Assembly: GCA_900079685.1 (NCBI GenBank)
Contig: LT599018.1
Location: 2,765,924 to 2,829,923 of the forward strand
Length of the DNA: 64,000 nt
Reading direction: 5' to 3'
Origin: an uncultured delta proteobacterium
Lineage (GTDB): Bacteria > Desulfobacterota > Desulfovibrionia > Desulfovibrionales > Desulfovibrionaceae
Both the position numbers and the translations under genes were made by a program. The notes under the pieces are model-generated. The model was not told the DNA's origin. It did not search any database and was given only the letters and a program-made list of their open reading frames with translations. Positions 1 to 64,000 of the stretch are shown here, one piece after another (position 1 is the stretch's first letter; every line of letters starts with the position of its first letter).

Positions 1-2
1 TC

Positions 3-542
3 CGTGAAGCGGTGAAAACCCTCGTCGCCCGGGGCCTTTTGCGCGTTGAGCGCGGGCGGGGCACCTTTGTGGCCCCGCACCCCCATTCCCAGGACGATCC
101 CTTTGGCGTCGCGCATCTTGAAGATCAAAAAAAACTGGCGGCCCAGTGGTTTGAAATGCGCCTGATTATGGAGCCGAGCATTGTGCGGCTGACCTGCGAG
201 CGCGCAACCGACGAAGAAATCCGGACCATCCTGGAAACGGAAAAAGAATCCGCCGCCATCATCGAACAAAACAAGGACTTCAGCCACGCGGACCAAAAAT
301 TCCACGCGGCCATCGCCAAGGCGGCGCATAACGATATCATCGAGCGCATGATTCCCGCCATCACCAACGCCATTCAGGATATTCTGCGCACCTCGGTTTA
401 CTCGGGCAGCCAGGAACGTTCGCGCGAAAACGCGCTGATCAACCACCGCATGATCGCGCGGTTCATCGAACAGCGGGACGCGGAGGGCGGGGCCATGGCC
501 ATGTACTACCATATCAGGAAGGGCATGCTGGATCTGCGCTGA
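3..542 (+). CDS. GntR/FadR-family transcriptional regulator, 5' end cut by window edge
   Basis: Only the end of the winged-helix domain and the whole ligand domain are visible. The frame is open from base 3 and opens with REAVKTLVARGLLRVERGRG, the recognition-helix and wing part of a GntR DNA-binding domain, so the true start lies before base 1 and the GTG at 12 is internal. The rest is an all-helical FCD (FadR C-terminal) domain, recognisable by the early EMRLIMEP helix, an aspartate and histidine (SHADQKFHAAI), and the later NHRMIARFIEQRDAEGG segment; these histidines usually bind a metal that holds a small organic acid. Such proteins normally repress genes for sugar-acid, lactate or fatty-acid use. 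The target is unknown because the upstream neighbour is outside the window. Confidence 0.9.
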   Translation, partial: REAVKTLVARGLLRVERGRGTFVAPHPHSQDDPFGVAHLEDQKKLAAQWFEMRLIMEPSIVRLTCERATDEEIRTILETEKESAAIIEQNKDFSHADQKFHAAIAKAAHNDIIERMIPAITNAIQDILRTSVYSGSQERSRENALINHRMIARFIEQRDAEGGAMAMYYHIRKGMLDLR

Positions 543-708
543 GGCTCCGGGCCGGTTCCGCCCTTTACAACGGTTGCAAGGAGGCATAGGACGGATGCGA
601 TACGCTCCGGCGGCGCGGGTTCGCTCCGCTGCCGGGGAGGCGCCCCGCACGTTGCCGCGGCAGGCGTGAACGGTAAATCCGGCCGATTTGGCCGGTCAGC
701 GGGGAGTC

Positions 709-1611
709 ATGGCGGGATCCGGAGAACTGGCGGCTATCTGCACGGCAGCTTCATGGGGCGTGGCCAGCCAGATCAACAGCGCCGTCGCCCGCAGGACCGG
801 GGCAACGAGCCTTGCCTTGCTGCGCCTGCCGTACATGGCCGTGCTGTGCGGGATCTTGTGCCTGATATTCAACGCGGAGGCCGCCGTCAGCCTGAAGGCG
901 GCTTTGCTGCTTTCCCTGTCCGGCTTCCTGGGCCTGGCGATGGGAGACGTGCTGCTGTACCGCTCCATCCTGATTATCGGGCCGACCATGGGCATCCTCA
1001 TGCTCTCCTTAAGCTCCAGTCTTACCGCTGTCATCGGCTGGCTGTTCTTGGGCGAAGCTCTGCCGTTGCAGGCGGTTTTCGGGATATGCCTCACCCTTGC
1101 GGGGGTGACCGTCGTGGTGCTTGAGCACAGCGAAAGCATCCTGATGCCGGGGCAGGCCGTGCCGCAGGGCAGGCAGCTGGCCTTGGGCGTCGGCCTGGCC
1201 GGGGCGGCGGCCTGCGGGCTGGCGGTCGCGTACGTGGCGCAACGGATGGCCATGCAGACCGGCGTGCAGCCGCTCTGGGCAGGTTTTATCCGGATAGCCG
1301 GCGGCGGCGGGGCCCTGTGGGCCATCGGCATTGTAACCGGCTGGAGCGGGGCGGCGGTACGGACTTTCGCGGCGCAGCCCACAGCCCGGTGGATGCTGCT
1401 GGTGAGCTGCTCGGCGGGCTCGCTCGGCGTATGGGGCGCCAGTTATGCGCTTGCCCATGCCCCGGCCGGGGTTGCCGCGACGCTTATCGGCCTGCAACCC
1501 ATCGTCGTGGCCTGTATCGGGGCCGCCTGGTACCGCCGGAAGCTTTCGTCCAGGGTGGTCTGCGGCTCCCTTGTCGCCTTCACGGGCACGGCGCTCGTGT
1601 GTCTGCGCTGA
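709..1611 (+). CDS. EamA-family (DMT superfamily) transporter
   Basis: A 300-residue inner-membrane protein made of two repeated EamA halves, each with about five hydrophobic helices, the usual size and form of a drug/metabolite exporter. The first helix begins AAICTAASWGVASQINSA, and the end of the first half carries the GWLFLGEALPLQ pattern typical of EamA repeats. An upstream TTG at 688 is in frame, but the ATG at 709 is preferred because GGGGAG lies at 701-706, just before it. The substrate cannot be told from sequence; relatives export amino acids, nucleosides or other small metabolites. It runs convergent to the next gene, with 17 bases between the two stops. Confidence 0.88.
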   Translation: MAGSGELAAICTAASWGVASQINSAVARRTGATSLALLRLPYMAVLCGILCLIFNAEAAVSLKAALLLSLSGFLGLAMGDVLLYRSILIIGPTMGILMLSLSSSLTAVIGWLFLGEALPLQAVFGICLTLAGVTVVVLEHSESILMPGQAVPQGRQLALGVGLAGAAACGLAVAYVAQRMAMQTGVQPLWAGFIRIAGGGGALWAIGIVTGWSGAAVRTFAAQPTARWMLLVSCSAGSLGVWGASYALAHAPAGVAATLIGLQPIVVACIGAAWYRRKLSSRVVCGSLVAFTGTALVCLR

Positions 1612-1628
1612 ATCCGGCCGCCGCGTTC

Positions 1629-2150
1629 TCAGGAGGCGATTCCCGGATGCAGGGAGCTTTGGTACGACGGCTCAAAGCGGGATGATCCTCCCCATTCCTC
1701 CGCCTCCGCGTGTGCGTGAATGATTCCGGCCAGGCTCACGGCGAGAATCCCGAAATGCGCGAGCGCTTCCGGCGGCCAATCGCGGAAGGTTTTCTGGTCG
1801 AACCCCAGAAAGCCGGCCTTTTTCCGGCCTGCCGTCAGGGGCATGAAGATACAGGTCCGGACGTCGGGAGCGGCCTGCGGGAGCGCGCCGCCAACGAGCC
1901 ACTGCCCGATGCGGGCCTCCGCCGCGAAGAGCGTTACCACGGCGGGGGATACTTCCGGATGGAAGGGGTGGCCGGGTTTTTCCGCAGGCCCGTGCTGCCG
2001 CGAAAGGTCCCATCCGCTTGGAGCGGTGATGGGGGCGCCCTCAGGATCGGCGAGGACCACGGTCGTCCCGAGGGATGCCGCGAGCGAGTCCTGCAGGTCC
2101 TGCAACAGGGCAATGTCGATACAGTCAAGAAGGCTCATTGGCGTGTTCAT
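1629..2150 (-). CDS. PocR-type sensory domain protein
   Basis: A stand-alone 173-residue cytoplasmic protein that looks like a single PocR ligand-binding domain, a PAS-like fold usually found at the front of regulators and kinases. The pattern DLQDSLAASLGTTVVLADPEG near the start is typical of that family, followed by a short C-terminal helix rich in Ala and Glu. No DNA-binding or kinase domain is attached, which is unusual. A cysteine (VRTCIFMPL) is kept in the second half, but the CxxC pair common in metal- or cobalamin-linked PocR domains is not evident. The start at 2150 is supported by TGGAGG seven bases upstream. The same frame stays open far upstream, but that is GC-rich antisense to hrpB. 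The ligand is unknown. Confidence 0.72.
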   Translation of the reverse strand: MNTPMSLLDCIDIALLQDLQDSLAASLGTTVVLADPEGAPITAPSGWDLSRQHGPAEKPGHPFHPEVSPAVVTLFAAEARIGQWLVGGALPQAAPDVRTCIFMPLTAGRKKAGFLGFDQKTFRDWPPEALAHFGILAVSLAGIIHAHAEAEEWGGSSRFEPSYQSSLHPGIAS

Positions 2151-2375
2151 AGTGCCTCCAGGCCGGTAGCCTTTTGCAGTATGGTTCGCGAAACATTCCT
2201 TTGCTCCACTGACGCACGGGCAATTCTGGTCATGAATACCGTACCACGTTTTGAAGAGTAATCCCAAGAATATTTTTATTTTTTCGTCTCCCGTATCCCC
2301 CGGCCGCGGGGCCTCGGCCACGGGACTTTGCGCGGGGGGCCTTGCCTTGGCGGGGAAAATGCGCATAATCGGCCC

Positions 2376-5111
2376 ATGCAGGACTCCTCTTCCCAAGGCG
2401 ATTTTTTTCCGGGCGCCGTTCCCCCGGCGTCCTTTCCCCCGGCGTCCTTTCCCCCGGCGTCCTTTCCCGTTGACGCTGCCGTGCCGGAACTCGTCCGGGC
2501 TCTTGCCGGGCACGGCCGCGCCATCCTGCGCGCCATCCTGACGGCCAGCCCGGGGTCCGGCAAGACCACCCGTGTGCCCCTGGCCCTCCTGGGCCTGCTG
2601 CCCGGCGCGGCGGAGAGCGGCGCCGCCCCGCTGCCGGGGAAAATCCTGGTCCTGGAGCCGCGCCGCCTGGCCGCGCGGGCCGCCGCCCGGTATATGGCCC
2701 GCCTTCTGAACGAAGAGGCGGGGCAGCGCGTCGGCTACCGGGTACGGCTGGAGAGCAAGGTTTCCGCCCATACAAGAGTGGAGTTGCTCACCGAGGGCAT
2801 GTTTACCCGGCGCCTCCTGGCAGACCCGGAACTTTCCGGCGTTTCCTGCGTCATTTTCGACGAGTTTCACGAACGCAGCCTCCAGGCCGATCTGGGTCTG
2901 GCCCTGTGCCTGGAAAGCGCGGGGGCCTTCCGGCCGGATTTGCGGCTGCTGGTCATGTCCGCCACCTTGGAAACCGGGGAATTGAGCCGCTTTTTGGGCG
3001 ATTGCCCGGTCATCGCGGCCCCGGGGCGCGCCTGGCCGGTAACCGTGCGGCACGCCGGGAGGGAACTTGCCGTCACCCCGTCGTCCGGCCTGGAGGAGGT
3101 TGCCGGAAAAACCGTCCTGGCCGTGCGCGACGCCCTGCGCGGCGAGAGAGGGAGCATCCTGGCCTTTCTGCCGGGCCGGGCGGAAATACGGCGCGCCGCC
3201 GAACTGCTGGAAACACGGCCCGGGGATACGGATGTTTACCCGCTGTACGGCGACCTGCCGCCGCGCGAGCAGGACGCGGCCATCGCGCCGCCTCTGCCCG
3301 GCCGCCGCAAGGTGGTGCTGGCCACGGACCTGGCGCAGACCAGCCTGACCATTGAGGGCGTGCGCATCGTCATCGACGCCGGGCTGGCCCGGGGGCCGCG
3401 TTTCGAGCCCGGCACGGGCCTGAGCAGGCTGGTGACGGCCCGCGTCACGCAGGATGCCGCCGACCAGCGGGCTGGCCGGGCCGGGCGGCTTGAGCCGGGC
3501 CTGTGCCTGCGCCTCTGGCCCGAAAAGGAAGCGCTGCTCCCGCAGGCCCGCCCGGAGATCGCGGACGCGGATCTCGCCTCGCTGTCCCTGGACGCCCTGG
3601 CCTGGGGGAGCGAACCGGCTTCCCTCCCCTGGCTGACCCCGCCGCCGGAAGCCGCCCTGCAACACGCGGCGGAAACGCTCCTCGCCCTGGACGCCGCCCG
3701 CCCCGGCCCGGAGGGCAGGCTCGCCATTACCCCGCACGGGCAAAAACTGGCCCGCCTGCCCCTGCACCCGCGTCTGGCGCATATGGTGCTGCAAGCGGAG
3801 GCGGTGGAACCGGGCCTCTCCTGTCTGGCTGCCTGTCTGGCGGCCCTGGTTTCCGAACGCGACCCGCTGCGTAAAAACGCCGCCGGGGAGAGCGACGCGG
3901 ATATCCGTTTGCGGTTGCCGCTCCTGCGGCGGCCGGAAAACAAACGCCTGAAGGACGCCGCCGCGCAAATCCATCGCCTGGCCGGGCTGAACGGCGTTTT
4001 CACCGTGCCCGGCCCGCACGAGGAAGATTGTTGCGGGATGCTGCTCAGCCTGGCGTGGCCGGAACGCATCGCCCAACGCCGGGGGGCGGGCGGTTTCCGT
4101 CTGGCTTCCGGCCAGGGGGCGGAACTGCCCGGCCACGACCCGCTGGCCGCCGAGCCCTGGCTGGCGGTGGTAAGCCTGGGCGGCGGCGTCAACCGGCGCG
4201 TGCATCTGGCCGCGCCCGTCAGTCTGGCGGACATCGCGCGACTGCACGGGGCAAAGGCCCGCCTGGAAGAGGACGTGGCCTGGGACAGCCGGAGTGAAGC
4301 GGTGATCTGCCGTTCCGTAAACCGCCTTGGCGCGCTGGTTCTGGAGGAAAAGCCGCTCCCGCCTTCCCCGGAGTTGCGCGGGCGGGTAACCGGGGCGCTC
4401 CTCGAGGGTATCGTCTCCCTGGGGCTGGAGAGCCTGCCCTGGACCGGGGAATTGCGCCAGTTCCAGGCGCGCGTGATCTTGCTGCGCACGCTGGAGCGGG
4501 CGGAGGGCGGGGATGCGAACGCCTGGCCGGACGTCAGCGACGCCGCCCTGCTGGACGGATTGCAAGCCGGGTTGCGGGCCTGGCAGGCGGACGGCCGGCA
4601 AGATGCCCCAGCGGCTGAACCCGCGACCGGCCCGGAAGCGGCCTGGCTTTCTCCCTGGTTGCAAGGGGTAAGCCGCCGCGCCCAGTTTTCCGCCATCGAC
4701 CTTGGCGCGGCTCTGCGCTCCCTGTTGCCCTGGCCGCTGCCGGAGCGCCTGGAGACGGAAGCCCCCGCGCGGCTGGGTCTGCCGTCCGGCTCTTCCGCCG
4801 CGGTGGATTACCTGCCGGTGTTGCGCGGCGATCCGCCCGTTCTGGCGGTGAAGTTACAGGAAATGTTCGGGCAGACGGACACCCCCCGCCTGGGACGCGG
4901 GCAAATCCCGGTCACGCTGCACCTGCTCTCCCCGGCGGGCAGGCCCCTGCAAGTCACGGACGATCTCCGGCATTTCTGGGCTCATGGTTATAAACAGGTA
5001 CGGGCAGAGATGCGCGGCCGCTACCCCAGGCATCCCTGGCCGGAGGACCCGCTAAGCGCAGCCCCCACCGGCAAGACGAAAAAACGGCTTGAGGCCGCAT
5101 CCAAACGCTGA
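2376..5111 (+). CDS. hrpB: ATP-dependent helicase HrpB
   Basis: A 911-residue DEAH-box (SF2) RNA helicase of the HrpB family, about the length of other bacterial members. Walker A is SPGSGKTT at residues 58-65, the Walker B box is DEFH in IFDEFHERSLQADLGLAL, motif III is VMSATLE, and motif VI is DQRAGRAGRLEPG. The HA2 region and the C-terminal HrpB domain ending HPWPEDP follow. The start chosen is the ATG at 2376; an in-frame TTG at 2328 has no better context and would overlap the divergent promoter region. Residues 17-31 are a PPASF triplet encoded by three exact 15-bp repeats, a dispensable-looking extension. The cellular RNA target of HrpB is not well known. Confidence 0.95.
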   Translation: MQDSSSQGDFFPGAVPPASFPPASFPPASFPVDAAVPELVRALAGHGRAILRAILTASPGSGKTTRVPLALLGLLPGAAESGAAPLPGKILVLEPRRLAARAAARYMARLLNEEAGQRVGYRVRLESKVSAHTRVELLTEGMFTRRLLADPELSGVSCVIFDEFHERSLQADLGLALCLESAGAFRPDLRLLVMSATLETGELSRFLGDCPVIAAPGRAWPVTVRHAGRELAVTPSSGLEEVAGKTVLAVRDALRGERGSILAFLPGRAEIRRAAELLETRPGDTDVYPLYGDLPPREQDAAIAPPLPGRRKVVLATDLAQTSLTIEGVRIVIDAGLARGPRFEPGTGLSRLVTARVTQDAADQRAGRAGRLEPGLCLRLWPEKEALLPQARPEIADADLASLSLDALAWGSEPASLPWLTPPPEAALQHAAETLLALDAARPGPEGRLAITPHGQKLARLPLHPRLAHMVLQAEAVEPGLSCLAACLAALVSERDPLRKNAAGESDADIRLRLPLLRRPENKRLKDAAAQIHRLAGLNGVFTVPGPHEEDCCGMLLSLAWPERIAQRRGAGGFRLASGQGAELPGHDPLAAEPWLAVVSLGGGVNRRVHLAAPVSLADIARLHGAKARLEEDVAWDSRSEAVICRSVNRLGALVLEEKPLPPSPELRGRVTGALLEGIVSLGLESLPWTGELRQFQARVILLRTLERAEGGDANAWPDVSDAALLDGLQAGLRAWQADGRQDAPAAEPATGPEAAWLSPWLQGVSRRAQFSAIDLGAALRSLLPWPLPERLETEAPARLGLPSGSSAAVDYLPVLRGDPPVLAVKLQEMFGQTDTPRLGRGQIPVTLHLLSPAGRPLQVTDDLRHFWAHGYKQVRAEMRGRYPRHPWPEDPLSAAPTGKTKKRLEAASKR
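2421..2465 (+). repeat. Three exact 15-bp tandem repeats inside the hrpB 5' end
   Basis: The unit cccccggcgtccttt occurs three times head to tail and encodes PPASF three times. A further duplication of the 12-mer cgcgccatcctg lies at 2518-2541 just before Walker A. Both keep the reading frame, so copy-number change would lengthen or shorten the protein without breaking it. Confidence 0.9.
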
Positions 5112-5113
5112 TC

Positions 5114-5153
5114 CCGCTCCGGCCGCCCGGGTCCCGCATGCCGTCCGGAGCGG
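5114..5153 (+). terminator. Hairpin after hrpB
   Basis: Arms ccgctccgg (5114-5122) and ccggagcgg (5145-5153) pair over nine bases directly after the hrpB stop. There is no following T run, so it may be a Rho-type end or only an mRNA-stabilising stem. Confidence 0.4.
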
Positions 5154-5549
5154 AATGGCCCGTCCCTCCATGCGGTTCGGAAACAAAATGCCGTCCTTCC
5201 GTTAGATAAATTAAAAAATATCTTTATATCAGGATGCTAATTATGACATGCCGACGGCACAGCAATCGCTGCACTGCATTTAATACTATTATATTTATAT
5301 AAATAAATATGTAAATGTACCATGATACAAGCGGAGGGTATGGAGCGGGGTATATAGTGCCGCTGCTATATTTCTCAAGAGCGTATTGACAGAAAACTGA
5401 ATCTCGAGTACAGGGTTCAAACAAGTATTATAGATAAATTATTATAATTTGTTACAATCTGTTACAGTTGAGTACATCGGGGAAAAGTATGTGGAATCCC
5501 ATGGGGGGAATTTCACATAGCCCGCGCACAGCTTGCCATAGGGGGATTT
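5154..5549 (+). promoter_or_regulatory. AT-rich leader upstream of the secreted RTX-like protein
   Basis: This stretch has no credible gene and is far richer in A and T than its surroundings, especially 5200-5460. A candidate promoter is TTGACA at 5386-5391, then 17 bases, then TACAGG at 5409-5414; the second box is weak. The AT-rich islands could bind a nucleoid silencer. A ribosome site GGGGG lies at 5541-5545 before the ATG at 5550. Confidence 0.4.
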
Positions 5550-7583
5550 ATGGCGCCTGAATCTACTTCCGTATCCACCGTTTCCAATCAGACAATCCAA
5601 ATCGCAAAACCCGCTGCAGGGGAAACCCTGAACATCACCTCCGTACCCGGCGGTAACCTTGCCTTTTCCTTTGACCCGGCTGCCGCGACCATCACCCGTA
5701 CGGGCAACGACCTCATGGTGGAAGTTGACGGCGGCGGCACCGTGCGTCTCAACGACTTTTTCGTGGTGGGCGACCAGTCGCTCCCCAGCCTGACCATGCC
5801 CGACGGCGTGAGCGTGGCCTCGGCGGATTTCCTCTCCAGCTTCAACATCGAGCTTGAAACCGCCGCCGGTCCCGGCGCGGGCGCTGGCGCGGCCGGTTCC
5901 GGCGCGGGCGAATACGCCGACGACGCGGGCTCCCTGGTGGACGGCGTTGACCGCCTGGGTTCTCTCGGCACGGATTACTGGGGCTATGAAAGCGAAATCC
6001 CTGAACAATACGAAGGCCTGTTGGCCGATGCCGGTATCGGCCTGCCCGGCGATCCCGGTATTCCCGGTATTCCCGGTGTCCCGCCTTATGTGCCGCCGGT
6101 TGATGACGGGTTCCTGCACGCCCATCCGAACGCCGAGAACGTTACCCTTCAAACGGGGTACGCGAAAACCCAGACGGGCACGCGAACCATAGAAGACGGC
6201 GGAACGTTCGACCTGAACCTCGATACGAACATCACCGGCAAAACGGGTACGCACCATTCCGGCCAGACCAAGCAGGACCACTACGGTATCACAAGCAGCA
6301 GCGGCAACTACGGCGTTCTGGAAAAAGCGCTGGGCGGCTTTGATCTCAAGAGCCTCATCGAAAACGAGGACGATTCCTGGAAATCCAAGGGCTCTTCCGT
6401 GGGTGCGGCGGAATCCGGCGTCATCAAGCTCGACGCCAGCGGCGACCTGACGGCCGACTGGACCATGGTTCCGAACAACAGCGGCAGCGTGGACGGCAAG
6501 GTCTCCGACGCGTCCATCGTCTTCCTGTTCAGGATCAACAGCGACGGCACCAGAACGCTGATAGACCATTCCGATCTCTTCCGGTATGACGATGCCGTCG
6601 GCAAAAACTACGTCATCAAAGACTGCAGCTTCACCTGGGACAACCTTGAGCCGGGCAACTACGTCCTTGTTTATGCTGTGGCGGAAGCGGGCCAGGGCAA
6701 CGGGCAAAAAACGATCCTCTGCCCGGGCGAGGCCTCCTACACCGGCGAGCTTGAAATTCCCGTGTACAAGGACGTCTACAACTTCGACCTGAGTGCTGAA
6801 GGCAACGTGATACTGGATCCGAACACCGACCTCAACGCCGACCCGGACCACGTCCAGGATCACCACTCCAGCTATGGGCCGGAAGACATCAGCGTGATCG
6901 GCATCACCTGCGACTATTTTTCCAAAGTTGAGATTCTGGATGGCGAATTCGTCGCCACGGGCATATACAAGGATTACAATTTCACCTTCACCATGACGCC
7001 AGAAGGCGTCTACACCTTCCATATTGATGGCAAGGGCATGGCGGTTACACTGGACGAGTTCAACATTCAGTACACCATCCAGACCCCGGACGGCAAAGAA
7101 GCTACCTCGGAACTGGCCCTGCACTCGGACTACACCGTGATCGACCTGTCGGACACCGGCAGCGTCGCCGATGCCAACTATGACGCCAACAACATCATCT
7201 ACGGCACCGAAGGCGATGACATCATCTACGGCGGTGGGGGTAACGACATCCTGTACGGCGGCCAGGGTGCGGACACCTTCGCCTGGAAAGCCGGGGATCA
7301 TGACGGCAGCACGGACAAGGTCATGGATTTCAGTTTCTCCGACGGCGACAAACTGTTGTTCGAAGGTTTGACCGATCCCGGCAGCATTGATCTCAAACTT
7401 GAGAACAATGTGCTCACCCTGACGGTCCCCAACGCCGCAGGCAATAATGTCATCGTGGAAGTGAGCTTCCAGGCCGGAGAATTGGAGCAGTTCACGAGCA
7501 ATTACGCCACGCAGAACTCCGGCGACACGTCCGGCATGGAACAGGCCATGCTCCAGCAGATGATCCAGAACATCGGCGGCTGA
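5550..7583 (+). CDS. Type I secreted RTX-like calcium-binding protein
   Basis: A 677-residue acidic, Gly- and Asp-rich protein. There is no Sec signal. Residues 1-110 resemble the N-terminal module seen in large type I secreted adhesins (short beta strands, ending DFLSSFNIELETAAG). A Gly-Ala and Pro-Gly rich linker follows (around 105-185, with IPG triplets), then a beta-rich region of no recognised family. At residues 549-577 there are three GGxGxD-type nonapeptide units (YGTEGDDIIYGGGGNDILYG), and then the ADTFAWKAGD and DKVMDFSFSDGDKL pattern of C-terminal type I secretion targets. It is therefore probably exported in one step by an ABC exporter and folds on calcium outside the cell. No exporter genes lie beside it. 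Function is unknown; a surface or matrix role is likely. Confidence 0.75.
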   Translation: MAPESTSVSTVSNQTIQIAKPAAGETLNITSVPGGNLAFSFDPAAATITRTGNDLMVEVDGGGTVRLNDFFVVGDQSLPSLTMPDGVSVASADFLSSFNIELETAAGPGAGAGAAGSGAGEYADDAGSLVDGVDRLGSLGTDYWGYESEIPEQYEGLLADAGIGLPGDPGIPGIPGVPPYVPPVDDGFLHAHPNAENVTLQTGYAKTQTGTRTIEDGGTFDLNLDTNITGKTGTHHSGQTKQDHYGITSSSGNYGVLEKALGGFDLKSLIENEDDSWKSKGSSVGAAESGVIKLDASGDLTADWTMVPNNSGSVDGKVSDASIVFLFRINSDGTRTLIDHSDLFRYDDAVGKNYVIKDCSFTWDNLEPGNYVLVYAVAEAGQGNGQKTILCPGEASYTGELEIPVYKDVYNFDLSAEGNVILDPNTDLNADPDHVQDHHSSYGPEDISVIGITCDYFSKVEILDGEFVATGIYKDYNFTFTMTPEGVYTFHIDGKGMAVTLDEFNIQYTIQTPDGKEATSELALHSDYTVIDLSDTGSVADANYDANNIIYGTEGDDIIYGGGGNDILYGGQGADTFAWKAGDHDGSTDKVMDFSFSDGDKLLFEGLTDPGSIDLKLENNVLTLTVPNAAGNNVIVEVSFQAGELEQFTSNYATQNSGDTSGMEQAMLQQMIQNIGG

Positions 7584-7624
7584 TATTACATGCAACCCGG
7601 AAGCCGCCCCGGCGGCTTCCGCTT

Positions 7625-7670
7625 AAATCAAAACCCCGATCCGGCATGGCCGGACCGGGGTTTTGATTTT
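7625..7670 (+). terminator. Strong bidirectional terminator between convergent genes
   Basis: Fourteen base pairs (7625-7638 with 7656-7669) plus an inner GC extension, with AAAA and TTTT at the base, so it works in both directions for the RTX-like gene and the convergent dehydrogenase gene. A separate ten-base perfect stem lies just before it at 7599-7620. Confidence 0.85.
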
Positions 7671-7745
7671 GGCGTTGCAACCAGGCGCAATTCCCATCAC
7701 CTGATGGGCATCGCCGCCTTGCGGGCGGCAAGACGCCCGCCCCGC

Positions 7746-8705
7746 TCAGGACACCACGTTGACCGGAGCGCCGTCAAGGAACGCCTTCAAGTTGGCGACG
7801 GCTGTATCCATGATCCGCTGGCGGCAGGCAAGCGCCCCCCAGGCCATGTGCGGCGTGATGACGCAGTTTTTCGCCGTGAGCAGGGGGTTGTCCGCCGCAA
7901 TGGGCTCCTTGGAAACCACGTCCATGGCCGCGGCGCCGACCTTGCCCGCGTTCAGGGCGTCGGCGAGGTCCTTGTCGTTGACGAGCGGGCCCCGCGCGCT
8001 GTTGATAATGATGACCCCGTCCTTCATTTTCGCGATGGTCTCCTTACGGATTATTTCCCGCGTTTCCGGCGTGAGGTTGCAGTGCAGGGCGATAACGTCG
8101 GCTTCGGCCAAGGCCTTGTCCAGCGGCACATATTCCGCCACGGCTTTGCCGGCATCGCTCGCGTAGGCGTCAACCGCCAGGATGCGCATGCCCATCGCCT
8201 TGGCTATTTTTCCGGTGGTCTGGCCTATCCGGCCGAAGCCGATGACGGCCAGGGTTTTGCCGTCAAGCTCCATCGGGGGGCAGTCCCAGAAGCAAAAATC
8301 CAGGCAGGAGGTCCAGCGGCCTTCCTTGACGGCCCGGTTATGGTGCCCGACATGGCAGGTGACCTCAAGGAGCAGGGCGATGGTAAACTGGCCGACGGCC
8401 GCCGTCCCGTAGGTGGGGACGTTGGCGACGACGATGCCCTTTTCTCTCGCCGCGGCGAGATCGATGGGATCATATCCGGTGGAGACGGTACCCACGTAGC
8501 GCACCGCCGGGCAGGCATCCAATACTTCCCGCGTGACCGGCGTTTTGTTGGTAATGACGATTGCCGCATCGCCGATGCGTTCCACGATGCACTCCGTCCG
8601 TTTCTCGGTGCGGTCATAGACCGTCACGTCGCCGAACGCCTCAAAACCGGCCCAACTCAGGTCGCCGGGGTTTTCCGTGTAGCCGTCAAGCACGACAATT
8701 TTCAT
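7746..8705 (-). CDS. D-2-hydroxyacid dehydrogenase (glycerate/hydroxypyruvate reductase type)
   Basis: A 319-residue NAD(P)-dependent dehydrogenase of the D-isomer 2-hydroxyacid family, full length. The nucleotide-binding loop is GFGRIGQTTG near residue 155. The catalytic Arg is in NSARGPLV, the Glu in VSKEPI, and the His in TPHMAWGA, in the correct order. The early part (VSTGYDPIDLAAAREKGI) is the substrate domain. Relatives reduce hydroxypyruvate or glyoxylate, or act on other 2-keto acids; the exact substrate is not decided by sequence. GGGAG lies eight bases before the ATG. It lies 146 bases downstream of fabH on the same strand, so the two may share a transcript. Confidence 0.9.
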   Translation of the reverse strand: MKIVVLDGYTENPGDLSWAGFEAFGDVTVYDRTEKRTECIVERIGDAAIVITNKTPVTREVLDACPAVRYVGTVSTGYDPIDLAAAREKGIVVANVPTYGTAAVGQFTIALLLEVTCHVGHHNRAVKEGRWTSCLDFCFWDCPPMELDGKTLAVIGFGRIGQTTGKIAKAMGMRILAVDAYASDAGKAVAEYVPLDKALAEADVIALHCNLTPETREIIRKETIAKMKDGVIIINSARGPLVNDKDLADALNAGKVGAAAMDVVSKEPIAADNPLLTAKNCVITPHMAWGALACRQRIMDTAVANLKAFLDGAPVNVVS

Positions 8706-8851
8706 TACTGACTCCCAAATACAGATGAATTTACCCGGTGCATACTGCGAAACGACGGCCGCCGCAACCGCTTTTCCCGGCGCGCGGGGAAAAGCTTCTC
8801 ATGAAATTGCGGGCATGGAGCATTGACGGATGAGGCGCGTGTTGCCGGGTG

Positions 8852-9802
8852 CTACCATTCGTACACGGCGCAACCGGAAGTCAGCCCCCCGCCCACGCCC
8901 GCCATCACCAGGATATCGCCGGAATGCAGCTTGCCCTCACGGTTGGCCTGGTCCAGGGCGATGGGGATGCAGCCGGCGGAGGTGTTCGCCACCTCCGCTA
9001 TGTTCGTATAGAACGCGTCCATTGAAAGCCCGAGCCTCTGGGCCACGGACTGGATGATTCTGAGATTCGCCTGGTGGAGAATGAACAGGGAGACGTCATT
9101 GACCGTGAGGTTGCATGCCCGCAGGCCGTCGCGGATGATGGTCTCCAGCTCCCTTGTCGCAAAGGCGTAGACCTCGCGGCCTTTGAGCGAGATGAAAGAG
9201 GGAACGAACTGGCCGTCCCGCCGCGCGTTCGCTCCCGCCATGTCCAGGGTCTCGTGCACGTCCGGCCGTGAATGGAGTGCGAACGACCTGCATCGCGTGC
9301 CTTTCCGGATAACGGCGGCCCCGGCCCCATCGCCGAACAGGATGCAGCTGTCCCTGTCCTCCATGTTCAGAAAGCGCGACATTGTATCGCCGCCGATAAC
9401 CAAAATGGTCTTGCAGGTTTCCGTAAGAAAGCGTTCCGCCGTCTTGAGCGCGAAAATGAACCCCGAGCAGGCGGCGTTGACGTCAAAGGCAAAGCAGCGT
9501 TCAATGCCCAAAGCCCGTTGGATCTGGCAGGCCAGCGATGGAATGGCCGCCTCGTTGGTGCAGGTTCCGGCTATTATGGCGTCAATGCTCTGTATGTCCA
9601 CGCCCGCCATGGCGATGGCGCGGCGCGCCGCCTCCGTGCCCATGTCCACGTTCCGTTCGCCTTCGCCGACAAAATACCGTTGCCTGATGCCGGTCCTTTG
9701 TGTGATCCACTCGTCCGAAGTGTCGACAATTTTTTCAAAATCCTGGTTGGTGACGATTTTCGCTGGCAGATGGCTGCCGGTCCCGATAATCTCAAAACTC
9801 AT
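8852..9802 (-). CDS. fabH: 3-oxoacyl-ACP synthase III (FabH-type ketosynthase)
   Basis: A 316-residue condensing enzyme that joins acetyl-CoA, or another acyl-CoA, to malonyl-ACP and so starts fatty-acid chains. The N-terminus IIGTGSHLPAKIVTN and TSDEWITQRTGI is characteristic. The active-site cysteine is in NAACSGF, the histidine in LHQANLRI and the asparagine in VANTSAG, so the Cys-His-Asn triad is intact. The ATG at 9802 is chosen because it aligns with the family start and has GGAGAG six bases upstream; an earlier in-frame ATG at 9841 would add 13 residues. It lies apart from any other fab gene, so it may be a second copy with a special acyl-CoA primer. Confidence 0.93.
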   Translation of the reverse strand: MSFEIIGTGSHLPAKIVTNQDFEKIVDTSDEWITQRTGIRQRYFVGEGERNVDMGTEAARRAIAMAGVDIQSIDAIIAGTCTNEAAIPSLACQIQRALGIERCFAFDVNAACSGFIFALKTAERFLTETCKTILVIGGDTMSRFLNMEDRDSCILFGDGAGAAVIRKGTRCRSFALHSRPDVHETLDMAGANARRDGQFVPSFISLKGREVYAFATRELETIIRDGLRACNLTVNDVSLFILHQANLRIIQSVAQRLGLSMDAFYTNIAEVANTSAGCIPIALDQANREGKLHSGDILVMAGVGGGLTSGCAVYEW

Positions 9803-9924
9803 CCGTTCTCTCCGTTTCTGTCTCAGGAATACCGCGCGCATGCCGCCGGGGCATCCACGGCGGCGGGGATTGTCCGTGGCGCGGGCATGGCCGTGCCGCC
9901 CGGCAATCCCGGCGCGTCAGTATA

Positions 9925-9941
9925 CATACTATAATAGTATG
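9925..9941. promoter_or_regulatory. Palindrome containing a -10-like TATAAT
   Basis: CATACTA and TAGTATG form a perfect seven-base inverted repeat with a TAA centre in the intergenic region upstream of fabH (minus strand) and downstream of the NDH-2 gene. The centre reads TATAAT (9930-9935) on the plus strand and the similar ATTATA on the minus strand. It looks like a promoter covered by an operator; the regulator is unknown. Confidence 0.4.
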
Positions 9942-9997
9942 ATTTTTACACCCGCAAATATGCTCCTGTTTCTCTCCGGCCGGGCCGTGGTGGCCGG

Positions 9998-11359
9998 TTA
10001 GCCTTGCGGCGGGACGTTTTCCGGCTGGGGAGCGGCGTCAGCGTCATCCAGCCCGCACACGTTCTCCCCGGTGCCGCACACCTTCAGCACGGAACCGGTG
10101 TTGGGCAGAATAAGCCGGACCGACCGCTCGTAAAAGAAATAATCCCAGGCCCAGCCGATCATCACCAGGATGCGGTTGCGGAACCCGATCAGATAGGAAA
10201 GGTGCACGAACAGCCAGAGCATCCAGGCCATAATCCCGGTGAACTCCCGCTTGCCGATGGCCGCGACCGCCGAACTGCGGCCGATGGTGACCATGGAGCC
10301 TTTGTCTCTGTATACGAATTCCTCCGGGGCCTTCCCCTTGACGATGCGGATGATGTTTTTGGCGACGTGTTCCCCTTGCTGGATGGCGTTGGGCGCGACC
10401 ATGGGAGGGGGATTTTCCAGGCTCGGCAGGCCCGTGTCGCCCGCGACGTGGATTTCCGGCCGGTCCACGATCTGCAAGGTGGGCGTCACCGCGATGCGGC
10501 CCCCCCTGCCGAGAATGAAGCCCCCTGCCTGCCCGATGCCGTGCCCCATGACCCCGGCGGACCAGACAATGGTATAGGCGCGCACCATCGTGCCGTCCTT
10601 GAGGACGATGGAATCCGGCTTCACTTCGGCAACCTGGGCGTTTGTCCGCACTTCCACGCCCATTTTCCCGAGCCGTTCGCGGGCGTATTCCCGGAGGCGC
10701 GGCGGGAAGGGCATCAAAACGTCCGGCGCGGCGTCGATGAGGACGACCTTGGCCTTGTTTTTGGCCAGGTGGGGGAAATCACGGACCAGCGGGCCGGACA
10801 TGAGTTCTGCGAGCGCGCCCGCGTATTCAAGACCGGTGGCCCCGGCACCCACCACGGCGACGGTGAGCAGGCCTTCGTGGCGTTCCGTCCCTTCCATGGC
10901 GGCGCGTTCAAAGCAGGCCAGGATATGGCTGCGCAACCGGACGGCTTCCTCAATGCTCTTGAGGCCGAACGTGTTTTCCTCCGCTCCGGGAATGTTGAAA
11001 TACGAAGTGCGGCTCCCCGGCGCGAGAACCAGGTGGTCGTAAGGGATGGGGGTACCGTCCGTCAGCAGCAACCGGTTGCGTATATCCACGCCCTTGGCTT
11101 CGGTCATGAGCGTGTTTACGTTGGGGGTGTTACGGAAAATTCCCCGGATGGGGTAGGAGATGGATTCCGCCTCCAGTTCCGCCGCCGCCACCTGGTACAA
11201 GAGCGGCGGGAAGGTGTGGTAGTTGTTGCGGTCGATCAGGGTGACTTCGACGAGTTTCGCGGCGTCGCGTTTTGCCAGGCGCTGCGCCGCCCACAGGCCG
11301 GCGAATCCCGCGCCCACGATGACGACGTGTTGTTTTTTTGAAGCGTTCTGCTTGTTCAT
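9998..11359 (-). CDS. ndh: NADH dehydrogenase, type II (NDH-2)
   Basis: A 453-residue single-subunit flavoprotein that passes electrons from NADH to quinone at the inner membrane without pumping protons. The FAD site is VVIVGAGFAGLWAAQ at the start, the NADH site is VAVVGAGATGLEYAGALAEL in the middle, and a third FAD motif is HVAGDTG. The C-terminal stretch with WMLWLFVHLSYLIGFRNR and DYFFYERSVRLI is the usual membrane anchor of this family. The start at 11359 has GGAGG just upstream. The frame stays open upstream only because the opposite strand is a GC-rich coding region. It may act as a redox valve or in oxygen defence in an otherwise anaerobic organism. Confidence 0.92.
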   Translation of the reverse strand: MNKQNASKKQHVVIVGAGFAGLWAAQRLAKRDAAKLVEVTLIDRNNYHTFPPLLYQVAAAELEAESISYPIRGIFRNTPNVNTLMTEAKGVDIRNRLLLTDGTPIPYDHLVLAPGSRTSYFNIPGAEENTFGLKSIEEAVRLRSHILACFERAAMEGTERHEGLLTVAVVGAGATGLEYAGALAELMSGPLVRDFPHLAKNKAKVVLIDAAPDVLMPFPPRLREYARERLGKMGVEVRTNAQVAEVKPDSIVLKDGTMVRAYTIVWSAGVMGHGIGQAGGFILGRGGRIAVTPTLQIVDRPEIHVAGDTGLPSLENPPPMVAPNAIQQGEHVAKNIIRIVKGKAPEEFVYRDKGSMVTIGRSSAVAAIGKREFTGIMAWMLWLFVHLSYLIGFRNRILVMIGWAWDYFFYERSVRLILPNTGSVLKVCGTGENVCGLDDADAAPQPENVPPQG

Positions 11360-11722
11360 TATGAACCTCCGGTGGTGGAACGCCGCCCGCCGCGGCGGCG
11401 ACGCTGCGCATTCTGTAAGCGCAACTGCATAAAAAAGAGCATTCTCAGTATACCGGAATACGGAGCCTGGAGCCAATAAATCTTTTCTAGAAGCAGGTCG
11501 CCGCGCCCTGGGGCCCGGCACCCGTTCCGGAGCCGCGCCGGGCGGCGAATGCGTTGCGCGGCAAGGGCATGGCTTTTTCCGGAATGATGTTCTTATTGCT
11601 TGCCATGCCCGGAAGGTGGGCGTAAAGGTTGCGGTTGATGTCGCGGGCGGGGCGAAGGGAGAAACTTTCAAACGCTTGCGGCGCTTTTTCGCGCATGCGC
11701 GAGGATTTTTTGGAGAGACCGC
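11360..11722. other. Divergent intergenic region between the NDH-2 gene and the MFS pair
   Basis: No gene is supported here. The region holds a short AT-rich stretch near 11420-11490 that could carry the divergent promoters, and small GC-rich inverted repeats near 11395 and 11535. A 69-codon minus-strand frame at 11487-11696 has no ribosome site and was not accepted. Confidence 0.4.
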
Positions 11723-12907
11723 GTGTCCGTTCCGTATTATTTCTGGTTCCCCATCTCCGTTTCGATGGGGATGGGCTTTATGAGCCTGAGTATCCCGCCG
11801 GTGGCCAACCAATTCATGGAGCTTTTCGGCGTGGGGTACGGAGGGCTTTCCTTTTTTCTCAGCATCTATTACTGGACCCACTCCTTCATTCAGGTTCCGG
11901 CCGGGCTTTTGCTCGACCGCATCGGGGTTGTCCGGTCCCTCATCCTGTGCATCGCGGTTTCCCTCGTCTCTTCCCTTGCCCCTTTTCTCGAGCCGGACAG
12001 CCTGCCCCTTGCGGTGGCCGGGCGGTTTCTGCTGGGGATGTGCACGGGCGGGCTGTTCTTGATTACGGTAAAAATCATCAAAGCCCTTACCCCGCCGGTG
12101 TACGTCAGCCGCGTGCAGGGCGTGCAGGGCGCTGCCGTCGCCTTGGGGACCATGCTGCCGTATCTGCTCCTTCCCCTCGCGGGCGGGTACGGCTGGGCCG
12201 CCTCGTACGTCGCATGCGCGGCGTTTTGTTTTGTCATCGCTTACGGCGCGTATAAGATGCCGCTCCGGGCCATGCGCCGCTCCCACGCCCACCCGACCCT
12301 GCGGGAGACGTGGGAATCGATAAAGGTCATCGCGACCTCCAGGGAGGTCTGGTTCCTCGGCTGCTGCCACGGGCTGTCCTTCGGGACCATGATGACGGTC
12401 ATCGGCAACTGGCTGCCGTCCATCCTCGTTGATATGCGGCCCGGAACCGCCATAGAGGACTGGGCGCTTTTCACCAGCGCCATGCTGTTCGTCGGCATGT
12501 TCGGCCGCATATCCGGCGGCGAGATGGCGCGCAAGGTGCCGCGCGGGATTATCCTGAACCGCGCGATGTTCGTTGTCGCGGCGACGCATCTGATTCTGGC
12601 CGTTTCCGGCTTTGCCGCGTTGAGCATCGTCGTGGCGTTCCTGGCCGCTTTTTTGTGCAGTCTGACCTTTTCCCCGGTGTTCACCCTGGCAACGGACACG
12701 GCCCAACCCGCCTACGTGGCGACGGCCGTGGGATTCATGAATATGATCGCCAACATTCTCAACGTGCTGCTTATTCTTTTTCTCGGCCTGCTCCGCGACG
12801 CGACAGGTTCCTTCACCGCCGGGCTGTGCATTTCCGGAACGGCGGCCCTGGTGTTCTGCATCCTCACGCGCAACCTCGCCAAGACCATCGGAGAGAACCG
12901 GCCATGA
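11723..12907 (+). CDS. Major facilitator superfamily transporter, first of a tandem pair
   Basis: A 394-residue, 12-helix inner-membrane transporter. The cytoplasmic loop after helix 2 carries the MFS motif A form GLLLDRIGVVRSL, and the signature region of helix 4 is AGRFLLGMCTGGLFLITVKII. The gene starts at a GTG with GGAGAG nine bases upstream. It shares most of its layout and many exact segments with the next gene (PPVANQFMELFGVGYGGLS against PPVADQFMTLFGVGYAGLS). The last bases overlap the next start (ATGA), so the two are translated together. The substrate is unknown; related proteins carry organic anions or nitrate-like solutes. Confidence 0.9.
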   Translation: MSVPYYFWFPISVSMGMGFMSLSIPPVANQFMELFGVGYGGLSFFLSIYYWTHSFIQVPAGLLLDRIGVVRSLILCIAVSLVSSLAPFLEPDSLPLAVAGRFLLGMCTGGLFLITVKIIKALTPPVYVSRVQGVQGAAVALGTMLPYLLLPLAGGYGWAASYVACAAFCFVIAYGAYKMPLRAMRRSHAHPTLRETWESIKVIATSREVWFLGCCHGLSFGTMMTVIGNWLPSILVDMRPGTAIEDWALFTSAMLFVGMFGRISGGEMARKVPRGIILNRAMFVVAATHLILAVSGFAALSIVVAFLAAFLCSLTFSPVFTLATDTAQPAYVATAVGFMNMIANILNVLLILFLGLLRDATGSFTAGLCISGTAALVFCILTRNLAKTIGENRP

Positions 12908-14100
12908 AACGGAAGATACCGGTATACTTCTGGTTCCCCGTGCTGGGCTGCATCGTGGGCGGCACGTTTTTCATGAGCTTCCCGCCGGTGGCCGACCAGT
13001 TCATGACCCTTTTCGGCGTGGGCTATGCGGGTCTTTCCGTCTTGTTCAGCATCCTGTACTGGAGCCACTCCCTGTGCCAGATGCCCGGCGGGCTTATCGT
13101 GGACCGGCTCGGCGTGGCGCGCTCGCTCATCGTCTGCCTGGCCGTCATGATCGTTACGAACCTCGTCCCCTTCATCGCGCCGGGGAGCCTTTCGCTCGCC
13201 ATTGCCATGCGCGTCGTGCTGGGGCTTGTGACCGGGGCCTATTTCCTGGTCATGATAAAAATCATCAAGATACTGACGCCGCCGGTGCATGTGGCCAGAA
13301 TGCAGGGCATGCACGGCGCGGCGTTCTGCCTCGGCACCCTGGTGCCGTATCTGTATCTTCCCCCGGCCGGGGCTTACGGCTGGGCGGCGGCCTACCTTTC
13401 GGGCGCCATCCTGTGCGTTGTGGTGGGGCTGTGCATGTTCCGCCTGCCCCTGGAACGGCTGCGGGAAACCCGCGAGACGGACAGCTTCTCCCAGGTTCTG
13501 AAGACCGTGAAAAAGATCGCGACCTCCAAGGACATCTGGCTCATGGGGATCTGCCACGGGTTCTTTTTCGGCTCCATCAACACGTTCGGCAACTGGCTGC
13601 CGTCCATCCTCGCGGACATCCGGGCGAACAGCACGCCCGAGGACTGGGCCGCGGCAACCGGCGTCATGCTGTTCATCGGCACCATGGGCAGGGTGTTCGG
13701 CTCCGAGATCATGGGGCTTATGACGCGCTGGCAGCTCATCACCCGCGTGATGCTGCTGATCGGCGTTTTTTACTGGGTTCTCGCCTTCTGTGCCAACCCC
13801 GTGCTGTTCTTCTGCCTGTGCCTTGTGCTCGCGCTTTTGTGCGGCCTGACCTTTGCCTCGGTGTTCACCCTGCTGATCGAGATCGCGCTCCCGGCGTATG
13901 TTTCCTCGACCATGGGCTTCATGAGCATGCTGGCCAACCTCGTGAACATTCTGTTGATTCTCCTCTGGGGAACGGCCCGCGAGTATACCGGAAATTTTTC
14001 TTACGCGCTGTGCGTTTCAGGAACCTGCGCCCTGGTCGTCTGGCTCTGGGCCAGAAAGCGTAACCCGGAAAAGGCCCTGGCAGGGAAAGCCCCCTCCTGA
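12904..14100 (+). CDS. Major facilitator superfamily transporter, second of a tandem pair
   Basis: A 398-residue 12-helix transporter, a diverged paralogue of the gene before it. The ATG at 12904 overlaps the previous stop by four bases and has GGAGAG upstream; the earlier part of the open frame lies inside the previous gene and is not used. Motif A is GGLIVDRLGVARSL. The helix-4 region (VVLGLVTGAYFLVMIKIIKILTPP) and the GNWLPSIL segment are shared with the partner. The pair may form a two-component or heterodimeric uptake system, or have split substrate range after duplication. Confidence 0.9.
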   Translation: MKRKIPVYFWFPVLGCIVGGTFFMSFPPVADQFMTLFGVGYAGLSVLFSILYWSHSLCQMPGGLIVDRLGVARSLIVCLAVMIVTNLVPFIAPGSLSLAIAMRVVLGLVTGAYFLVMIKIIKILTPPVHVARMQGMHGAAFCLGTLVPYLYLPPAGAYGWAAAYLSGAILCVVVGLCMFRLPLERLRETRETDSFSQVLKTVKKIATSKDIWLMGICHGFFFGSINTFGNWLPSILADIRANSTPEDWAAATGVMLFIGTMGRVFGSEIMGLMTRWQLITRVMLLIGVFYWVLAFCANPVLFFCLCLVLALLCGLTFASVFTLLIEIALPAYVSSTMGFMSMLANLVNILLILLWGTAREYTGNFSYALCVSGTCALVVWLWARKRNPEKALAGKAPS

Positions 14101-14119
14101 CGGCGCGCACAAAAAGCGT

Positions 14120-14169
14120 GTGAACGAGAGCGCCCCCTGTCCCAACGGACAGGGGGCGCTCTCGTTCAC
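14120..14169. terminator. 23-bp perfect hairpin between convergent genes
   Basis: Bases 14120-14142 pair perfectly with 14147-14169 around a CAAC loop. It lies between the MFS stop (14100) and the mntP stop (14195) and serves both strands. There is no T run, so it may act as a processing or stability element as much as a terminator. Confidence 0.6.
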
Positions 14170-14194
14170 GCAAAGGAGCGGGTTCTTCCGGCGC

Positions 14195-14782
14195 TTACAC
14201 GAACATCCCGTGCTCGCGGAGAATGTTCAGGCCGATGGCGATGAGAACCAGGCCGCCGACGGCGTTGGCGCGGTTGGTCCAGTTCCCGGCGAGGGAACAG
14301 ACGATTTTTCCCAGATGCAGCCCCACGGCGGTAATGGTGAAGCAGACAACCCCGATGACGGCCGCCGGGAACCATACCCCGTGGCCCAGAATGCCGAAGG
14401 AGAGCCCTACGGCCAGGGCGTCCACGCTCGTCGCGATGCCGAGGAAAAAGAGGGACGCGCCCTGGGTCGGGTCCGACGTCATGACGCAGGCTTCCGCGGG
14501 CTGGCCCCGTTTTTCCCAGGCTTCTTTCAGCATGCGCGCGCCCACGATGAACAGCAGGACGAACGCGACCCAGTGGTCGTAATCCTGGATGAGTTTTTCA
14601 AGGCCCGCGCCGAGAAACCAGCCGATGACGGGCATGGCGAACTGGAAGAGCCCGAACGTTCCGGCCATGCGCACGGTCTGGGAAGCGTTGATACATCGCA
14701 ACTGCACGCCGCTGGCGACCGCCACGGCGAAAGCGTCCATGGCCAGAGCCACGGCCAGTATCAAAAGCGTCAAAAGAGTCAT
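14195..14782 (-). CDS. mntP: Manganese efflux pump MntP
   Basis: A 195-residue, six-helix inner-membrane exporter that lowers cytoplasmic Mn(II). The two family motifs are both present: AMDAFAVAVASG near residue 15 and TSVDALAVGLSFG near residue 120, each with the conserved aspartate. Length matches the family. The ATG at 14782 is chosen because GGAGG sits close upstream, and the longer frame upstream adds hydrophilic Arg- and Gly-rich sequence that does not belong. The Shine-Dalgarno lies in a palindrome (see 14783-14801). I saw no yybP-ykoY manganese riboswitch motif upstream. It is divergent from the DUF2325 pair with a Fur-like box between them. Confidence 0.92.
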   Translation of the reverse strand: MTLLTLLILAVALAMDAFAVAVASGVQLRCINASQTVRMAGTFGLFQFAMPVIGWFLGAGLEKLIQDYDHWVAFVLLFIVGARMLKEAWEKRGQPAEACVMTSDPTQGASLFFLGIATSVDALAVGLSFGILGHGVWFPAAVIGVVCFTITAVGLHLGKIVCSLAGNWTNRANAVGGLVLIAIGLNILREHGMFV

Positions 14783-14801
14783 ATGTCCTCCGGGAGGACA
14801 T
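14783..14801 (-). promoter_or_regulatory. mntP: Palindrome enclosing the mntP ribosome-binding site
   Basis: Read on the minus strand, ATGTCCTC and GAGGACAT can form an eight-base stem with a three-base loop directly next to the start codon, and the GGAGG of the ribosome site is in the stem. Folding would hide it and lower translation. Confidence 0.5.
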
Positions 14802-14948
14802 CTATACTGCCCTTCACAGGCAAGAGCAAGGCGGATATTTCCACGGCGGCCTGCCGCTGTCCGGCCCGGGCGTTCTTGCCCGCCTCCGGCCCTTGTTCCG
14901 CGGCACTCTTTCCGAATCGGACGGAAAATAAAAATTTCTACTTGATCT

Positions 14949-14963
14949 TGATAATCAAATTCA
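14949..14963. promoter_or_regulatory. Fur-box-like site between mntP and the DUF2325 pair
   Basis: TGATAATCAAATTCA matches the 7-1-7 Fur consensus TGATAAT-N-ATTATCA at all seven bases of the left half and four of seven in the right half. It is about 170 bases before mntP and 150 bases before the DUF2325 gene, in the short AT-rich part of the shared upstream region. Confidence 0.55.
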
Positions 14964-15110
14964 ATAAAAAAGATCATACTGTGCGCACGGGGGATAGCCC
15001 CCTTCTCAGGGGGCCGGTTCTCCCGGTTTCAGCGGCGGGTTTTCCCCCCTCCTCGTCAGGTTTTGTTTTCCTTTGTTGTAAGAACGGTCTTTTACATTCA
15101 GGAGTGGACT

Positions 15111-15419
15111 ATGTGCGTAGCCCTTGTTGGTGGAATGGACAGGCTGAAACGCGATTATGAAAATGCCGCCAAGCGGTGCGGCGTCAAACTCAAGGTATTC
15201 ACGGGGAAAGAATCCTGCCTTGTGGACAAGATGGGCCGGGTGGACGTGGCCATTTTATTCACCAGCATGATTTCCCATAACGCCCGCACCGAAGTCATGC
15301 AAAAGAGCAAAAGCATGGGCATACCGGTCACGTTTCTGCACTCCAACGGCGTGAGCGGCCTTCGCCAGTGCCTTTCCGACCTTATGGCCAAACAGGAGGA
15401 CGCGGCATGTGCGCTTTGA
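15111..15419 (+). CDS. DUF2325 domain protein
   Basis: A 102-residue cytoplasmic protein that is nearly all DUF2325: it opens CVALVGGMDRLKRDYENAAKRCGVKLKVFTG and continues with a Rossmann-like alternation and the motif ILFTSMISHNARTEVMQKSK. Its biochemical role is not known. Small DUF2325 proteins in sulfate reducers have been noted as part of the iron (Fur) response, which fits the Fur-like site upstream; that link is from memory and not proven here. The ATG at 15111 has CAGGAG eight bases upstream, and the longer open frame before it is not needed. It overlaps the next gene by 13 bases. Confidence 0.85.
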   Translation: MCVALVGGMDRLKRDYENAAKRCGVKLKVFTGKESCLVDKMGRVDVAILFTSMISHNARTEVMQKSKSMGIPVTFLHSNGVSGLRQCLSDLMAKQEDAACAL

Positions 15420-15751
15420 CATCCATACGGGCACTGTGCCGGGCCGGGGCCGAGGCCGAGGCGCACGCGGCGGGCAAGGCCGTGAACGGGGACTTCCTTC
15501 TGCACCAGGCCTATTCCCAGGCCAAGGGCCTGCATTCGCCCGTGCTGGAAGCGAAGATCCTGAACACCATGGCGGTGTTCGCCATGGAGGGAAAACGGGC
15601 GAAGGCCGCCATCCCTCTGCTGGCCCAGGCCCGGGCGAAAGTGGACGGCCGGATAGGCAGAAACAACAAACTGTACGCGGTTATCGCAAACAACCTGGTG
15701 CAGGCCGAAGTCGCCGCAATTGCGGAGAGCGTTGCCGTATCCAATAATTGA
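15407..15751 (+). CDS. Small helical protein paired with DUF2325
   Basis: A 114-residue protein of no recognised family. It is predicted all helical and Ala-rich; the segment LEAKILNTMAVFAMEGKRAKAAIPLLAQARAKV looks like one or two TPR-like helical hairpins. The ATG at 15407 has AGGAGG nine bases upstream and lies inside the end of the DUF2325 gene, so the two are translationally coupled and probably work together. The stop codon is embedded in the following perfect Fur palindrome. Confidence 0.75.
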   Translation: MCALTSIRALCRAGAEAEAHAAGKAVNGDFLLHQAYSQAKGLHSPVLEAKILNTMAVFAMEGKRAKAAIPLLAQARAKVDGRIGRNNKLYAVIANNLVQAEVAAIAESVAVSNN

Positions 15752-15763
15752 TAATTATTATCA
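15749..15763. promoter_or_regulatory. Perfect 7-1-7 Fur-box palindrome
   Basis: TGATAATTATTATCA is an exact match to the 7-1-7 Fur format, and the inverted repeat extends one base further each side (15748-15764). It covers a candidate -10 TATTAT (15756-15761), placed 18 bases after a TTGCCG (15732-15737). It is downstream of the DUF2325 pair and not in front of any protein gene on the plus strand. Confidence 0.65.
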
Positions 15764-15767
15764 ATAA

Positions 15768-15845
15768 AACTGAAAGCCGTGGCCTTGTGGGTTCGCCATC
15801 AGCTTGAGACGACAAAAGCCACGGCGAACGCCGTGGCTTTTGTTG
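15768..15845 (+). ncRNA. Candidate Fur-controlled small RNA
   Basis: The candidate promoter inside the Fur palindrome would start a transcript near 15768 that ends at the strong hairpin of 15812-15843 followed by TGTT. The result is about 75 bases with no reading frame. A copy of GCCGTGGC at 15776-15783 equals part of the terminator's right arm (15830-15837) and can pair with the same left arm, giving an alternative fold. The layout is that of a RyhB-like RNA, but no homology is claimed. Confidence 0.35.
15812..15843. terminator. Bidirectional terminator shared with ackA
   Basis: Bases 15812-15825 pair perfectly with 15830-15843 around GAAC, with AAAA and TTTT at the stem base, so it can act for the plus strand and for ackA on the minus strand. 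Confidence 0.8.
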
Positions 15846-15862
15846 TTCACGCGGTGGGCGCG

Positions 15863-17068
15863 TTATTTCTGCAGCACGCGCAGGGTAGCCCTGGCAATGG
15901 CCAGTTCTTCGTTGGTCGGCACGATCAGCACCGGCACTTTGGCGCCGGGCGCGCTGATGTCGCGCACATCGCCGGAACGCTTGTCGTTCTTTTCCAGGTC
16001 GATGGCGATGCCCATGTGCTCAAGGTCTTTGCAGACCGCCGCGCGGCAGTGGTTGTCGTTTTCGCCGATGCCCGCGGTGAAGATCACGGCGTCCACGCGG
16101 CCGAGCACGGCGTAATACGCGCCGAGGTAGCTGCGGATGCGGTGGGAGAAGACGTCAAACGCCAGCTGGGCGGTCTTGTCGCCCTTTTCGCGGGCCGAAT
16201 GGATGTCGCGCATGTCGTTCATGCCGCACAGGCCCTTGAGGCCGCTCTGTTTGTTGAGCACGGCGTCGAGCTGTTTGATGTCCATGCCCGTGTTCTGCAT
16301 GATGTAGGGGTGGAGCGCGGGGTCAATGTCGCCGCAACGGGTGCCCATGACCATGCCGGCCAGCGGGGTCATGCCCATGGAGGTGTCGAAGCTTTTGCCG
16401 TTTTTGACGGCGGTCATGGAGCAGCCGTTGCCCAGGTGGCAGGTGATGCAGTTGAATTCCTCGAATTTTTTACCCAGGAATTCGGCTGCTGTTTCCGCCA
16501 CGTACTGGTGGGACGTGCCGTGGAAGCCGTAGCGGCGCACGCCGTACTTTTCATAGTATTCGTAGGGAACGGCGTAAATGTAGGACTGCGGCGGCATGGT
16601 GGCGTGGAACTCGGTGTCGAACACGGCCACGGAGGGCGCGTTGGGGAAGAGTTCCTGCGCGACTTCGATGCCCTGGAGGTTGGCGGGGTTGTGGAGCGGA
16701 GCCAGCGGGGAAAGATCGCGGATGGCCTTCTTTTCCTCTTCGCCCACGACGCAAGCCTTGATGAAACGCTCGCCGCCCTGCACCGTGCGGTGGCCGACGG
16801 CCGTGATTTCCGAAAGATCCTTGATGACGCCCTTTTCAGGGTCGGTCAGCAGTTTCACAACCGCGCGCATGCCGGCGGTATGGTCCGGGAAGGGCTGCTC
16901 AAAGGCGTATTTTTTTTCTTCCCAGTTCTTGTAAATCTTGTGGGTCAGGGCGCCCACGGCGTCGCCGATGCGTTCCACCAGGCCGGAGCACAGCGTTTCG
17001 CCTTTCGGCATTTCCAGAATCTGGTACTTGAACGATGAACTGCCGCAGTTGATGACCAAAACTTTCAT
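15863..17068 (-). CDS. ackA: Acetate kinase
   Basis: A 401-residue cytoplasmic enzyme that makes ATP and acetate from acetyl phosphate and ADP. The start MKVLVINCGSSSFKY is the family's phosphate-binding motif; VGHRTVQGGERF and YGFHGTSHQYV carry active-site residues, and FTAGIGEND is the C-terminal ATP site. GAGGGAA lies upstream of the ATG. No phosphotransacetylase gene is next to it in the window, so ackA stands alone, with a 529-base upstream region that could carry its control. It fits substrate-level phosphorylation during incomplete oxidation of lactate or similar substrates. Confidence 0.97.
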   Translation of the reverse strand: MKVLVINCGSSSFKYQILEMPKGETLCSGLVERIGDAVGALTHKIYKNWEEKKYAFEQPFPDHTAGMRAVVKLLTDPEKGVIKDLSEITAVGHRTVQGGERFIKACVVGEEEKKAIRDLSPLAPLHNPANLQGIEVAQELFPNAPSVAVFDTEFHATMPPQSYIYAVPYEYYEKYGVRRYGFHGTSHQYVAETAAEFLGKKFEEFNCITCHLGNGCSMTAVKNGKSFDTSMGMTPLAGMVMGTRCGDIDPALHPYIMQNTGMDIKQLDAVLNKQSGLKGLCGMNDMRDIHSAREKGDKTAQLAFDVFSHRIRSYLGAYYAVLGRVDAVIFTAGIGENDNHCRAAVCKDLEHMGIAIDLEKNDKRSGDVRDISAPGAKVPVLIVPTNEELAIARATLRVLQK

Positions 17069-17236
17069 GGTATTCCCTCGCTATGCGTAAGTAGATGAAA
17101 CCTCAAGAAACAGACGGCGCGCCGCGCCGGGATGCGGCGCGGCGTCAGCGGTCCGTTGCCGGGTCGGGCAACGGATGCAGCTTGCCTTAAAATCATGCGA
17201 AGGACAAGGGAAGTGTGGGGAAAAAGAAAGCGGCCC

Positions 17237-17279
17237 CGCGTTTTTTCTCCCGGCGGGCCTGCCGGGGAGAAAAAACGCG
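17237..17279. other. Large imperfect hairpin upstream of ackA
   Basis: Left arm from 17237 and right arm to 17279 pair over about 19 bases with one bulge, with six T on one side and six A on the other. It lies upstream of ackA and of the divergent kinase gene and could be a terminator remnant or a leader structure. Confidence 0.5.
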
Positions 17280-17510
17280 CTGTGCCGGGAAATTTTCATT
17301 TTCACCAAAGGCTCTGTACAGGCCGCCTTACGGGTGAAAATACGGATGCCGCATACATGCGCATGTCAAGAAAATATGACGCATGGCGCGACGACTGCAT
17401 GGAATGCCGCATACTCGGAACGATTATTGATACTATGAAAAAGTATGGATAATCTCAGAGTTCCGTATATCCATAGTCAAATCCATATAGAGATATTCGA
17501 TACAACATTT

Positions 17511-17539
17511 TTGTTTATATAAAATATAAAGTATAGTAT
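17511..17539 (+). promoter_or_regulatory. Candidate promoter of the hybrid kinase
   Basis: TTGTTT (17511-17516) and TAGTAT (17534-17539) are 17 bases apart within a very AT-rich stretch (17440-17545) in otherwise GC-rich DNA. Other -10 choices such as TATAGT two bases earlier are possible. Confidence 0.35.
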
Positions 17540-17567
17540 TGCTCTTGTTCAATGAGCGGCACTTACT

Positions 17568-17576
17568 GGGGGGGGG
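17568..17576 (+). repeat. Run of nine G in the kinase leader
   Basis: A homopolymer of nine G lies 21 bases before the kinase start and just downstream of the candidate promoter. Such runs change length by slippage. Confidence 0.9.
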
Positions 17577-17597
17577 CGTTTCACCGCCGGAGGACAC

Positions 17598-20225
17598 ATG
17601 CCCGATTTTTCGTCTCAGAGAGATGATTTTCGAGAAGATTGCCTTGCCGGTAAATCATTAAATCATACAGAAAGCCCGGAATACGTCGACAATTTTTGCA
17701 TTCCGGGTCTTGTGACATGGGAATGGGATATTGTCGCGAACAGCCTCCGGTTCTCCCCTGAATGGCGCGCGGTTCTTCAATGCGCGGAAGACTCTTCCGT
17801 CCAGATCACTCTGGACAGTTGGTGGCCCCGGATGCACGAGGGGGATGTGCGGCCTTTCCGGGAGGCCGCCAGGAACATCGTGAAAGGCGTTTCCGAGCAA
17901 TACCAGGCGCTGTTCCGGGTCCGGCGCGATGACGGGAAGTGGGCCTGGCTGCTCAGCCGGGGGCGGGTCACGGAAAAAGCCGGCGGCAAGCCGCTCTGCG
18001 TCCGCGGCGCGCTTATGGACATCACCTTTCTCCGGTTCGACGTGAAGTTTTTGCACGGCAACGATGGCATGCGCTTTCCCCGCTACTATTCGCATCCTGA
18101 AGGCGAGCCGGCTCCCATCGCGGTTTCCGGCACGGCGGACGGCTTTCTGGGGCCCGGCTGGGAGATGTATCCGTGTATGCCGGACCCGGCGGAAATGTTT
18201 GCCTCCGCCGGGGATGTGGCAACATCCGGGGTGCCTCCGGAACGGCGGGACTTTTTGCGCCATTGCGTGGAAAAGGTTTTTGCCGAAGGCCGCGCTCTGC
18301 GTGAACGGGCTCATTTTCCCGCGGATAACGGGCGCGGCGTCACCGGTGAATACGTCCTGTGGCCGGAATGCGACAGCGCGGGCAACGTAACCGGGGTTGT
18401 GACCCAGTTCTGGGACGTGACGGACAGAATGCACGCCGAGCGCCGCGCCAGGCTGAACGAGATGCGGCTGGACGCGTTGTACCACCTCACGCAGATGGCC
18501 TCCGCCTCGGAGGACGAGGTTCTGGAATTCGCCATGGACAGCCTGGTGAAGCTGACGGAGAGCAAGAGCGGCTTCATCTTTTTTCCCGCAAAGTGCCCGG
18601 GGCGCAGGGGGCGGATGGTTTGGTCGAGAGACCATGACGCCATGCCGGGGGTTGCGGATCTCTCCCCGGACGAGCTCATGCAGGAAATTATCGGCCTGAC
18701 CACGGACGAGAGCGGCCGGGCCTTCCAGCGGGTAATTAAAAACGGCAACAATTTGCAGCCGGTGCATACGGCCCTGGGCTGCACGGAGGGCATCATCCGG
18801 TACATGGTCGCGCCCGTTTACGACGAGGACAGGGTGGTTTGCGTCGCCGGGGTGCGCGACAGGGAAAACGCGGAGTACAGCGAGGACGACCTGAACCAGA
18901 TGGAAGCTTTCATCAGCGGGGCTTGGCTGGTGCTCCGGCGGCACGAGTTCGTCCGCGAGCTGCAGCGAGCCAAAGAGGCCGCCGAACGGGCCAATATGAT
19001 CAAAGATGAATTCGTGGCCAACATCAGTCACGAATTGCGCACGCCGCTCAACGGCATCCTCGGCATGCTGCAACTGTTGGATTCCATGCCCATGAGCGGG
19101 CAGCAGCGCGAGTTCGTGCGCACGGCCAGCGTTTCGGGCCAGGCTCTGTTGCGCATTATTTCGGATATTCTTGATTTCAGCCGCATTGAATCCGGCAAGA
19201 TGAAACTGCAAATCGAGCCCTTTGACTTCAAGAGCGCGCTCACGTCCTCGCTGGATCTTTTCCGGAGCGAGGCCGTAAGCCGGGGCCTGTCCTTCGGCGT
19301 CCGCATCGGGGACGGCATCCCCGGGCGCATGCTCGGCGACGACGCCAGGGTGCGGCAGATTCTTTTCAACATCGTGGGCAACGCGCTGAAATTTACCGAA
19401 AAGGGCGGCATACGGGTGGAATGCTCGTTGCTGCCCCAGGGGGGCAAGGATTGGGCCTGGGTATACCTGGCCGTGACGGATTCGGGCGTCGGCATCGCCG
19501 AGGAGGACCAGACCAGGATTTTCGAGGCATTTACCCAACTGGACAGTTCCCCGACCCGGAAACACACCGGCACGGGCCTGGGGCTCAGCATCGTCCGGCA
19601 TCTGACGGCGCTCATGGGCGGCGGCATCGTGGTCGAAAGCGAGCCGGGAAAAGGCACGACCATGCATTGTTCCCTGCGGTTCTCCCGCCTGCCGGAGGGC
19701 CTTGAAGACATCGCGCCGGCCGAGGAGCCGCGCGAGTTTTTCGGGAAAGGCCCCCTGCACGTCCTTGTGGCCGAAGATGACGCCGTGAGCCGGTTCGCTC
19801 TCGGGGTTTTTTTGCAGCGTCTGGGCCATGTGCCCGTGTGCGTGGGCAACGGCGGGCTTGCGCTGGAAATGCTCCAGCTGCATCCCTTTCATTGCCTTTT
19901 CACGGATATCCAGATGCCGGGCATGGACGGGCTGGAAGTCGTCAGGCGGATACGGGAGAGCGATCTGGACGGCATCGCGCCGTCGGATGAAGCGCGAGCC
20001 CTTCTGCGCGAGACCTTCCCCGACTGGCGGGAGGCGGTGTGCCCCGTGCCGCCGGACACCGTGACCGTGACGGTAAGCGCCCACACCATGAAAGGGGATA
20101 AGGAGCGCTTCCTGGACGCGGGCATGGACTTCTATATCTCCAAACCCGTTGCCATGAAGGATCTGGACGAGGTGCTCCGGAAAATTTCCGTGCGCCTCGC
20201 CCGCGTGGAAGCCCTGACCGAGTAA
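17598..20225 (+). CDS. Hybrid sensor histidine kinase (PAS-GAF-HisKA-HATPase-REC)
   Basis: An 875-residue soluble hybrid kinase. Residues about 35-145 are PAS-like with a PAC tail ([12 protein letters not shown]), a second PAS-like unit spans about 170-275, and a GAF-like domain about 290-450. A short coiled coil leads to HisKA with the H-box [15 protein letters not shown] (His478). The ATPase domain has N ([13 protein letters not shown]), G1 ([12 protein letters not shown]) and G2 ([11 protein letters not shown]). The C-terminal receiver starts [12 protein letters not shown] (about 717) and its acceptor is Asp770 in [11 protein letters not shown]. About 33 extra residues sit between the RRIRES helix and the [12 protein letters not shown] strand of this receiver, which is unusual. 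No transmembrane segment is seen. GGAGG lies upstream of the ATG. No response regulator is next to it. Confidence 0.93.
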
Positions 20226-20236
20226 GCGCCGTTTTC

Positions 20237-21673
20237 CTAAAAGCTAAAGGGGATGGTGATGAGCAGCTTGAAGTCGTGCTCGTCCTGAAAGGCGTTTTTG
20301 AACCCCTGCCAGTCGTTCAGCCCGGTGCTGTTGGTGTACTGCATGTAATGGGCTTTGACGGTCGCGCCCTTGAGGGGGCCGTCCGGGACCGTATAGATGA
20401 GGTCCGCGGCCCAGGCCCGCTCGTTGAGGCGGGTCGAGTAGCCGTACGCCTTGCCGTCCCAGCCGTGGGAATAGGTCAGGCCCGCTTCAAACCCCTCGTA
20501 GCCGAACAGGGAAAACTTCCGCGACACGTTGACGAAGGCCGCGCTTTCCCGGTCGTGGTTCCAGTCCGAGCGGGTGTTCCAATCCGGCTCCAGGGCGCCT
20601 TGCGAGCCGCCGTACGCGCTGATGAGGCGGTAGGCGAAATAGCCCTTGTTGTTCTCGTTGTTCTGCGGGGCCAGGGTGTACGTGTACTCCGCGCGCAACG
20701 TCCACGGCCCGATCTCATACCGGCTGAAGAGAAAATGCTGCGTGGCCGCGCCCGCGAAGTTGTCGTTCGCGCCGGAAGAGTCCGAATCGTCCATCATATA
20801 CAGCTGATAGCCGAAGGTGAATTCGCCGTCCCCGGCCTTGCGCCGGTTCTTGATCTTGAAATGGGCGTTTTTCAGGAATTTTTCGGATTCGCCGTACGCC
20901 GCCTCCACGGTGGTGCCGGCGAGAAAGACTTCTTCGTCAAAGGTGTACCGCGCGCCGAGGGACCAGAGCCAGGCCACGTGGGATTTGTCGTCGCGGCGGA
21001 AGTGGTAGGTGTCGCGGTACCAGGGGGCCTTGTATTCGTCCGCCCAGGCGGCGGCCATGGAAAAGCCCTTGTAGGAAAAGCCGGTCTCCGCTCCCCGGTA
21101 GGTGCCGGGATACACGGACCAGTTCGTGCCGAGCACGCCCGGCCCCGTGGGCTGGAAATACCCGGCCTTGCCCCACCAGGTCTCGTTGTGGCGGAATTTG
21201 ACCAGCGCCTTGTGCATGGAAACGCCGTTATCCGGGTGAGTGGCGTCCCAGTTGATGCTCCAGGGGTCGCGGGCCGGGAAAAAGGCCAGTTCATGGAACG
21301 GCCGGCCGCTGCTCCAGAGGTCCGTGGCCGAGAACGCGCCGACGTCCACGCCGATAACGTCGCCGATGAACCCGGAGGAAAATTCCGCGCCCACCCCGGT
21401 TGTCGCGTGGTCCAGGTTGTTGTGCCAGCGGTCGTCCTCGTTGCTTTTGCGCATGCGTTTGCGCTGGAAATAGTAAAAATTCCCGGTGACCTTGCCGTCG
21501 TCAAAAAACTTGGTGCCCGTGGAAAAAGACCGCTCCTGCGACTCTTCCACATCGTGCAGCGGCGGGTCAGTCTCGTCGGAGGCCGCCGCGGGACGGGGCA
21601 GGGCGATCAGGACCGCGAAAACAACGGCAACGGCGGCGTACCGGCGTTTTTTCCGGAAAAAGGATAACGGCAT
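20237..21673 (-). CDS. OprD-like outer-membrane porin
   Basis: A 478-residue exported protein with a Sec signal (positive KKRR, then a hydrophobic stretch ending PRPAAASDE), long runs of alternating polar and hydrophobic residues rich in Tyr, Trp and Gly, and a terminal phenylalanine (TIPFSF), all typical of a beta barrel. The segment FDDGKVTGNFYYFQRKR after the signal resembles OprD/chitoporin porins, which take up amino acids, peptides or sugars. It is 19 bases after the end of the exported protein gene at 21693-23747 on the same strand, so the two are an operon and may act together in uptake. There are only 11 bases between its stop and that of the kinase, with no clear terminator. Confidence 0.82.
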   Translation of the reverse strand: MPLSFFRKKRRYAAVAVVFAVLIALPRPAAASDETDPPLHDVEESQERSFSTGTKFFDDGKVTGNFYYFQRKRMRKSNEDDRWHNNLDHATTGVGAEFSSGFIGDVIGVDVGAFSATDLWSSGRPFHELAFFPARDPWSINWDATHPDNGVSMHKALVKFRHNETWWGKAGYFQPTGPGVLGTNWSVYPGTYRGAETGFSYKGFSMAAAWADEYKAPWYRDTYHFRRDDKSHVAWLWSLGARYTFDEEVFLAGTTVEAAYGESEKFLKNAHFKIKNRRKAGDGEFTFGYQLYMMDDSDSSGANDNFAGAATQHFLFSRYEIGPWTLRAEYTYTLAPQNNENNKGYFAYRLISAYGGSQGALEPDWNTRSDWNHDRESAAFVNVSRKFSLFGYEGFEAGLTYSHGWDGKAYGYSTRLNERAWAADLIYTVPDGPLKGATVKAHYMQYTNSTGLNDWQGFKNAFQDEHDFKLLITIPFSF

Positions 21674-21692
21674 ACGTTCCCTCGCGGCCGGA

Positions 21693-23747
21693 CTACCGGC
21701 GCCGTCCGTGCGTATTTTCGACCGCGCCCCATTTGCCCGCGGGCAGACATTCCGGCGCTCCCCTCACATAGGCGTTGCCGTCCCAGCGGTAGGGGATGGA
21801 GCACTCGGGCACGCAGAGATAATAGTCCGCATACAACGCCGTGTCCCTGGCCGTTACAACAAAGGGGGCCGTGGCGGTATCCACCGTGAAGGCCGGTTCC
21901 ATCTCGCAAAGAGGCGCGGCGCGCCCTTCGCCCGGCGCCTTCCAGAGGACCTTGCCCCAGTCGTCCACTTCGGGGTTGGTGAAAAAGTCCTTCTCTTCCG
22001 GCAAGGCGGGCGTCACAAAGGCGATTTTCCCGTCAGCCACACGCAGTATGTATTGGCGCGGGGTTTTCAGGAGATTTTCATAGGCGTTGTCGTACTCGGG
22101 ACTTTTACCCACAACAACAAGGGCGTGGCCCCAGAACGCGCCGTCGCTTCCCTTCCGCATGCTGTAGGTATTGGAGGGCGTTTCGTCCGTTGCGCGGTAA
22201 AGGAACGGTTTGTCATAGGTGAGGACGAAGGTCTCCCCGCCGTCCAGGCCGGTGGCGGTATACGGGTACCGCCGGTTTTCCTGTTTGGGAGTCTCAAGCA
22301 AAGCGTTTTGCTCCCGCGCGTAAGTGACGAGCCAGGCGGGCTTGGCGCTGCCGCGCAAAAGGTCGTACGCGCCGGGGTAGCGGCGCTCGTTCCGGTTTTC
22401 CTTCCCGTTTTTCGCCGCCCCGTTTTTCGCTGCAAGGGCGAGCCTGGCCGCGGGATCCTCCAGAAGAAGGGTAAGGCGCGCGTCCGGCGTTTTGGCGAGT
22501 TCCGCCACTGTCCGGAAGTAGCGTAAAACCGGTTCGTCGTTTTTGGTATAGGCGGCCGTGAACGCGTTCGTATCCCCTATCAGGCGGTACAGAGGAAATT
22601 GGCGGTCGGCGAGCCAGCCGTCCGTAAAGGAGCGGACAAGGTCCAGTGCCGCGCCCTCAAAGGAGCCGAGAAAGGCCGCCAGCGCGGCTTCCACGGCCTG
22701 TTCATGGTTCCGGACGGTTTCATTCTTGTCCGCCAGCGTCCGGATATACCCGGTGACCGGGAGAAGGTTGCCCTTGGCGTCAAACGGCGATTTGGGCTTC
22801 CAGCCGTCATCCTCGCGGCAGATCCCGTCCGCCATGATGAAGGATTGGGCGGTTTCGTTCCAGGTGTAGGTAAAGCCCGAGCATTTCGGCTCGCAGGTGT
22901 AGGACAGGCCCGGGGAGGCGAAAAGCTGCTTCGCGTCCGCGCGGAAGGCAAAGGGGCCGGTTTCGCCGGTGAGGGTCAGCACGCCCTGCATCGCGCATTC
23001 GTTGATGCTGATGTTGCCGGGGCCGTATTCGTATTTCTCGGGCCGCAACGGGTGCTGTTCGCCGGGATAGAAGTCTTCGGTCACCGGCGCGATGATGGGA
23101 TTCAGGGCAAAGGAGCCGTCGGCCACGCGGACGATGAAGGCCATGTTCCTGTCGCCGCTGCCGGACGAGGCGATTTCCGTACCGGGGAAAAGAATGGCCG
23201 CCCACAATTGCCCGTTGACCCGGCGTGTGACGTAGTTTTCACGGTCCCTGTACGGGTCCGCCTGGTACGCGTCGTATTCGGCCAGGGTTTGGGCCACCAC
23301 GTCGCGGCCGCTGTGGTATGTGGCATACAGGCAGACGGGCCGGAGCAGGATCAAAAACGCCGGGTCCGTGAGCGGGGTTTTGGCGGCAAGGCTCATGTAG
23401 CGGGTCAGGGCCGCCCGTCGTTGCATGAATTTGGCGCGTTCCTCTTGGCCGTAGTCGTCGTCCCGGCTGCTGTAGTCGATTTCATGGAGGGAAACCGCGC
23501 CGTTGTGTTGCAGAAAATTTTCGGCCCATTTCCGGGAATCGCCCGTGAACAGTTTCAGGAACGCTTCACGCGCGGCGGTGAACGCTTTTTCCGATTCGGC
23601 AAAGGCGGCGTCCCTGGCAGCCAGCGCGTCAATGCGCTGCCGCACGGCCGTTTTTTCATTGGTCCTTTTTTCCTCCGCCAGGGCCGTTCCCGGCAGAAAA
23701 ACGGTAAGCACAAGGGCCGCGACAAGGAGCCGGAGAAGGTTGCGCAT
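21693..23747 (-). CDS. Large exported protein of unknown function with internal duplication
   Basis: A 684-residue protein with a Sec signal (MRNLLRLLVAALVLTVFLPG, cut after ALA near residue 25). After a helical, charged segment the sequence is mostly beta. I recognise no family. It carries two copies of one module: residues about 202-300 (FIVRVADGSFALNP, TEDFYPGE, then CEPKCSGFTYTWNE) and about 562-660 (YILRVADGKIAFVT, EKDFFTNPE, then CVPECSIPYRWDG). Each copy ends in a Cys-x-Pro-x-Cys-Ser pair that could form a disulfide. The start at 23747 is chosen for the signal peptide; a longer frame begins at 23795. It precedes the OprD-like porin by 19 bases, so it may be a periplasmic or surface partner of the porin. 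Confidence 0.75.
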   Translation of the reverse strand: MRNLLRLLVAALVLTVFLPGTALAEEKRTNEKTAVRQRIDALAARDAAFAESEKAFTAAREAFLKLFTGDSRKWAENFLQHNGAVSLHEIDYSSRDDDYGQEERAKFMQRRAALTRYMSLAAKTPLTDPAFLILLRPVCLYATYHSGRDVVAQTLAEYDAYQADPYRDRENYVTRRVNGQLWAAILFPGTEIASSGSGDRNMAFIVRVADGSFALNPIIAPVTEDFYPGEQHPLRPEKYEYGPGNISINECAMQGVLTLTGETGPFAFRADAKQLFASPGLSYTCEPKCSGFTYTWNETAQSFIMADGICREDDGWKPKSPFDAKGNLLPVTGYIRTLADKNETVRNHEQAVEAALAAFLGSFEGAALDLVRSFTDGWLADRQFPLYRLIGDTNAFTAAYTKNDEPVLRYFRTVAELAKTPDARLTLLLEDPAARLALAAKNGAAKNGKENRNERRYPGAYDLLRGSAKPAWLVTYAREQNALLETPKQENRRYPYTATGLDGGETFVLTYDKPFLYRATDETPSNTYSMRKGSDGAFWGHALVVVGKSPEYDNAYENLLKTPRQYILRVADGKIAFVTPALPEEKDFFTNPEVDDWGKVLWKAPGEGRAAPLCEMEPAFTVDTATAPFVVTARDTALYADYYLCVPECSIPYRWDGNAYVRGAPECLPAGKWGAVENTHGRRR

Positions 23748-23878
23748 GGAAAACGTCCTGGATTGTGGTGCATCGGATTGCCGGACGTTCCCCAAAAACG
23801 CGACCCGGCTGTGTCACCGTATACTATTCCGGCAGAGGAGTCATCAGTGGTTTGCTATAAAGTGGAGGAGGGGGGAAG

Positions 23879-23913
23879 AAAAAAGGCGGCTCGGTGACGG
23901 AGCCGCCTTTTTT
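23879..23913. terminator. Rho-independent terminator after the nitroreductase gene
   Basis: Fourteen base pairs (23879-23892 with 23900-23913) with A and T runs at the base, between the start region of the exported protein gene and the nitroreductase stop at 23929; it ends minus-strand transcription from the nitroreductase. Confidence 0.85.
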
Positions 23914-23928
23914 ATAATCATGCGCGGG

Positions 23929-24453
23929 TTACTTCACCCGCACGATATAGCCGTCTTTGCGCTTCATGGGTTTGGGCGGCTCCCCTTCGATATACCCGAG
24001 CGAGCAGGCGGCAATGCCGATATACTCACCGGTCACGCCCCATTTTTGCAAGAGCGCCTTGCCTTCCGCGCTCTCGAACATCTGGCGCTCGCGGTTGACC
24101 CAGCACGTGCCCAGGCCCACGGCGGCCGCCGCCACGGTCAGGTAGGTGATAACCGCGCTGCCGTCTTCCACGGGGGTGGAGCTTTCGGTGTTTGACAACA
24201 CCAGCAGGATGGTGGGCGCGCCGTAGTAAGGATCTATATTTTTACCCCAGACGGCGGCGTTCATTTTGCTGAGCTGGGCGATATCGTCCTTGTTCTGGAC
24301 CGCGATGATGATGCAGGGCTGTTTGCCTTTCCCGCTCGGGGCGTAGGTTCCGGCCTCCAGCACGGCGTCCAGTTCCGCGTCGGTGATCTGTTGCGGTTTG
24401 TATTTGCGGACGCTTCTGCGCTCTTTCAGTACTTTCAACGCTTCGGTATTCAT
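23929..24453 (-). CDS. Nitroreductase-family FMN oxidoreductase
   Basis: A 174-residue flavoprotein of the nitroreductase fold, working as a dimer in the cytoplasm. The start EALKVLKERRSVRKYKPQQIT gives the FMN-phosphate Arg pair, followed by GTYAPSGKGKQP, and the C-terminal half has AAVGLGTCWVNRE and a late SLGYIEGEPPKPMKRKDGYI, the usual ending. Such enzymes reduce nitro compounds, quinones or flavins with NAD(P)H; the natural substrate is not clear. GAAGGAGG lies just before the ATG. It is a single gene with its own terminator. Confidence 0.9.
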   Translation of the reverse strand: MNTEALKVLKERRSVRKYKPQQITDAELDAVLEAGTYAPSGKGKQPCIIIAVQNKDDIAQLSKMNAAVWGKNIDPYYGAPTILLVLSNTESSTPVEDGSAVITYLTVAAAAVGLGTCWVNRERQMFESAEGKALLQKWGVTGEYIGIAACSLGYIEGEPPKPMKRKDGYIVRVK

Positions 24454-24560
24454 GGCGCCTCCTTCGGGAATCCGGGGACACGGTTATTTTTGGGATCAAG
24501 TGAAAAGAAGTATCAAAAACACCGGCGGGAGGGCAATAAAAATTCCCCGGCTGCCGCGGC

Positions 24561-25370
24561 TCAGTTGCCCCTGCCGAAGCCGGGGATGGCGAACCGCCGT
24601 TCGCAGTAATTCAAGAGAAGCGTCGCAAAGGAGGTCATGGCCAGGTAATAGCAGCCCGCCGCGAGATAGACCTCGATGTAGCGGTAGCTCCTGCCGGCAA
24701 GCACGTTGGCTTCCCCGGTCAGCTCGATGCAGGAAATGACGTACGCCAGGGAAGAGTACTTGATGAGGTAGATGATCTCGTTCCCGCAGCCGGGGAGCGC
24801 GCGGCGCACCGCCTGGGGCAGGATGATGGAGAAGAGCATTTTCGGGGTGGAGAACCCGAGCGCCTGGGCGGCCTTGATCTGGCCCTGGCGGATGGAGAAC
24901 AGCGCGCCCCGGACGTATTCCGACTGGTACGCCGCGCTGCAGATGATGAACCCGAGCACGGCGGAGCCGAACGCGTCGTAAACGAGCAGCGTGCGGAAAA
25001 GTTCGCCGCCGTAATGCAGGCTTTCCGGCAGGGGGCCGGTCAAAAAGACGAGGGTCTTGTCCACCGCCGCGCCCAAACCGGGAAAAGAGCCGTACAAAAC
25101 GCCGTCCAGGGCGTTGCCGATTTTGGGGAAGCAGTTGTAGATGAACACGAGCTGGACGACCAGGGGCACGCCCCGCACCAGCGCGGTGAAGGAATCCCCG
25201 AGCCGCCGGACCGGGCGCGGCGCATACACGCGCAACGCGCCGAGCAGAATCCCGAAAATAAAGCCGAGCACGGCCGAGGGCAGGATAAGCTTGAGGCTCA
25301 CCGTAAGCCCGGCGTTCAGCGCCGGGATGACGCGCTCCGTATAGAACGTCAGGTCAAAATCGACGTTCAT
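24561..25370 (-). CDS. Polar amino-acid ABC transporter permease (distal)
   Basis: A 269-residue inner-membrane permease of the HisM/GlnP family. It has an N-terminal helix with TVSLKLILPSAVLGFIFGILLG and the EAA loop near the end of the protein (AAQALGFSTPKMLFSIILPQAVRRALPGCGNEIIYLIK) that docks with the ATPase. Length is normal for this family. Its start overlaps the ATPase stop by four bases (25367-25370). It is the last gene of the operon and pairs with the other permease as a heterodimer. Confidence 0.92.
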   Translation of the reverse strand: MNVDFDLTFYTERVIPALNAGLTVSLKLILPSAVLGFIFGILLGALRVYAPRPVRRLGDSFTALVRGVPLVVQLVFIYNCFPKIGNALDGVLYGSFPGLGAAVDKTLVFLTGPLPESLHYGGELFRTLLVYDAFGSAVLGFIICSAAYQSEYVRGALFSIRQGQIKAAQALGFSTPKMLFSIILPQAVRRALPGCGNEIIYLIKYSSLAYVISCIELTGEANVLAGRSYRYIEVYLAAGCYYLAMTSFATLLLNYCERRFAIPGFGRGN

Positions 25371-26200
25371 TCCTCGTCCTTGGCGTCCGCCATTTCGCCG
25401 AGCTTGGAGCAGAAATCGTGGGTCCGGGTTTTCGCTCCCGGCGCAAGCAATGCGCGCGGGCTGCCCTGTTCGATGATCCTGCCCTTTTCCATGAACACGA
25501 TCTCCGTCGCGAGGGCCCGGGCGAAGTCCATCTGGTGCGTGGCCATAACCATGGTCATGCCCGCGCGCGCGAGGTCGCGGATAACGGCCAGCACTTCGCC
25601 CACCAGTTCGGGGTCCAGCGCGGAGGTGGGCTCGTCCAGCAGCATGGCGATGGGGTCCATGGCCAGCGCCCGCGCAATGGCGACGCGCTGCTTCTGCCCG
25701 CCGGAAAGCTCGGCGGGGTAGAGGCCGGCGCGGTTTTTCAGGCCGACGCGCGTCAGTTCCTCAAGCGCGCGTTCGCGGGCCTGCTTTTTGGGAAGCCCCC
25801 TGACCTTTGTCAGGGCTATCCCGACGTTGTCCAGGGCGGTCAGGTGGTCGAACAGGTTGAAGTCCTGGAAAATCATGCCCACCTGCATGCGGAAGCGGCT
25901 GAGGCAGCCCTTGTCCCTGGCGTTCAGCTTTTCGCCGTTGAGAAACACGGCGCCTTCGTCCGGCGGGATGAGGTGGTTGATGCATTGCAAAAAGGTGCTC
26001 TTGCCCGCGCCGGAAGGGCCGATCAGCACCGTCAGGGTGCCGCGCGGGACGGACAGGGACACGTTGTCCAAAATCTTCCGCCCGCCAAGCGTCTTGCTGA
26101 TGTTTTCCATGCGCAAGGCGGCGTCACCGGAATAGACGGCGCCGGGGGTGTCCCCGGAATGGGCGGCGCCGGGGGCGCCCGGCAATTCGTAATCGGTCAT
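25367..26200 (-). CDS. Polar amino-acid ABC transporter ATPase
   Basis: A 277-residue ATP-binding subunit of the GlnQ/HisP type. Walker A is GPSGAGKST, the Q-loop is in FQDFNLFDHLT, the signature is LSGGQKQRVAIARAL, Walker B is AMLLDEPTSALD and the switch His is in MATHQMDFA. About 30 residues before the core (HSGDTPGAVYSGDAA) form a small duplicated linker not usual in the family; a shorter start at MENISKTLGG is possible, but the four-base overlap with the preceding permease stop favours 26200. It sits between two permeases. Confidence 0.93.
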   Translation of the reverse strand: MTDYELPGAPGAAHSGDTPGAVYSGDAALRMENISKTLGGRKILDNVSLSVPRGTLTVLIGPSGAGKSTFLQCINHLIPPDEGAVFLNGEKLNARDKGCLSRFRMQVGMIFQDFNLFDHLTALDNVGIALTKVRGLPKKQARERALEELTRVGLKNRAGLYPAELSGGQKQRVAIARALAMDPIAMLLDEPTSALDPELVGEVLAVIRDLARAGMTMVMATHQMDFARALATEIVFMEKGRIIEQGSPRALLAPGAKTRTHDFCSKLGEMADAKDEE

Positions 26201-26880
26201 GCGCCGCCTCCTGTGGCGTATCCGGGGATATGCGTTTTTTTCTCCAGCACCCGCATGGCGCGCAGGCCCGCCAGGGTGATGAGGTAATACAGGACCCCGG
26301 CCGTCAGGTAAAACGCGATCGGGTCATGGGTGCGCGAGGCCGCGAAGTGGGAACGCGCCATCATGTCCTGCGCCCCGCCCAGCACGAAGACCAGGGCGGA
26401 ATCTTTCAGCAGGATGGAGAATTCGTTGGTCCAGCCGGGAATGGCCAGCCTGAGGGCCTGGGGCAGAATGATCTGCACTATGCCCTGCGCGTCGGTCATG
26501 CCGAGAGCCCGGGCCGCTTTCAGTTGCCCCTGCGGCAGGGCCTGGATGGAACCCCGGAAAATCTGGGACTGGTACGCCGCGCTCGCAAAGCCCAGCACCA
26601 GGCATGAGGCGGCAAAGGCGGAAATATCGAACCCGAGGAAAACCGGCAGCCCGTAATAGAAGAGAAAAAGCAGCACCAGGATGGGCGTGCCGCGGAAAAA
26701 CCAGACGAAAAACCCCACGCCCGCCCGGATGGGGCGGTTGCCGTACACCTGCCCCACGGAAAGGGGCACCCCGAGAATAAACCCGAGGGACAAGGAGCAC
26801 AGCACAATGCCGACGGTCACCACGCTCCCGGCGAGAATGTTGGGCAGGGCTTCGTATATGTTGGAGAGGGATGCAACCAT
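26197..26880 (-). CDS. Polar amino-acid ABC transporter permease (proximal)
   Basis: A 227-residue permease with the EAA loop AARALGMTDAQGIVQIILPQALRLAIPGWTNEF and five hydrophobic helices. It is the partner of the permease at 24561. The ATG at 26880 is preferred over an in-frame GTG at 26895. It follows the binding-protein gene, with a GC-rich hairpin between them. Confidence 0.9.
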   Translation of the reverse strand: MVASLSNIYEALPNILAGSVVTVGIVLCSLSLGFILGVPLSVGQVYGNRPIRAGVGFFVWFFRGTPILVLLFLFYYGLPVFLGFDISAFAASCLVLGFASAAYQSQIFRGSIQALPQGQLKAARALGMTDAQGIVQIILPQALRLAIPGWTNEFSILLKDSALVFVLGGAQDMMARSHFAASRTHDPIAFYLTAGVLYYLITLAGLRAMRVLEKKTHIPGYATGGGA

Positions 26881-26896
26881 GAAAACGTTCCGCACA

Positions 26897-26928
26897 GCGC
26901 GCGCCCGGAAGGGGTGCCGGGCGCGCGC
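26897..26928 (-). other. GC-rich hairpin between binding protein and permease
   Basis: Twelve perfect base pairs (26897-26908 with 26917-26928) with an eight-base loop. A stem in this place often protects the binding-protein message and lowers permease output, giving the high binding-protein to permease ratio such systems need. Confidence 0.6.
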
Positions 26929-26946
26929 CGGAAAATGAAGGCAGGG

Positions 26947-27702
26947 TTATTTGCCGTCGCTGAGATACTTTTTCTGCAACTCCTGCCAGTAGGGGTCGGC
27001 CTTGAGCCTTTTGAAACCTTCGTTGATGAGTTTGTGCAGTTCCGTGTCTTCGTTGCGCATGGCCACGCCGAAGTTGTCCTCCGGGGCGAACTCGCCGACG
27101 ATTTTCACGGGCCGTTTGGCTCTGTTGATGATGTCCTCGGCCGGGGCGGAGTCCATGCCCGCCGCGTCCAGCCGGCCGTTGAGCAGGTCTTCCACGGCCA
27201 TGGGGGCGGAATCGTAATAGCCGAGGGTGTAGTTCCAGCCTTTTTCGTCGCGGTTTTTGGCGAGCCATTCGGCTTCGTTGGTGCCGCGCTGCACGCCGAG
27301 GCGTTTTTTACCTTTCAGGATATCGTCGGGGGTGAGCGTGCTCTTTTCCCCCACCACCAGGACCTTGCGGATGGTGAAATACGGCTCGGAGAACGTTACG
27401 CGGGCCGCGCGCTCGGGGGAAATGCTCATGCCCGAGCAGACCATGTCGATTTTTTTGGCCAGAAGGTCGGGGATAATGCCGTTCCAATCCATGGGTTTAT
27501 GGGTGACGGTGAACCCCATGGTCTTGGCGACCCAGTCCATGGCCTCCACGTCGAACCCGGCGGGTTTGCCGGATTTGTCAACGTAGGCGAAGGGGGGGTA
27601 GTTGGCGTCGATGCCGTTGACGTAGGCGGCGGCCAGCGCGCCGGTTGCGGACAGGGCCGTAAAGGCGACGGCAAAGGCCAGGGTCATGAGACGTTTACGC
27701 AT
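26947..27702 (-). CDS. Amino-acid-type periplasmic binding protein
   Basis: A 251-residue exported protein with a Sec signal (MRKRLMTLAFAVAFTALSATGALA). The mature part opens YVNGIDANYPPFAYVDKSGKPAGFDVEAMDWVAKTMGF, the standard start of family 3 solute-binding proteins, and has SGMSISPERAARVTFSEPY and the LGVQRGTNEAEWL hinge. The conserved Arg and Asp of alpha-amino-acid sites are probably ERAARV and MDSAPAED. It is the nearest binding protein to the permease and ATPase genes. Confidence 0.93.
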   Translation of the reverse strand: MRKRLMTLAFAVAFTALSATGALAAAYVNGIDANYPPFAYVDKSGKPAGFDVEAMDWVAKTMGFTVTHKPMDWNGIIPDLLAKKIDMVCSGMSISPERAARVTFSEPYFTIRKVLVVGEKSTLTPDDILKGKKRLGVQRGTNEAEWLAKNRDEKGWNYTLGYYDSAPMAVEDLLNGRLDAAGMDSAPAEDIINRAKRPVKIVGEFAPEDNFGVAMRNEDTELHKLINEGFKRLKADPYWQELQKKYLSDGK

Positions 27703-27879
27703 GCGAAACTCCTTGCGGAAGGTTCATGGAACGTGCCTTTACAAACCAAGGCGTTACGGGGTTTGTCGTTCGTCTGAGCGCAAAGGCACCGTACTCCGGT
27801 ACCAGAAAGGGCGGGGCGGCGCAATAGCGGCCTTGCGCGGGAAAGCAACAACCGGCATGGCGGCGGGGGTCCTTCCGGT

Positions 27880-28635
27880 CTATCTGCCCTGCCTGAAATA
27901 TTTTTTCCGCAGTTCGTCCCAGTACGGGTCCGTGATGAGCCGCCCGATGCCCTCATTGACGGAATCGGCCAGGGCCGCGTCGTTCGGGCGCAAGGCAATG
28001 GCGTAAAAGTTCGACGGCCCGAAATCCCCTATGATGATGACCGGTTTTTCGCTTTCGTGGATGGCTTCCTCCGCCTGGTGCGCGATCATCGCGCCGGCGT
28101 CGATACGGCCCGCGACAAGGTCGTCGAGTATCTCGGCAACGGAATCGTAATATTGCAGGGTGTAGTTCGCCCTGTCCTTGGCGCGTTCCTCCGCCAGCCA
28201 ATCGGCTCTCGCCGTGGCCCGCTGCACCCCGAGACGTTTTTTGCCCGTCATGACGTCCGCTCGCGTAAGGGCGCTTGTCTCCATGACGACGAACACGTTC
28301 CTGATGATGCTGTAGGGCCTGGAAAACACGGTTTGTTTCAAGGCGTCAGAGGTTATGCGCAGGCCGCCGGAGACCATGTCCACATCCCCCGCGAGCAGGC
28401 GGGAAAAGGATTCGTTCGGATCGAGAGGTATGTGGGAGATGGCGAAACCCATTTCCCGGGCGATCCAGTTTATGGCGTCCACGTCAAATCCGCCGGGCCT
28501 GCCGAAGGGGTCCAGGTAGGCGAAAGGCTCCCTTTCCGGCTTCATGCCGTTGATGCGGCTCGCGGCGGGCGCGGGCGTCGCGGCAAGGGCCAGAAGCAGG
28601 CACGCCAGGCCCGTGGCGAGAAAATGGTTGCGCAC
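27880..28635 (-). CDS. Paralogous amino-acid-type periplasmic binding protein
   Basis: A 251-residue binding protein, the same length as its downstream neighbour and clearly a paralogue (GKKRLGVQRATARADWLAEE against GKKRLGVQRGTNEAEWLAKN). The start is the GTG at 28635: GGAGGA lies just upstream and the signal peptide RNHFLATGLACLLLALAATPAPA begins there, so the longer ATG at 28671 is not used. It differs in the ligand region (KPEREPFAYLD instead of DANYPPFAYVD), so it may bind another substrate for the same permease. The next gene is 177 bases away. Confidence 0.9.
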   Translation of the reverse strand: MRNHFLATGLACLLLALAATPAPAASRINGMKPEREPFAYLDPFGRPGGFDVDAINWIAREMGFAISHIPLDPNESFSRLLAGDVDMVSGGLRITSDALKQTVFSRPYSIIRNVFVVMETSALTRADVMTGKKRLGVQRATARADWLAEERAKDRANYTLQYYDSVAEILDDLVAGRIDAGAMIAHQAEEAIHESEKPVIIIGDFGPSNFYAIALRPNDAALADSVNEGIGRLITDPYWDELRKKYFRQGR

Positions 28636-28806
28636 GGTATTCCTCCAGGCTGATCGGATACAAGGGAACATCGTATTCTATTACCAAAACAGGGTCGGTC
28701 ATGCAATAATGCGGCGAGGACAGCGGCTTGCCGCCGTTTACCTTGAGGGCTGAACCATTTGCCAATCAGGCTCGGTATGCTATGGGTGGCGCAAAGGAGA
28801 AACGGC

Positions 28807-29391
28807 ATGAAACGATCGCTCGGCCCGCAAACACTGCTCTATCCTCTTCCCGCTTTCCTGGTCGGCACCTATGACGGCGAGGGCAACGCCAACATCATGA
28901 CCGCGGCCTGGGGCGGCGTTTGTTGTTCGGAACCGCCGCTCGTCGCCGTTTCCGTGCGCAAGGAGCGCTGGACGTACGACGCCATCCTCACGCGCGAAGC
29001 CTTCACCCTCAGCATTCCCTCGGCGGATCAGGCCGCGCGGGTTGATTTCGCGGGCATGGCCTCCGGCCGCAAGACGGACAAATTCAAGGATACCGGCTTT
29101 ACCCCGGCCAGGGGCGAGTTCGTGGATGCCCCGTATGTCCTTGAATGCCCCGTGGTGGTGGAGCTTGTCCTGCGCACGAGCCTGGAACTCGGCTCCCACG
29201 TGCAGTTCATCGGCGAAGTCCGGGACGTGAAGATCGAGGAAGGCTGCCTGGATGCGGACGGCAAACCCGTCCGCGAGAAAATCGACCCCCTGCTGTACGA
29301 TATCGGCGCGCGCGAATATTGCCGGGTGGGCCAGAGCGTGTGCAAGGCCTTTTCCAGCGGGAAGGTTTTTTTGAAAAAAAGCGGCGCATGA
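28807..29391 (+). CDS. Flavoredoxin-type flavin reductase
   Basis: A 194-residue FMN protein of the flavin reductase/flavoredoxin group. The start KRSLGPQTLLYPLPAFLVGTYDGEGNANIMTAAWGGVCCSEPP matches the known Desulfovibrio flavoredoxins, as do ASGRKTDKFKDTG and HVQFIGEV. Such proteins take electrons from ferredoxin or hydrogenase, or reduce free flavin. AAAGGAG lies nine bases before the ATG at 28807, so the longer frame upstream is rejected. It is divergent from the ABC operon. Confidence 0.92.
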   Translation: MKRSLGPQTLLYPLPAFLVGTYDGEGNANIMTAAWGGVCCSEPPLVAVSVRKERWTYDAILTREAFTLSIPSADQAARVDFAGMASGRKTDKFKDTGFTPARGEFVDAPYVLECPVVVELVLRTSLELGSHVQFIGEVRDVKIEEGCLDADGKPVREKIDPLLYDIGAREYCRVGQSVCKAFSSGKVFLKKSGA

Positions 29392-29513
29392 CCGCCGCGC
29401 GGGAATGCTTCGCGCTCCCTTCCGGCGCGGCCACGCCGTTCGGGGGAAAATTTCGCGACGGGTCTTCCCCTGCCCGGAATCTGTTTTATCCTGTTCCGAA
29501 AGGGGAATTGCCT

Positions 29514-30248
29514 ATGATACGAAAAATCATCACCATCGACGCGGCGAAATGCAACGGCTGCGGCCTGTGCGCCGACGCCTGCCACGAAGGGGCCATCGTT
29601 ATGCGGGACGGCAAGGCCGCGCTCCTGCGCGACGACTATTGCGACGGGCTGGGCGATTGCCTGCCCGCCTGCCCGACCGGGGCCATTACCTTTGAGGAGC
29701 GCGAGGCGCTGCCGTATGACGAGGCGGCCGTTCAGGCCCGCATGCAGGCTAAACACGGCGGCAAACCGGCGTTGGCGCCCATGCCTCACGGCTGTCCGGG
29801 CGCGGCGGCCCGCGCGTTGCAGCCGGTTTCGCCCGTTTCGCCCATTTCAGCGGGCGCTGCCGCAAAAAGCGGGCCCGTGGCGAGCTGCCTTGCCCAGTGG
29901 CCGGTGCAGTTGCAGCTCATGCCCGTGAACGCCCCGTATCTCGACGGCGCGGACCTGCTCCTCGCGGCTCACTGCGCCGCCTTTGCCCACGGGAACTTCC
30001 ACGAGGACTTCATGCGGGGCAAGGTCACCAGCATCGCCTGTCCCAAGCTGGATGTGGCCGACCACGCGGCCAAGCTCGGGGAAATACTGAAGAACAACAA
30101 TGTGCGATCCGTGACCGTGGCCCGCATGTCCGTTCCCTGTTGCGGCGGCCTTGAGCGGATAGCGCAAAACGCCATTGCCGCGTCCGGCAAGAACCTGCCC
30201 CTGCATGTCGCGGTCATCACCCCGGACGGAAAGGTTATGACGAAATAG
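29514..30248 (+). CDS. Two-cluster ferredoxin-type protein with C-terminal domain
   Basis: A 244-residue soluble protein. Residues 1-60 hold two iron-sulfur sites: CNGCGLCADACHEG (Cys-x2-Cys-x2-Cys-x3-Cys) and CDGLGDCLPACPTG (Cys-x5-Cys-x3-Cys-Pro). The rest is a domain with further conserved cysteines (GCPG, SCLAQW, HCAAF, ACPKLD, PCCGGL) and no assigned function; the layout is common in strict anaerobes. It probably passes electrons or senses redox state. The ATG at 29514 follows AAAGGGGAA. It comes 122 bases after the flavoredoxin gene and before the transporter, and may be part of that transcript. Confidence 0.85.
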   Translation: MIRKIITIDAAKCNGCGLCADACHEGAIVMRDGKAALLRDDYCDGLGDCLPACPTGAITFEEREALPYDEAAVQARMQAKHGGKPALAPMPHGCPGAAARALQPVSPVSPISAGAAAKSGPVASCLAQWPVQLQLMPVNAPYLDGADLLLAAHCAAFAHGNFHEDFMRGKVTSIACPKLDVADHAAKLGEILKNNNVRSVTVARMSVPCCGGLERIAQNAIAASGKNLPLHVAVITPDGKVMTK

Positions 30249-30290
30249 GGAGGGCGGCCCGTTCCGCCGCCATGCTTAGAGCCTTGCGAG

Positions 30291-30333
30291 TTGCGCTTTG
30301 CCGGGATTGCGATACAGTCCCGGAAAAGCGCAA
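30291..30333 (+). other. Hairpin before the SLC13 transporter gene
   Basis: Bases 30291-30306 pair with 30318-30333 at 15 of 16 positions. It lies between the ferredoxin stop and the start at 30354, and within an otherwise possible N-terminal extension, which argues for the later start. There is no T run, so it is a leader or processing stem rather than a sure terminator. Confidence 0.5.
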
Positions 30334-30353
30334 TTCGCGCATCGGTGGTTGGC

Positions 30354-32210
30354 ATGGTCATAACGCTGGTCATTCTCGCGGTCGCGGCCGCGCTTTTCAT
30401 CCAGGGGAAAATCCGGGCGGACCTCGTGGGTATGAGCGCCCTGATAGCCCTTCTGCTGTTCGGCGTCCTGACGCCCCAGGAGGCGCTTTCCGGCTTTTCC
30501 AGCACCATCACCATGATGATGGTCGGCGTGTTCATCGTGGGGGGCGCGGTCTCCCGCACGGGCCTTGCCAAAAAGATCAGCGCCCGCATCCTCGCCCTGG
30601 CCGGAACCAGCGAAACCAAACTGTTCATCCTGATTATGGTGGTGACGTCAACCATCGGCGCGTTCGTGAGCAACACGGGTACCGTGGCCATTATGATGCC
30701 CGTCGTCATCAGCCTGGCCGCCGGGGCCGGGTCGAGCCCCTCCCGGTTCCTCATGCCGCTGGCTTTTGCCAGCACCATGGGCGGCATGCTCACCCTTATC
30801 GGGACCACCCCCAACATGATTATCAGCGGCGCGCTTGAGGGCGCGGGTTACGGGCCGTTGCGGTTCTTTTCCTTCCTGCCCGTCGGCGTGATCTGCGTGG
30901 TGGTGGGCACGGCGTTTTTGCTCTTCGCCAGCAAATGGCTGGTGAAAAAGGAAGAAGAGGGCGCCGGTTCCGGGTCTGCCGGGGGCAGAACCCTGGCCGA
31001 GCTTGCCGACCAATACCGGCTCAAGCAGGAGGAACGCCGGGCGCGGATCCTGCCGGGATCGCCCCTCGCGGGCAAAACGGTGCGGGAGTTGAAAATACTC
31101 CGCGCATTGCAAGTGAGCATCCTCGATATACGCCGCCGGAAAAAGCACCCGAGACTGTTTGAAAGCCCGATTGAGCAACTCATGCCCGAGCCGGGCAGCG
31201 TGCTGCTCGAAAAAGACACGTTCTCCTTTGTCATGCCCGAGGAGCATGTCCGGAAATTCGCCGAGGACTGCAAACTTGAGCTCCTGGACGAAAGTGACCC
31301 GCTTTCCAGCCCGGAACACAAATACACGTTTGAAGGCTTCGGCATTGCCGAGCTGGTCATCCTCTCCGCCTCGCGCCTTGTTGACCGCCGTATCCGGGAC
31401 GCGGAACTGCGGGAAAACTACGGTCTGCGCGTGCTCGGCCTGCGGCGCAAGAACGAGACCATCCTGCAAACCATCGCGGATATCAAGATACAGGCCGGGG
31501 ACGCCCTGCTGGTGCAGGGCCGCTGGAAAGATCTTTCCAGGCTTGAGAAGGAACATACCGAGTGGGTCCTGGTCGGCAAACCGCAGGAGGCCGCGTCCAG
31601 GGAGACTCTGGACTACAAGGCGCCGCTCACGGCCATTATCGTGGTGCTGATGATAGCAAGCATGACGTTCAATATCCTGGCCCCGGTCACGGCGGTCATG
31701 CTGGCCGCGCTGGCGCTCATCTTCACCGGGTGTTTCCGCAACGCGGAGGAGGCGTACAAGACCATCAGCTGGCAAAGCGTGGTGCTGATAGCCTCCATGC
31801 TGCCCGCGGCCATCGCCCTGGAAAAAACCGGCGCGGCCGCGCTGGCCTCCAAAGGTTTGATCGAGTCCGTGGGAAGCTACGGGCCGTATGCGCTCTTGGC
31901 GACCATCTATGCCGTGACCTCGGTGGTCACCCTGTTCGTGAGCAACACGGCCGCCGGCGCCCTGTGCACCCCGGTTGCCTTGCAGGCCGCCGTCAATATG
32001 GGTTTGAGCCCGTATCCCTTTTTGTTCGCCGTGGCCACGGCGGCCAGCATGAGTCTGGCGTTTCCGTTTTCCACCCCGCCCAACGTGCTGGTTATGGCGC
32101 CGGGGCGGTATGCGTTCATGGATTACGTGAAGGTCGGCGCGCCGTTGCAGATACTGTTCGGCGTGATTATGGTTTTCGCGCTGCCGTTGTTGTGGCCGTT
32201 CGCGAACTAA
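30354..32210 (+). CDS. SLC13-family anion transporter with two TrkA-C (RCK_C) domains
   Basis: A 618-residue inner-membrane protein. The N-terminal membrane half (residues 1-200, with STITMMMVGVFIVGGAVSRTGLA and VSNTGTVAIMMPVVISLA) and the C-terminal half (after about 430, with VSNTAAGALCTPVALQAA and PFSTPPNVLVMAPGRYAFMDY) are the two inverted units of the DASS transporter fold. Between them are two RCK_C domains, cytoplasmic ligand-sensing modules usually found on transporters gated by nucleotides or ions. The family moves di- and tricarboxylates or sulfate; for a likely sulfate reducer sulfate or a dicarboxylate is reasonable but unproven. The ATG at 30354 is preferred to the TTG at 30291 inside the hairpin. 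Confidence 0.86.
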   Translation: MVITLVILAVAAALFIQGKIRADLVGMSALIALLLFGVLTPQEALSGFSSTITMMMVGVFIVGGAVSRTGLAKKISARILALAGTSETKLFILIMVVTSTIGAFVSNTGTVAIMMPVVISLAAGAGSSPSRFLMPLAFASTMGGMLTLIGTTPNMIISGALEGAGYGPLRFFSFLPVGVICVVVGTAFLLFASKWLVKKEEEGAGSGSAGGRTLAELADQYRLKQEERRARILPGSPLAGKTVRELKILRALQVSILDIRRRKKHPRLFESPIEQLMPEPGSVLLEKDTFSFVMPEEHVRKFAEDCKLELLDESDPLSSPEHKYTFEGFGIAELVILSASRLVDRRIRDAELRENYGLRVLGLRRKNETILQTIADIKIQAGDALLVQGRWKDLSRLEKEHTEWVLVGKPQEAASRETLDYKAPLTAIIVVLMIASMTFNILAPVTAVMLAALALIFTGCFRNAEEAYKTISWQSVVLIASMLPAAIALEKTGAAALASKGLIESVGSYGPYALLATIYAVTSVVTLFVSNTAAGALCTPVALQAAVNMGLSPYPFLFAVATAASMSLAFPFSTPPNVLVMAPGRYAFMDYVKVGAPLQILFGVIMVFALPLLWPFAN

Positions 32211-32231
32211 TATTTTTAGGAAACGGCGCGC

Positions 32232-32262
32232 AAGGGCGGTCCCGTCACCGGGCCGCCCTTTT
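32232..32262 (+). terminator. Terminator after the SLC13 transporter gene
   Basis: A hairpin of AAGGGCGG and CCGCCCTT with a small inner stem, then TTTT and a second TTTTT run, 22 bases after the stop. Confidence 0.75.
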
Positions 32263-32372
32263 CCGTTTTTCGCGGCGCATCGTTCCCGCATGATAATCAT
32301 GTGGCCTCCTCCAGGAACCCCCTATGTTTATACTGCCCCAACATGACGTCACGTATACAGAGAGGAGGTTGT

Positions 32373-32576
32373 ATGCAGAATAACGCTCAGGGCGCGGGAA
32401 AATATTTCAACGGCGGCGAGGAGCACGAACGCGCGTACGCAGCGGGAAAATATGAAAATCCGGAGGTTGTCGCGGCGTTTATCAAAGAGGAAAGCGATTC
32501 GGGCCACTTCCATTATTGGACCCACGAAAAGCTGCACGCCTATCTGGAAAAAAAGGGTTTCAAGAAAAAATCGTAA
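32373..32576 (+). CDS. Small conserved-looking hydrophilic protein
   Basis: A 67-residue protein of unknown function, with AGAGGAGG eight bases before the ATG at 32373. It is charged, rich in Gly, Glu, His and Lys, with HFHYWTHEKLHAYLEKKG in the C-terminal part that is likely helical. I recognise no domain and no signal peptide. It stands alone with its own downstream terminator at 32770-32810. Confidence 0.6.
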   Translation: MQNNAQGAGKYFNGGEEHERAYAAGKYENPEVVAAFIKEESDSGHFHYWTHEKLHAYLEKKGFKKKS

Positions 32577-32648
32577 AAAAATCAAGACCACCGGTTTTAC
32601 CGGGCACTCTTTAGGTCGATGGCAACCCCGTGCACACCATAAAGGCAT

Positions 32649-32748
32649 CTGGATTCCCGCCTTCGCGGGAATGACGAGCACCTATTTAGAGTTTGCGGCA
32701 CAGGCCTTCGCGTTCCCGGACGTCATCCCCGCGAAAGCGGGGATCCAG
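32649..32748. repeat. Pair of inverted 28-base palindromic repeats (REP-like)
   Basis: The two units at 32649-32676 and 32721-32748 are inverted to each other and match closely; each contains an inner hairpin (CCCGC and GCGGG arms). The form is that of dispersed intergenic REP-type elements in many bacterial genomes. Confidence 0.75.
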
Positions 32749-32769
32749 TGCATTTGGACTTTGTCAGCA

Positions 32770-32810
32770 ATCATGACCCTCCGAGACAATCGGACGGTCA
32801 TGATTTTTTT
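32770..32810 (+). terminator. Terminator downstream of the REP pair
   Basis: Arms 32770-32783 and 32791-32804 pair with one mismatch, followed by six T. It ends plus-strand transcription before the convergent methyltransferase gene. Confidence 0.75.
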
Positions 32811-32833
32811 ACGCGCGGGGAAGGGAAACAGCG

Positions 32834-33541
32834 TCACAGCACGGTGGCCGTCATCTGCACCAGGCTGAAGTATTTGCCGCCCTCGGCTTCCATCATGGCG
32901 ATATCGCCTTGGGCGTAAGGGTTGGGGCTTTGGAGCCAATCCTTCCAGGCTTGTTTCAGGCAGTCCATTTCCCGGCAGGTCTCCAGACGGATGCCGCGTT
33001 CCTTTTCCCAGAGCGCGCGCCACCAGGAGGCGGAATGGAAGTTCATGTCCGGCTGCCAGAACGGCCGCATTGCTTCCGGGACGGCGCCGTCCGGGAAATC
33101 CCGCTGCAAACCCGGCACGGCCATGCCGATATGCCCGCCCTTTTTCACATACGGTAACAGCGTGCCCAGCACGGTCTCGTTGGCCCCGAAATAGTGGTAG
33201 GCATCCACGGTGACGAGCATGTCGAAGTACCCCTCGGCAAAGGGCAGGCCCTTTGTCGCGTCCGCGAAAACGGGAATGATGCGGTCCGCAAGCCCCAGAG
33301 CGGTAAAACGGGCGTAATTGTCCGCCGGGGATATCCAGAGATCCGCCGCGAACACGGTGGCGCCGTATTTTTGCGCCAGCAGGATAGAAGAGAGGCCCAT
33401 GCCGCAGCCGAGATCCAGGATGCGCATGCCGCGCGTGATGGGCAGGAAGAACGCGAGCTCTTCCGTTATCCGCATGGCGTTGGGGCCCATCATGGTTTCC
33501 AGCAGAACGGCGCGGTCAAAGTCGTCTGTAAAGGTATGCAT
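32834..33541 (-). CDS. SAM-dependent methyltransferase
   Basis: A 235-residue class I methyltransferase. SAM motif I is ILDLGCGMGLSSILLAQKYGA, the acidic residue of motif II is in VFAADLW, and motif IV is YFDMLVTVDAYHYFG. The GANETVLGTLLPYVKKGGHIGMAVPG segment is the motif V and VI region. The target is unknown; the N-terminal MHTFTDDFDRAVLLETMMGPNAMRITEEL and C-terminal part resemble small-molecule methyltransferases near UbiE or TehB. GGAAA lies before the ATG. It is transcribed toward the REP region. Confidence 0.85.
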   Translation of the reverse strand: MHTFTDDFDRAVLLETMMGPNAMRITEELAFFLPITRGMRILDLGCGMGLSSILLAQKYGATVFAADLWISPADNYARFTALGLADRIIPVFADATKGLPFAEGYFDMLVTVDAYHYFGANETVLGTLLPYVKKGGHIGMAVPGLQRDFPDGAVPEAMRPFWQPDMNFHSASWWRALWEKERGIRLETCREMDCLKQAWKDWLQSPNPYAQGDIAMMEAEGGKYFSLVQMTATVL

Positions 33542-33566
33542 AGATATTTCCTAGATTTATGTGAAA

Positions 33567-33600
33567 ATAACGCGGCCTTCGATGGGGAAGGCCGCGTTAT
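33567..33600. terminator. Terminator after glgP
   Basis: Fourteen perfect base pairs (33567-33580 with 33587-33600) in the 124 bases between the methyltransferase start and the glgP stop; a T-rich tail is seen on the minus strand, fitting glgP. Confidence 0.75.
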
Positions 33601-33665
33601 TGTTGCGTGTCAGGGCCGTTCAGCCGTTCCGGAGCCGCTCTGTCACGGCCGGGTGGCCGTGCCGT

Positions 33666-36227
33666 CTACTCGGCCCAGCGGATGAGCCCCAGGTTGAACT
33701 TGTTGGGCAGGAGCGGGTGCACCGGCATGGCCTGGACCGTGAAGCCGAAATGCCCGGCTTCCTCGGGTTCCACCGTGCCCCGGTACAGCTGCCAGCCGTC
33801 GGTCATGGGGCCTTCGGGCTTCAGGGGATAGAGGTTCCTGCGCAGGAAGGACTGGTCCTGGGTCACGGTTCCGGCGTATGCCGCCACGTGCAGGTACTGC
33901 AAGTCCACTCCGCCGGTATAGACCCTGGCCTCCACGGTCAGGGGCTCGCCCACGTAGACCATCGCGCCGCGGTTGATCGTCACGTCCTTGATGACCACGT
34001 CGGACCAGTGGGTCATGATATGCATGCGCCACTCGGACAGCTCGCGGGCCGGGGTGTAGCCGTTTTCGCACAGCGCCTTGTGGCTGCGCATGGCCGGGAT
34101 GTACGCTTCCTCCGCGTAGTCGTGGACCATGCGGTTGGAGTGGTAGCGCGGCCCGAGCTCGATCAGGGCGCGCTTCATTTTGGCGACCCAGGAACGCGGC
34201 ATGTCGGTTTTCCCCCGGTCGTAAAATTCCGGGATGATGTCGTGTTCCAGAATCTTGTACAGGGTTTTGAGTTCCACGAAGTCCTGGTAATCGGGGTCGG
34301 CGTATTCCTCGCCCTTGCCGATGGCCCAGCCGAGCGAGTTGTCCGGCTTCCAGGCCTCGTCCCACCAGCCGTCCAGGGTGCTGAACTGCAGAACACCGTT
34401 GAACATGGCTTTCATGCCGCTGGTGCCGCAGGCTTCCAGCGGGCGGCGCGGGTTGTTCAGCCACACGTCGCAGCCGGAGGTCATGTAGGCGGCCACTTCC
34501 ATGTCGTAGTCTTCCAGGAAGACCATGTTCATGCGGTATTCCTTGGACCGGGTGAGGGCGATGAGCTCCTTCATCAGCTGCTTGCCGCCTTGATCCTGGG
34601 GGTGGGCCTTGCCCGCGAAGATGAACTGCACGGGCTTGTCGGTGTTCTGGATGATCCGGAGCAGGCTCTCCTTGTCCTGGAGGAGCAGATTGGCGCGTTT
34701 ATACGTGGCGAACCGGCGGGCGAAGCCGATGGTCAGCGCGTCGGGATTGAGCGCTTCCTCGGCCTCGATGATCTCCTGGGCGCGGGCGCCCTGGGCGGTC
34801 AGCTGTTTTTTGAGGCGCATGCGCACGAAATCCACCATGCGGTTTCTGAGGTGTTCGTGCCCGCGCCAGAGAACCGTGTCCGGGATGTTCTCGGCGTTGG
34901 GCCAGATGCGTCTGGGGTCGCCGTCCTCGCGCCAGTTGCCCATGTAGCGGTCATAGGTGACGCCCATGGCCGGGGCCACCCAGGAGGGCGCGTGCACGCC
35001 GTTGGTGATGGACCCGATGGGTACGTCCTCGACAGGGAGCTGGGACCAGACCTTCTGCCACATATTGCGCGAAACGCGGCCGTGCAGCGTGGACACCCCG
35101 TTGTTGAAGCGGGAAAGGCGTAAGGCCAGAACCGTCATGCAGAACGCTTCGTTATCGTCCGTCGGCACTTCACGGCCGAGCGCCAGAAAGACCTTCCAGG
35201 CAAGCCCCATGTCGCGGGCGTAGGGTTCGAAATAGCGCTGCATGAGGTCCGGCGGGAAGCGGTCGTTGCCGGCAGGCACCGGGGTGTGGGTAGTGAAGAT
35301 ACTGCCCGAGGCGGAGACTTCCATGGCCGCTTCGAACGAAAGGCTGTGCTCTTTCATGAGGTCGCGGATGCGTTCAAGCCCGGCAAAGGCGGAATGCCCC
35401 TCGTTCATGTGGATGACCTGGGGGCTGAGACCCAGGAGTTTCAGCGCCTTCACCCCGCCTATGCCGAGGAGAATTTCCTGCCAGAGGCGCATTTCCAGGT
35501 TGCCGCCGTAGAGGCGGGCCGTGATCTGGCGGAAGTCCGGCGGGTTCTCCTGCATGTTGGTGTCGAGCAGGAACAGCCGGATGCGGCCGACGTTGGCTTC
35601 CCAGATCCGGAAGAACAAAGGCCTGTCGCCGATGGTTATCTGCATGGAGGCGTTCTTGCCGTCCGGCGTGAGGGCCGGGGCCAGGGGCATCTGGTCGAAA
35701 TCGTAGTCCGGGTACCGTTCCTGCTGCCAGCCGTCCGGCGTCATGTACTGGCGGAAATAGCCATTGGCGTAGGCAAACCCCACGGCGACCAGCGGCACGT
35801 TCAAATCGCTGGCGGATTTCAGGTGGTCGCCCGCCAGGATGCCGAGCCCCCCGGAATAAATGGGCAGGCACAAACTGACGCCGAATTCCAGGCTGAAATA
35901 CGCGATGAGCGGTTGTTCCTCGCCGCTCACCGGATAGCGTTCGCTGATGGGCCGGTCAAGGTATCCTTCCAGCTCGCGGCGGATCTGGTTCAGATGTTCC
36001 TTGAACAGACTGTCGTTGGCGAGATCCTGGAGCGTCTGCTGGGGCAGGTGGTTAATAAACCAGACCGGGTTGTGATAACTTTCTTCCCAAAGGGCTGGAT
36101 CTATTTGTGAAAAAAGATTTTCAGCTTCGAAATTCCAGGCGAACCAGTAGTTGCGCGCGATTTTCCATAGAGGTTCCAGATCGGCGGGCAGTTTTGGAAT
36201 GACGTTAAAAACCTGTAAAGACTGCAT
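33666..36227 (-). CDS. glgP: Alpha-glucan phosphorylase
   Basis: An 853-residue enzyme that uses phosphate to split glucose-1-phosphate from glycogen or maltodextrin, of the shorter archaeal/Thermotoga-like subtype. Landmarks: IAYFSLEFGVSLCLPIYSGGLGILAGDHLKSASDL in the first quarter, THTPVPAGND, ITNGVHAPSWV, and the PLP region LNNPRRPLEACGTSGMKAMFNGV, where the Lys binds pyridoxal phosphate. The ATG at 36227 has AAAGGAGACGG upstream and removes 22 residues from the open frame. No other glg gene is in the window. It supplies sugar phosphate from stored glycogen when external carbon is short. Confidence 0.94.
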   Translation of the reverse strand: MQSLQVFNVIPKLPADLEPLWKIARNYWFAWNFEAENLFSQIDPALWEESYHNPVWFINHLPQQTLQDLANDSLFKEHLNQIRRELEGYLDRPISERYPVSGEEQPLIAYFSLEFGVSLCLPIYSGGLGILAGDHLKSASDLNVPLVAVGFAYANGYFRQYMTPDGWQQERYPDYDFDQMPLAPALTPDGKNASMQITIGDRPLFFRIWEANVGRIRLFLLDTNMQENPPDFRQITARLYGGNLEMRLWQEILLGIGGVKALKLLGLSPQVIHMNEGHSAFAGLERIRDLMKEHSLSFEAAMEVSASGSIFTTHTPVPAGNDRFPPDLMQRYFEPYARDMGLAWKVFLALGREVPTDDNEAFCMTVLALRLSRFNNGVSTLHGRVSRNMWQKVWSQLPVEDVPIGSITNGVHAPSWVAPAMGVTYDRYMGNWREDGDPRRIWPNAENIPDTVLWRGHEHLRNRMVDFVRMRLKKQLTAQGARAQEIIEAEEALNPDALTIGFARRFATYKRANLLLQDKESLLRIIQNTDKPVQFIFAGKAHPQDQGGKQLMKELIALTRSKEYRMNMVFLEDYDMEVAAYMTSGCDVWLNNPRRPLEACGTSGMKAMFNGVLQFSTLDGWWDEAWKPDNSLGWAIGKGEEYADPDYQDFVELKTLYKILEHDIIPEFYDRGKTDMPRSWVAKMKRALIELGPRYHSNRMVHDYAEEAYIPAMRSHKALCENGYTPARELSEWRMHIMTHWSDVVIKDVTINRGAMVYVGEPLTVEARVYTGGVDLQYLHVAAYAGTVTQDQSFLRRNLYPLKPEGPMTDGWQLYRGTVEPEEAGHFGFTVQAMPVHPLLPNKFNLGLIRWAE

Positions 36228-36447
36228 AGATTCCGTCTCCTTTGGCGTATACGCTGCAAAACAACACGAACGGGGGAGAATGCGCCCCCGCACCTTTGCT
36301 TTTGACTATGGCCATCTCTTGGCGTAAATGTAACCCTTCTTTACCCGCTGTTGCCGGGGTTCCCGGCCGCGGTGCAAGGGAAGCTCCCCCATGGAAGCGT
36401 TACGCGGTAAAGACAAGCATGGCATATTCTTCCACAGGAGGCGCGTT

Positions 36448-36939
36448 GTGGCAAGCCCGGACTCTGTAATGTGCACGATCGGCGTGAAGATCCTCTTTCT
36501 CGGCACCGCGCGGGATCTGTACGATTCCGTGGGGCCCGCCGCCGCCACGACCGGTTCCGCCGGGTTCGACCTCGTCGCCGCGCTGCCGGAAGACGCATCC
36601 GAGCTTGACGTGCCCCCCGGAGAGCGAGTGATTATTCCCACCGGCATTGCCATAGAGCCTTCCATGCCCGGGGTTGCCGGGTTCGTCTATTCGCGCAGCG
36701 GCCTCGGCGCGGCCAAGGGGCTGACCGTGGCCCAGGGCGTGGGGCTGATCGACCCGGACTATCGCGGCGAGATACTGGTCTATCTTTTGAACACCTCCAC
36801 CATAACGCACCGTCTGCGACGAGGCGACCGCGTCGCGCAGCTCGTGTTCCAGCCCTTTTTCTCTCCGCAATGGGAAATCTGCGAAACACTGGGCGAAACC
36901 ACGAGGGGCTCCGGCGGTTTCGGCCACACAGGAGCCTGA
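36448..36939 (+). CDS. dut: dUTP diphosphatase
   Basis: A 163-residue trimeric dUTPase that removes dUTP and makes dUMP for thymidylate. All five motifs are in order: GSAGFDLVA, YSRSGLGA, VGLIDPDYRGEI, RGDRVAQLV and TTRGSGGFGHTG, the last one being the flexible C-terminal arm. The start is taken as the GTG at 36448, because AGGAGG lies six bases upstream at 36436-36441; the ATG at 36469 has no such site. It is followed by the large hairpin element and then argD. Confidence 0.94.
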   Translation: MASPDSVMCTIGVKILFLGTARDLYDSVGPAAATTGSAGFDLVAALPEDASELDVPPGERVIIPTGIAIEPSMPGVAGFVYSRSGLGAAKGLTVAQGVGLIDPDYRGEILVYLLNTSTITHRLRRGDRVAQLVFQPFFSPQWEICETLGETTRGSGGFGHTGA

Positions 36940-36953
36940 CGCCTCGTTCCGTG

Positions 36954-37101
36954 GCCTGATGCCCCGTTCCGTGGTCTTTTTGCCCCCCGCCTTCGTCAAG
37001 ACCGTTTTTTATTCCGGTCACGTAGGCGACTACGCTCCCTCCATAAAAAACGGCCTTTCCTCGGCGGGGAACAAAAATCCTCACGGACCGGGGCATCAGG
37101 C
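36954..37101. repeat. Large imperfect inverted repeat with 59-base arms
   Basis: The arm at 36954-37012 matches the reverse complement of 37043-37101 over 59 bases with few differences. The 30-base loop contains a small inner stem (cgtag and ctacg). The left side also has a direct 14-base near-repeat (gcctcgttccgtgg at 36940-36953). It fills much of the 314-base gap between dut and argD and codes for no protein. It resembles a small non-autonomous inverted-repeat element. Confidence 0.75.
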
Positions 37102-37253
37102 GGGCGGGTGCGCGTAATTCGTAAAAAACCCTTCTCCGGCGGTGAGTATACGCCGTTCTGGACAGGGGCGTCAGAGACTCTTGTAAAGACGGTAATAGGG
37201 CCGGACAATTATATTTTCCCGGAGAAATCCGGTAGTTATACGGAGGAAAAATC

Positions 37254-38447
37254 ATGAGCCGGTTTGACGAAATAAAACAGCGGGAAGAATCCCTTTTGTG
37301 CCGGACCTACGGCAGATACCCCATCGCAGTGCAAAGCGGCAAGGGCAGCCGGTTGTGGGACTTTGACGGCAAGGAATACGTGGACCTTCTCGCGGGCATC
37401 GCGGTAACGAGCCTCGGCCATTGCAACGAGGAGCTTGCCCTTGTCATGGAAAAGCAGGCCAGAAAGCTCGTCCACGTGAGCAACCTCTTTTACCAGGAAG
37501 AACAGCTCGATCTGGCCAAACGGCTGCTGGCAACCGCCCATTGCGGCAAAGCCTTTTTCTGCAACTCGGGCGCGGAAGCCAACGAAGCGGCCATCAAGCT
37601 CGCCCGCCGGTACAACCAGCGGGTGAAGGAAAACGGCGCCTTTGAGATTATCAGCTTCACCGGCGCCTTCCACGGCAGAACCATGGCCACGGTCGCGGCA
37701 ACGGGCCAGGCCAAGTTCCAGGACGGCTTCGCCCCCATTCCCACAGGGTTCACCCAGGTGCCCATGGGCGATATCGCCGCGCTGAAAGCCGCCGTAACGG
37801 AAAAAACGGCCGCCGTCATCATGGAGATGGTCCAGGGCGAAGGCGGCGTGAACCCGGTTGATCCGGATTTCCTCCTGGCCGCGTATGCCCTCTGCCGGGA
37901 AAAGGGTGTGCTCTTCATCGCGGACGAAGTGCAGGCCGGACTTTGCCGGACCGGCAAATGGTGGGCCTTCCAGCATTTCGGGATCGAGCCGGATATCGTG
38001 AGCACGGCGAAAGCGCTCGCCAACGGGTTGCCCATGGGCGCGATCATGGCGACGGACGAGGTCGCCAAGGGATTTGTGGCCGGGAGCCACGCCACCACCT
38101 TCGGCGCGGGTGCGCTGGTTTCCGCCGTGGCGTCCAAGACGCTTGAAATCATGGAGCGGGACAACCTCGCCGCCAGGGCCGGGGAACTCGGCGACTGGGC
38201 CATGAACCGGTTCCGCGAGGTGGGCAAAAAAATTCCGGGCGCCATCGACGAGGTGCGCGGCAAGGGGTTGTTCATCGGCATCGTGCTCGCGAAACCGGGC
38301 AAGGCCGTGTGGGACGCGCTGCTGGACAAGGGGTTCATCTGCAACCTGACCCAGGAAAGGGTCCTGCGCCTGCTGCCCGCCCTGACTGTCGAAAAGGCCG
38401 ACCTGGAAGCGTTCGCCCAGGCGCTGGAAGGTATTTTGAAAAAATAA
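37254..38447 (+). CDS. argD: Acetylornithine/succinyldiaminopimelate-type aminotransferase
   Basis: A 397-residue class III PLP aminotransferase for the fourth step of arginine synthesis (N-acetylornithine with 2-oxoglutarate). Landmarks: FFCNSGAEANEAAIKLAR, SFTGAFHGRTMATVAATGQ, LFIADEVQAGLCRTGKWWAF with the Asp that holds the pyridine ring, and STAKALANGLPMGA with the PLP lysine at residue 253. CGGAGG lies eight bases before the ATG. The dut-argD order is common in this group of organisms. A strong terminator follows. Confidence 0.95.
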   Translation: MSRFDEIKQREESLLCRTYGRYPIAVQSGKGSRLWDFDGKEYVDLLAGIAVTSLGHCNEELALVMEKQARKLVHVSNLFYQEEQLDLAKRLLATAHCGKAFFCNSGAEANEAAIKLARRYNQRVKENGAFEIISFTGAFHGRTMATVAATGQAKFQDGFAPIPTGFTQVPMGDIAALKAAVTEKTAAVIMEMVQGEGGVNPVDPDFLLAAYALCREKGVLFIADEVQAGLCRTGKWWAFQHFGIEPDIVSTAKALANGLPMGAIMATDEVAKGFVAGSHATTFGAGALVSAVASKTLEIMERDNLAARAGELGDWAMNRFREVGKKIPGAIDEVRGKGLFIGIVLAKPGKAVWDALLDKGFICNLTQERVLRLLPALTVEKADLEAFAQALEGILKK

Positions 38448-38478
38448 CCGCAATATTTTCGTTACGATATTGCATTAT

Positions 38479-38520
38479 GGGACCATGCGCGGTAAAATTC
38501 ACGCATGGTCCCATTTTTTT
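38479..38520 (+). terminator. Terminator after argD
   Basis: Eleven perfect base pairs (38479-38489 with 38502-38512) followed by ATTTTTTT. Confidence 0.9.
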
Positions 38521-38532
38521 CGTGAGGTGCGT

Positions 38533-38865
38533 ATGCCCGGCGCGATCAGTGTAAACGATACGAAACTCTGGCCCACCATGGCCGAGAGCTTTGCCCGGTT
38601 CTCGAGCGAGGGAACCATGACGCGCGAGACCATGGGCGCCTCCACCTACGCCCGCACGCTTGACCGCGGGAACGGCATGGACCGCACGGGCGCGCCGGAT
38701 TATGACCGCTACCTGTTCGGCGGGATCGTCGCCGGAAAATCCATGGACTGGGCCATCACCGGCGGGTACGTTCCCCGCGACGCCTTCACGCAGACGAGCG
38801 ATCTGCATCGCGGCATGCAGACCCTGCACATGGGCACCGGGTATATTCTCGATACGTCGATTTAA
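38533..38865 (+). CDS. Hypothetical protein (110 residues)
   Basis: A soluble protein with no recognised domain. It is rich in Thr, Gly, Met and Asp (MTRETMGASTYARTLDRGNGMDRTG). GAGGTG lies before the ATG at 38533, only twelve bases after the argD terminator, so it needs its own promoter or relies on readthrough. A bidirectional terminator follows. Confidence 0.6.
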   Translation: MPGAISVNDTKLWPTMAESFARFSSEGTMTRETMGASTYARTLDRGNGMDRTGAPDYDRYLFGGIVAGKSMDWAITGGYVPRDAFTQTSDLHRGMQTLHMGTGYILDTSI

Positions 38866-38885
38866 CCGTCCGGCCGCGTTGCTCA

Positions 38886-38929
38886 AAAACGAAGAATCCC
38901 CGCCAAAATTGGCGGGGATTCTTCGTTTT
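38886..38929. terminator. Bidirectional terminator between the hypothetical gene and the chemoreceptor gene
   Basis: Twenty-one perfect base pairs (38886-38906 with 38909-38929), with AAAA and TTTT at the base, shared by two convergent genes. Confidence 0.9.
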
Positions 38930-38959
38930 GGAGGTTTTCCGTCCGTATCAGCGCGGATG

Positions 38960-40783
38960 TTATTTTTCCGCTTTCCGCAGGTCGGCCACAAGCCCCAGCA
39001 GTTCACCGGCCTTGCGGACAAGGCCGTGCAGTTCTTCATCCGCCTCCGCGACCAGCGCGGTGTTGGCCGAGGCGATGTTGCTGACCTCCCCGACCAGGGC
39101 TGCCACTTCGGAGCTCGACGCGGACTGTTCCTCGACCGCCGCCGCGATGGACTGCACCTGCGCGGCCGCTTCCTTGACCGTGCCTTGGACCTCGGCCAGC
39201 GCGGCGACGGTTTCCTCGGAAAGCTCGCTGACGCGGCTCATGGACGTCATAGCGGCATCCATGCTGGAAATGTTCGTTTTCGCCAGGTTCTGGACGGCAA
39301 GGATCGACTCCCCGACCTCCTTTGTGGCCTGCATGGTTTTTTCGGCGAGTTTGCGCACCTCGTCCGCGACCACGGCAAAACCCCTCCCGGCTTCGCCCGC
39401 GCGGGCGGCCTCGATGGCGGCGTTCAGCGCGAGCAGGTTGGTCTGGTCCGCGATGTCGTTGATGACGTTGATGACCTTGCCGATAGTCTCGGACTGCTCG
39501 CCCAGCTTGTTGATGTTCCGCGTCAGCGTGTCGGTGAGACCGCGCAGTTCATTCATGGCAGAACCGGACTGCTTGGCGAGTGCGGCGCCGGATTCGACCT
39601 TTATCCGCGACTCCTCGGTCTGCCGGGAGGCGGAGGACGCGCTGCGCGAAACCTCGAGCACGCTGGCGCTCAGCTGTTCCATGGCGGTGAGTATTTCGTG
39701 GATGCGGCCGTCCTGGGTCGAGGTACCTTTCCGTACGCCGGCTGTGCTCCTGGAAATGTTGCGCGCGAAGGACTCCGTCTCGTGGGCGGTGGTTTCGAGG
39801 CGGGCGGCGGCCTGCATTATTTCCGCGTTGGCGGCATCCGCCTTGCGGCTGGCTTCCTGGGCCTGCCGCACGGCCTTCTGGGCTTCCTCGGCCTTGGCGA
39901 GGGCCTCGGCTTCCTTGTTCCGGGTTGCGGCGAAGCTCTCGCGCAGGTTTTGGGCCATGCGGAGGAGCGATTGCTGCAACAGGGTCACCTCGTCCTTGCC
40001 GTCCGCCTCCAGGTGAACGTCCAGGTTGCCCGAGGCGATCTGCTCCGCCGCCTGGGTCGTTGCCCTGAGCGGGCGGGAAATGGAGCGGAGCGTGAAGATG
40101 CAAAGCGGCAGCAGAATGCAGAGCACCAGCACGAGCACGCACCCGATCACGATGAGCATGCGGCTGAACAGGGCGTTTGACATGCGTTTTTCCATGTCCG
40201 CCTTGTACGCTTCGATGTTGTCGATATAGATGCCCGTGGAGATCCAGAGATCCGTGCCGGGGATCATCTCGGCGTAGGCGAGCTTCGGCGCGTTGGCCAC
40301 GCCGCCGCCGGGCTGCGGCTTGCCGAAAATAAAGGAGACGAACCCGCCGCCCCTCTGCGCGGCCTTGTTGAGCTCGCTCACGTAATACACGCCGCCCGCG
40401 TCCTTGGTATTGCCCAGATCCTTTCCGACCAGTTTGGGTTGGATGGGGTGCACGAAAACCGTGGTCCCGCGATACACGAAATAATAGCCCGATTCATCGG
40501 CCTCGAACCGGATGTCGTTGATGTGCTTGCCGATGATCGCGGCCTGCTGGTCCGGGTCGGTGACGCCTTCCAGCGATTTGCCGAGCGATTTGGCGATGGT
40601 ATGGGTGCCGAGTTTGATTTTCGCCCGTTCCCCTTCCAGCATGACATCCTGGGCGTCGGTTATGCCGCGGTCTTTCACGCTCTCGGCCGTCAGAATGATG
40701 GTGCCCACCAAGCCCGCTATGGCCAGAATCAGTATGCTGATAATGCCCGTGATCCGCATCCCTATGGAAAAATTACGCAACAT
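38960..40783 (-). CDS. Methyl-accepting chemotaxis protein with Cache domain
   Basis: A 607-residue chemoreceptor. The first membrane helix spans about 8-32, the periplasmic part (to about 200) is a single Cache domain ([36 protein letters not shown] and [17 protein letters not shown]), and the second helix is about 205-230. A HAMP domain follows, and then the cytoplasmic signal rod with the highly conserved hairpin [43 protein letters not shown]. It reports to CheA and CheW. Single Cache domains often bind small organic acids. GAGGAA lies before the ATG. It is divergent from the hybrid kinase. Confidence 0.94.
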
Positions 40784-41127
40784 GTCACAATTCCTCTTTT
40801 CTCCGCGAAATAAACCGATTGGGGGGCGTTATGCCTCGCGCGGGCCGGAAAAACCTGTCCCCCGACAGGTAGGGCGCATGCGCGGAAGGTGAAAACGGTA
40901 TTTGATATTCCTGCTTTGATATATTGGCAAGAGAAAACTGCCGCAACAAAATCATGCAATAATTCCGGTTCGCTGCTCATTTTCGGAGGCACGTTTCCAT
41001 AAGCGGAAAAGTGTGGTACCGTCGCATCATCCATGTTGTAGGCTGTCGACAGGAAACAGCGGCGGCACGGAAAAATGCCCGCGTCTCCCTCACTTCCGGA
41101 ACGCCGGCGAGCATATGGAGGTGAACA
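40784..41127. other. Divergent intergenic region between chemoreceptor and hybrid kinase
   Basis: No gene is supported. AT-rich bases around 40895-40970 probably hold the divergent promoters, but I see no clear -35/-10 pair and no strong palindrome. Confidence 0.4.
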
Positions 41128-44100
41128 ATGGCACACGAAACGCGGGAATCTTTCCCGCTGGACGGGTTGCCGGACCTTTTACGCTCGGCGGAAGTCGGCG
41201 TCTGGGAAATCGAAACAGCCACCGGATCATTTCTCTGTTCCCCCACATTCACCCAAATAACAGGCGTTGCGTCGGGAGTTTCCATCCAGGAATTTCGCCG
41301 CGCTCTTGTGGCACCGGAGGACGCGGAGCGCATGCGGATCCTGTTTTTCGCCTGCCTTGAGGGAAAGCCCGACCGCTACCACGGGCGGTTCCTGCTCCGG
41401 AGCGGCGGGAAAAAAGCGCGCTGGGCGGAGGAGGATGCCGTCGTCATCCGGCGCAACCAGGATGGAAGCCCCGCGCGCCTTGCGGGCATGCTCCGCGACG
41501 TCACGCAGCAGAAAAACAACGAAGACCGGCTGCGGGCTGAAAATGTTTACCGTCAGAACGTGGCGCGCCAGGCGGGCCTCGGCGGCTGGGAATGGGACGG
41601 CCGCGACGGCTGGCTGCGCTTTTATGATGACTGCCGGGATATGCTCGGCTACGGCAGGGAGGCGATGAACGGCCCCGTGGACGCGGTTTGCGACCGTCTT
41701 GTCCACCCCGACGAGGCTGGTCAGGTAAGGACCCGTATCCGGGACTATATCGCCGTCCCCCAGGGGATGATAAACGAAGAGATGCGTCTGAAGCACAAGG
41801 ACGGGCATTACCTGTGGGTACAGGGGACCGGCGTTGCCGTCGCCTGGGACGAGGAGGGCAGGGCCGCGCGCATCGTCGGCGGCATCCTGGATATCGACAG
41901 CCGCGTGCGCGCGGAACAGGAGCTCTGCGAGAACATCTGCAGTCTCGCGGAGGATAACGACGCGCTGCTGGCGGAAATGACGGCGTCGATGCGCCGAACG
42001 TTCCTGGCCCAGGGCAGGCGCGGAACAGTGGCAGCGAACGGCCCGGACACGAACAGCGTCTTTGGCGCGGACCTGTCGCGGGTGAGGCAGACGCAGGAGA
42101 AACTGCAACAACAGAGCAGGCTGTTCCAGGCAATCAACCTGGTGGCCGTCGGCCTTGCCGGGGCCGCCCCGGAAACCTTTGACGCGGCCGTGCAGGATGC
42201 CATGGCCATGATAGGCGAGGCGGTGGACGTTGACCGGCTGCGCGTCTGGCGGAATTATGATGAAAACGGCGAGGTGTTCGGCAGGGAAATTTACCAATGG
42301 ACGAAATCTCCCCGCTGGGCCATGCCGTTTGTGGCAAAAACCGGCTACGGAAACATCCCCTTCTGGTGGGATACGATGGCGCGGGGCAAGGTGTTCAACG
42401 CCCACGCGGGCGAACTGCCCGAGGCGGAACAGAGGGAACTTGAAAAAAATTCCATCCTGTCCATTCTTGCGGTCCCCATTTTCATCCAGGATACGTTCTG
42501 GGGGTTCATCGGCTTCGATGATTGCACCGTGGGCCGCAGCTTCACGGATTCCGAGGAAAAACTGCTGCAGTCCGGCGGCAACATCATTATTTCGGCATTG
42601 CTGCGCAACGAGATGACGGCGAGCCTCATCGAGGCGCGGGAGCAGGCCATTGCCAGCGCGAAGGCCAAGAGTGAATTCCTGTCCCGCATGAGCCATGAGA
42701 TCCGCACGCCCATGAACGCCATTATCGGCATGGGCGCCATCGCCAAAAGAACGGACGACCTTGAAAAAATAGGCGACTGTTTGCGGAAGATAGACGCTTC
42801 CTCGCGGCAATTGCTGGGTATTATTAACGACGTCCTGGACATGTCGAAAATAGAGGCCGATAAATTTACCATCACCAACGCCGCGTTTGATTTTGAAAAG
42901 ATGCTGCAGAACATTTTTTCCGTCATGCAGATCAGGTTTTTTGAAAAAAAACAAGAATTCAAATATGATATTGAAACAATTTTTACAAAAAAAATGATCG
43001 GCGACGAGCTTCGCCTCTCGCAGGTTCTCCTGAACCTGCTGTCGAACGCCGTGAAATTTACGCCCGAAGGCGGCGCCGTCACCCTGCGGGTCAGGGAAAA
43101 GAACAGGGCGGCGGCAGGCTCGACCCTGCATATCGAAGTCGCCGACAACGGCATCGGTATTCCCGAAGAATACCAGGACAAGCTTTTCCAGTCTTTCGAG
43201 CAGGCGGACGGCGGCATAACGCGCCAGTTCGGCGGGACCGGACTCGGGCTTGCCATCAGCAAGAAGATTGTTACCCTCATGGGCGGCGATATTCAGGTAA
43301 AAAGCACGCAAGGCGTCGGCTCCTCTTTCGTGTTCGAGGTCCCTGTCGGCTGGGGTGAGCCGCTCCGCGACGACGCCCCGCCGATGGAGAGGAAAAAGGT
43401 CCTCCACGCGCTGGTGGTGGATGACGATGCCGACGTTCTTGACTATCTGGCCGGGCTGCTCCGCGAGCTTTCCATCCGGACGGACACGACGGCTGATCCC
43501 GTGCGGGCCATCGCCCTGGCGGTGCAAAACGAGAGTGCGGGCACGCCGTATGACGTGATCCTGGCGGACTGGAACATGCCCGTCATGGACGGCGTCGAGA
43601 CGGCGCTTGAGCTCAGGAGGATTTCGAGCGACAATCTCTTCATCATCATGACGTCGCTCGCCGATTGGGGCGAGATTGAGCATGAGGCGGGCATGGCCGG
43701 CGTGACCTGTTTTTTGCAGAAGCCGGTATTGCCGTCAGCCTTGCAGGATATTCTGGCGCGGCACGGCGGGCATGCCGGGCGACCGCCGTCCCCGCTCGCC
43801 GAGGAACCGCCGCGCAGGGACTGGGCGGGCAAAAGCATCTTGTTGGCCGAGGATATTGAAATCAACCGCGAGATCGTCCTCTGCATCCTTGAGGATACGG
43901 GCGTGCGGATCGACATGGCGCTGGACGGCGTGGAGGCGGTGGATCTTTTCCGCCGGAACCCGGGCCTATATGATGTTATCCTGATGGACATGCAGATGCC
44001 CAACCTTGACGGAATCGCCGCCACACGGCAAATTCGCGCTTTGGATATTCCGGGTTCCGCGGATGTGCCCATCGTGGCGATGACCGCCAACGCCTTTAAA

Positions 44101-44217
44101 GAGGACGAGGAAAAATGCCTTGCGGCCGGGATGACCGGCTATCTGGCGAAACCCATCGATGTGGAGAAGCTTTTTGCCGCTCTGGCGGCGATTCTGGATG
44201 CGCCGGCGGAGCGGTAA
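41128..44217 (+). CDS. Hybrid sensor histidine kinase (PAS-PAS-GAF-HisKA-HATPase-REC-REC)
   Basis: A 1029-residue soluble kinase. PAS with PAC tail at about 14-130, a second at 145-265 (GGWEWDGRDGWLRFYDDC), a coiled coil, a GAF domain at about 345-500, HisKA with SHEIRTPMN (His523), and the ATPase with LLNLLSNAVKF, VADNGIGIPEEYQ and FGGTGLGLAIS. Two receivers follow: the first (about 752-870) with Asp814 in LADWNMPVMDG, the second (about 895-1020) with Asp954 in LMDMQMPNLDG and the usual KP lysine (LAKPID). The first receiver has a weaker start (ALVVDDDADVLDY) but keeps its acceptor. The ATG follows GGAGGTG. No transmembrane helix is seen. It is divergent from the chemoreceptor; a functional link is not shown. 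Confidence 0.94.
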   Translation: MAHETRESFPLDGLPDLLRSAEVGVWEIETATGSFLCSPTFTQITGVASGVSIQEFRRALVAPEDAERMRILFFACLEGKPDRYHGRFLLRSGGKKARWAEEDAVVIRRNQDGSPARLAGMLRDVTQQKNNEDRLRAENVYRQNVARQAGLGGWEWDGRDGWLRFYDDCRDMLGYGREAMNGPVDAVCDRLVHPDEAGQVRTRIRDYIAVPQGMINEEMRLKHKDGHYLWVQGTGVAVAWDEEGRAARIVGGILDIDSRVRAEQELCENICSLAEDNDALLAEMTASMRRTFLAQGRRGTVAANGPDTNSVFGADLSRVRQTQEKLQQQSRLFQAINLVAVGLAGAAPETFDAAVQDAMAMIGEAVDVDRLRVWRNYDENGEVFGREIYQWTKSPRWAMPFVAKTGYGNIPFWWDTMARGKVFNAHAGELPEAEQRELEKNSILSILAVPIFIQDTFWGFIGFDDCTVGRSFTDSEEKLLQSGGNIIISALLRNEMTASLIEAREQAIASAKAKSEFLSRMSHEIRTPMNAIIGMGAIAKRTDDLEKIGDCLRKIDASSRQLLGIINDVLDMSKIEADKFTITNAAFDFEKMLQNIFSVMQIRFFEKKQEFKYDIETIFTKKMIGDELRLSQVLLNLLSNAVKFTPEGGAVTLRVREKNRAAAGSTLHIEVADNGIGIPEEYQDKLFQSFEQADGGITRQFGGTGLGLAISKKIVTLMGGDIQVKSTQGVGSSFVFEVPVGWGEPLRDDAPPMERKKVLHALVVDDDADVLDYLAGLLRELSIRTDTTADPVRAIALAVQNESAGTPYDVILADWNMPVMDGVETALELRRISSDNLFIIMTSLADWGEIEHEAGMAGVTCFLQKPVLPSALQDILARHGGHAGRPPSPLAEEPPRRDWAGKSILLAEDIEINREIVLCILEDTGVRIDMALDGVEAVDLFRRNPGLYDVILMDMQMPNLDGIAATRQIRALDIPGSADVPIVAMTANAFKEDEEKCLAAGMTGYLAKPIDVEKLFAALAAILDAPAER

Positions 44218-44300
44218 GGGCCTCTCCTCCGGCGTGACCGCGCCGTGAATTTTCGGGCGGCGTCGCCGCCCTTGCACGGTGCAATACTGAAGAACGCAGT

Positions 44301-44327
44301 CAAAAAGGAGGCATGGCCTCCTTTTTG
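44301..44327 (+). terminator. Terminator after the hybrid kinase
   Basis: Arms caaaaaggaggc (44301-44312) and gcctcctttttg (44316-44327) pair fully. The stem happens to contain GGAGG followed by ATG, which is not a start. Confidence 0.75.
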
Positions 44328-44359
44328 GATGCCATCCAACCCCAGGAAGGAACAGACTG

Positions 44360-45757
44360 ATGAAAAAAGAGATTGCCTTTACCTCGCGCAGCGCGTGGGA
44401 CGTTTACAGCGACGCCGAAAGCATGGCGGCCATGCGGGACCTGGCCGAGCGCTACAGGAAATTCCTCACCGCCTGCAAGACGGAACGCGAAACCATGGAT
44501 TATCTGCGCGGGCGTTTGGAAAAGGCGGGCTACAAGGAAAACGGCAAGGGCGACAAAATATTCCGGGTCTTGCAGAACAAGACCATGTTCGTGGCCAAAA
44601 AAGGCAAGGCTTCCCTTGAGGGCGGCCTGCGCCTCGTGGCGGCCCACGCCGATACGCCCAGGCTTGACTTCAAGCAGCATCCGCTTCTGGAACAGGCCAA
44701 CGTGGGTCAGGCCAAGACCCACTATTACGGCGGCATCCGTAAATACCAGTGGCTTGCCCGCCCCCTGGCCATCCACGGGGTTGTCGTGCGCGATTCCGGC
44801 GAGGTTATCAAAGTGGTGCTCGGTGAAGACCCGAAAGAGCCTGTGTTCACCATCCTCGACCTTCTGCCCCACCTTGCCCAGGGCCAGGCGGACGTGCCGC
44901 TCTCCAAGGTTTTCGAGGCGGAGAAGCTGAACGTCGTGCTGGGGCATAAACCCCTGGGGACAAAGGCCCCCAAGGGCAAAAAAGACGCGGACAAGTCCAA
45001 GGACCCGGTCAAGGCGGCCGTGCTTGAACTTTTGAACAAAAAATACGGCATCGTCGAGGAAGATCTGTACTCGGCGGAACTCCAGGCCGTGCCCGCGGGG
45101 GATGCCCGGTACGTCGGGCTCGACTCCTCCATGATCGGCGGGTACGGGCACGACGACCGCGTGTGCGTATTCACCGCCCTGGAAGGGTTTTTGACCGCCG
45201 CCGGGCAGACGGCCCATACCCAATGCCTCATGTTCTGGGACAAGGAGGAAATCGGGTCGGAAGGGTCCACCGGCGCCAAATCCCGGTTCTTCGAATACTG
45301 CGTGCAGGAATGCATCCGCACCTGGGAACCCAAGGCGGATTTCGCCACGGTCATGCTGCGCACGAAAGCTATTTCCGCGGACGTGCACGCGGCCATTGAC
45401 CCGGACTGGCAGGACCTGCACGAAAAGCTCAATTCCGCGCTGTTCGGCCACGGCCCGACCTTCTGCAAATTCACCGGGCACAGAGGGAAATACGAGGCCA
45501 ACGACGCCCACCCCGAATACGTGGGCTGGCTGCGCTCCGTGCTGAACAAGGAGAACATCCCCTGGCAGATGGCGGAACTGGGCAAGGTGGACCACGGCGG
45601 CGGCGGCACGGTCGCCATGTATCTGGCCGCCTACGGCATGAACATCATCGACTGCGGCCCGCCGATTCTTTCCATGCACAGCCCCTTTGAGGTGGTGAGC
45701 AACGCGGACCTTTACGCCACCAAGCTGGCCTTCACCGCTTTTCTGGCCGCGAAATAA
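44360..45757 (+). CDS. M18-family aminopeptidase
   Basis: A 465-residue cytosolic metallo-aminopeptidase of family M18 (aspartyl-aminopeptidase type). The metal and catalytic motifs are all visible: AAHADTPRLDFKQHP, SMIGGYGHDDRVCVF, FWDKEEIGSEGSTG, KVDHGGGGTVA and LSMHSPFEVV. It is a little longer than the shortest members because of a Lys- and Asp-rich loop (GKKDADKSKDP). It trims N-terminal residues from peptides. GGAAGG lies before the ATG; a strong terminator follows. Confidence 0.93.
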   Translation: MKKEIAFTSRSAWDVYSDAESMAAMRDLAERYRKFLTACKTERETMDYLRGRLEKAGYKENGKGDKIFRVLQNKTMFVAKKGKASLEGGLRLVAAHADTPRLDFKQHPLLEQANVGQAKTHYYGGIRKYQWLARPLAIHGVVVRDSGEVIKVVLGEDPKEPVFTILDLLPHLAQGQADVPLSKVFEAEKLNVVLGHKPLGTKAPKGKKDADKSKDPVKAAVLELLNKKYGIVEEDLYSAELQAVPAGDARYVGLDSSMIGGYGHDDRVCVFTALEGFLTAAGQTAHTQCLMFWDKEEIGSEGSTGAKSRFFEYCVQECIRTWEPKADFATVMLRTKAISADVHAAIDPDWQDLHEKLNSALFGHGPTFCKFTGHRGKYEANDAHPEYVGWLRSVLNKENIPWQMAELGKVDHGGGGTVAMYLAAYGMNIIDCGPPILSMHSPFEVVSNADLYATKLAFTAFLAAK

Positions 45758-45781
45758 GGGCCTGCCGGGAGCCGTTTTCAT

Positions 45782-45815
45782 GCCGCGCGGGACACATCCC
45801 GCGCGGCTGTTTTTA
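45782..45815 (+). terminator. Terminator after the M18 peptidase
   Basis: Eleven perfect base pairs (45782-45792 with 45797-45807) followed by TGTTTTTATTT. Confidence 0.9.
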
Positions 45816-45838
45816 TTTGCGGCACAATATCTTTCGAG

Positions 45839-45872
45839 CTTGTGAAAAAAACAACTTGATTCTTGTGAAAAA
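45839..45872 (+). promoter_or_regulatory. mdh: Direct repeat CTTGTGAAAAA upstream of mdh
   Basis: Two copies of CTTGTGAAAAA start at 45839 and 45862, 23 bases apart, or about two turns of the helix, roughly 150 bases before mdh. TTGTGAA is the half-site of the redox regulator Rex, but Rex sites are normally inverted, not direct. Confidence 0.4.
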
Positions 45873-46003
45873 TAGATTAAGGTTGCCTCTCGGACCAGAT
45901 AGCAGATAGTGTTTTATAATTACCCAGGCCGCCGGGGTTCCGGCAGCGGGCGGGCGTGACGCCGCCCGGACAATTTTTGATTTTATCCACATCGGAGGAT
46001 CGC

Positions 46004-46924
46004 ATGCCTAAGAAGATTACTGTCATCGGCGCGGGAAACGTGGGAGCGGCTGTTGCCCAGTACTGCCAGCTCAAAGACCTCGGCGAGATCGTCATGCTCG
46101 ATATCGCCGAAGGCGTCGCCAAGGGCAAGGCCCTGGACCTGTCCCAGGCTTCCGCGCTGCAGGGGTTTGATTCCAAGATCATCGGCACCGGCGACTATGC
46201 CGATACCGCCAACTCCGATGTGGTCGTGGTAACCGCGGGTATCGCGCGTAAACCCGGCATGAGCCGCGACGACCTGATCGCGACCAACCTCAAGATCGTG
46301 ACGGACGTGGTGAAAGCGGCGGTCGCGGTTTCCCCCAACGCCATTTTCATCATCGTCAGCAACCCGCTGGACATCATGTGCGCCGTGGCCCAGAAGGTCA
46401 GCGGGCTGCCGGTTGAGCGCGTGATCGGTCTTTCCGGCATGCTGGACGCCGCCCGGCTGAAATACTACCTGGCCGAAGCCACGGGCGTTTCCCCCCGCAC
46501 GGTCAACGCCATCGTGCTCGGCGAGCACGGCGACTCCATGGTCGCGCTGCCGCGCCTTGCCACCATCGGCGGCGTCGCGGCCCCCAACCTGCTCTCCGAA
46601 GCCCAGATGGCGGAAGTCGCCGAAAAGACCGCCAAGGGCGGCGCGGCCGTCGTGGCCCTTATCGGCGTATCCGCCTGGTACGGCCCGGGCCTTTCCACCG
46701 CCACCATGGTGGAAGCGGTCATCAAGGACACCCACGCCATCATGCCCTGCTCCGCGTATCTCACCGGCCAGTACGGCGCGAAAGACATGTACATGTGCTG
46801 CCCCATCCGCATCGGCGCCAAGGGCGTGGAAGAGATCATCGAAGTTGAGCTCAACGCCGCCGAAAAAGCGGCCGTGGCCAACTCCATCAAGAGCATCAAG
46901 GAAAAACTGGCTGCCGTGAAATAG
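46004..46924 (+). CDS. mdh: Malate dehydrogenase
   Basis: A 306-residue NAD-dependent malate dehydrogenase of the lactate-dehydrogenase-like group. The NAD loop is VIGAGNVGAAVAQ; catalytic and substrate residues are in TAGIARKPGMSRDD, VSNPLDIMC, SGMLDAARLKYYLA and GEHGDSMVALPR (catalytic His). It interconverts malate and oxaloacetate. GGAGG lies before the ATG at 46004; an earlier in-frame ATG at 45956 is not needed. The upstream 230 bases hold the repeated TTGTGAA sites. Confidence 0.96.
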   Translation: MPKKITVIGAGNVGAAVAQYCQLKDLGEIVMLDIAEGVAKGKALDLSQASALQGFDSKIIGTGDYADTANSDVVVVTAGIARKPGMSRDDLIATNLKIVTDVVKAAVAVSPNAIFIIVSNPLDIMCAVAQKVSGLPVERVIGLSGMLDAARLKYYLAEATGVSPRTVNAIVLGEHGDSMVALPRLATIGGVAAPNLLSEAQMAEVAEKTAKGGAAVVALIGVSAWYGPGLSTATMVEAVIKDTHAIMPCSAYLTGQYGAKDMYMCCPIRIGAKGVEEIIEVELNAAEKAAVANSIKSIKEKLAAVK

Positions 46925-46945
46925 CGCCGTTTTCCGGACAGAAAC

Positions 46946-46982
46946 AAAAAAGGACTTTCGAGCGATCGAAAGTCCTTTTTTT
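46946..46982 (+). terminator. Terminator after mdh
   Basis: A hairpin of AAAAAAGGACTTTCGA and its complement with a short GCGA loop, ending in seven T. Confidence 0.9.
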
Positions 46983-47137
46983 GCTTCGGATGGGCAGCGG
47001 CGGCAACGCCGCCGCATTGTTTTATGGCTTTCGCGCGTCATGTGATGGCGCATACAGGAAAAAACTTTTTTATAAATGCCCGCATCGCGCCTTTGTGGGA
47101 TAACGGCGGCATGTATGTATCCTTACAGGAGGCCGTT

Positions 47138-49117
47138 ATGCGGAAAAAATTGTTAGTTCTTCTTTGCCTCGCCTTCATGCTTGCTTGCGTTACAGCGGCG
47201 GCAGCGGCGGAAAAGGCCCCGGTCCTCGGCAAAAGCGCCACGGACAAGACCAAGGCCGCCAACGCGGCGATTTTGAAAAAGTTGCCTTTCAGCAACACGC
47301 AGGATTTTGACGACGCCAACCGGGGGTTTATCGCCACCATCCCGGATTTGGTCATTAACGACGCCCACGGCCACCCGGTCTGGAACCTGAAGGATTACGC
47401 CTTTCTGAAACAGGAAACCGCCCCGGATACGGTCAACCCCAGCCTGTGGCGGCAGTCGCGGCTGAACATGACCAACGGCCTGTTCAAGGTTGTGGACCGG
47501 GTCTACCAGATTCGCGGCTTTGACCTTTCCAACATGACCATCATCGAAGGCGATACCGGCCTTATCCTCATCGACCCCCTGGTCTCGCCGGAAACTTCCA
47601 AGGCCGGGCTGGATCTTTACCGCGCGCACGGAACAGATAAACCGGTAGTGGCCGTCATCTACACGCACAGCCACATCGACCACTACGGCGGCGTCAAGGG
47701 CGTGACCACCGAGGACGACGTCAAAGCCGGCAAGGTGAAAATCATCGCCCCGGATAAGTTCCTGGAAGAAGCGGTCAGCGAAAACGTCTATGCCGGAACG
47801 GCCATGGGCCGCCGCGCCCTGTACCACACCGGCGCGCTGCTGCCCAAAAGTCCCACGGGCCAGGTGGACGACGGCCTGGGCAAAACCGCCTCCCTGGGGG
47901 CCTCCACGCTGATCGCGCCCACGGATACCGTCACCGCCACCGGCCAGAAAATGACCGTGGACGGCGTGGACATGGAATTCATCCTGGCCCCGGGCACCGA
48001 AGCCCCGGCGGAAATGCTCATTTATTTCCCGCAGTTCAAACTGCTGGACGCGGCCGAGGATTGCACGCACACCGTGCACAACTTGTACACCCTGCGCGGG
48101 GCCCAGGTGCGCGACGCCAAAAACTGGTGGAAGTCCCTGAACACGGCTCTTGTGCTGTACGGTACGGACGTGCAGGCCATCATCGCCCAGCACCACTGGC
48201 CCATGTGGGGGAACGACCGCGTTAACGCCATCCTGGTCAGCCAGCGCGATATGTATAAGTTCATCCATGACCAGACCCTGAACTTGGCCAACAAGGGCTT
48301 TACCTCCGTGGAGATCGCCGAGCGGCTTACCCTGCCCGCCTCCCTGGCCGGGCAGTGGTGGAACCGCGACTACTACGGCTCCGTGAACCACGACGCCAAA
48401 GCGGTGTATCAGCGCTACCTGGGCTGGTACGACGGCAACCCCTCCAATCTGTATGTGCTGCCGCCGGTTGATTCCGCCAAGAAGTACGTGGAATACATGG
48501 GCGGCGCGGCCGCCATTACGGAAAAGGCCAAAAAGGACTTTGCCGCCGGCAACTACCGCTGGGTGGCCGAGGTCATGAACAAGGTTGTTTTTGCGGATCC
48601 GAACAACGCCGCCGCGAAGGGCCTTTTGGCCGATACCCTGGAACAGCTGGGCTACCAGACGGAAAACGGCACCTGGCGCAACAACTTCCTGCAGGGCGCT
48701 TTTGAACTGCGCAACGGCACGCCGAAGATAAAAATCCCCGGCGTGGCCACCCCGGACGTGGTCAAAGCCATGAGCCCGGACATGCTTCTGGACTACATGG
48801 GCATACGGTTGAACGCCGCCAAGGCCGAGGGCAAGGTGCTGACCATCGCCTGGATGCAGCCCGGCCAGGACGCCCCGTACGCCATTGAGCTGCAAAACTC
48901 GGCCCTGATCTACACCCAGGGCAAAAAGCTGGCCTCGCCCGGGGCCACCATCACCGCCGCCAGCGGCGATCTGGCCGAAGTGCTCATGGGCCAGGCGTCC
49001 CTAAGCGACAAGATTAAGGACGGCAGCCTGGCGATCAGCGGCAACGGGAACGCGGTGCAGGAGCTCTTCTCGCTGCTGGATGAGTTTGAGCTGATGTTCA
49101 ACATCGTCACGCCGTAA
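47138..49117 (+). CDS. Exported alkyl sulfatase, metallo-beta-lactamase fold (SdsA/BDS1-like)
   Basis: A 659-residue protein with a Sec signal (MRKKLLVLLCLAFMLACVT up to about AAAAAE). The metallo-beta-lactamase motif is THSHIDHYGG (residues 176-185), and the downstream zinc ligands lie in AEDCTHTVHNLYTLRG and AQHHWPMWG. The alkylsulfatase dimerisation domain follows (KAVYQRYLGWYDGNPSNLYVLPP, then KVVFADPNNAAAKGLLADTLEQLGYQTENGTWRN), and a C-terminal SCP2-like domain ends the protein. It should split sulfate from primary alkyl sulfates in the periplasm. The ATG at 47138 follows ACAGGAGG. In a likely sulfate reducer this would free both a respiratory electron acceptor and an alcohol. Confidence 0.9.
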   Translation: MRKKLLVLLCLAFMLACVTAAAAAEKAPVLGKSATDKTKAANAAILKKLPFSNTQDFDDANRGFIATIPDLVINDAHGHPVWNLKDYAFLKQETAPDTVNPSLWRQSRLNMTNGLFKVVDRVYQIRGFDLSNMTIIEGDTGLILIDPLVSPETSKAGLDLYRAHGTDKPVVAVIYTHSHIDHYGGVKGVTTEDDVKAGKVKIIAPDKFLEEAVSENVYAGTAMGRRALYHTGALLPKSPTGQVDDGLGKTASLGASTLIAPTDTVTATGQKMTVDGVDMEFILAPGTEAPAEMLIYFPQFKLLDAAEDCTHTVHNLYTLRGAQVRDAKNWWKSLNTALVLYGTDVQAIIAQHHWPMWGNDRVNAILVSQRDMYKFIHDQTLNLANKGFTSVEIAERLTLPASLAGQWWNRDYYGSVNHDAKAVYQRYLGWYDGNPSNLYVLPPVDSAKKYVEYMGGAAAITEKAKKDFAAGNYRWVAEVMNKVVFADPNNAAAKGLLADTLEQLGYQTENGTWRNNFLQGAFELRNGTPKIKIPGVATPDVVKAMSPDMLLDYMGIRLNAAKAEGKVLTIAWMQPGQDAPYAIELQNSALIYTQGKKLASPGATITAASGDLAEVLMGQASLSDKIKDGSLAISGNGNAVQELFSLLDEFELMFNIVTP

Positions 49118-49143
49118 CCCGGCCCGCCTCGTGGGTAAAAGAG

Positions 49144-49173
49144 CAGGGGGTACGCGGCCGCGTACCCCCTTGC
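49144..49173. terminator. Palindromic terminator between convergent genes
   Basis: A nearly perfect 15-base arm hairpin (GCAGGGGGTACGCGG and its complement), between the sulfatase and pirin genes, serving both strands. Confidence 0.7.
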
Positions 49174-49194
49174 TTTACGTGTGTTTTTCCGGTG

Positions 49195-50106
49195 TCAGCC
49201 GTACTCCACAAAGGTCCCATCGCGCAGTTCCCGGAAGGCCTGGTCCAACTCCTCCTGGGTGTTCATGACAATGGGGCCGCCCCAGGCCACGGGCTCGCGC
49301 AGCGGTCTGCCCATGACGACGACGAGCCGGGAATCCGTATCCCCGCCGCGCAAGGTGATGCATTCCCCGGGTCCGAACAGCACGGCGTGCCGGGCGTGGA
49401 TGGGCGTCGCGGCGCAATAGTTCTTGCCGTTTCCGCCGCAGGGCGATTCCCCCGGCACCGGGCCGGAGCTGCAATCGCCATACAGAACGTAGGCGAAAAC
49501 CGTGTCTTCCGGATTCGTTGCAAGGGTCCAGAGCGCTCCCGCTTTCAACGTGACGTCCAGGAACGTGACCGGGACGTAATCGGCCCGCATGGCTCCCGGA
49601 TGGCCCTTGTATTCGCCGGAGAGCACGCGCACGGCCGCGCCGTCCTCCGCGACCACGGCGATCATGCCGGGCTGGATGTCGCGGTATTGCGGCTCGGCCA
49701 TCTTGTCCTTTTTCGCGAGGTTGACCCAGAGTTGCAGGCCCAGCATGCGGGGCGAGGGTTGGGGCATTTCCTGGTGCAGAATGCCGCCGCCCGCCGTCAT
49801 CCACTGGCAGCCGCCGCTGACGATGGTGCCTGCGTTGCCGAGGCTGTCCTGGTGGTCGATTTCGCCTTCGGCAAGGTAGGTCACGGTCTCGATTCCCCGG
49901 TGCGGGTGCATGGGGAACCCCGCGACATAGTCATCCGGGTTTTGGGAATCAAAGGCGTCCAGCATGAGGAAGGGATCGAAATCCTTGATGGTTTGCGGTC
50001 CCAGAACGCGGACGAGGCGCACGCCGGCGCCGTCCACGGCGGGGTTGCCCGCCACCTGCCGCGCCACGCAGCGCGAGCGGGGCTGTGGATTGTGTGTTGT
50101 ATCCAT
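49195..50106 (-). CDS. Pirin-family cupin protein
   Basis: A 303-residue bicupin of the pirin family. The N-terminal cupin has HPHRGIETVTYLAEGEIDHQDS and HQEMPQPSPRMLGLQLWVNL, with the three histidines and glutamate that bind iron; the C-terminal cupin is degenerate. Some pirins have quercetinase activity or act as redox-sensing cofactors. The ATG at 50106 has GGAGGG upstream, so ten extra residues are left out. It is in the same direction as the lipoprotein gene at 50160. Confidence 0.88.
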   Translation of the reverse strand: MDTTHNPQPRSRCVARQVAGNPAVDGAGVRLVRVLGPQTIKDFDPFLMLDAFDSQNPDDYVAGFPMHPHRGIETVTYLAEGEIDHQDSLGNAGTIVSGGCQWMTAGGGILHQEMPQPSPRMLGLQLWVNLAKKDKMAEPQYRDIQPGMIAVVAEDGAAVRVLSGEYKGHPGAMRADYVPVTFLDVTLKAGALWTLATNPEDTVFAYVLYGDCSSGPVPGESPCGGNGKNYCAATPIHARHAVLFGPGECITLRGGDTDSRLVVVMGRPLREPVAWGGPIVMNTQEELDQAFRELRDGTFVEYG

Positions 50107-50159
50107 ACTACCCTCCAAGATTGGGAAAAGTACCATGGAATCCGGTCCGCCGGAGAGAG

Positions 50160-50816
50160 TTATTTTTCCAATGGCACGGTCACGGCGCCATGCGTATCCT
50201 TGCCGATATACGGTTTGGCCGCCTCAAGCATGGCGGGCATGAGGGCGCGCAGGTTGTTCTCGCCGTTATCGGCCGTTACGGTGATTTTCCACAGGCTCGC
50301 GCCCTTGTTCCGCGGATCAGGAGTGCCCGCGACCGCATCCAGAATGACGGCGTGCTTGTAGCGGGAGACAGTCTGGCCGCCGCCCATGGGCACGCCGATG
50401 CCCAGGCCGAAAAAGCTGCCGCCGCCCCAGCCCCAGTCCCGATCATAGTAGCCGCCCGAGCCGGAGCCGACCCCGATGCCCACCGTGGGCCCGCTGCCGT
50501 CGGAATAGGTCATCATTTCGCTGGTATGGTAGGAGAGGAGCACGGTGGCCGTCGCCTGCTCGCCGTCTTCCGCCACGGCAAGGCCCAGGCCTCGCAAAAC
50601 CGGGATCAGATGGTTTTTATATTCCACAAATTGCAAGTCATCGGGCCGGGTATCGGCCATGCCGGGCAGGATGGCGTAACGGAGGTTTGCCGGAACGCCG
50701 CCCCCGGGGGCGGCAAGGCCGTCCACCGTCGCGGTGGGTTTGGCGCAGCCGAAAGCGGCCAGGCCGAGTGCCAGGAAAAGAAAAAACAAACGAACGGTAT
50801 AGCGGGCGGGGACCAT
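50160..50816 (-). CDS. DUF4136-like lipoprotein
   Basis: A 218-residue exported protein with a lipobox ending AAFGC (Cys near residue 24), so it is anchored in the membrane by lipid. The mature part resembles DUF4136: ANLRYAILPGMADTRPDDLQFVEYKNHLIPVLRGLGLAVAEDGEQATATVLLSYH, with a Gly- and Tyr-rich middle (GVGSGSGGYYDRDWGWGGG) and a C-terminal WKITVTADNGENNL. The function of the family is not known. GGAGGT lies just before the ATG. It is divergent from lactate permease. Confidence 0.75.
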   Translation of the reverse strand: MVPARYTVRLFFLFLALGLAAFGCAKPTATVDGLAAPGGGVPANLRYAILPGMADTRPDDLQFVEYKNHLIPVLRGLGLAVAEDGEQATATVLLSYHTSEMMTYSDGSGPTVGIGVGSGSGGYYDRDWGWGGGSFFGLGIGVPMGGGQTVSRYKHAVILDAVAGTPDPRNKGASLWKITVTADNGENNLRALMPAMLEAAKPYIGKDTHGAVTVPLEK

Positions 50817-50975
50817 GGGGTGACCTCCGGTTTCCGGGTTCTTTTACTCAATATAAACCATCGGCGCGGCATGTCCATTACAAGCTGGACAGGATGCGCA
50901 ATAACGGAGACGCTTGCGCGGACAGAAAGCCGGAGGTATACCTTCGCGGATACCACCGCCGTCTCGAGGAAGCCG

Positions 50976-52583
50976 ATGCTTGACATGCCGCCGTTCACCC
51001 AGTCCGTGTATGCCCCTTTGGTGGCCATGCTGCCCGTGCTCTGGCTTTTCGTCAGCCTGGGTGTTCTGAAAATGTCCACGCCGGTGGCCTGCGCCGCCGG
51101 GCTTGCCATGAGCGCCGTTCTGGCCGTCGCGGGCTGGGGCTTTACGCCGGTTCTGGCCGCCAAGGCGTTCCTTGACGGCGCGGCCTTCGCCCTCATGCCC
51201 ATTCTCTGGGTCATTTTCGCGGCCCTCCTGACCTATTCCATTGCCGTGGAAACAAAGGCCATGGACCGCATCAAGGACCTTCTGGCTTCCGTCTCCCGCG
51301 ACAGGCGCATCCAGGCGCTGCTCATCGCCTGGGGGTTCGGCGGGTTCATGGAGTCCGTGGCCGGGTTCGGCACGGCTGTCGCGGTTCCGGCCGCGGTTCT
51401 GGTTTCCCTCGGATTCGCCCCGTTTTGCGCGGCGGTGGTATGCCTTCTGGCCAACACCGTTGCCGTGGCGTTCGGGGTGGTGGGGATACCCGTCATCACC
51501 CTTGCCTGGATAACGGATCTGCCCGTTACCGAGCTTTCCACCCGGATCGTGCTGCAGCTGACGGCCTTTGTGTTCATCGTGCCGATTTTCATCGTGACGG
51601 CCGTGACCGGGAGCGTGCGCGGCGTGGCCGGGGTGTGGGTGCACGCCCTTGGGGCGGGTGCGAGCTTCGGCGTGGTGCAGTTCATCGCGGCCCGGTATAT
51701 CGGCCCGGAGATGCCCGCCATTCTCGGCTCCCTGGCCGCGTTCGCGACCACGGCGGCTCTGGCAAAATACCTGCCGCCCAAACAGATCTGGACCTTTGCC
51801 CACGACGGGGAGGAGAGCGTTCTCCATGGCGGAGAAACGCGGGCGGGCGGAATCCGCCCGCGCGAACAAACGGCGGGCGGAGCCCGCCTGGACCTCGCCG
51901 CGCAACTTAAAGCCTGGTCTCCCTATATCGTTTTGCTCATCCTCGTTCTGGCGAGCCGGATGATCGGGCCGGTCAACGCGCTGCTCGCCAAGGCCACGAG
52001 CCTGCACGCCATTTACGACGGCCCCGGCGGCAAGCCGCTTGCCGTAGCCTGGCTGCTCACGCCGGGAACCCTTGTCCTGATAGCCGCCCTGATCGGCGGG
52101 CGTATCCAGGGAGCGTCTTTCGGGGCCATTCTTCGTCTGTCCGGGAAGACCGCGCGCCAGATGGGAAAAAGCGTGATAACCATCGTGTGCATCGTGGCGC
52201 TGGCCAAGATGCTGGGCTACAGCGGCATGGTCAACACGGTGGCCGTGGCCCTGGCGGATGTCGCGGGAACCTTCTACCCGCTGGTGGCGCCGGTTTTGGG
52301 CATGCTCGGCACCTTCATCACCGGGAGCGACACCAGCTCCAACATTTTGTTCGGCCAGTTGCAGAAGCAGGTGGCGTTGAGCATCGGGGTTTCCCCGATC
52401 TGGATAGCCGCGGCCAACACCAGCGGGGCATGCATCGGCAAGATCATTTCCCTCCAGAGCATCGCCATTGCCGGGATTTCGGCCAATATCGCGGGCAGGG
52501 AAGGGGAGCTCTTGATCGTGTGCGTGAAGTACGCGCTGCCGTTTATCGTGGCGCTGGGCGCGCTGGTGTTCGCGGTTGCGTGA
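50976..52583 (+). CDS. lctP: L-lactate permease
   Basis: A 535-residue inner-membrane proton symporter of the LctP family, with about 12-14 helices. Landmarks: FLDGAAFALMPILWVIFAALLTYSIAVETKAMDRIKDLL, AWGFGGFMESVAGFGTAVAVPAAVL, GTFITGSDTSSNILFGQLQKQVA and ANTSGACIGKIISLQSIAIA. It takes up lactate, and in related enzymes glycolate. A Gly- and Arg-rich loop is seen around residues 285-305. The start at 50976 has GAGGAA nearby, and the long open frame upstream lies over the lipoprotein gene on the other strand. Confidence 0.93.
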   Translation: MLDMPPFTQSVYAPLVAMLPVLWLFVSLGVLKMSTPVACAAGLAMSAVLAVAGWGFTPVLAAKAFLDGAAFALMPILWVIFAALLTYSIAVETKAMDRIKDLLASVSRDRRIQALLIAWGFGGFMESVAGFGTAVAVPAAVLVSLGFAPFCAAVVCLLANTVAVAFGVVGIPVITLAWITDLPVTELSTRIVLQLTAFVFIVPIFIVTAVTGSVRGVAGVWVHALGAGASFGVVQFIAARYIGPEMPAILGSLAAFATTAALAKYLPPKQIWTFAHDGEESVLHGGETRAGGIRPREQTAGGARLDLAAQLKAWSPYIVLLILVLASRMIGPVNALLAKATSLHAIYDGPGGKPLAVAWLLTPGTLVLIAALIGGRIQGASFGAILRLSGKTARQMGKSVITIVCIVALAKMLGYSGMVNTVAVALADVAGTFYPLVAPVLGMLGTFITGSDTSSNILFGQLQKQVALSIGVSPIWIAAANTSGACIGKIISLQSIAIAGISANIAGREGELLIVCVKYALPFIVALGALVFAVA

Positions 52584-52604
52584 GCGCGTAGAGGAGAATC
52601 ATCA

Positions 52605-53249
52605 ATGGAACTGAAAGATATTCTGGAGCAACACGCGGGCGCGGTCATGGACCGCCAGCAGGTTCTGGGCGAACGGCTCGGCAGCCACGAGTGGGCGGCG
52701 GACACGGAAAGCGGCATGATCTTTTTCAGCGGGCCGAACATTGAAAGCCCGTTCGAGATCATCGGCACCGTTTCCAGCGCCACCGGCGAATGGCTCTGGG
52801 GGTGGGCCAACGCCTCCCTGCCCGGCGATCTGGCGGTGATTTCCGACTCTCTCCATGCCGTGGGCAAGGCCGAGGGGATAGATTTTTTCACGAAGGAACG
52901 GTTCCCGGCGACAAAAGACGACCTGCACGCCATGGGCATCGCTGCCTGCGGCCTTGGCGGGGCGAAAGGCTATTACATCGCGGATTACGGGGACGGTATT
53001 TTGCTGGTGGCCCTGAAGGACGAGAGCGTCCTGCACGGCTGGCAGCCGGAGCATTCGCGTATTTTCTCGGTATTTCCCCGAGTGATCCAGCTGTTTGACC
53101 TGGACCACAAAGCGGCCCTGCAACACTACCTCACCTCCCTCGGCTACGCGGTCAGCGAGGAGGGGGGCCTGTCCGCCGTCAAAGACGGCAGAATCGTTAC
53201 CGCGACCTTTGACACGCAAGGCAGGCTGGCGGAACTGCAAAACGGGTAA
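52605..53249 (+). CDS. DUF6882-like protein
   Basis: A 214-residue cytoplasmic protein resembling DUF6882: FEIIGTVSSATGEWLWGWANASLPGDLAVISDSLHAVGKAEGI and the later GYYIADYGDGILLVALKD. The family has no known function and often stands near stress or toxin-antitoxin genes; here it only follows lactate permease by 21 bases, and may share its message. GAGGAG lies eight bases before the ATG. Confidence 0.75.
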   Translation: MELKDILEQHAGAVMDRQQVLGERLGSHEWAADTESGMIFFSGPNIESPFEIIGTVSSATGEWLWGWANASLPGDLAVISDSLHAVGKAEGIDFFTKERFPATKDDLHAMGIAACGLGGAKGYYIADYGDGILLVALKDESVLHGWQPEHSRIFSVFPRVIQLFDLDHKAALQHYLTSLGYAVSEEGGLSAVKDGRIVTATFDTQGRLAELQNG

Positions 53250-53255
53250 AAGCCT

Positions 53256-54143
53256 CTATCCTTCCTCTTGAACCTGCATGGCCAGGCCCTCGATGAACTT
53301 TTTGACGTTGATCTTTCCCTGGATTTCCGAGCTGCCCCGCAGGAAGTTCATCTGGTTGCGGACGTCGGTGAAATCGAAAAAAGAACTGCCGAAAGCCACG
53401 AAAAACTCGTTGTTGTAATCTTCCAGCCCCAGATTGGCGGTGTTGTTGAGCGCCTTGCTGATGGCGCGGCGCACCCGCTGTTCCACGCTCGCCGCGTTGA
53501 TCTTCCGGCCCTGTTCGGCATGCTTTTTCGCGATCAGGGCATACAGTTCGTTCATTTTTTTCGGGCATTCCGTCCCGGCCTCGCGCCCCAGCAACAGCAG
53601 GCACATTTCCACGATGTCCTCGCTGCCGCTCTCGCCGAGAATGCCCAGTTTGGCCAAGGTCCCCCTGATTTGCCTGCGCCGGGTTTCCTCCCCCGACTTT
53701 CCGGGGGGACGCTCGGCAACCGGTTCAATGCCGCCGATGGTCACCCGCAGCGACTGGATGATGTTGCGCATGCTCATGCGCTCATGCACCTGGCCGATGA
53801 CGGAAACCACTTCGATCATGTTGATGGGCTTGTTGATGAAAAAATCGACCCCGGCCTGATAGGCCTTGCCCACCATGTCTTTATCCGCCACCTGGGAGAG
53901 CATGACGAAGCAGGTGTTCGGGCAGTCCGGCTTAAGGTTGCCGACGAGGGTTATGCCGTCGACGCCGGGCAGCAACAGGTCGATGAGCACGATGTCCGGC
54001 CGGAGCGCCTTGATCTCCCCGTAGGCCACGGCTCCGTCCTCGGCCTCCCCTGCCACGGCGCCCAGGTCGTGGTCCGCGATGATCCTGCCCAGAATTTTCC
54101 GGACCGTCTTGTCGTCATCAAGGATGTAAAAGCTGGCATTCAC
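53256..54143 (-). CDS. Response regulator, GlnL (YcbB)-like
   Basis: A 295-residue regulator. The N-terminal receiver has FYILDDDKTVRKIL and the acceptor Asp near residue 55 (VLIDLLLPGVDG), and ends FINKPINMIEV. The C-terminal part (about 155-290) is the YcbB-type helical DNA-binding domain (KMNELYALIAKKHAEQGRKINAASVEQRVRRAISKALNNTANLGLEDYNNEFF), as in Bacillus GlnL. It overlaps the kinase gene by four bases (ATGA), so it is produced with its sensor. It probably controls the divergent symporter gene. Confidence 0.88.
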   Translation of the reverse strand: MNASFYILDDDKTVRKILGRIIADHDLGAVAGEAEDGAVAYGEIKALRPDIVLIDLLLPGVDGITLVGNLKPDCPNTCFVMLSQVADKDMVGKAYQAGVDFFINKPINMIEVVSVIGQVHERMSMRNIIQSLRVTIGGIEPVAERPPGKSGEETRRRQIRGTLAKLGILGESGSEDIVEMCLLLLGREAGTECPKKMNELYALIAKKHAEQGRKINAASVEQRVRRAISKALNNTANLGLEDYNNEFFVAFGSSFFDFTDVRNQMNFLRGSSEIQGKINVKKFIEGLAMQVQEEG

Positions 54144-55426
54144 ACGCCGTTACCTCCGTCCATGCTTTTCTCGGGTATCCGGATACTGAAAAGCGTGCCT
54201 TCCGGGCTTGAATGCACGGTGATTTTCCCGTCGCAGTGGTTTTCCACAATGCTCTTCACATGGGCGAGGCCGATGCCGGTGGACATCTCCCCGGTGGCCG
54301 GGTCGAACTTGGTGGAAAATCCCGGCTCAAAGATGCAGTCCAGGAGGTCCTCGGCAATGCCGGGGCCGTTATCCGCCACCTCCAGGACGCAAAACCCGTC
54401 CTCGCACCGGGCGTTCACCGCGATCGAGCCGCCCCCCCGGCCGGCCATGGCTTCCACCGCGTTGATGACCAGATTGTTTATGATGGAAATGATCGTGTAA
54501 TAATGCCTTATCATCCAGTCGCCGTGGCAGGTGAAGGAGACGGTGATCGGCAGCTTTCTGGTGGCCAGGAGGGTTTCCGTGTTGGCCTGGAGCAGGGAAA
54601 ACATGTCCGAAAGCCGCATGGGTTCTTCCACGTATTCCCCGGACAACACCTTTTCCATGCTGGCGTTGAGGCGCTGGTATTCCTTTTTCACCTCGTGGAT
54701 CCGCCGGGAGACGGAAAGGGCTTCCTCCCCCAATTCGCCGCCTTTCAGCTTCTCATAAAGAGAATAGCTGTACTTCATGGCCGACTCGATATCGTCCATG
54801 GATTTGCGGAAAAACAACAGGTCGGTCTTGATGTTGGAGAAAAAGAGCAGCATCCGCCGGTAGCGCGCCTCGTGCAGAGCCCGGTCGTGGCGTTCCTGCC
54901 AGTAGATCGTCAGCCGGTAGACGGCTGCCGTCGCGCCGCACCGCAACACCCCGATCAGAACGACGAAGAAAACCCCCCGTTCAAGCGGCTGGGAGAGGAA
55001 GACGTGCATCACGAACAGTTCCGCGACGTTGGCCAGGATTTCACAGGCTAGGAGCAGGAAAAACAGGTGCATGCCCCTGCCGGACCGTCTCTGGACGTCG
55101 AATAGGGAGAACAGGCAGCCGAAGGCCAGATAGAAAACCATGACCGGCATGTTCCGGAAAATATACAGATCCAGGGTTATTTCTTCCGTGGAGCCGAACG
55201 CGATCACCCCGCGCAGGATAACCATCACCAGCCCGGCGATGGTTGAGTAAATCACGGGCGAGGCGGTCGGAAAATACAGCAGAATGAAGGCCAAAACCGG
55301 CACGCCGAGCGAGAACCGGAAATCATTGGAAAAGGGCCGGATGTCGATCTGGCCCAAAAAGGCGATCAGCAGGATCAGCGTGAGCAGGGTCCTGACCAGT
55401 GCTCCTTTGTCGGTGATGGTGTTCAT
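54140..55426 (-). CDS. Sensor histidine kinase, GlnK (YcbA)-like
   Basis: A 428-residue membrane kinase. Five or six hydrophobic helices occupy residues 1-190. A cytoplasmic segment follows with a likely phosphoacceptor His in SRRIHEVKKEYQRLNASMEKVL, and then the ATPase domain with N box IINNLVINAVEAM, G1 VLEVADNGPGIAEDLLD and G2 STGIGLAHVKSIV. The layout and fixed partner match the Bacillus GlnK-GlnL pair, which senses glutamine. There is no classic H-box of the HisKA type. It is divergent from the symporter. Confidence 0.85.
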   Translation of the reverse strand: MNTITDKGALVRTLLTLILLIAFLGQIDIRPFSNDFRFSLGVPVLAFILLYFPTASPVIYSTIAGLVMVILRGVIAFGSTEEITLDLYIFRNMPVMVFYLAFGCLFSLFDVQRRSGRGMHLFFLLLACEILANVAELFVMHVFLSQPLERGVFFVVLIGVLRCGATAAVYRLTIYWQERHDRALHEARYRRMLLFFSNIKTDLLFFRKSMDDIESAMKYSYSLYEKLKGGELGEEALSVSRRIHEVKKEYQRLNASMEKVLSGEYVEEPMRLSDMFSLLQANTETLLATRKLPITVSFTCHGDWMIRHYYTIISIINNLVINAVEAMAGRGGGSIAVNARCEDGFCVLEVADNGPGIAEDLLDCIFEPGFSTKFDPATGEMSTGIGLAHVKSIVENHCDGKITVHSSPEGTLFSIRIPEKSMDGGNGV

Positions 55427-55641
55427 CGCATGTTCCTTGGCGGCAACCGGAAAAGGCGCGGCTCTTGTCCATGCGTGTTAGCAGCTTGCCGGTTCAATGG
55501 CAAATACCGGTGGCCAGAGCAGCGGCCTTCCTCTCCAAAGGCGGGCGCGCGGCAGCCGTTATGTGGAAAACTGTAATTTTTTTCAGTGAATTCAATGCGC
55601 CGCATATTTTTTTGCGATCCCGGTGATTTTTTTACCCCTCC

Positions 55642-55667
55642 CTTTGTCGGTTTTTGTCAGTTTTTGT
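55642..55667 (+). promoter_or_regulatory. Three tandem TTTTGT-N4 units, candidate operator for the GlnL-like regulator
   Basis: CTTTGT (55642-55647), TTTTGT (55652-55657) and TTTTGT (55662-55667) recur every ten bases. The last two form TTTTGT-N4-TTTTGT exactly, the direct-repeat site that I recall being reported for Bacillus GlnL. They lie in the divergent region between the regulator pair and the symporter. Confidence 0.6.
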
Positions 55668-55693
55668 ATGTGCACCCGTAAAAGGGCGACAAT
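55664..55693 (+). promoter_or_regulatory. Candidate promoter of the symporter gene
   Basis: TTGTAT (55664-55669) overlaps the last repeat and is 18 bases before GACAAT (55688-55693). The overlap fits activation or repression by a protein bound to the repeats. The leader would be about 215 bases long. Confidence 0.4.
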
Positions 55694-55914
55694 AGAAAAA
55701 GACACTCGGCCGGAAGGCTTCCTTTTTTATACCACGCGGCAGAAGCAATATTTTCGGAGCAACCAGTTACAGCAGGAGAAAACGATTACTCGATAACGGT
55801 AACAACAGCCGGACCCATTTTCGTCCGGCAGTGCCGGGACGGGCAGGCATCGGCCTGATCCCGGAGGGCCCCCGGCACAAAAAGCCCAAGACCTTAACAC
55901 AAGGAGCAAAAGTT

Positions 55915-57192
55915 ATGGCACACGGCGCAACGCAAAAGAAAGGCATCCCTCTGTGGGGCAAGATCCTTATCGGTCTTATCATCGGCTGTATCATAGGGTT
56001 CCTCTGGCCTTCCCTGGGCAGCAAGCTCCAACCCATCGGAACGGCCTTTATCAAGGCCATCAAGATGATCGTCATGCCGCTGATCTTTTCCGCCGTCACA
56101 CTGGGCATCTACAAGATGGGCTCGGACCTGAAGCAGTTGGGCAAGCTCGGCATTTTCGCGTTCGGCTGGTTTTATCTGGCCACGGGCGTGGCCATGGTTA
56201 TCGGCATCAGCCTGAGCATCCTTTTCCACCCCGGCGCGGGCGTTGATCTTTCCCTCGCCCAGGGCACGACGCTGCCGAGCCATATCGGCGCCAACATGGA
56301 CTGGGCCAAGTTCTTCCTGGACATCATCCCGGATAACATCGTGATGGCCATGGCCCAGCAGAAGATTATCCCCACCCTGTTCTTCGCGATCTGCTTCGGG
56401 ATCTGCCTGTCCCAGATCAAGGGAAAGGCCAAGCCCATCATCGACGTGCTGGACGGCGTGCAGAACGCCATGTTCCGCCTGACCCACGGCATTATCGCCA
56501 CCTCTCCCTATGCCGTTGCCGGCATCATGGCCTGGGTGTTCGCAACCCAAGGGCTCGCGCTGCTGCTGGCGCTCGCCAAGCTCGTGGGCGTCATGTACCT
56601 CGGCCTGTTCTGCATCATGATTATTTTCGGGGTCATCGTGGCCCTGCTCGGCGAAAATCCTTTCTACGTCCTGAAGAAGGTGCTGGAACCGTTCCTGCTC
56701 GCCTTCACCACCGCTTCCTCCGAAGTGACGCTGCCCGTGCACATGGAAATCCTGGAACGGACCGGCATCCCCAACCGCGTGGTCTCCTTCGTGCTGCCGC
56801 TCGGCTACAGCTTCAACCTGGACGGCGCGGCGCTGGGCCAGTCCCTGTACATCTGCTTCCTGGCCCAGGCCTACGGGCTTGAGCTGGGCATCGCGTCCAT
56901 TCTGACCATCCTGGTGACCACGCTCATCGCCAACAAGGGCACGGCCAACGTGCCTTCCGCGTCCATCGTGGTCATTTCCGTGGTGCTCGGGTCCCTTGGC
57001 CTGCCGCTGGAAGGCATCGCCATCCTCATGGCCGTGGACCGGTTCATGGACATGGGCCGCACGGCCGTCAACGTTCTGGGCAACACGGTCGCCTGCCTCC
57101 TGCTGTACCGGATCGCGGGCGGCCACCTGAAGGACGACGATCTGGAACGGATCGAACGCCAGCAACTGGCCGGAGTGGGAGCCGACGACTAA
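55915..57192 (+). CDS. Dicarboxylate/amino-acid:cation symporter (DAACS family)
   Basis: A 425-residue symporter of the glutamate/aspartate and C4-dicarboxylate family, with eight helices and two hairpins. Landmarks: IVMPLIFSAVTLGIYKMG, the serine-rich hairpin TTASSEVTLPVHME, FVLPLGYSFNLDGAALGQS (usually NLDGTAIY), NKGTANVPSASIVVIS and DRFMDMGRTAVNVLGN. The differences in the substrate motifs make it hard to say whether glutamate, aspartate or succinate-type acids are carried. AAGGAG lies nine bases before the ATG. It is divergent from the GlnK/GlnL-like pair and followed by the insertion sequence. Confidence 0.9.
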   Translation: MAHGATQKKGIPLWGKILIGLIIGCIIGFLWPSLGSKLQPIGTAFIKAIKMIVMPLIFSAVTLGIYKMGSDLKQLGKLGIFAFGWFYLATGVAMVIGISLSILFHPGAGVDLSLAQGTTLPSHIGANMDWAKFFLDIIPDNIVMAMAQQKIIPTLFFAICFGICLSQIKGKAKPIIDVLDGVQNAMFRLTHGIIATSPYAVAGIMAWVFATQGLALLLALAKLVGVMYLGLFCIMIIFGVIVALLGENPFYVLKKVLEPFLLAFTTASSEVTLPVHMEILERTGIPNRVVSFVLPLGYSFNLDGAALGQSLYICFLAQAYGLELGIASILTILVTTLIANKGTANVPSASIVVISVVLGSLGLPLEGIAILMAVDRFMDMGRTAVNVLGNTVACLLLYRIAGGHLKDDDLERIERQQLAGVGADD

Positions 57193-57210
57193 CCGCATTC
57201 CCTCGCCCTT

Positions 57211-57254
57211 CAAACAAAAAGGCTGCCTTTGGCAGCCTTCAGACCTCTGACAAA
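57211..57254 (+). repeat. Left terminal inverted repeat of the insertion sequence
   Basis: Matches the reverse complement of 58796-58839 at most positions; differences are the AAA/TTT centre of the palindrome and two bases near the inner end. Confidence 0.75.
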
Positions 57255-57287
57255 CCCCCGTTTTTTTGAGCGGGGGTTTGTTTTATT
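57251..57287 (+). terminator. Hairpin terminator inside the left end of the insertion sequence
   Basis: CAAACCCCCG (57251-57260) pairs with CGGGGGTTTG (57271-57280), followed by TTTTATT. It would stop transcripts coming out of the symporter gene from entering the element. Confidence 0.8.
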
Positions 57288-57298
57288 GCAGCGTTTAG

Positions 57299-58756
57299 TT
57301 ATGCGGGCACTGCGGATTTTGGAGCGGAGCAAATTCTCCAAAGATGGGAAAACAAGCGGGAAAGTGTCGTTTGGGAGCGGGAAAAGCCTGGGCCGCAAGG
57401 GCCGTTTGACCGCTCCCAGATGCGCAGGGCTATTTTCTTCATGTTCTGGCAGGCGGCGGACAAGAGGCATTGCATCTGGACCTTCGCAAGGCCTCGGAAG
57501 CGGGCGTAGCGATGCCCATGTAATTCCTTGCCGTCGGCAAAGCTCCGCTCCACTGTCTCCTTACGGCGTTTGTAGATGGCTTTGCCTTTGTCCTCGTAGC
57601 GATATTCGTTGATTATATCTTTATATTCCTGCCAGATATGGCGCGTTACTGCTTTGGTATGGTTGCGACTGGCGGTGCATTGCCCGAGAAGGGAGCAGTT
57701 GCGGCAAACGGACGGGTCCGAGACATATTCACGGTAACCGTCCCGGGTCGTTGTCCTATAGCGCAGGACTCGGTTTTGCGGGCAGAGCTGGCAGTCACAA
57801 GTCTCATCATAGACAAAATCCCTTTTGCGCAGGTAACCCGCGCGGTGTGTGGGGCGGCTGTACCCGATGACTCCATAAATATCTCTTTCCACAAGGCCTT
57901 TGCAGATATGGGGAGTGAAGTAGGCTGCATCAAGGCCTGCGGACTCGACGTTGAAACCAAAACGCTTCCGTTGGCGATCAAGGCGGGAGAGGTAGGGCTG
58001 AGAGTCATGCACATTGCCGGGGGTAACGAAACTGTCGGTTATGATGCCGCAGATTCCGTCCACGGTACGGTGATCCAGATAGAAAAAACCCTTGGGTTTG
58101 CCCTCGCGCACCATATACCCGCTGTCCGGGTCCGTGGTGCTGACCTTGATTTCCTTGGTTTCCGGAGTCTCATCGCGGGGCGGCAAAGGCTTTTTGCCAT
58201 GCTTGCGGCGGTCTTCATCAATGTCCCGGTCAAGTTCCTCCACATAATCGCGTACGGATTTGAGCACCTGGGCCTTGTCATATTTTCCCTTGTTGGCACT
58301 GGCTTTCAGGTGGGTTGAATCGGTGTACAGCGTTTTGCCGTCCACCATCTTGCGCTTTATGGCCTGGAGCACAATCTCGTCAAAAATTTCCTGGTAAACC
58401 GGGCTGTCATTGAAACGCCTGCGGCGGTTTTGGCTGAAGGTGCTGGCGTGGGGGATTTTGTCGGTGAGAGTAAAGCCGAGAAACCAACGATATGCGACAT
58501 TGACTTCGATTTCGCGAATCAACTGTTGCTCGCTGCGAATGCCGAACAAATACCCAATAAAAAGCATCTTGAATAGCACAACCGGATCAACTGCCGGCCT
58601 GCCGTTATCGGGACAGTATCTATCTTTGACCTTGTCATAGATGAATCTGAAGTCGATAGCCTTGTCGATTTTACGAAGAAGATGTTCTTTAGGCACGAGT
58701 TGCTCGATATATACCAGTTCCATCATGCCTTGCTGTTCGGTTTTGCGCTTTATCAT
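57299..58756 (-). CDS. IS1182-family transposase
   Basis: A 485-residue DDE transposase. The N-terminal part (QLVPKEHLLRKIDKAIDFRFIYDKVKDRYCPDNGRPAVDPVVLFKMLFIGYLFGIRSEQQLIREI) is the DUF772-type domain. The catalytic residues are Asp in LYTDSTHLKASANKGK, Asp in SAGLDAAYFTPH, and Glu in RRKETVERSFADGKELHGHRY. A cysteine cluster (CDCQLCPQN and CRNCSLLGQC) that probably binds zinc sits before the last part. The gene is complete, so the element may be active. No strong ribosome site is seen. Confidence 0.93.
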   Translation of the reverse strand: MIKRKTEQQGMMELVYIEQLVPKEHLLRKIDKAIDFRFIYDKVKDRYCPDNGRPAVDPVVLFKMLFIGYLFGIRSEQQLIREIEVNVAYRWFLGFTLTDKIPHASTFSQNRRRRFNDSPVYQEIFDEIVLQAIKRKMVDGKTLYTDSTHLKASANKGKYDKAQVLKSVRDYVEELDRDIDEDRRKHGKKPLPPRDETPETKEIKVSTTDPDSGYMVREGKPKGFFYLDHRTVDGICGIITDSFVTPGNVHDSQPYLSRLDRQRKRFGFNVESAGLDAAYFTPHICKGLVERDIYGVIGYSRPTHRAGYLRKRDFVYDETCDCQLCPQNRVLRYRTTTRDGYREYVSDPSVCRNCSLLGQCTASRNHTKAVTRHIWQEYKDIINEYRYEDKGKAIYKRRKETVERSFADGKELHGHRYARFRGLAKVQMQCLLSAACQNMKKIALRIWERSNGPCGPGFSRSQTTLSRLFSHLWRICSAPKSAVPA

Positions 58757-58795
58757 GGAGATATAAAAACAAAATCCCGGCTAAAAGGCCAGGAC

Positions 58796-58839
58796 TTTGT
58801 CAAGGGTCTGAAGGCTGCCTTTGGCAGCCTTTTTGTTTG
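58796..58839 (-). repeat. Right terminal inverted repeat of the insertion sequence
   Basis: Partner of the left repeat at 57211-57254; outer bases CAAACAAAAAGGCTGCC read on the minus strand. Confidence 0.75.
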
Positions 58840-59264
58840 CGGACGGCGCGCGTCCGGGAAAATGCGCTCAGCAATACAGAAAAAAGCAATTCAAGCGGGC
58901 GCCGGTTTTTATGGTGTTTCTGAAGGTGAGCATGGCTGATCCCGCATTCCGTAGCAGAATTACGGAGGGATAGCGGTTTTTTTCCCGCGCGTGCCGGTCC
59001 TTGCGGATGGGGGCATGGCGCGCGCCTTTCCTCGCGGCGTCCGGCAGGCGCCGGGTGCTTCGCTTCGCGGTGTATCGCATCGGGTATCCTTTGAAGTCAG
59101 TTCGGTTTTCGCGTTCCGGACAATCGGATACCGGCGGCCCCGAGGCCGCCGGATCGGTGGATGGATGCTGGCAGGTCTAAGGCGCTGGAGGAATTATAAA
59201 GCCTGTTATTATAAACAGTTTCGCCCAGGGGGGAGGAGCGGGCGTATGGCGGCGGGCCTTGCGG
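58840..59264. other. Intergenic region between the insertion sequence and mnmG
   Basis: No gene is supported over 425 bases. It contains a GC-rich nine-base hairpin (59131-59139 with 59144-59152), which may end mnmG transcription. A 70-codon minus-strand frame at 58868-59080 is Arg-rich and has no ribosome site, so it was not accepted. Confidence 0.4.
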
Positions 59265-61166
59265 CTATTCTTTTCCGGCCCGGTCTTTTTGCCTGCTCAT
59301 TTTCCGCAAATGGATATCCAGGCAGGCCACGGCCGCGGGCGTCACGCCGGGGACGCGCCCGGCCTGCCCCAAGGTCATGGGCTTTAAGGCGGTGAGCTTT
59401 TCCACCACCTCAAGGGTCAGCCCGGCGACGTCCTTGTACGGCATGTCTTCGGGCAGCAGCGTTTTTTCCAGGGAAGCGGACCGCGCGGCCAGGTCGTGCT
59501 GCCGGTCGAGGTACCCCTGGTAAGCGACGGCGGTTTCCACCTCCTGGCGGACGTCCTCGGGGTAGGTCATGATGTCCGGCCAGAAGACCGCGAGGGTCTC
59601 TGAGCTTACGTTGGGACGGCGCAGGATATCCGCAAGGGTCCGGGTGTTGGACGGCAGCGCCTCCCCCAGGCTTGCAAACACGGGCTGCATGGCGGCGTCC
59701 GGCCGGATGGTGATGGTGTTCAGCGCGTCCGTCAGTGCCGCGACGGCCGCCGCCCTGCGCGAAAACACGGCCCATTGCGCGTCGGATACCAGGCCGTATT
59801 CCCGGCCCAGCGGCGTCAGGCGAAGGTCCGCGTTGCCTTCGCGCAGGAGCAGCCGGTGCTCGGCGCGGGAGGTGAACATGCGGTAGGGCTCGTTGGTGCC
59901 CTTGGTGGTGAGGTCGTCGGTGAGCACGTGAATGTAGGAAACGTCCCGGCCCGGGAGGAACGGGGCCTTGCCCCGGAACCGGGCCGCGATGTTGATGGCC
60001 GCGAAGATGCCCTGGGCGGCGGCTTCCTCATATCCTGACGTGCCGTTGACCTGCCCCGCGAACCACAGGCCGGGCACGGCGGCGCATTCCAGGGTGGGTT
60101 TCAGGCATTGGGCGTCAATGCAGTCGTATTCGATGGCGTAGCCCGGCCGCACGATCCGGCAGCGCTCAAGGCCCGGCATGGTGTTGATAAAGGTCTGCTG
60201 CACTTCTACCGGCAGGCCGGTCGGCAGGTTGTTCAGGTAGAAGAGGGGATCGTGAAGCCCTTCCGGCTCCACGAAAATCTGGTGCCGGGTCTTTTCCGGG
60301 AAGCGGGCGATCTTGTCCTCGATGGCCGGGCAGTAGCGCGGGCCCGGGCCGGGGATGGCCCCGTTGTACATGGGCGAGCGGTGCAGGTTGTCGCGGATGA
60401 CGGCGTGGCTTTTTTCGTTGGTCCAGGTCATGTAGCAGGGCTGCTGCGGGAGCGAAACGCCGGGCCCGTGAAAGCTGAACCCGCGCGGGGCTTCATCCCC
60501 GGGCTGCGGGACCAGGGCGTCAAAGTCGATGCCGGCGCCGAGCACGCGCGGGGGCGTGCAGGTCATGAAGCGGCGCAGGAAAATGCCCGCCGCCTCAAGG
60601 GACGGGGAAAGCGCGTCGGATGCCGCGTCCCCCAGCCTGCCGCCGGAATGGCTCCGCTCGCCGAAAAAGAGCTTGCCCCGCAAAAAGGTTCCGGCGGTCA
60701 CCATAATGGCCCCGGCCTCGAACCGCCTGCCGAGGTACGTTGTGACGGCGTGGGCTCTGCCGCCCGAGAGTTCCAGGCCGGTGACCATGTCCTGTATGAC
60801 CGTGAGGTTCGGCGTTGCGTACAGATCGTTTTTGACGGCACGGGCGTAGAGCTCACGGTCCATCTGGGCGCGCGGGGCGCGCACCGCCGGGCCCTTGCTG
60901 GTGTTGAGCATCTTGAACTGGATGGTGGCGGAATCCGCCCATAGGCCCATGCGCCCGCCGAGGGCGTCGATCTCCCGCACCATATGGCCCTTGGCCAGAC
61001 CGCCGATGGCCGGGTTGCAGGACATCTGGCCGAGATGGTCCGTGCTGCTGGTCAGGAGCAGGGTGGCAAGGCCCATGCGCGCGGTCGCGGCCGCGGCCTC
61101 GGAACCGGCGTGGCCGCCGCCGATGATGATGCAGTCAAAAACGCCTGTGGTCGAGTGCGATACCAT
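59265..61166 (-). CDS. mnmG: tRNA uridine-5-carboxymethylaminomethyl modification enzyme MnmG (GidA)
   Basis: A 633-residue FAD protein that, with MnmE, adds the carboxymethylaminomethyl group to U34 of certain tRNAs. The FAD motif is CIIIGGGHAGSEAAAATARMG; LGQMSCNPAIGGLAKGHMVREIDALGG holds the conserved Cys, and PCYMTWTN, GPRYCPAIEDKIARF and GQVNGTSGYEEAAAQG are other signatures. The C-terminal helical part ends LDIHLRKMSRQ. The ATG at 61166 is chosen because the family starts at this point; its ribosome site is weak, and the longer frame upstream is Arg- and Pro-rich. No mnmE is in the window. Confidence 0.95.
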   Translation of the reverse strand: MVSHSTTGVFDCIIIGGGHAGSEAAAATARMGLATLLLTSSTDHLGQMSCNPAIGGLAKGHMVREIDALGGRMGLWADSATIQFKMLNTSKGPAVRAPRAQMDRELYARAVKNDLYATPNLTVIQDMVTGLELSGGRAHAVTTYLGRRFEAGAIMVTAGTFLRGKLFFGERSHSGGRLGDAASDALSPSLEAAGIFLRRFMTCTPPRVLGAGIDFDALVPQPGDEAPRGFSFHGPGVSLPQQPCYMTWTNEKSHAVIRDNLHRSPMYNGAIPGPGPRYCPAIEDKIARFPEKTRHQIFVEPEGLHDPLFYLNNLPTGLPVEVQQTFINTMPGLERCRIVRPGYAIEYDCIDAQCLKPTLECAAVPGLWFAGQVNGTSGYEEAAAQGIFAAINIAARFRGKAPFLPGRDVSYIHVLTDDLTTKGTNEPYRMFTSRAEHRLLLREGNADLRLTPLGREYGLVSDAQWAVFSRRAAAVAALTDALNTITIRPDAAMQPVFASLGEALPSNTRTLADILRRPNVSSETLAVFWPDIMTYPEDVRQEVETAVAYQGYLDRQHDLAARSASLEKTLLPEDMPYKDVAGLTLEVVEKLTALKPMTLGQAGRVPGVTPAAVACLDIHLRKMSRQKDRAGKE

Positions 61167-61275
61167 GCAATGGTCTTCTTTATGCGGCAAAAGCCGCTGT
61201 TGCCGCGCTTCCGGGAACGGGAGGGAAAAGAAAGCGGAGGAAAAGGATGGAAGGCGGGCGGGAAACGAAAAACAG

Positions 61276-61300
61276 ATGGGGAAGCGTTTCGCTTCCCCAT
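61276..61300 (-). terminator. Terminator after the small gene at 61333
   Basis: Eleven perfect base pairs (61276-61286 with 61290-61300) and, on the minus strand, a following TTTTT. Confidence 0.75.
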
Positions 61301-61332
61301 CAAAAGGGGAAAGCCCCCGCCATGGCAAATGG

Positions 61333-61641
61333 TTATTTGCCGTGGGACGCGCGTTTGGCCGCCTTGAGGGGGTTGACCTTCTGGGTGGAAGTGGCAATTT
61401 TCTGGATGCGGTGCTGGTTGGCGGAGGTCAGTTCGACGGGATCGAGGCCCAGGGCCTTCAGCCGTTCGGCGGTATTCGCGCGGGCGGTGGAATAACGGTT
61501 GGTGTCGGCCATGCTCGAATCGACCATCTTCTGGGTGGTGAGGTACAGGCCGTTGGAGTCAATGGCCAGAAGCAGGGCTTTGCCATTTTCCTCAACCGGC
61601 TGGATGATCATATCTGCATTTGTGCCAAAACGGGTAATCAT
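61333..61641 (-). CDS. Hypothetical protein (102 residues)
   Basis: A small basic soluble protein: after a short beta part (IIQPVEENGKALLLAIDSNGLYLTTQK) it is mostly helical, with a Lys- and Ser-rich tail. No family is recognised. AGGAGC lies just before the ATG at 61641, which supports this start over an earlier in-frame one. It precedes mnmG on the same strand, with a terminator between them, and is divergent from the sigma-54 activator. Confidence 0.7.
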   Translation of the reverse strand: MITRFGTNADMIIQPVEENGKALLLAIDSNGLYLTTQKMVDSSMADTNRYSTARANTAERLKALGLDPVELTSANQHRIQKIATSTQKVNPLKAAKRASHGK

Positions 61642-61931
61642 TGTTCGCTCCTTGTATGGAATGGCGCATGCGCGCCATAGAGGCATCGTAAATAATGTCC
61701 GTGATACGTAATGAAATACGCATGCGCTGTCAACAGCAAATTTTTTCTTCCGCCTCGCGCGGGGTGTTGAAAAAGACCCTGTCTCCCTAAGCTGTGGCGG
61801 AACGATGAGAAAAATATACCGCCGGGGAGGGCGCAGGTGTTTTCCCGCCCGCGCGGGTTTGCCTTTTTCCGTTCCTGTAGTATCTTCCTCGCATGCGGGC
61901 CGCCCGCATATTTTTGCTTTTCGGACACTGT

Positions 61932-63404
61932 ATGGATAACCATCTCCCCCTCTGGATCCGCCAGGGAAAAAAAGACGCGGGCTTCGCGGCCAACGCGTGG
62001 GAACCGCTGCAGCCTTTGCTGGAAGTGGTGGCCCGGATGTTTTCCGTGGAAGCCGTGGTGATCGACTCTTCCGGCGTGTGCGTCGCGGGCAGCGGCCCGT
62101 ACAAAGAGGCTGTCGGCATCCGGGCTCCGGAGGGCACGGCTCTCGCCCACAGTTTGTCGTCCGGCGGGCAGACCATGGTGCTCAACCCGCGCGAGGACAC
62201 GGCCTGTCTGGAATGTTCCCAGCGGGACACCTGCCGGGACCAGGCCAATTATACCGCGCCCGTGGAGATCGACGGAACCATCGTCGGGGCCGTGCAGATC
62301 GTGGCGTTCGACCAGGAACAGCGCATGGCGCTCCTGGAACGGGCCGAGGGCACGTTTTTCCTGATAGCCCAGTGCATTCTGCTGCTGTGGCGCACGAAAA
62401 AGCTGACCCCCGCTTCCCGCGCCGCGGCCGCCCCGGACGAACAGAGCCTTGCCGACCTTGTGGGCAACTCCCCGGCCATGCTGTATTTGAAGGAATCCAT
62501 CCTCAAGGCCGCGTCGGCTAACGGCCCGGTGCTTATTACCGGAGAGTCCGGAACGGGCAAGGAGCTGGTGGCAACGGCCATCCATAATAACAGCGGCCAC
62601 AGGAGCGGCCCCTTTGTGCCGGTCAACTGCGGGGCGCTGCCTGAATCGCTGATGGAGAGCGAGCTGTTCGGCTATGCGCCGGGCGCTTTTTCCGGCGCCA
62701 AGAGCGGCGGGGAGAAGGGGCTGTGGGAACAGGCGGACGGCGGCACCATCTTTCTTGACGAGATAAGCGAACTGCCCCTGGCGCTCCAGGTGAAGCTGCT
62801 CCGGACGATCCAGGACGGCCAGATCCGCCGGGTGGGCGGGGGTAAGTTCACCCGCGTCAACGCCCGCGTGATCGCGGCCACCAACCGGGACTTGCGCGAG
62901 CAGGTGCGGCGCGGGGCGTTCCGGGAAGACCTTTTTTACCGCCTCAACGTGATTCCCGTGCCCGTGCCGCCTCTCAGGGAACGGCGGGAAGACATCCGGG
63001 CGCTGGCCACCCATTTCATCGTGCGGCAGTCGAGCCACCTGGATTCGCGCATGGTCGTGGTGGACCAGCAGCTCATGCGGCGGTTCATGGAGTACCACTG
63101 GCCCGGCAACGTCCGGGAGTTGAAGAATTTTATCGAATACGGCATTCATTTTTCCAAGGACAGCACCATCACCTGGGATCTGCTTGCCGGGCATTTTGAC
63201 GCCGGGCCGGTCGTCTTGCCGGAAACGGCAAAGGGCAGGCTTAAAAAGGTCAGGACCGACGTCGCGGCGGATCTCGTGCGCGCGGCTGTGGCAAAATACG
63301 GCTTGTCCGTTACGGGAAAAAAGGCCGCGGCCAAGGAGTTGGGCATAAGCCTCGCCACCTTGTACCGGGCTCTGGCCCGGGAAAAAGAGGCCGCCGGGGA
63401 ATGA
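61932..63404 (+). CDS. Sigma-54-dependent transcriptional activator with cysteine cluster
   Basis: A 490-residue enhancer-binding protein. The N-terminal sensor (about 1-165) is PAS/GAF-like and holds Cys92-x2-Cys95-x5-Cys101 ([13 protein letters not shown]), a possible metal or Fe-S site or redox switch. The AAA+ domain has Walker A GESGTGKE (204-211), Walker [15 protein letters not shown], and the R-finger region ([11 protein letters not shown]). The sigma-54 contact loop reads GAFSGA (251-256) where GAFTGA is usual. A Fis-type helix-turn-helix ends the protein ([19 protein letters not shown]). The ATG at 61932 is preferred over an earlier in-frame ATG at 61893. Its target genes are not evident; trxB starts 109 bases after its stop. 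Confidence 0.92.
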
Positions 63405-63513
63405 ACCGGCACTCCGGCCCCGTTTCGGGCCCGGCATTCGAGCCCGGCATTCAAGCAGGCCGCCGCGCGCGAGCTCACACGTATACAATTGTTCTCGACA
63501 TCAGGAGACAGCA

Positions 63514-64000
63514 GTGGAACATCATGAGTTGATTATTCTCGGCGCGGGACCCGCCGGCCTCACCGCCGCCGTGTACGCCCAACGTTCGGGCCTGGACGCC
63601 GTCGTGCTGGAAAAAGGCGCCGTCGGCGGGCAGATTACCACGACCAACGACGTGGAGAACTGGCCCGGCTTCAAGCAGATATCCGGGTACGACCTGGCCG
63701 CTTCGCTCCAGGAGCACGCCGAATACCTGGGCGCGGAAATCCGCGTCGCGGACATACAGAGCCTTGATTTTTCAGAACCGCGAAAAGTCGTGCAAACGGA
63801 CAAGGGAGCCATGACGGCCGACGCGATCATCATATGCACCGGCGCGCGGCACAGGCAGCTGGGCGTTCCGGGCGAAGCGGAGCTCACGGGGCGCGGCGTC
63901 AGCTACTGCGCGGTGTGCGACGGGCCTTTTTTCCGCAATGAGGAAATCGTGGTCGTGGGCGGCGGCGATACGGCCGTGGAAGAAGCCGAATACCTGACGC
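63514..64000 (+). CDS. trxB: Thioredoxin reductase, 3' end cut by window edge
   Basis: The first 162 residues of an FAD/NADPH thioredoxin reductase. It starts at a GTG with AGGAGA close upstream (63503-63508): [26 protein letters not shown] is the FAD motif, [16 protein letters not shown] follows, the redox-active pair is in [10 protein letters not shown] (Cys-Ala-Val-Cys instead of the more usual Cys-Ala-Thr-Cys), and the NADPH motif begins [17 protein letters not shown] at the edge. It keeps thioredoxin reduced with NADPH. Confidence 0.94.

Follow-up and report, generated by a model that had tools for sequence, protein, structure and literature searches.

The locus considered here lies in a window of 64,000 nucleotides (the whole stretch of DNA that was analysed) from the genome of an uncultured member of the Desulfovibrionaceae. 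A two-gene operon on the plus strand runs towards the convergent acetate kinase gene ackA, and the features of concern gather at the end of that operon and in the short stretch between the two transcription units:

14942 to 14964, no strand assigned: tandem Fur boxes of the DUF2325-genZ operon, arranged as in Desulfovibrio (PMC545781).
15111 to 15419, plus strand: DUF2325 gene (Pfam PF10087, E=5e-26), first of the operon and by gene order the counterpart of the genY C-terminal domain.
15407 to 15751, plus strand: genZ-like gene, 114 aa, recognized by position and by homology among relatives.
15732 to 15761, plus strand: weak promoter-like pair, TTGCCG-18-TATTAT, with the -10 element inside the palindrome.
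15747 to 15765, no strand assigned: 9-1-9 palindrome resembling an operator of the Fur/PerR family.
15768 to 15850, plus strand: extent of a hypothetical small RNA, deduced from where the promoter-like pair and terminator lie, with computed folds.
15776 to 15783, plus strand: GCCGTGGC, an extra copy of the terminator right arm that could pair with the left arm, from sequence and folds.
15810 to 15845, no strand assigned: bidirectional intrinsic terminator of the convergent genes genZ and ackA, from sequence and folds.
15863 to 17068, minus strand: ackA, acetate kinase (Pfam PF00871, E=3e-154).

The start of the genZ-like gene overlaps the end of the DUF2325 gene, and the genZ-like protein has no match in Pfam, its identity coming from other evidence than a family model. 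Within Desulfovibrio, Fur control has been predicted for genY(C)-genZ, an operon whose two boxes are offset by 6 bp (Rodionov et al. 2004, PMC545781), a tandem arrangement that is typical of Desulfovibrio Fur boxes though not obligatory (PMC545781). Judged by the order of the genes, the size of the proteins and the layout of the boxes, and without direct comparison to the D. vulgaris proteins, DUF2325-genZ is the counterpart of that operon. The gene pair recurs across the Desulfovibrionaceae, usually behind a Fur-like box, and the box is kept before DUF2325 in most of the family relatives that have both genes. In the source genome, the boxes at 14942-14964 lie between the operon and a divergent mntP-like gene (14195-14782, minus strand), which could share their control.

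A sequence-only reading of the window had singled out a perfect 7-1-7 palindrome, which is present as described (TGATAATTATTATCA, exact at 15749-15763) and proves better than claimed, as it extends to a 9-1-9 palindrome (ATTGATAATTATTATCAAT, 15747-15765). Whole-genome pattern searches returned a single exact copy of TGATAATNATTATCA in the 4.0 Mb genome and a single copy of TTGATAATNATTATCAA, even when one mismatch was allowed; a first-order Markov model predicts 0.0017 and 0.00013 copies per genome, respectively. The site has the form expected of a Desulfovibrio Fur box, that is, a 17-bp palindrome that is WTGAAAATNATTTTCAW or close to it, with 17 of 17 positions matching WTGAWAATNATTWTCAW and two A/T changes relative to the published Desulfovibrio consensus. 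Its flank, TCAATAAA, is common to the operon promoter box in the source genome, in a relative (G011) and in two Desulfovibrio metagenome-assembled genomes (MAGs). The palindrome is very probably a genuine operator for a repressor of the Fur family, given also that the genome encodes a Fur-like protein and has similar TTGA..TCAA boxes before other genes.

The reading had also stated that the palindrome does not precede a protein gene. That holds insofar as no sense gene lies downstream; however, the statement missed the operon context and the fact that the 15-bp palindrome core opens with the TGA at 15749-15751, the stop codon of the genZ-like gene. Fur boxes of Desulfovibrio are usually tandem, overlapping with a 6-bp shift, and located upstream of a gene (PMC545781). 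The window site shares with them the WTGAAAATNATTTTCAW-type palindrome, the same operon and a genome that encodes a Fur-like protein, but it is a single, perfect box (at 15748, with no tandem 6-bp-shifted form) that has TGATAAT half-sites and is found where an operon ends (3') rather than before a gene.

Besides the Fur-like protein (C1:2126529), the source genome encodes a PerR-like protein (C1:281603), and the palindrome might instead be a PerR operator concerned with peroxide stress. Identical or one-off palindromes stand before oxidative-stress genes in other genera of the Desulfovibrionales. In one genus these genes are rbo (desulfoferrodoxin) and rubredoxin, as read in L130 and deduced for L128, L129 and L135, which have the neighbouring gene in common. 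In L127 the palindrome precedes perR-rubrerythrin, in L010 it precedes a peroxiredoxin gene, and in L009 it lies between perR and a peroxiredoxin-like gene. Such placement, together with the PerR-like protein, makes PerR a possible binder. The genome's own PerR-type sites, however, have another core. The Desulfovibrio PerR signal is AwnAGnAAtngTTnCTnwT (PMC545781); the rubrerythrin (AATAATAATCATTCCTATT) and perR sites of the source genome fit that signal, and its rbo site is yet another palindrome, of the AATAGG type. None of these three sites has the TTGA..TCAA ends that are common to the genome's Fur boxes before feoA, fld and DUF2325-genZ (the one departure being at an end of the fld box), and the fld and operon promoter boxes are of the tandem form. 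Neither neighbour of the window site, genZ or ackA, is a peroxide or oxygen defence gene. Since the genome's PerR-type sites differ and its Fur boxes have the TTGA..TCAA ends, Fur is favoured for 15747-15765 and is, on sequence grounds, most likely the binder, and the PerR reading, though still to be reckoned with, appears improbable. The palindromes in the other genera also mean that a 7-1-7 rule alone cannot separate Fur from PerR sites in this order.

Two side observations concern the same family of sites. The exact or one-off palindromes of the TTGATAATNATTATCAA type lie near base 1505 in L127, L128, L130, L009 and L010, and they possibly represent a type of PerR operator distinct from that of D. 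vulgaris. Elsewhere in the source genome, a single near-perfect Fur-like box (TTGAAAACCATTTTCAA, at L102:513-529, G000 C2:463012) is located upstream of a porin-like open frame, which may be counted as a further candidate Fur target.

Behind the palindrome, the strong terminator that had been claimed is confirmed by folding: the RNA from 15768 to 15852 reaches -40.5 kcal/mol, compared to a mean of -25.5 for shuffled sequences (z -4.25). An automated terminator scan has no entry for 15810-15845, probably because the stem spans the U tract; the folds do show the terminator. It lies 18 bases beyond the ackA stop codon and has A- and T-rich tails on either side. As the terminator is common to two convergent genes, no small RNA is needed to explain it.

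The two-fold switch proposed for the transcript is not supported, although its elements are there. The GCCGTGGC copy exists, as does the alternative fold that it permits. An upstream copy of at least 8 right-arm bases occurs in 2 of the 63 hairpin terminators scanned in 464 kb, the window terminator included (the other lies at 51862 on the minus strand). In growing transcripts that begin at 15768, the alternative hairpin prevails from 15824 to 15836, with energies of -18.8 to -23.4 kcal/mol. By 15840, with part of the U-rich tail still to come, the terminator fold has taken over completely, and in the full RNA the alternative (-27.0 kcal/mol) loses to the terminator (-40.5 kcal/mol) by 13.5 kcal/mol. 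The alternative fold is an intermediate of transcription. In this model, the hairpin could slow termination slightly.

The same copy might be read as part of an antiterminator that puts termination of the genZ transcript, or of some new one, under control, with read-through running antisense into ackA. The rarity of an 8-base copy among terminators and the hairpin of the partial transcript to 15836, at -23.4 kcal/mol, are in keeping with such control. Yet in the full transcript the terminator is favoured by the margin given above, the switch is over before the U-rich tail has ended, the transcript has no ligand-binding domain, and there is no sense gene downstream for the fold to control. Regulated termination is therefore considered highly improbable.

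Upstream of the terminator, the claimed pair of TTGCCG, 18 bases and TATTAT is present, with 9 of 12 matches. At 8.6% of positions, chance alone supplies a -35 element with at least four of six matches and a spacing of 16-18 bases, and the -10 element lies within the palindrome. The promoter match is thus near chance, it depends on the palindrome itself and it counts as weak.

The sequence-only reading had proposed, for the stretch from box to terminator, a candidate Fur-repressed RNA with the layout of the RyhB type. In the version considered here, an RNA of approximately 80 bases would begin shortly after the box, run to the terminator and act on other mRNAs under iron limitation, in a RyhB-like manner but without Hfq. 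In its favour are the right order and spacing of operator, promoter-like pair and strong terminator with no open gene, the uniqueness of the box in the genome and the upstream copy of the terminator arm, which is as rare as two in 63 terminators. The points of resemblance to the iron-sparing RNAs RyhB and PrrF are a Fur-type box over a promoter-like sequence, a short non-coding stretch and an intrinsic terminator. The window locus differs from those systems in that its RNA is hypothetical and is accompanied by neither a sequence or structure match, nor a detected Hfq gene, nor conservation. A profile search for Hfq (PF17209) found no match in the genome, which is 95.4% complete, although E. 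coli and the other controls were positive; a scan of the window against Rfam 15 gave no match at the gathering score; and pairing of the RNA with the 299 translation starts in 464 kb was at best no stronger than that of shuffled RNA. In a limited literature search, no description of a Fur-controlled small RNA in Desulfovibrio was found. Membership in the RyhB type is unsupported.

Conservation is also lacking, with the site found in none of 29 genZ and 29 ackA family relatives. At the 29 genZ loci, weak homologues among them, the interval from 60 bases upstream of the genZ stop codon to 400 bases downstream of it holds no Fur-like box (three mismatches at most), and none is found near the ackA stop codon among the 29 ackA relatives. 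A DNA search with 15060-15870 revealed no second copy in the genome, save for the self-complementary terminator; it gave a few partial matches in relatives, those in L009 and L010 being to the palindrome alone, and none in the sole other genome of the genus, which is 74% complete. No homologue of the 80 bases, as a covariation analysis would require, emerged. The best ackA match, 76% identical, is in G011, where DUF2325-genZ and ackA are on different contigs, implying that the genZ-ackA junction is not shared with that genome. As far as can be tested by such comparisons, the genZ-ackA junction and its box appear to be private to the source lineage.

With the unit absent from these relatives and from elsewhere in the genome, a promoter near chance and a terminator that ackA and genZ require anyway, the Fur-repressed RNA of approximately 80 bases is judged possible but rather unlikely. 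The position of the site at the end of a Fur-type operon, the terminator shared by convergent genes, the promoter match and the lack of the site in any relative all speak against a dedicated small RNA. A narrower version, in which a lineage-specific, Hfq-independent RNA of approximately 80 bases would be encoded where a Fur operon has its 3' end, under repression by Fur or PerR, with a co-transcriptional hairpin that delays termination, is unlikely as well.

The explanation that we prefer, with about even confidence, is an auxiliary Fur operator, or one left over, followed by a shared terminator of the ordinary kind; on this view, the site does not serve as promoter for a selected RyhB-like RNA. 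On this account, a Fur-family operator would stand at the 3' end of the DUF2325-genZ operon, an operon for which Fur control at its own promoter is predicted as well. With iron plentiful, Fur would be expected to occupy the window site in addition to the operon promoter boxes; with iron short, any weak transcription from the site would yield, alongside the genZ transcript, only a short 3' RNA that is a dead end. Fur occupancy, repression and a leftover origin are what we infer; the sequence and its rarity, the operon context, the lack of conservation and the failure to detect an Hfq gene are what the analysis shows. The persistence of a perfect operator speaks against pure decay. Should an RNA arise here, it would constitute a Fur-controlled small RNA in a family of sulfate reducers, acting without a detected Hfq. 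If none is made, the locus would illustrate that a strong Fur-family operator followed by a terminator is insufficient for a RyhB-like call when the terminator serves convergent genes and the box lies on a stop codon.

One conceivable source of a leftover operator is a Fur-controlled gene that formerly lay behind genZ. In two Desulfovibrio MAGs, flavodoxin is directly after genZ, indicating that Fur-related genes have stood in this position in other genomes. When a leftover flavodoxin promoter was considered as the source of the window box, the 50 bases behind the box proved unlike the genZ-fld junction of those MAGs, and the fld gene of the source genome has its own boxes elsewhere, which counts against such an origin; a flavodoxin promoter is thus a conjectural source at most. 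In the same MAGs (L042:894-1770 and L043:3403-4279), no DUF2325 gene was detected in the stretch examined, and Fur-like boxes lie directly before genZ.
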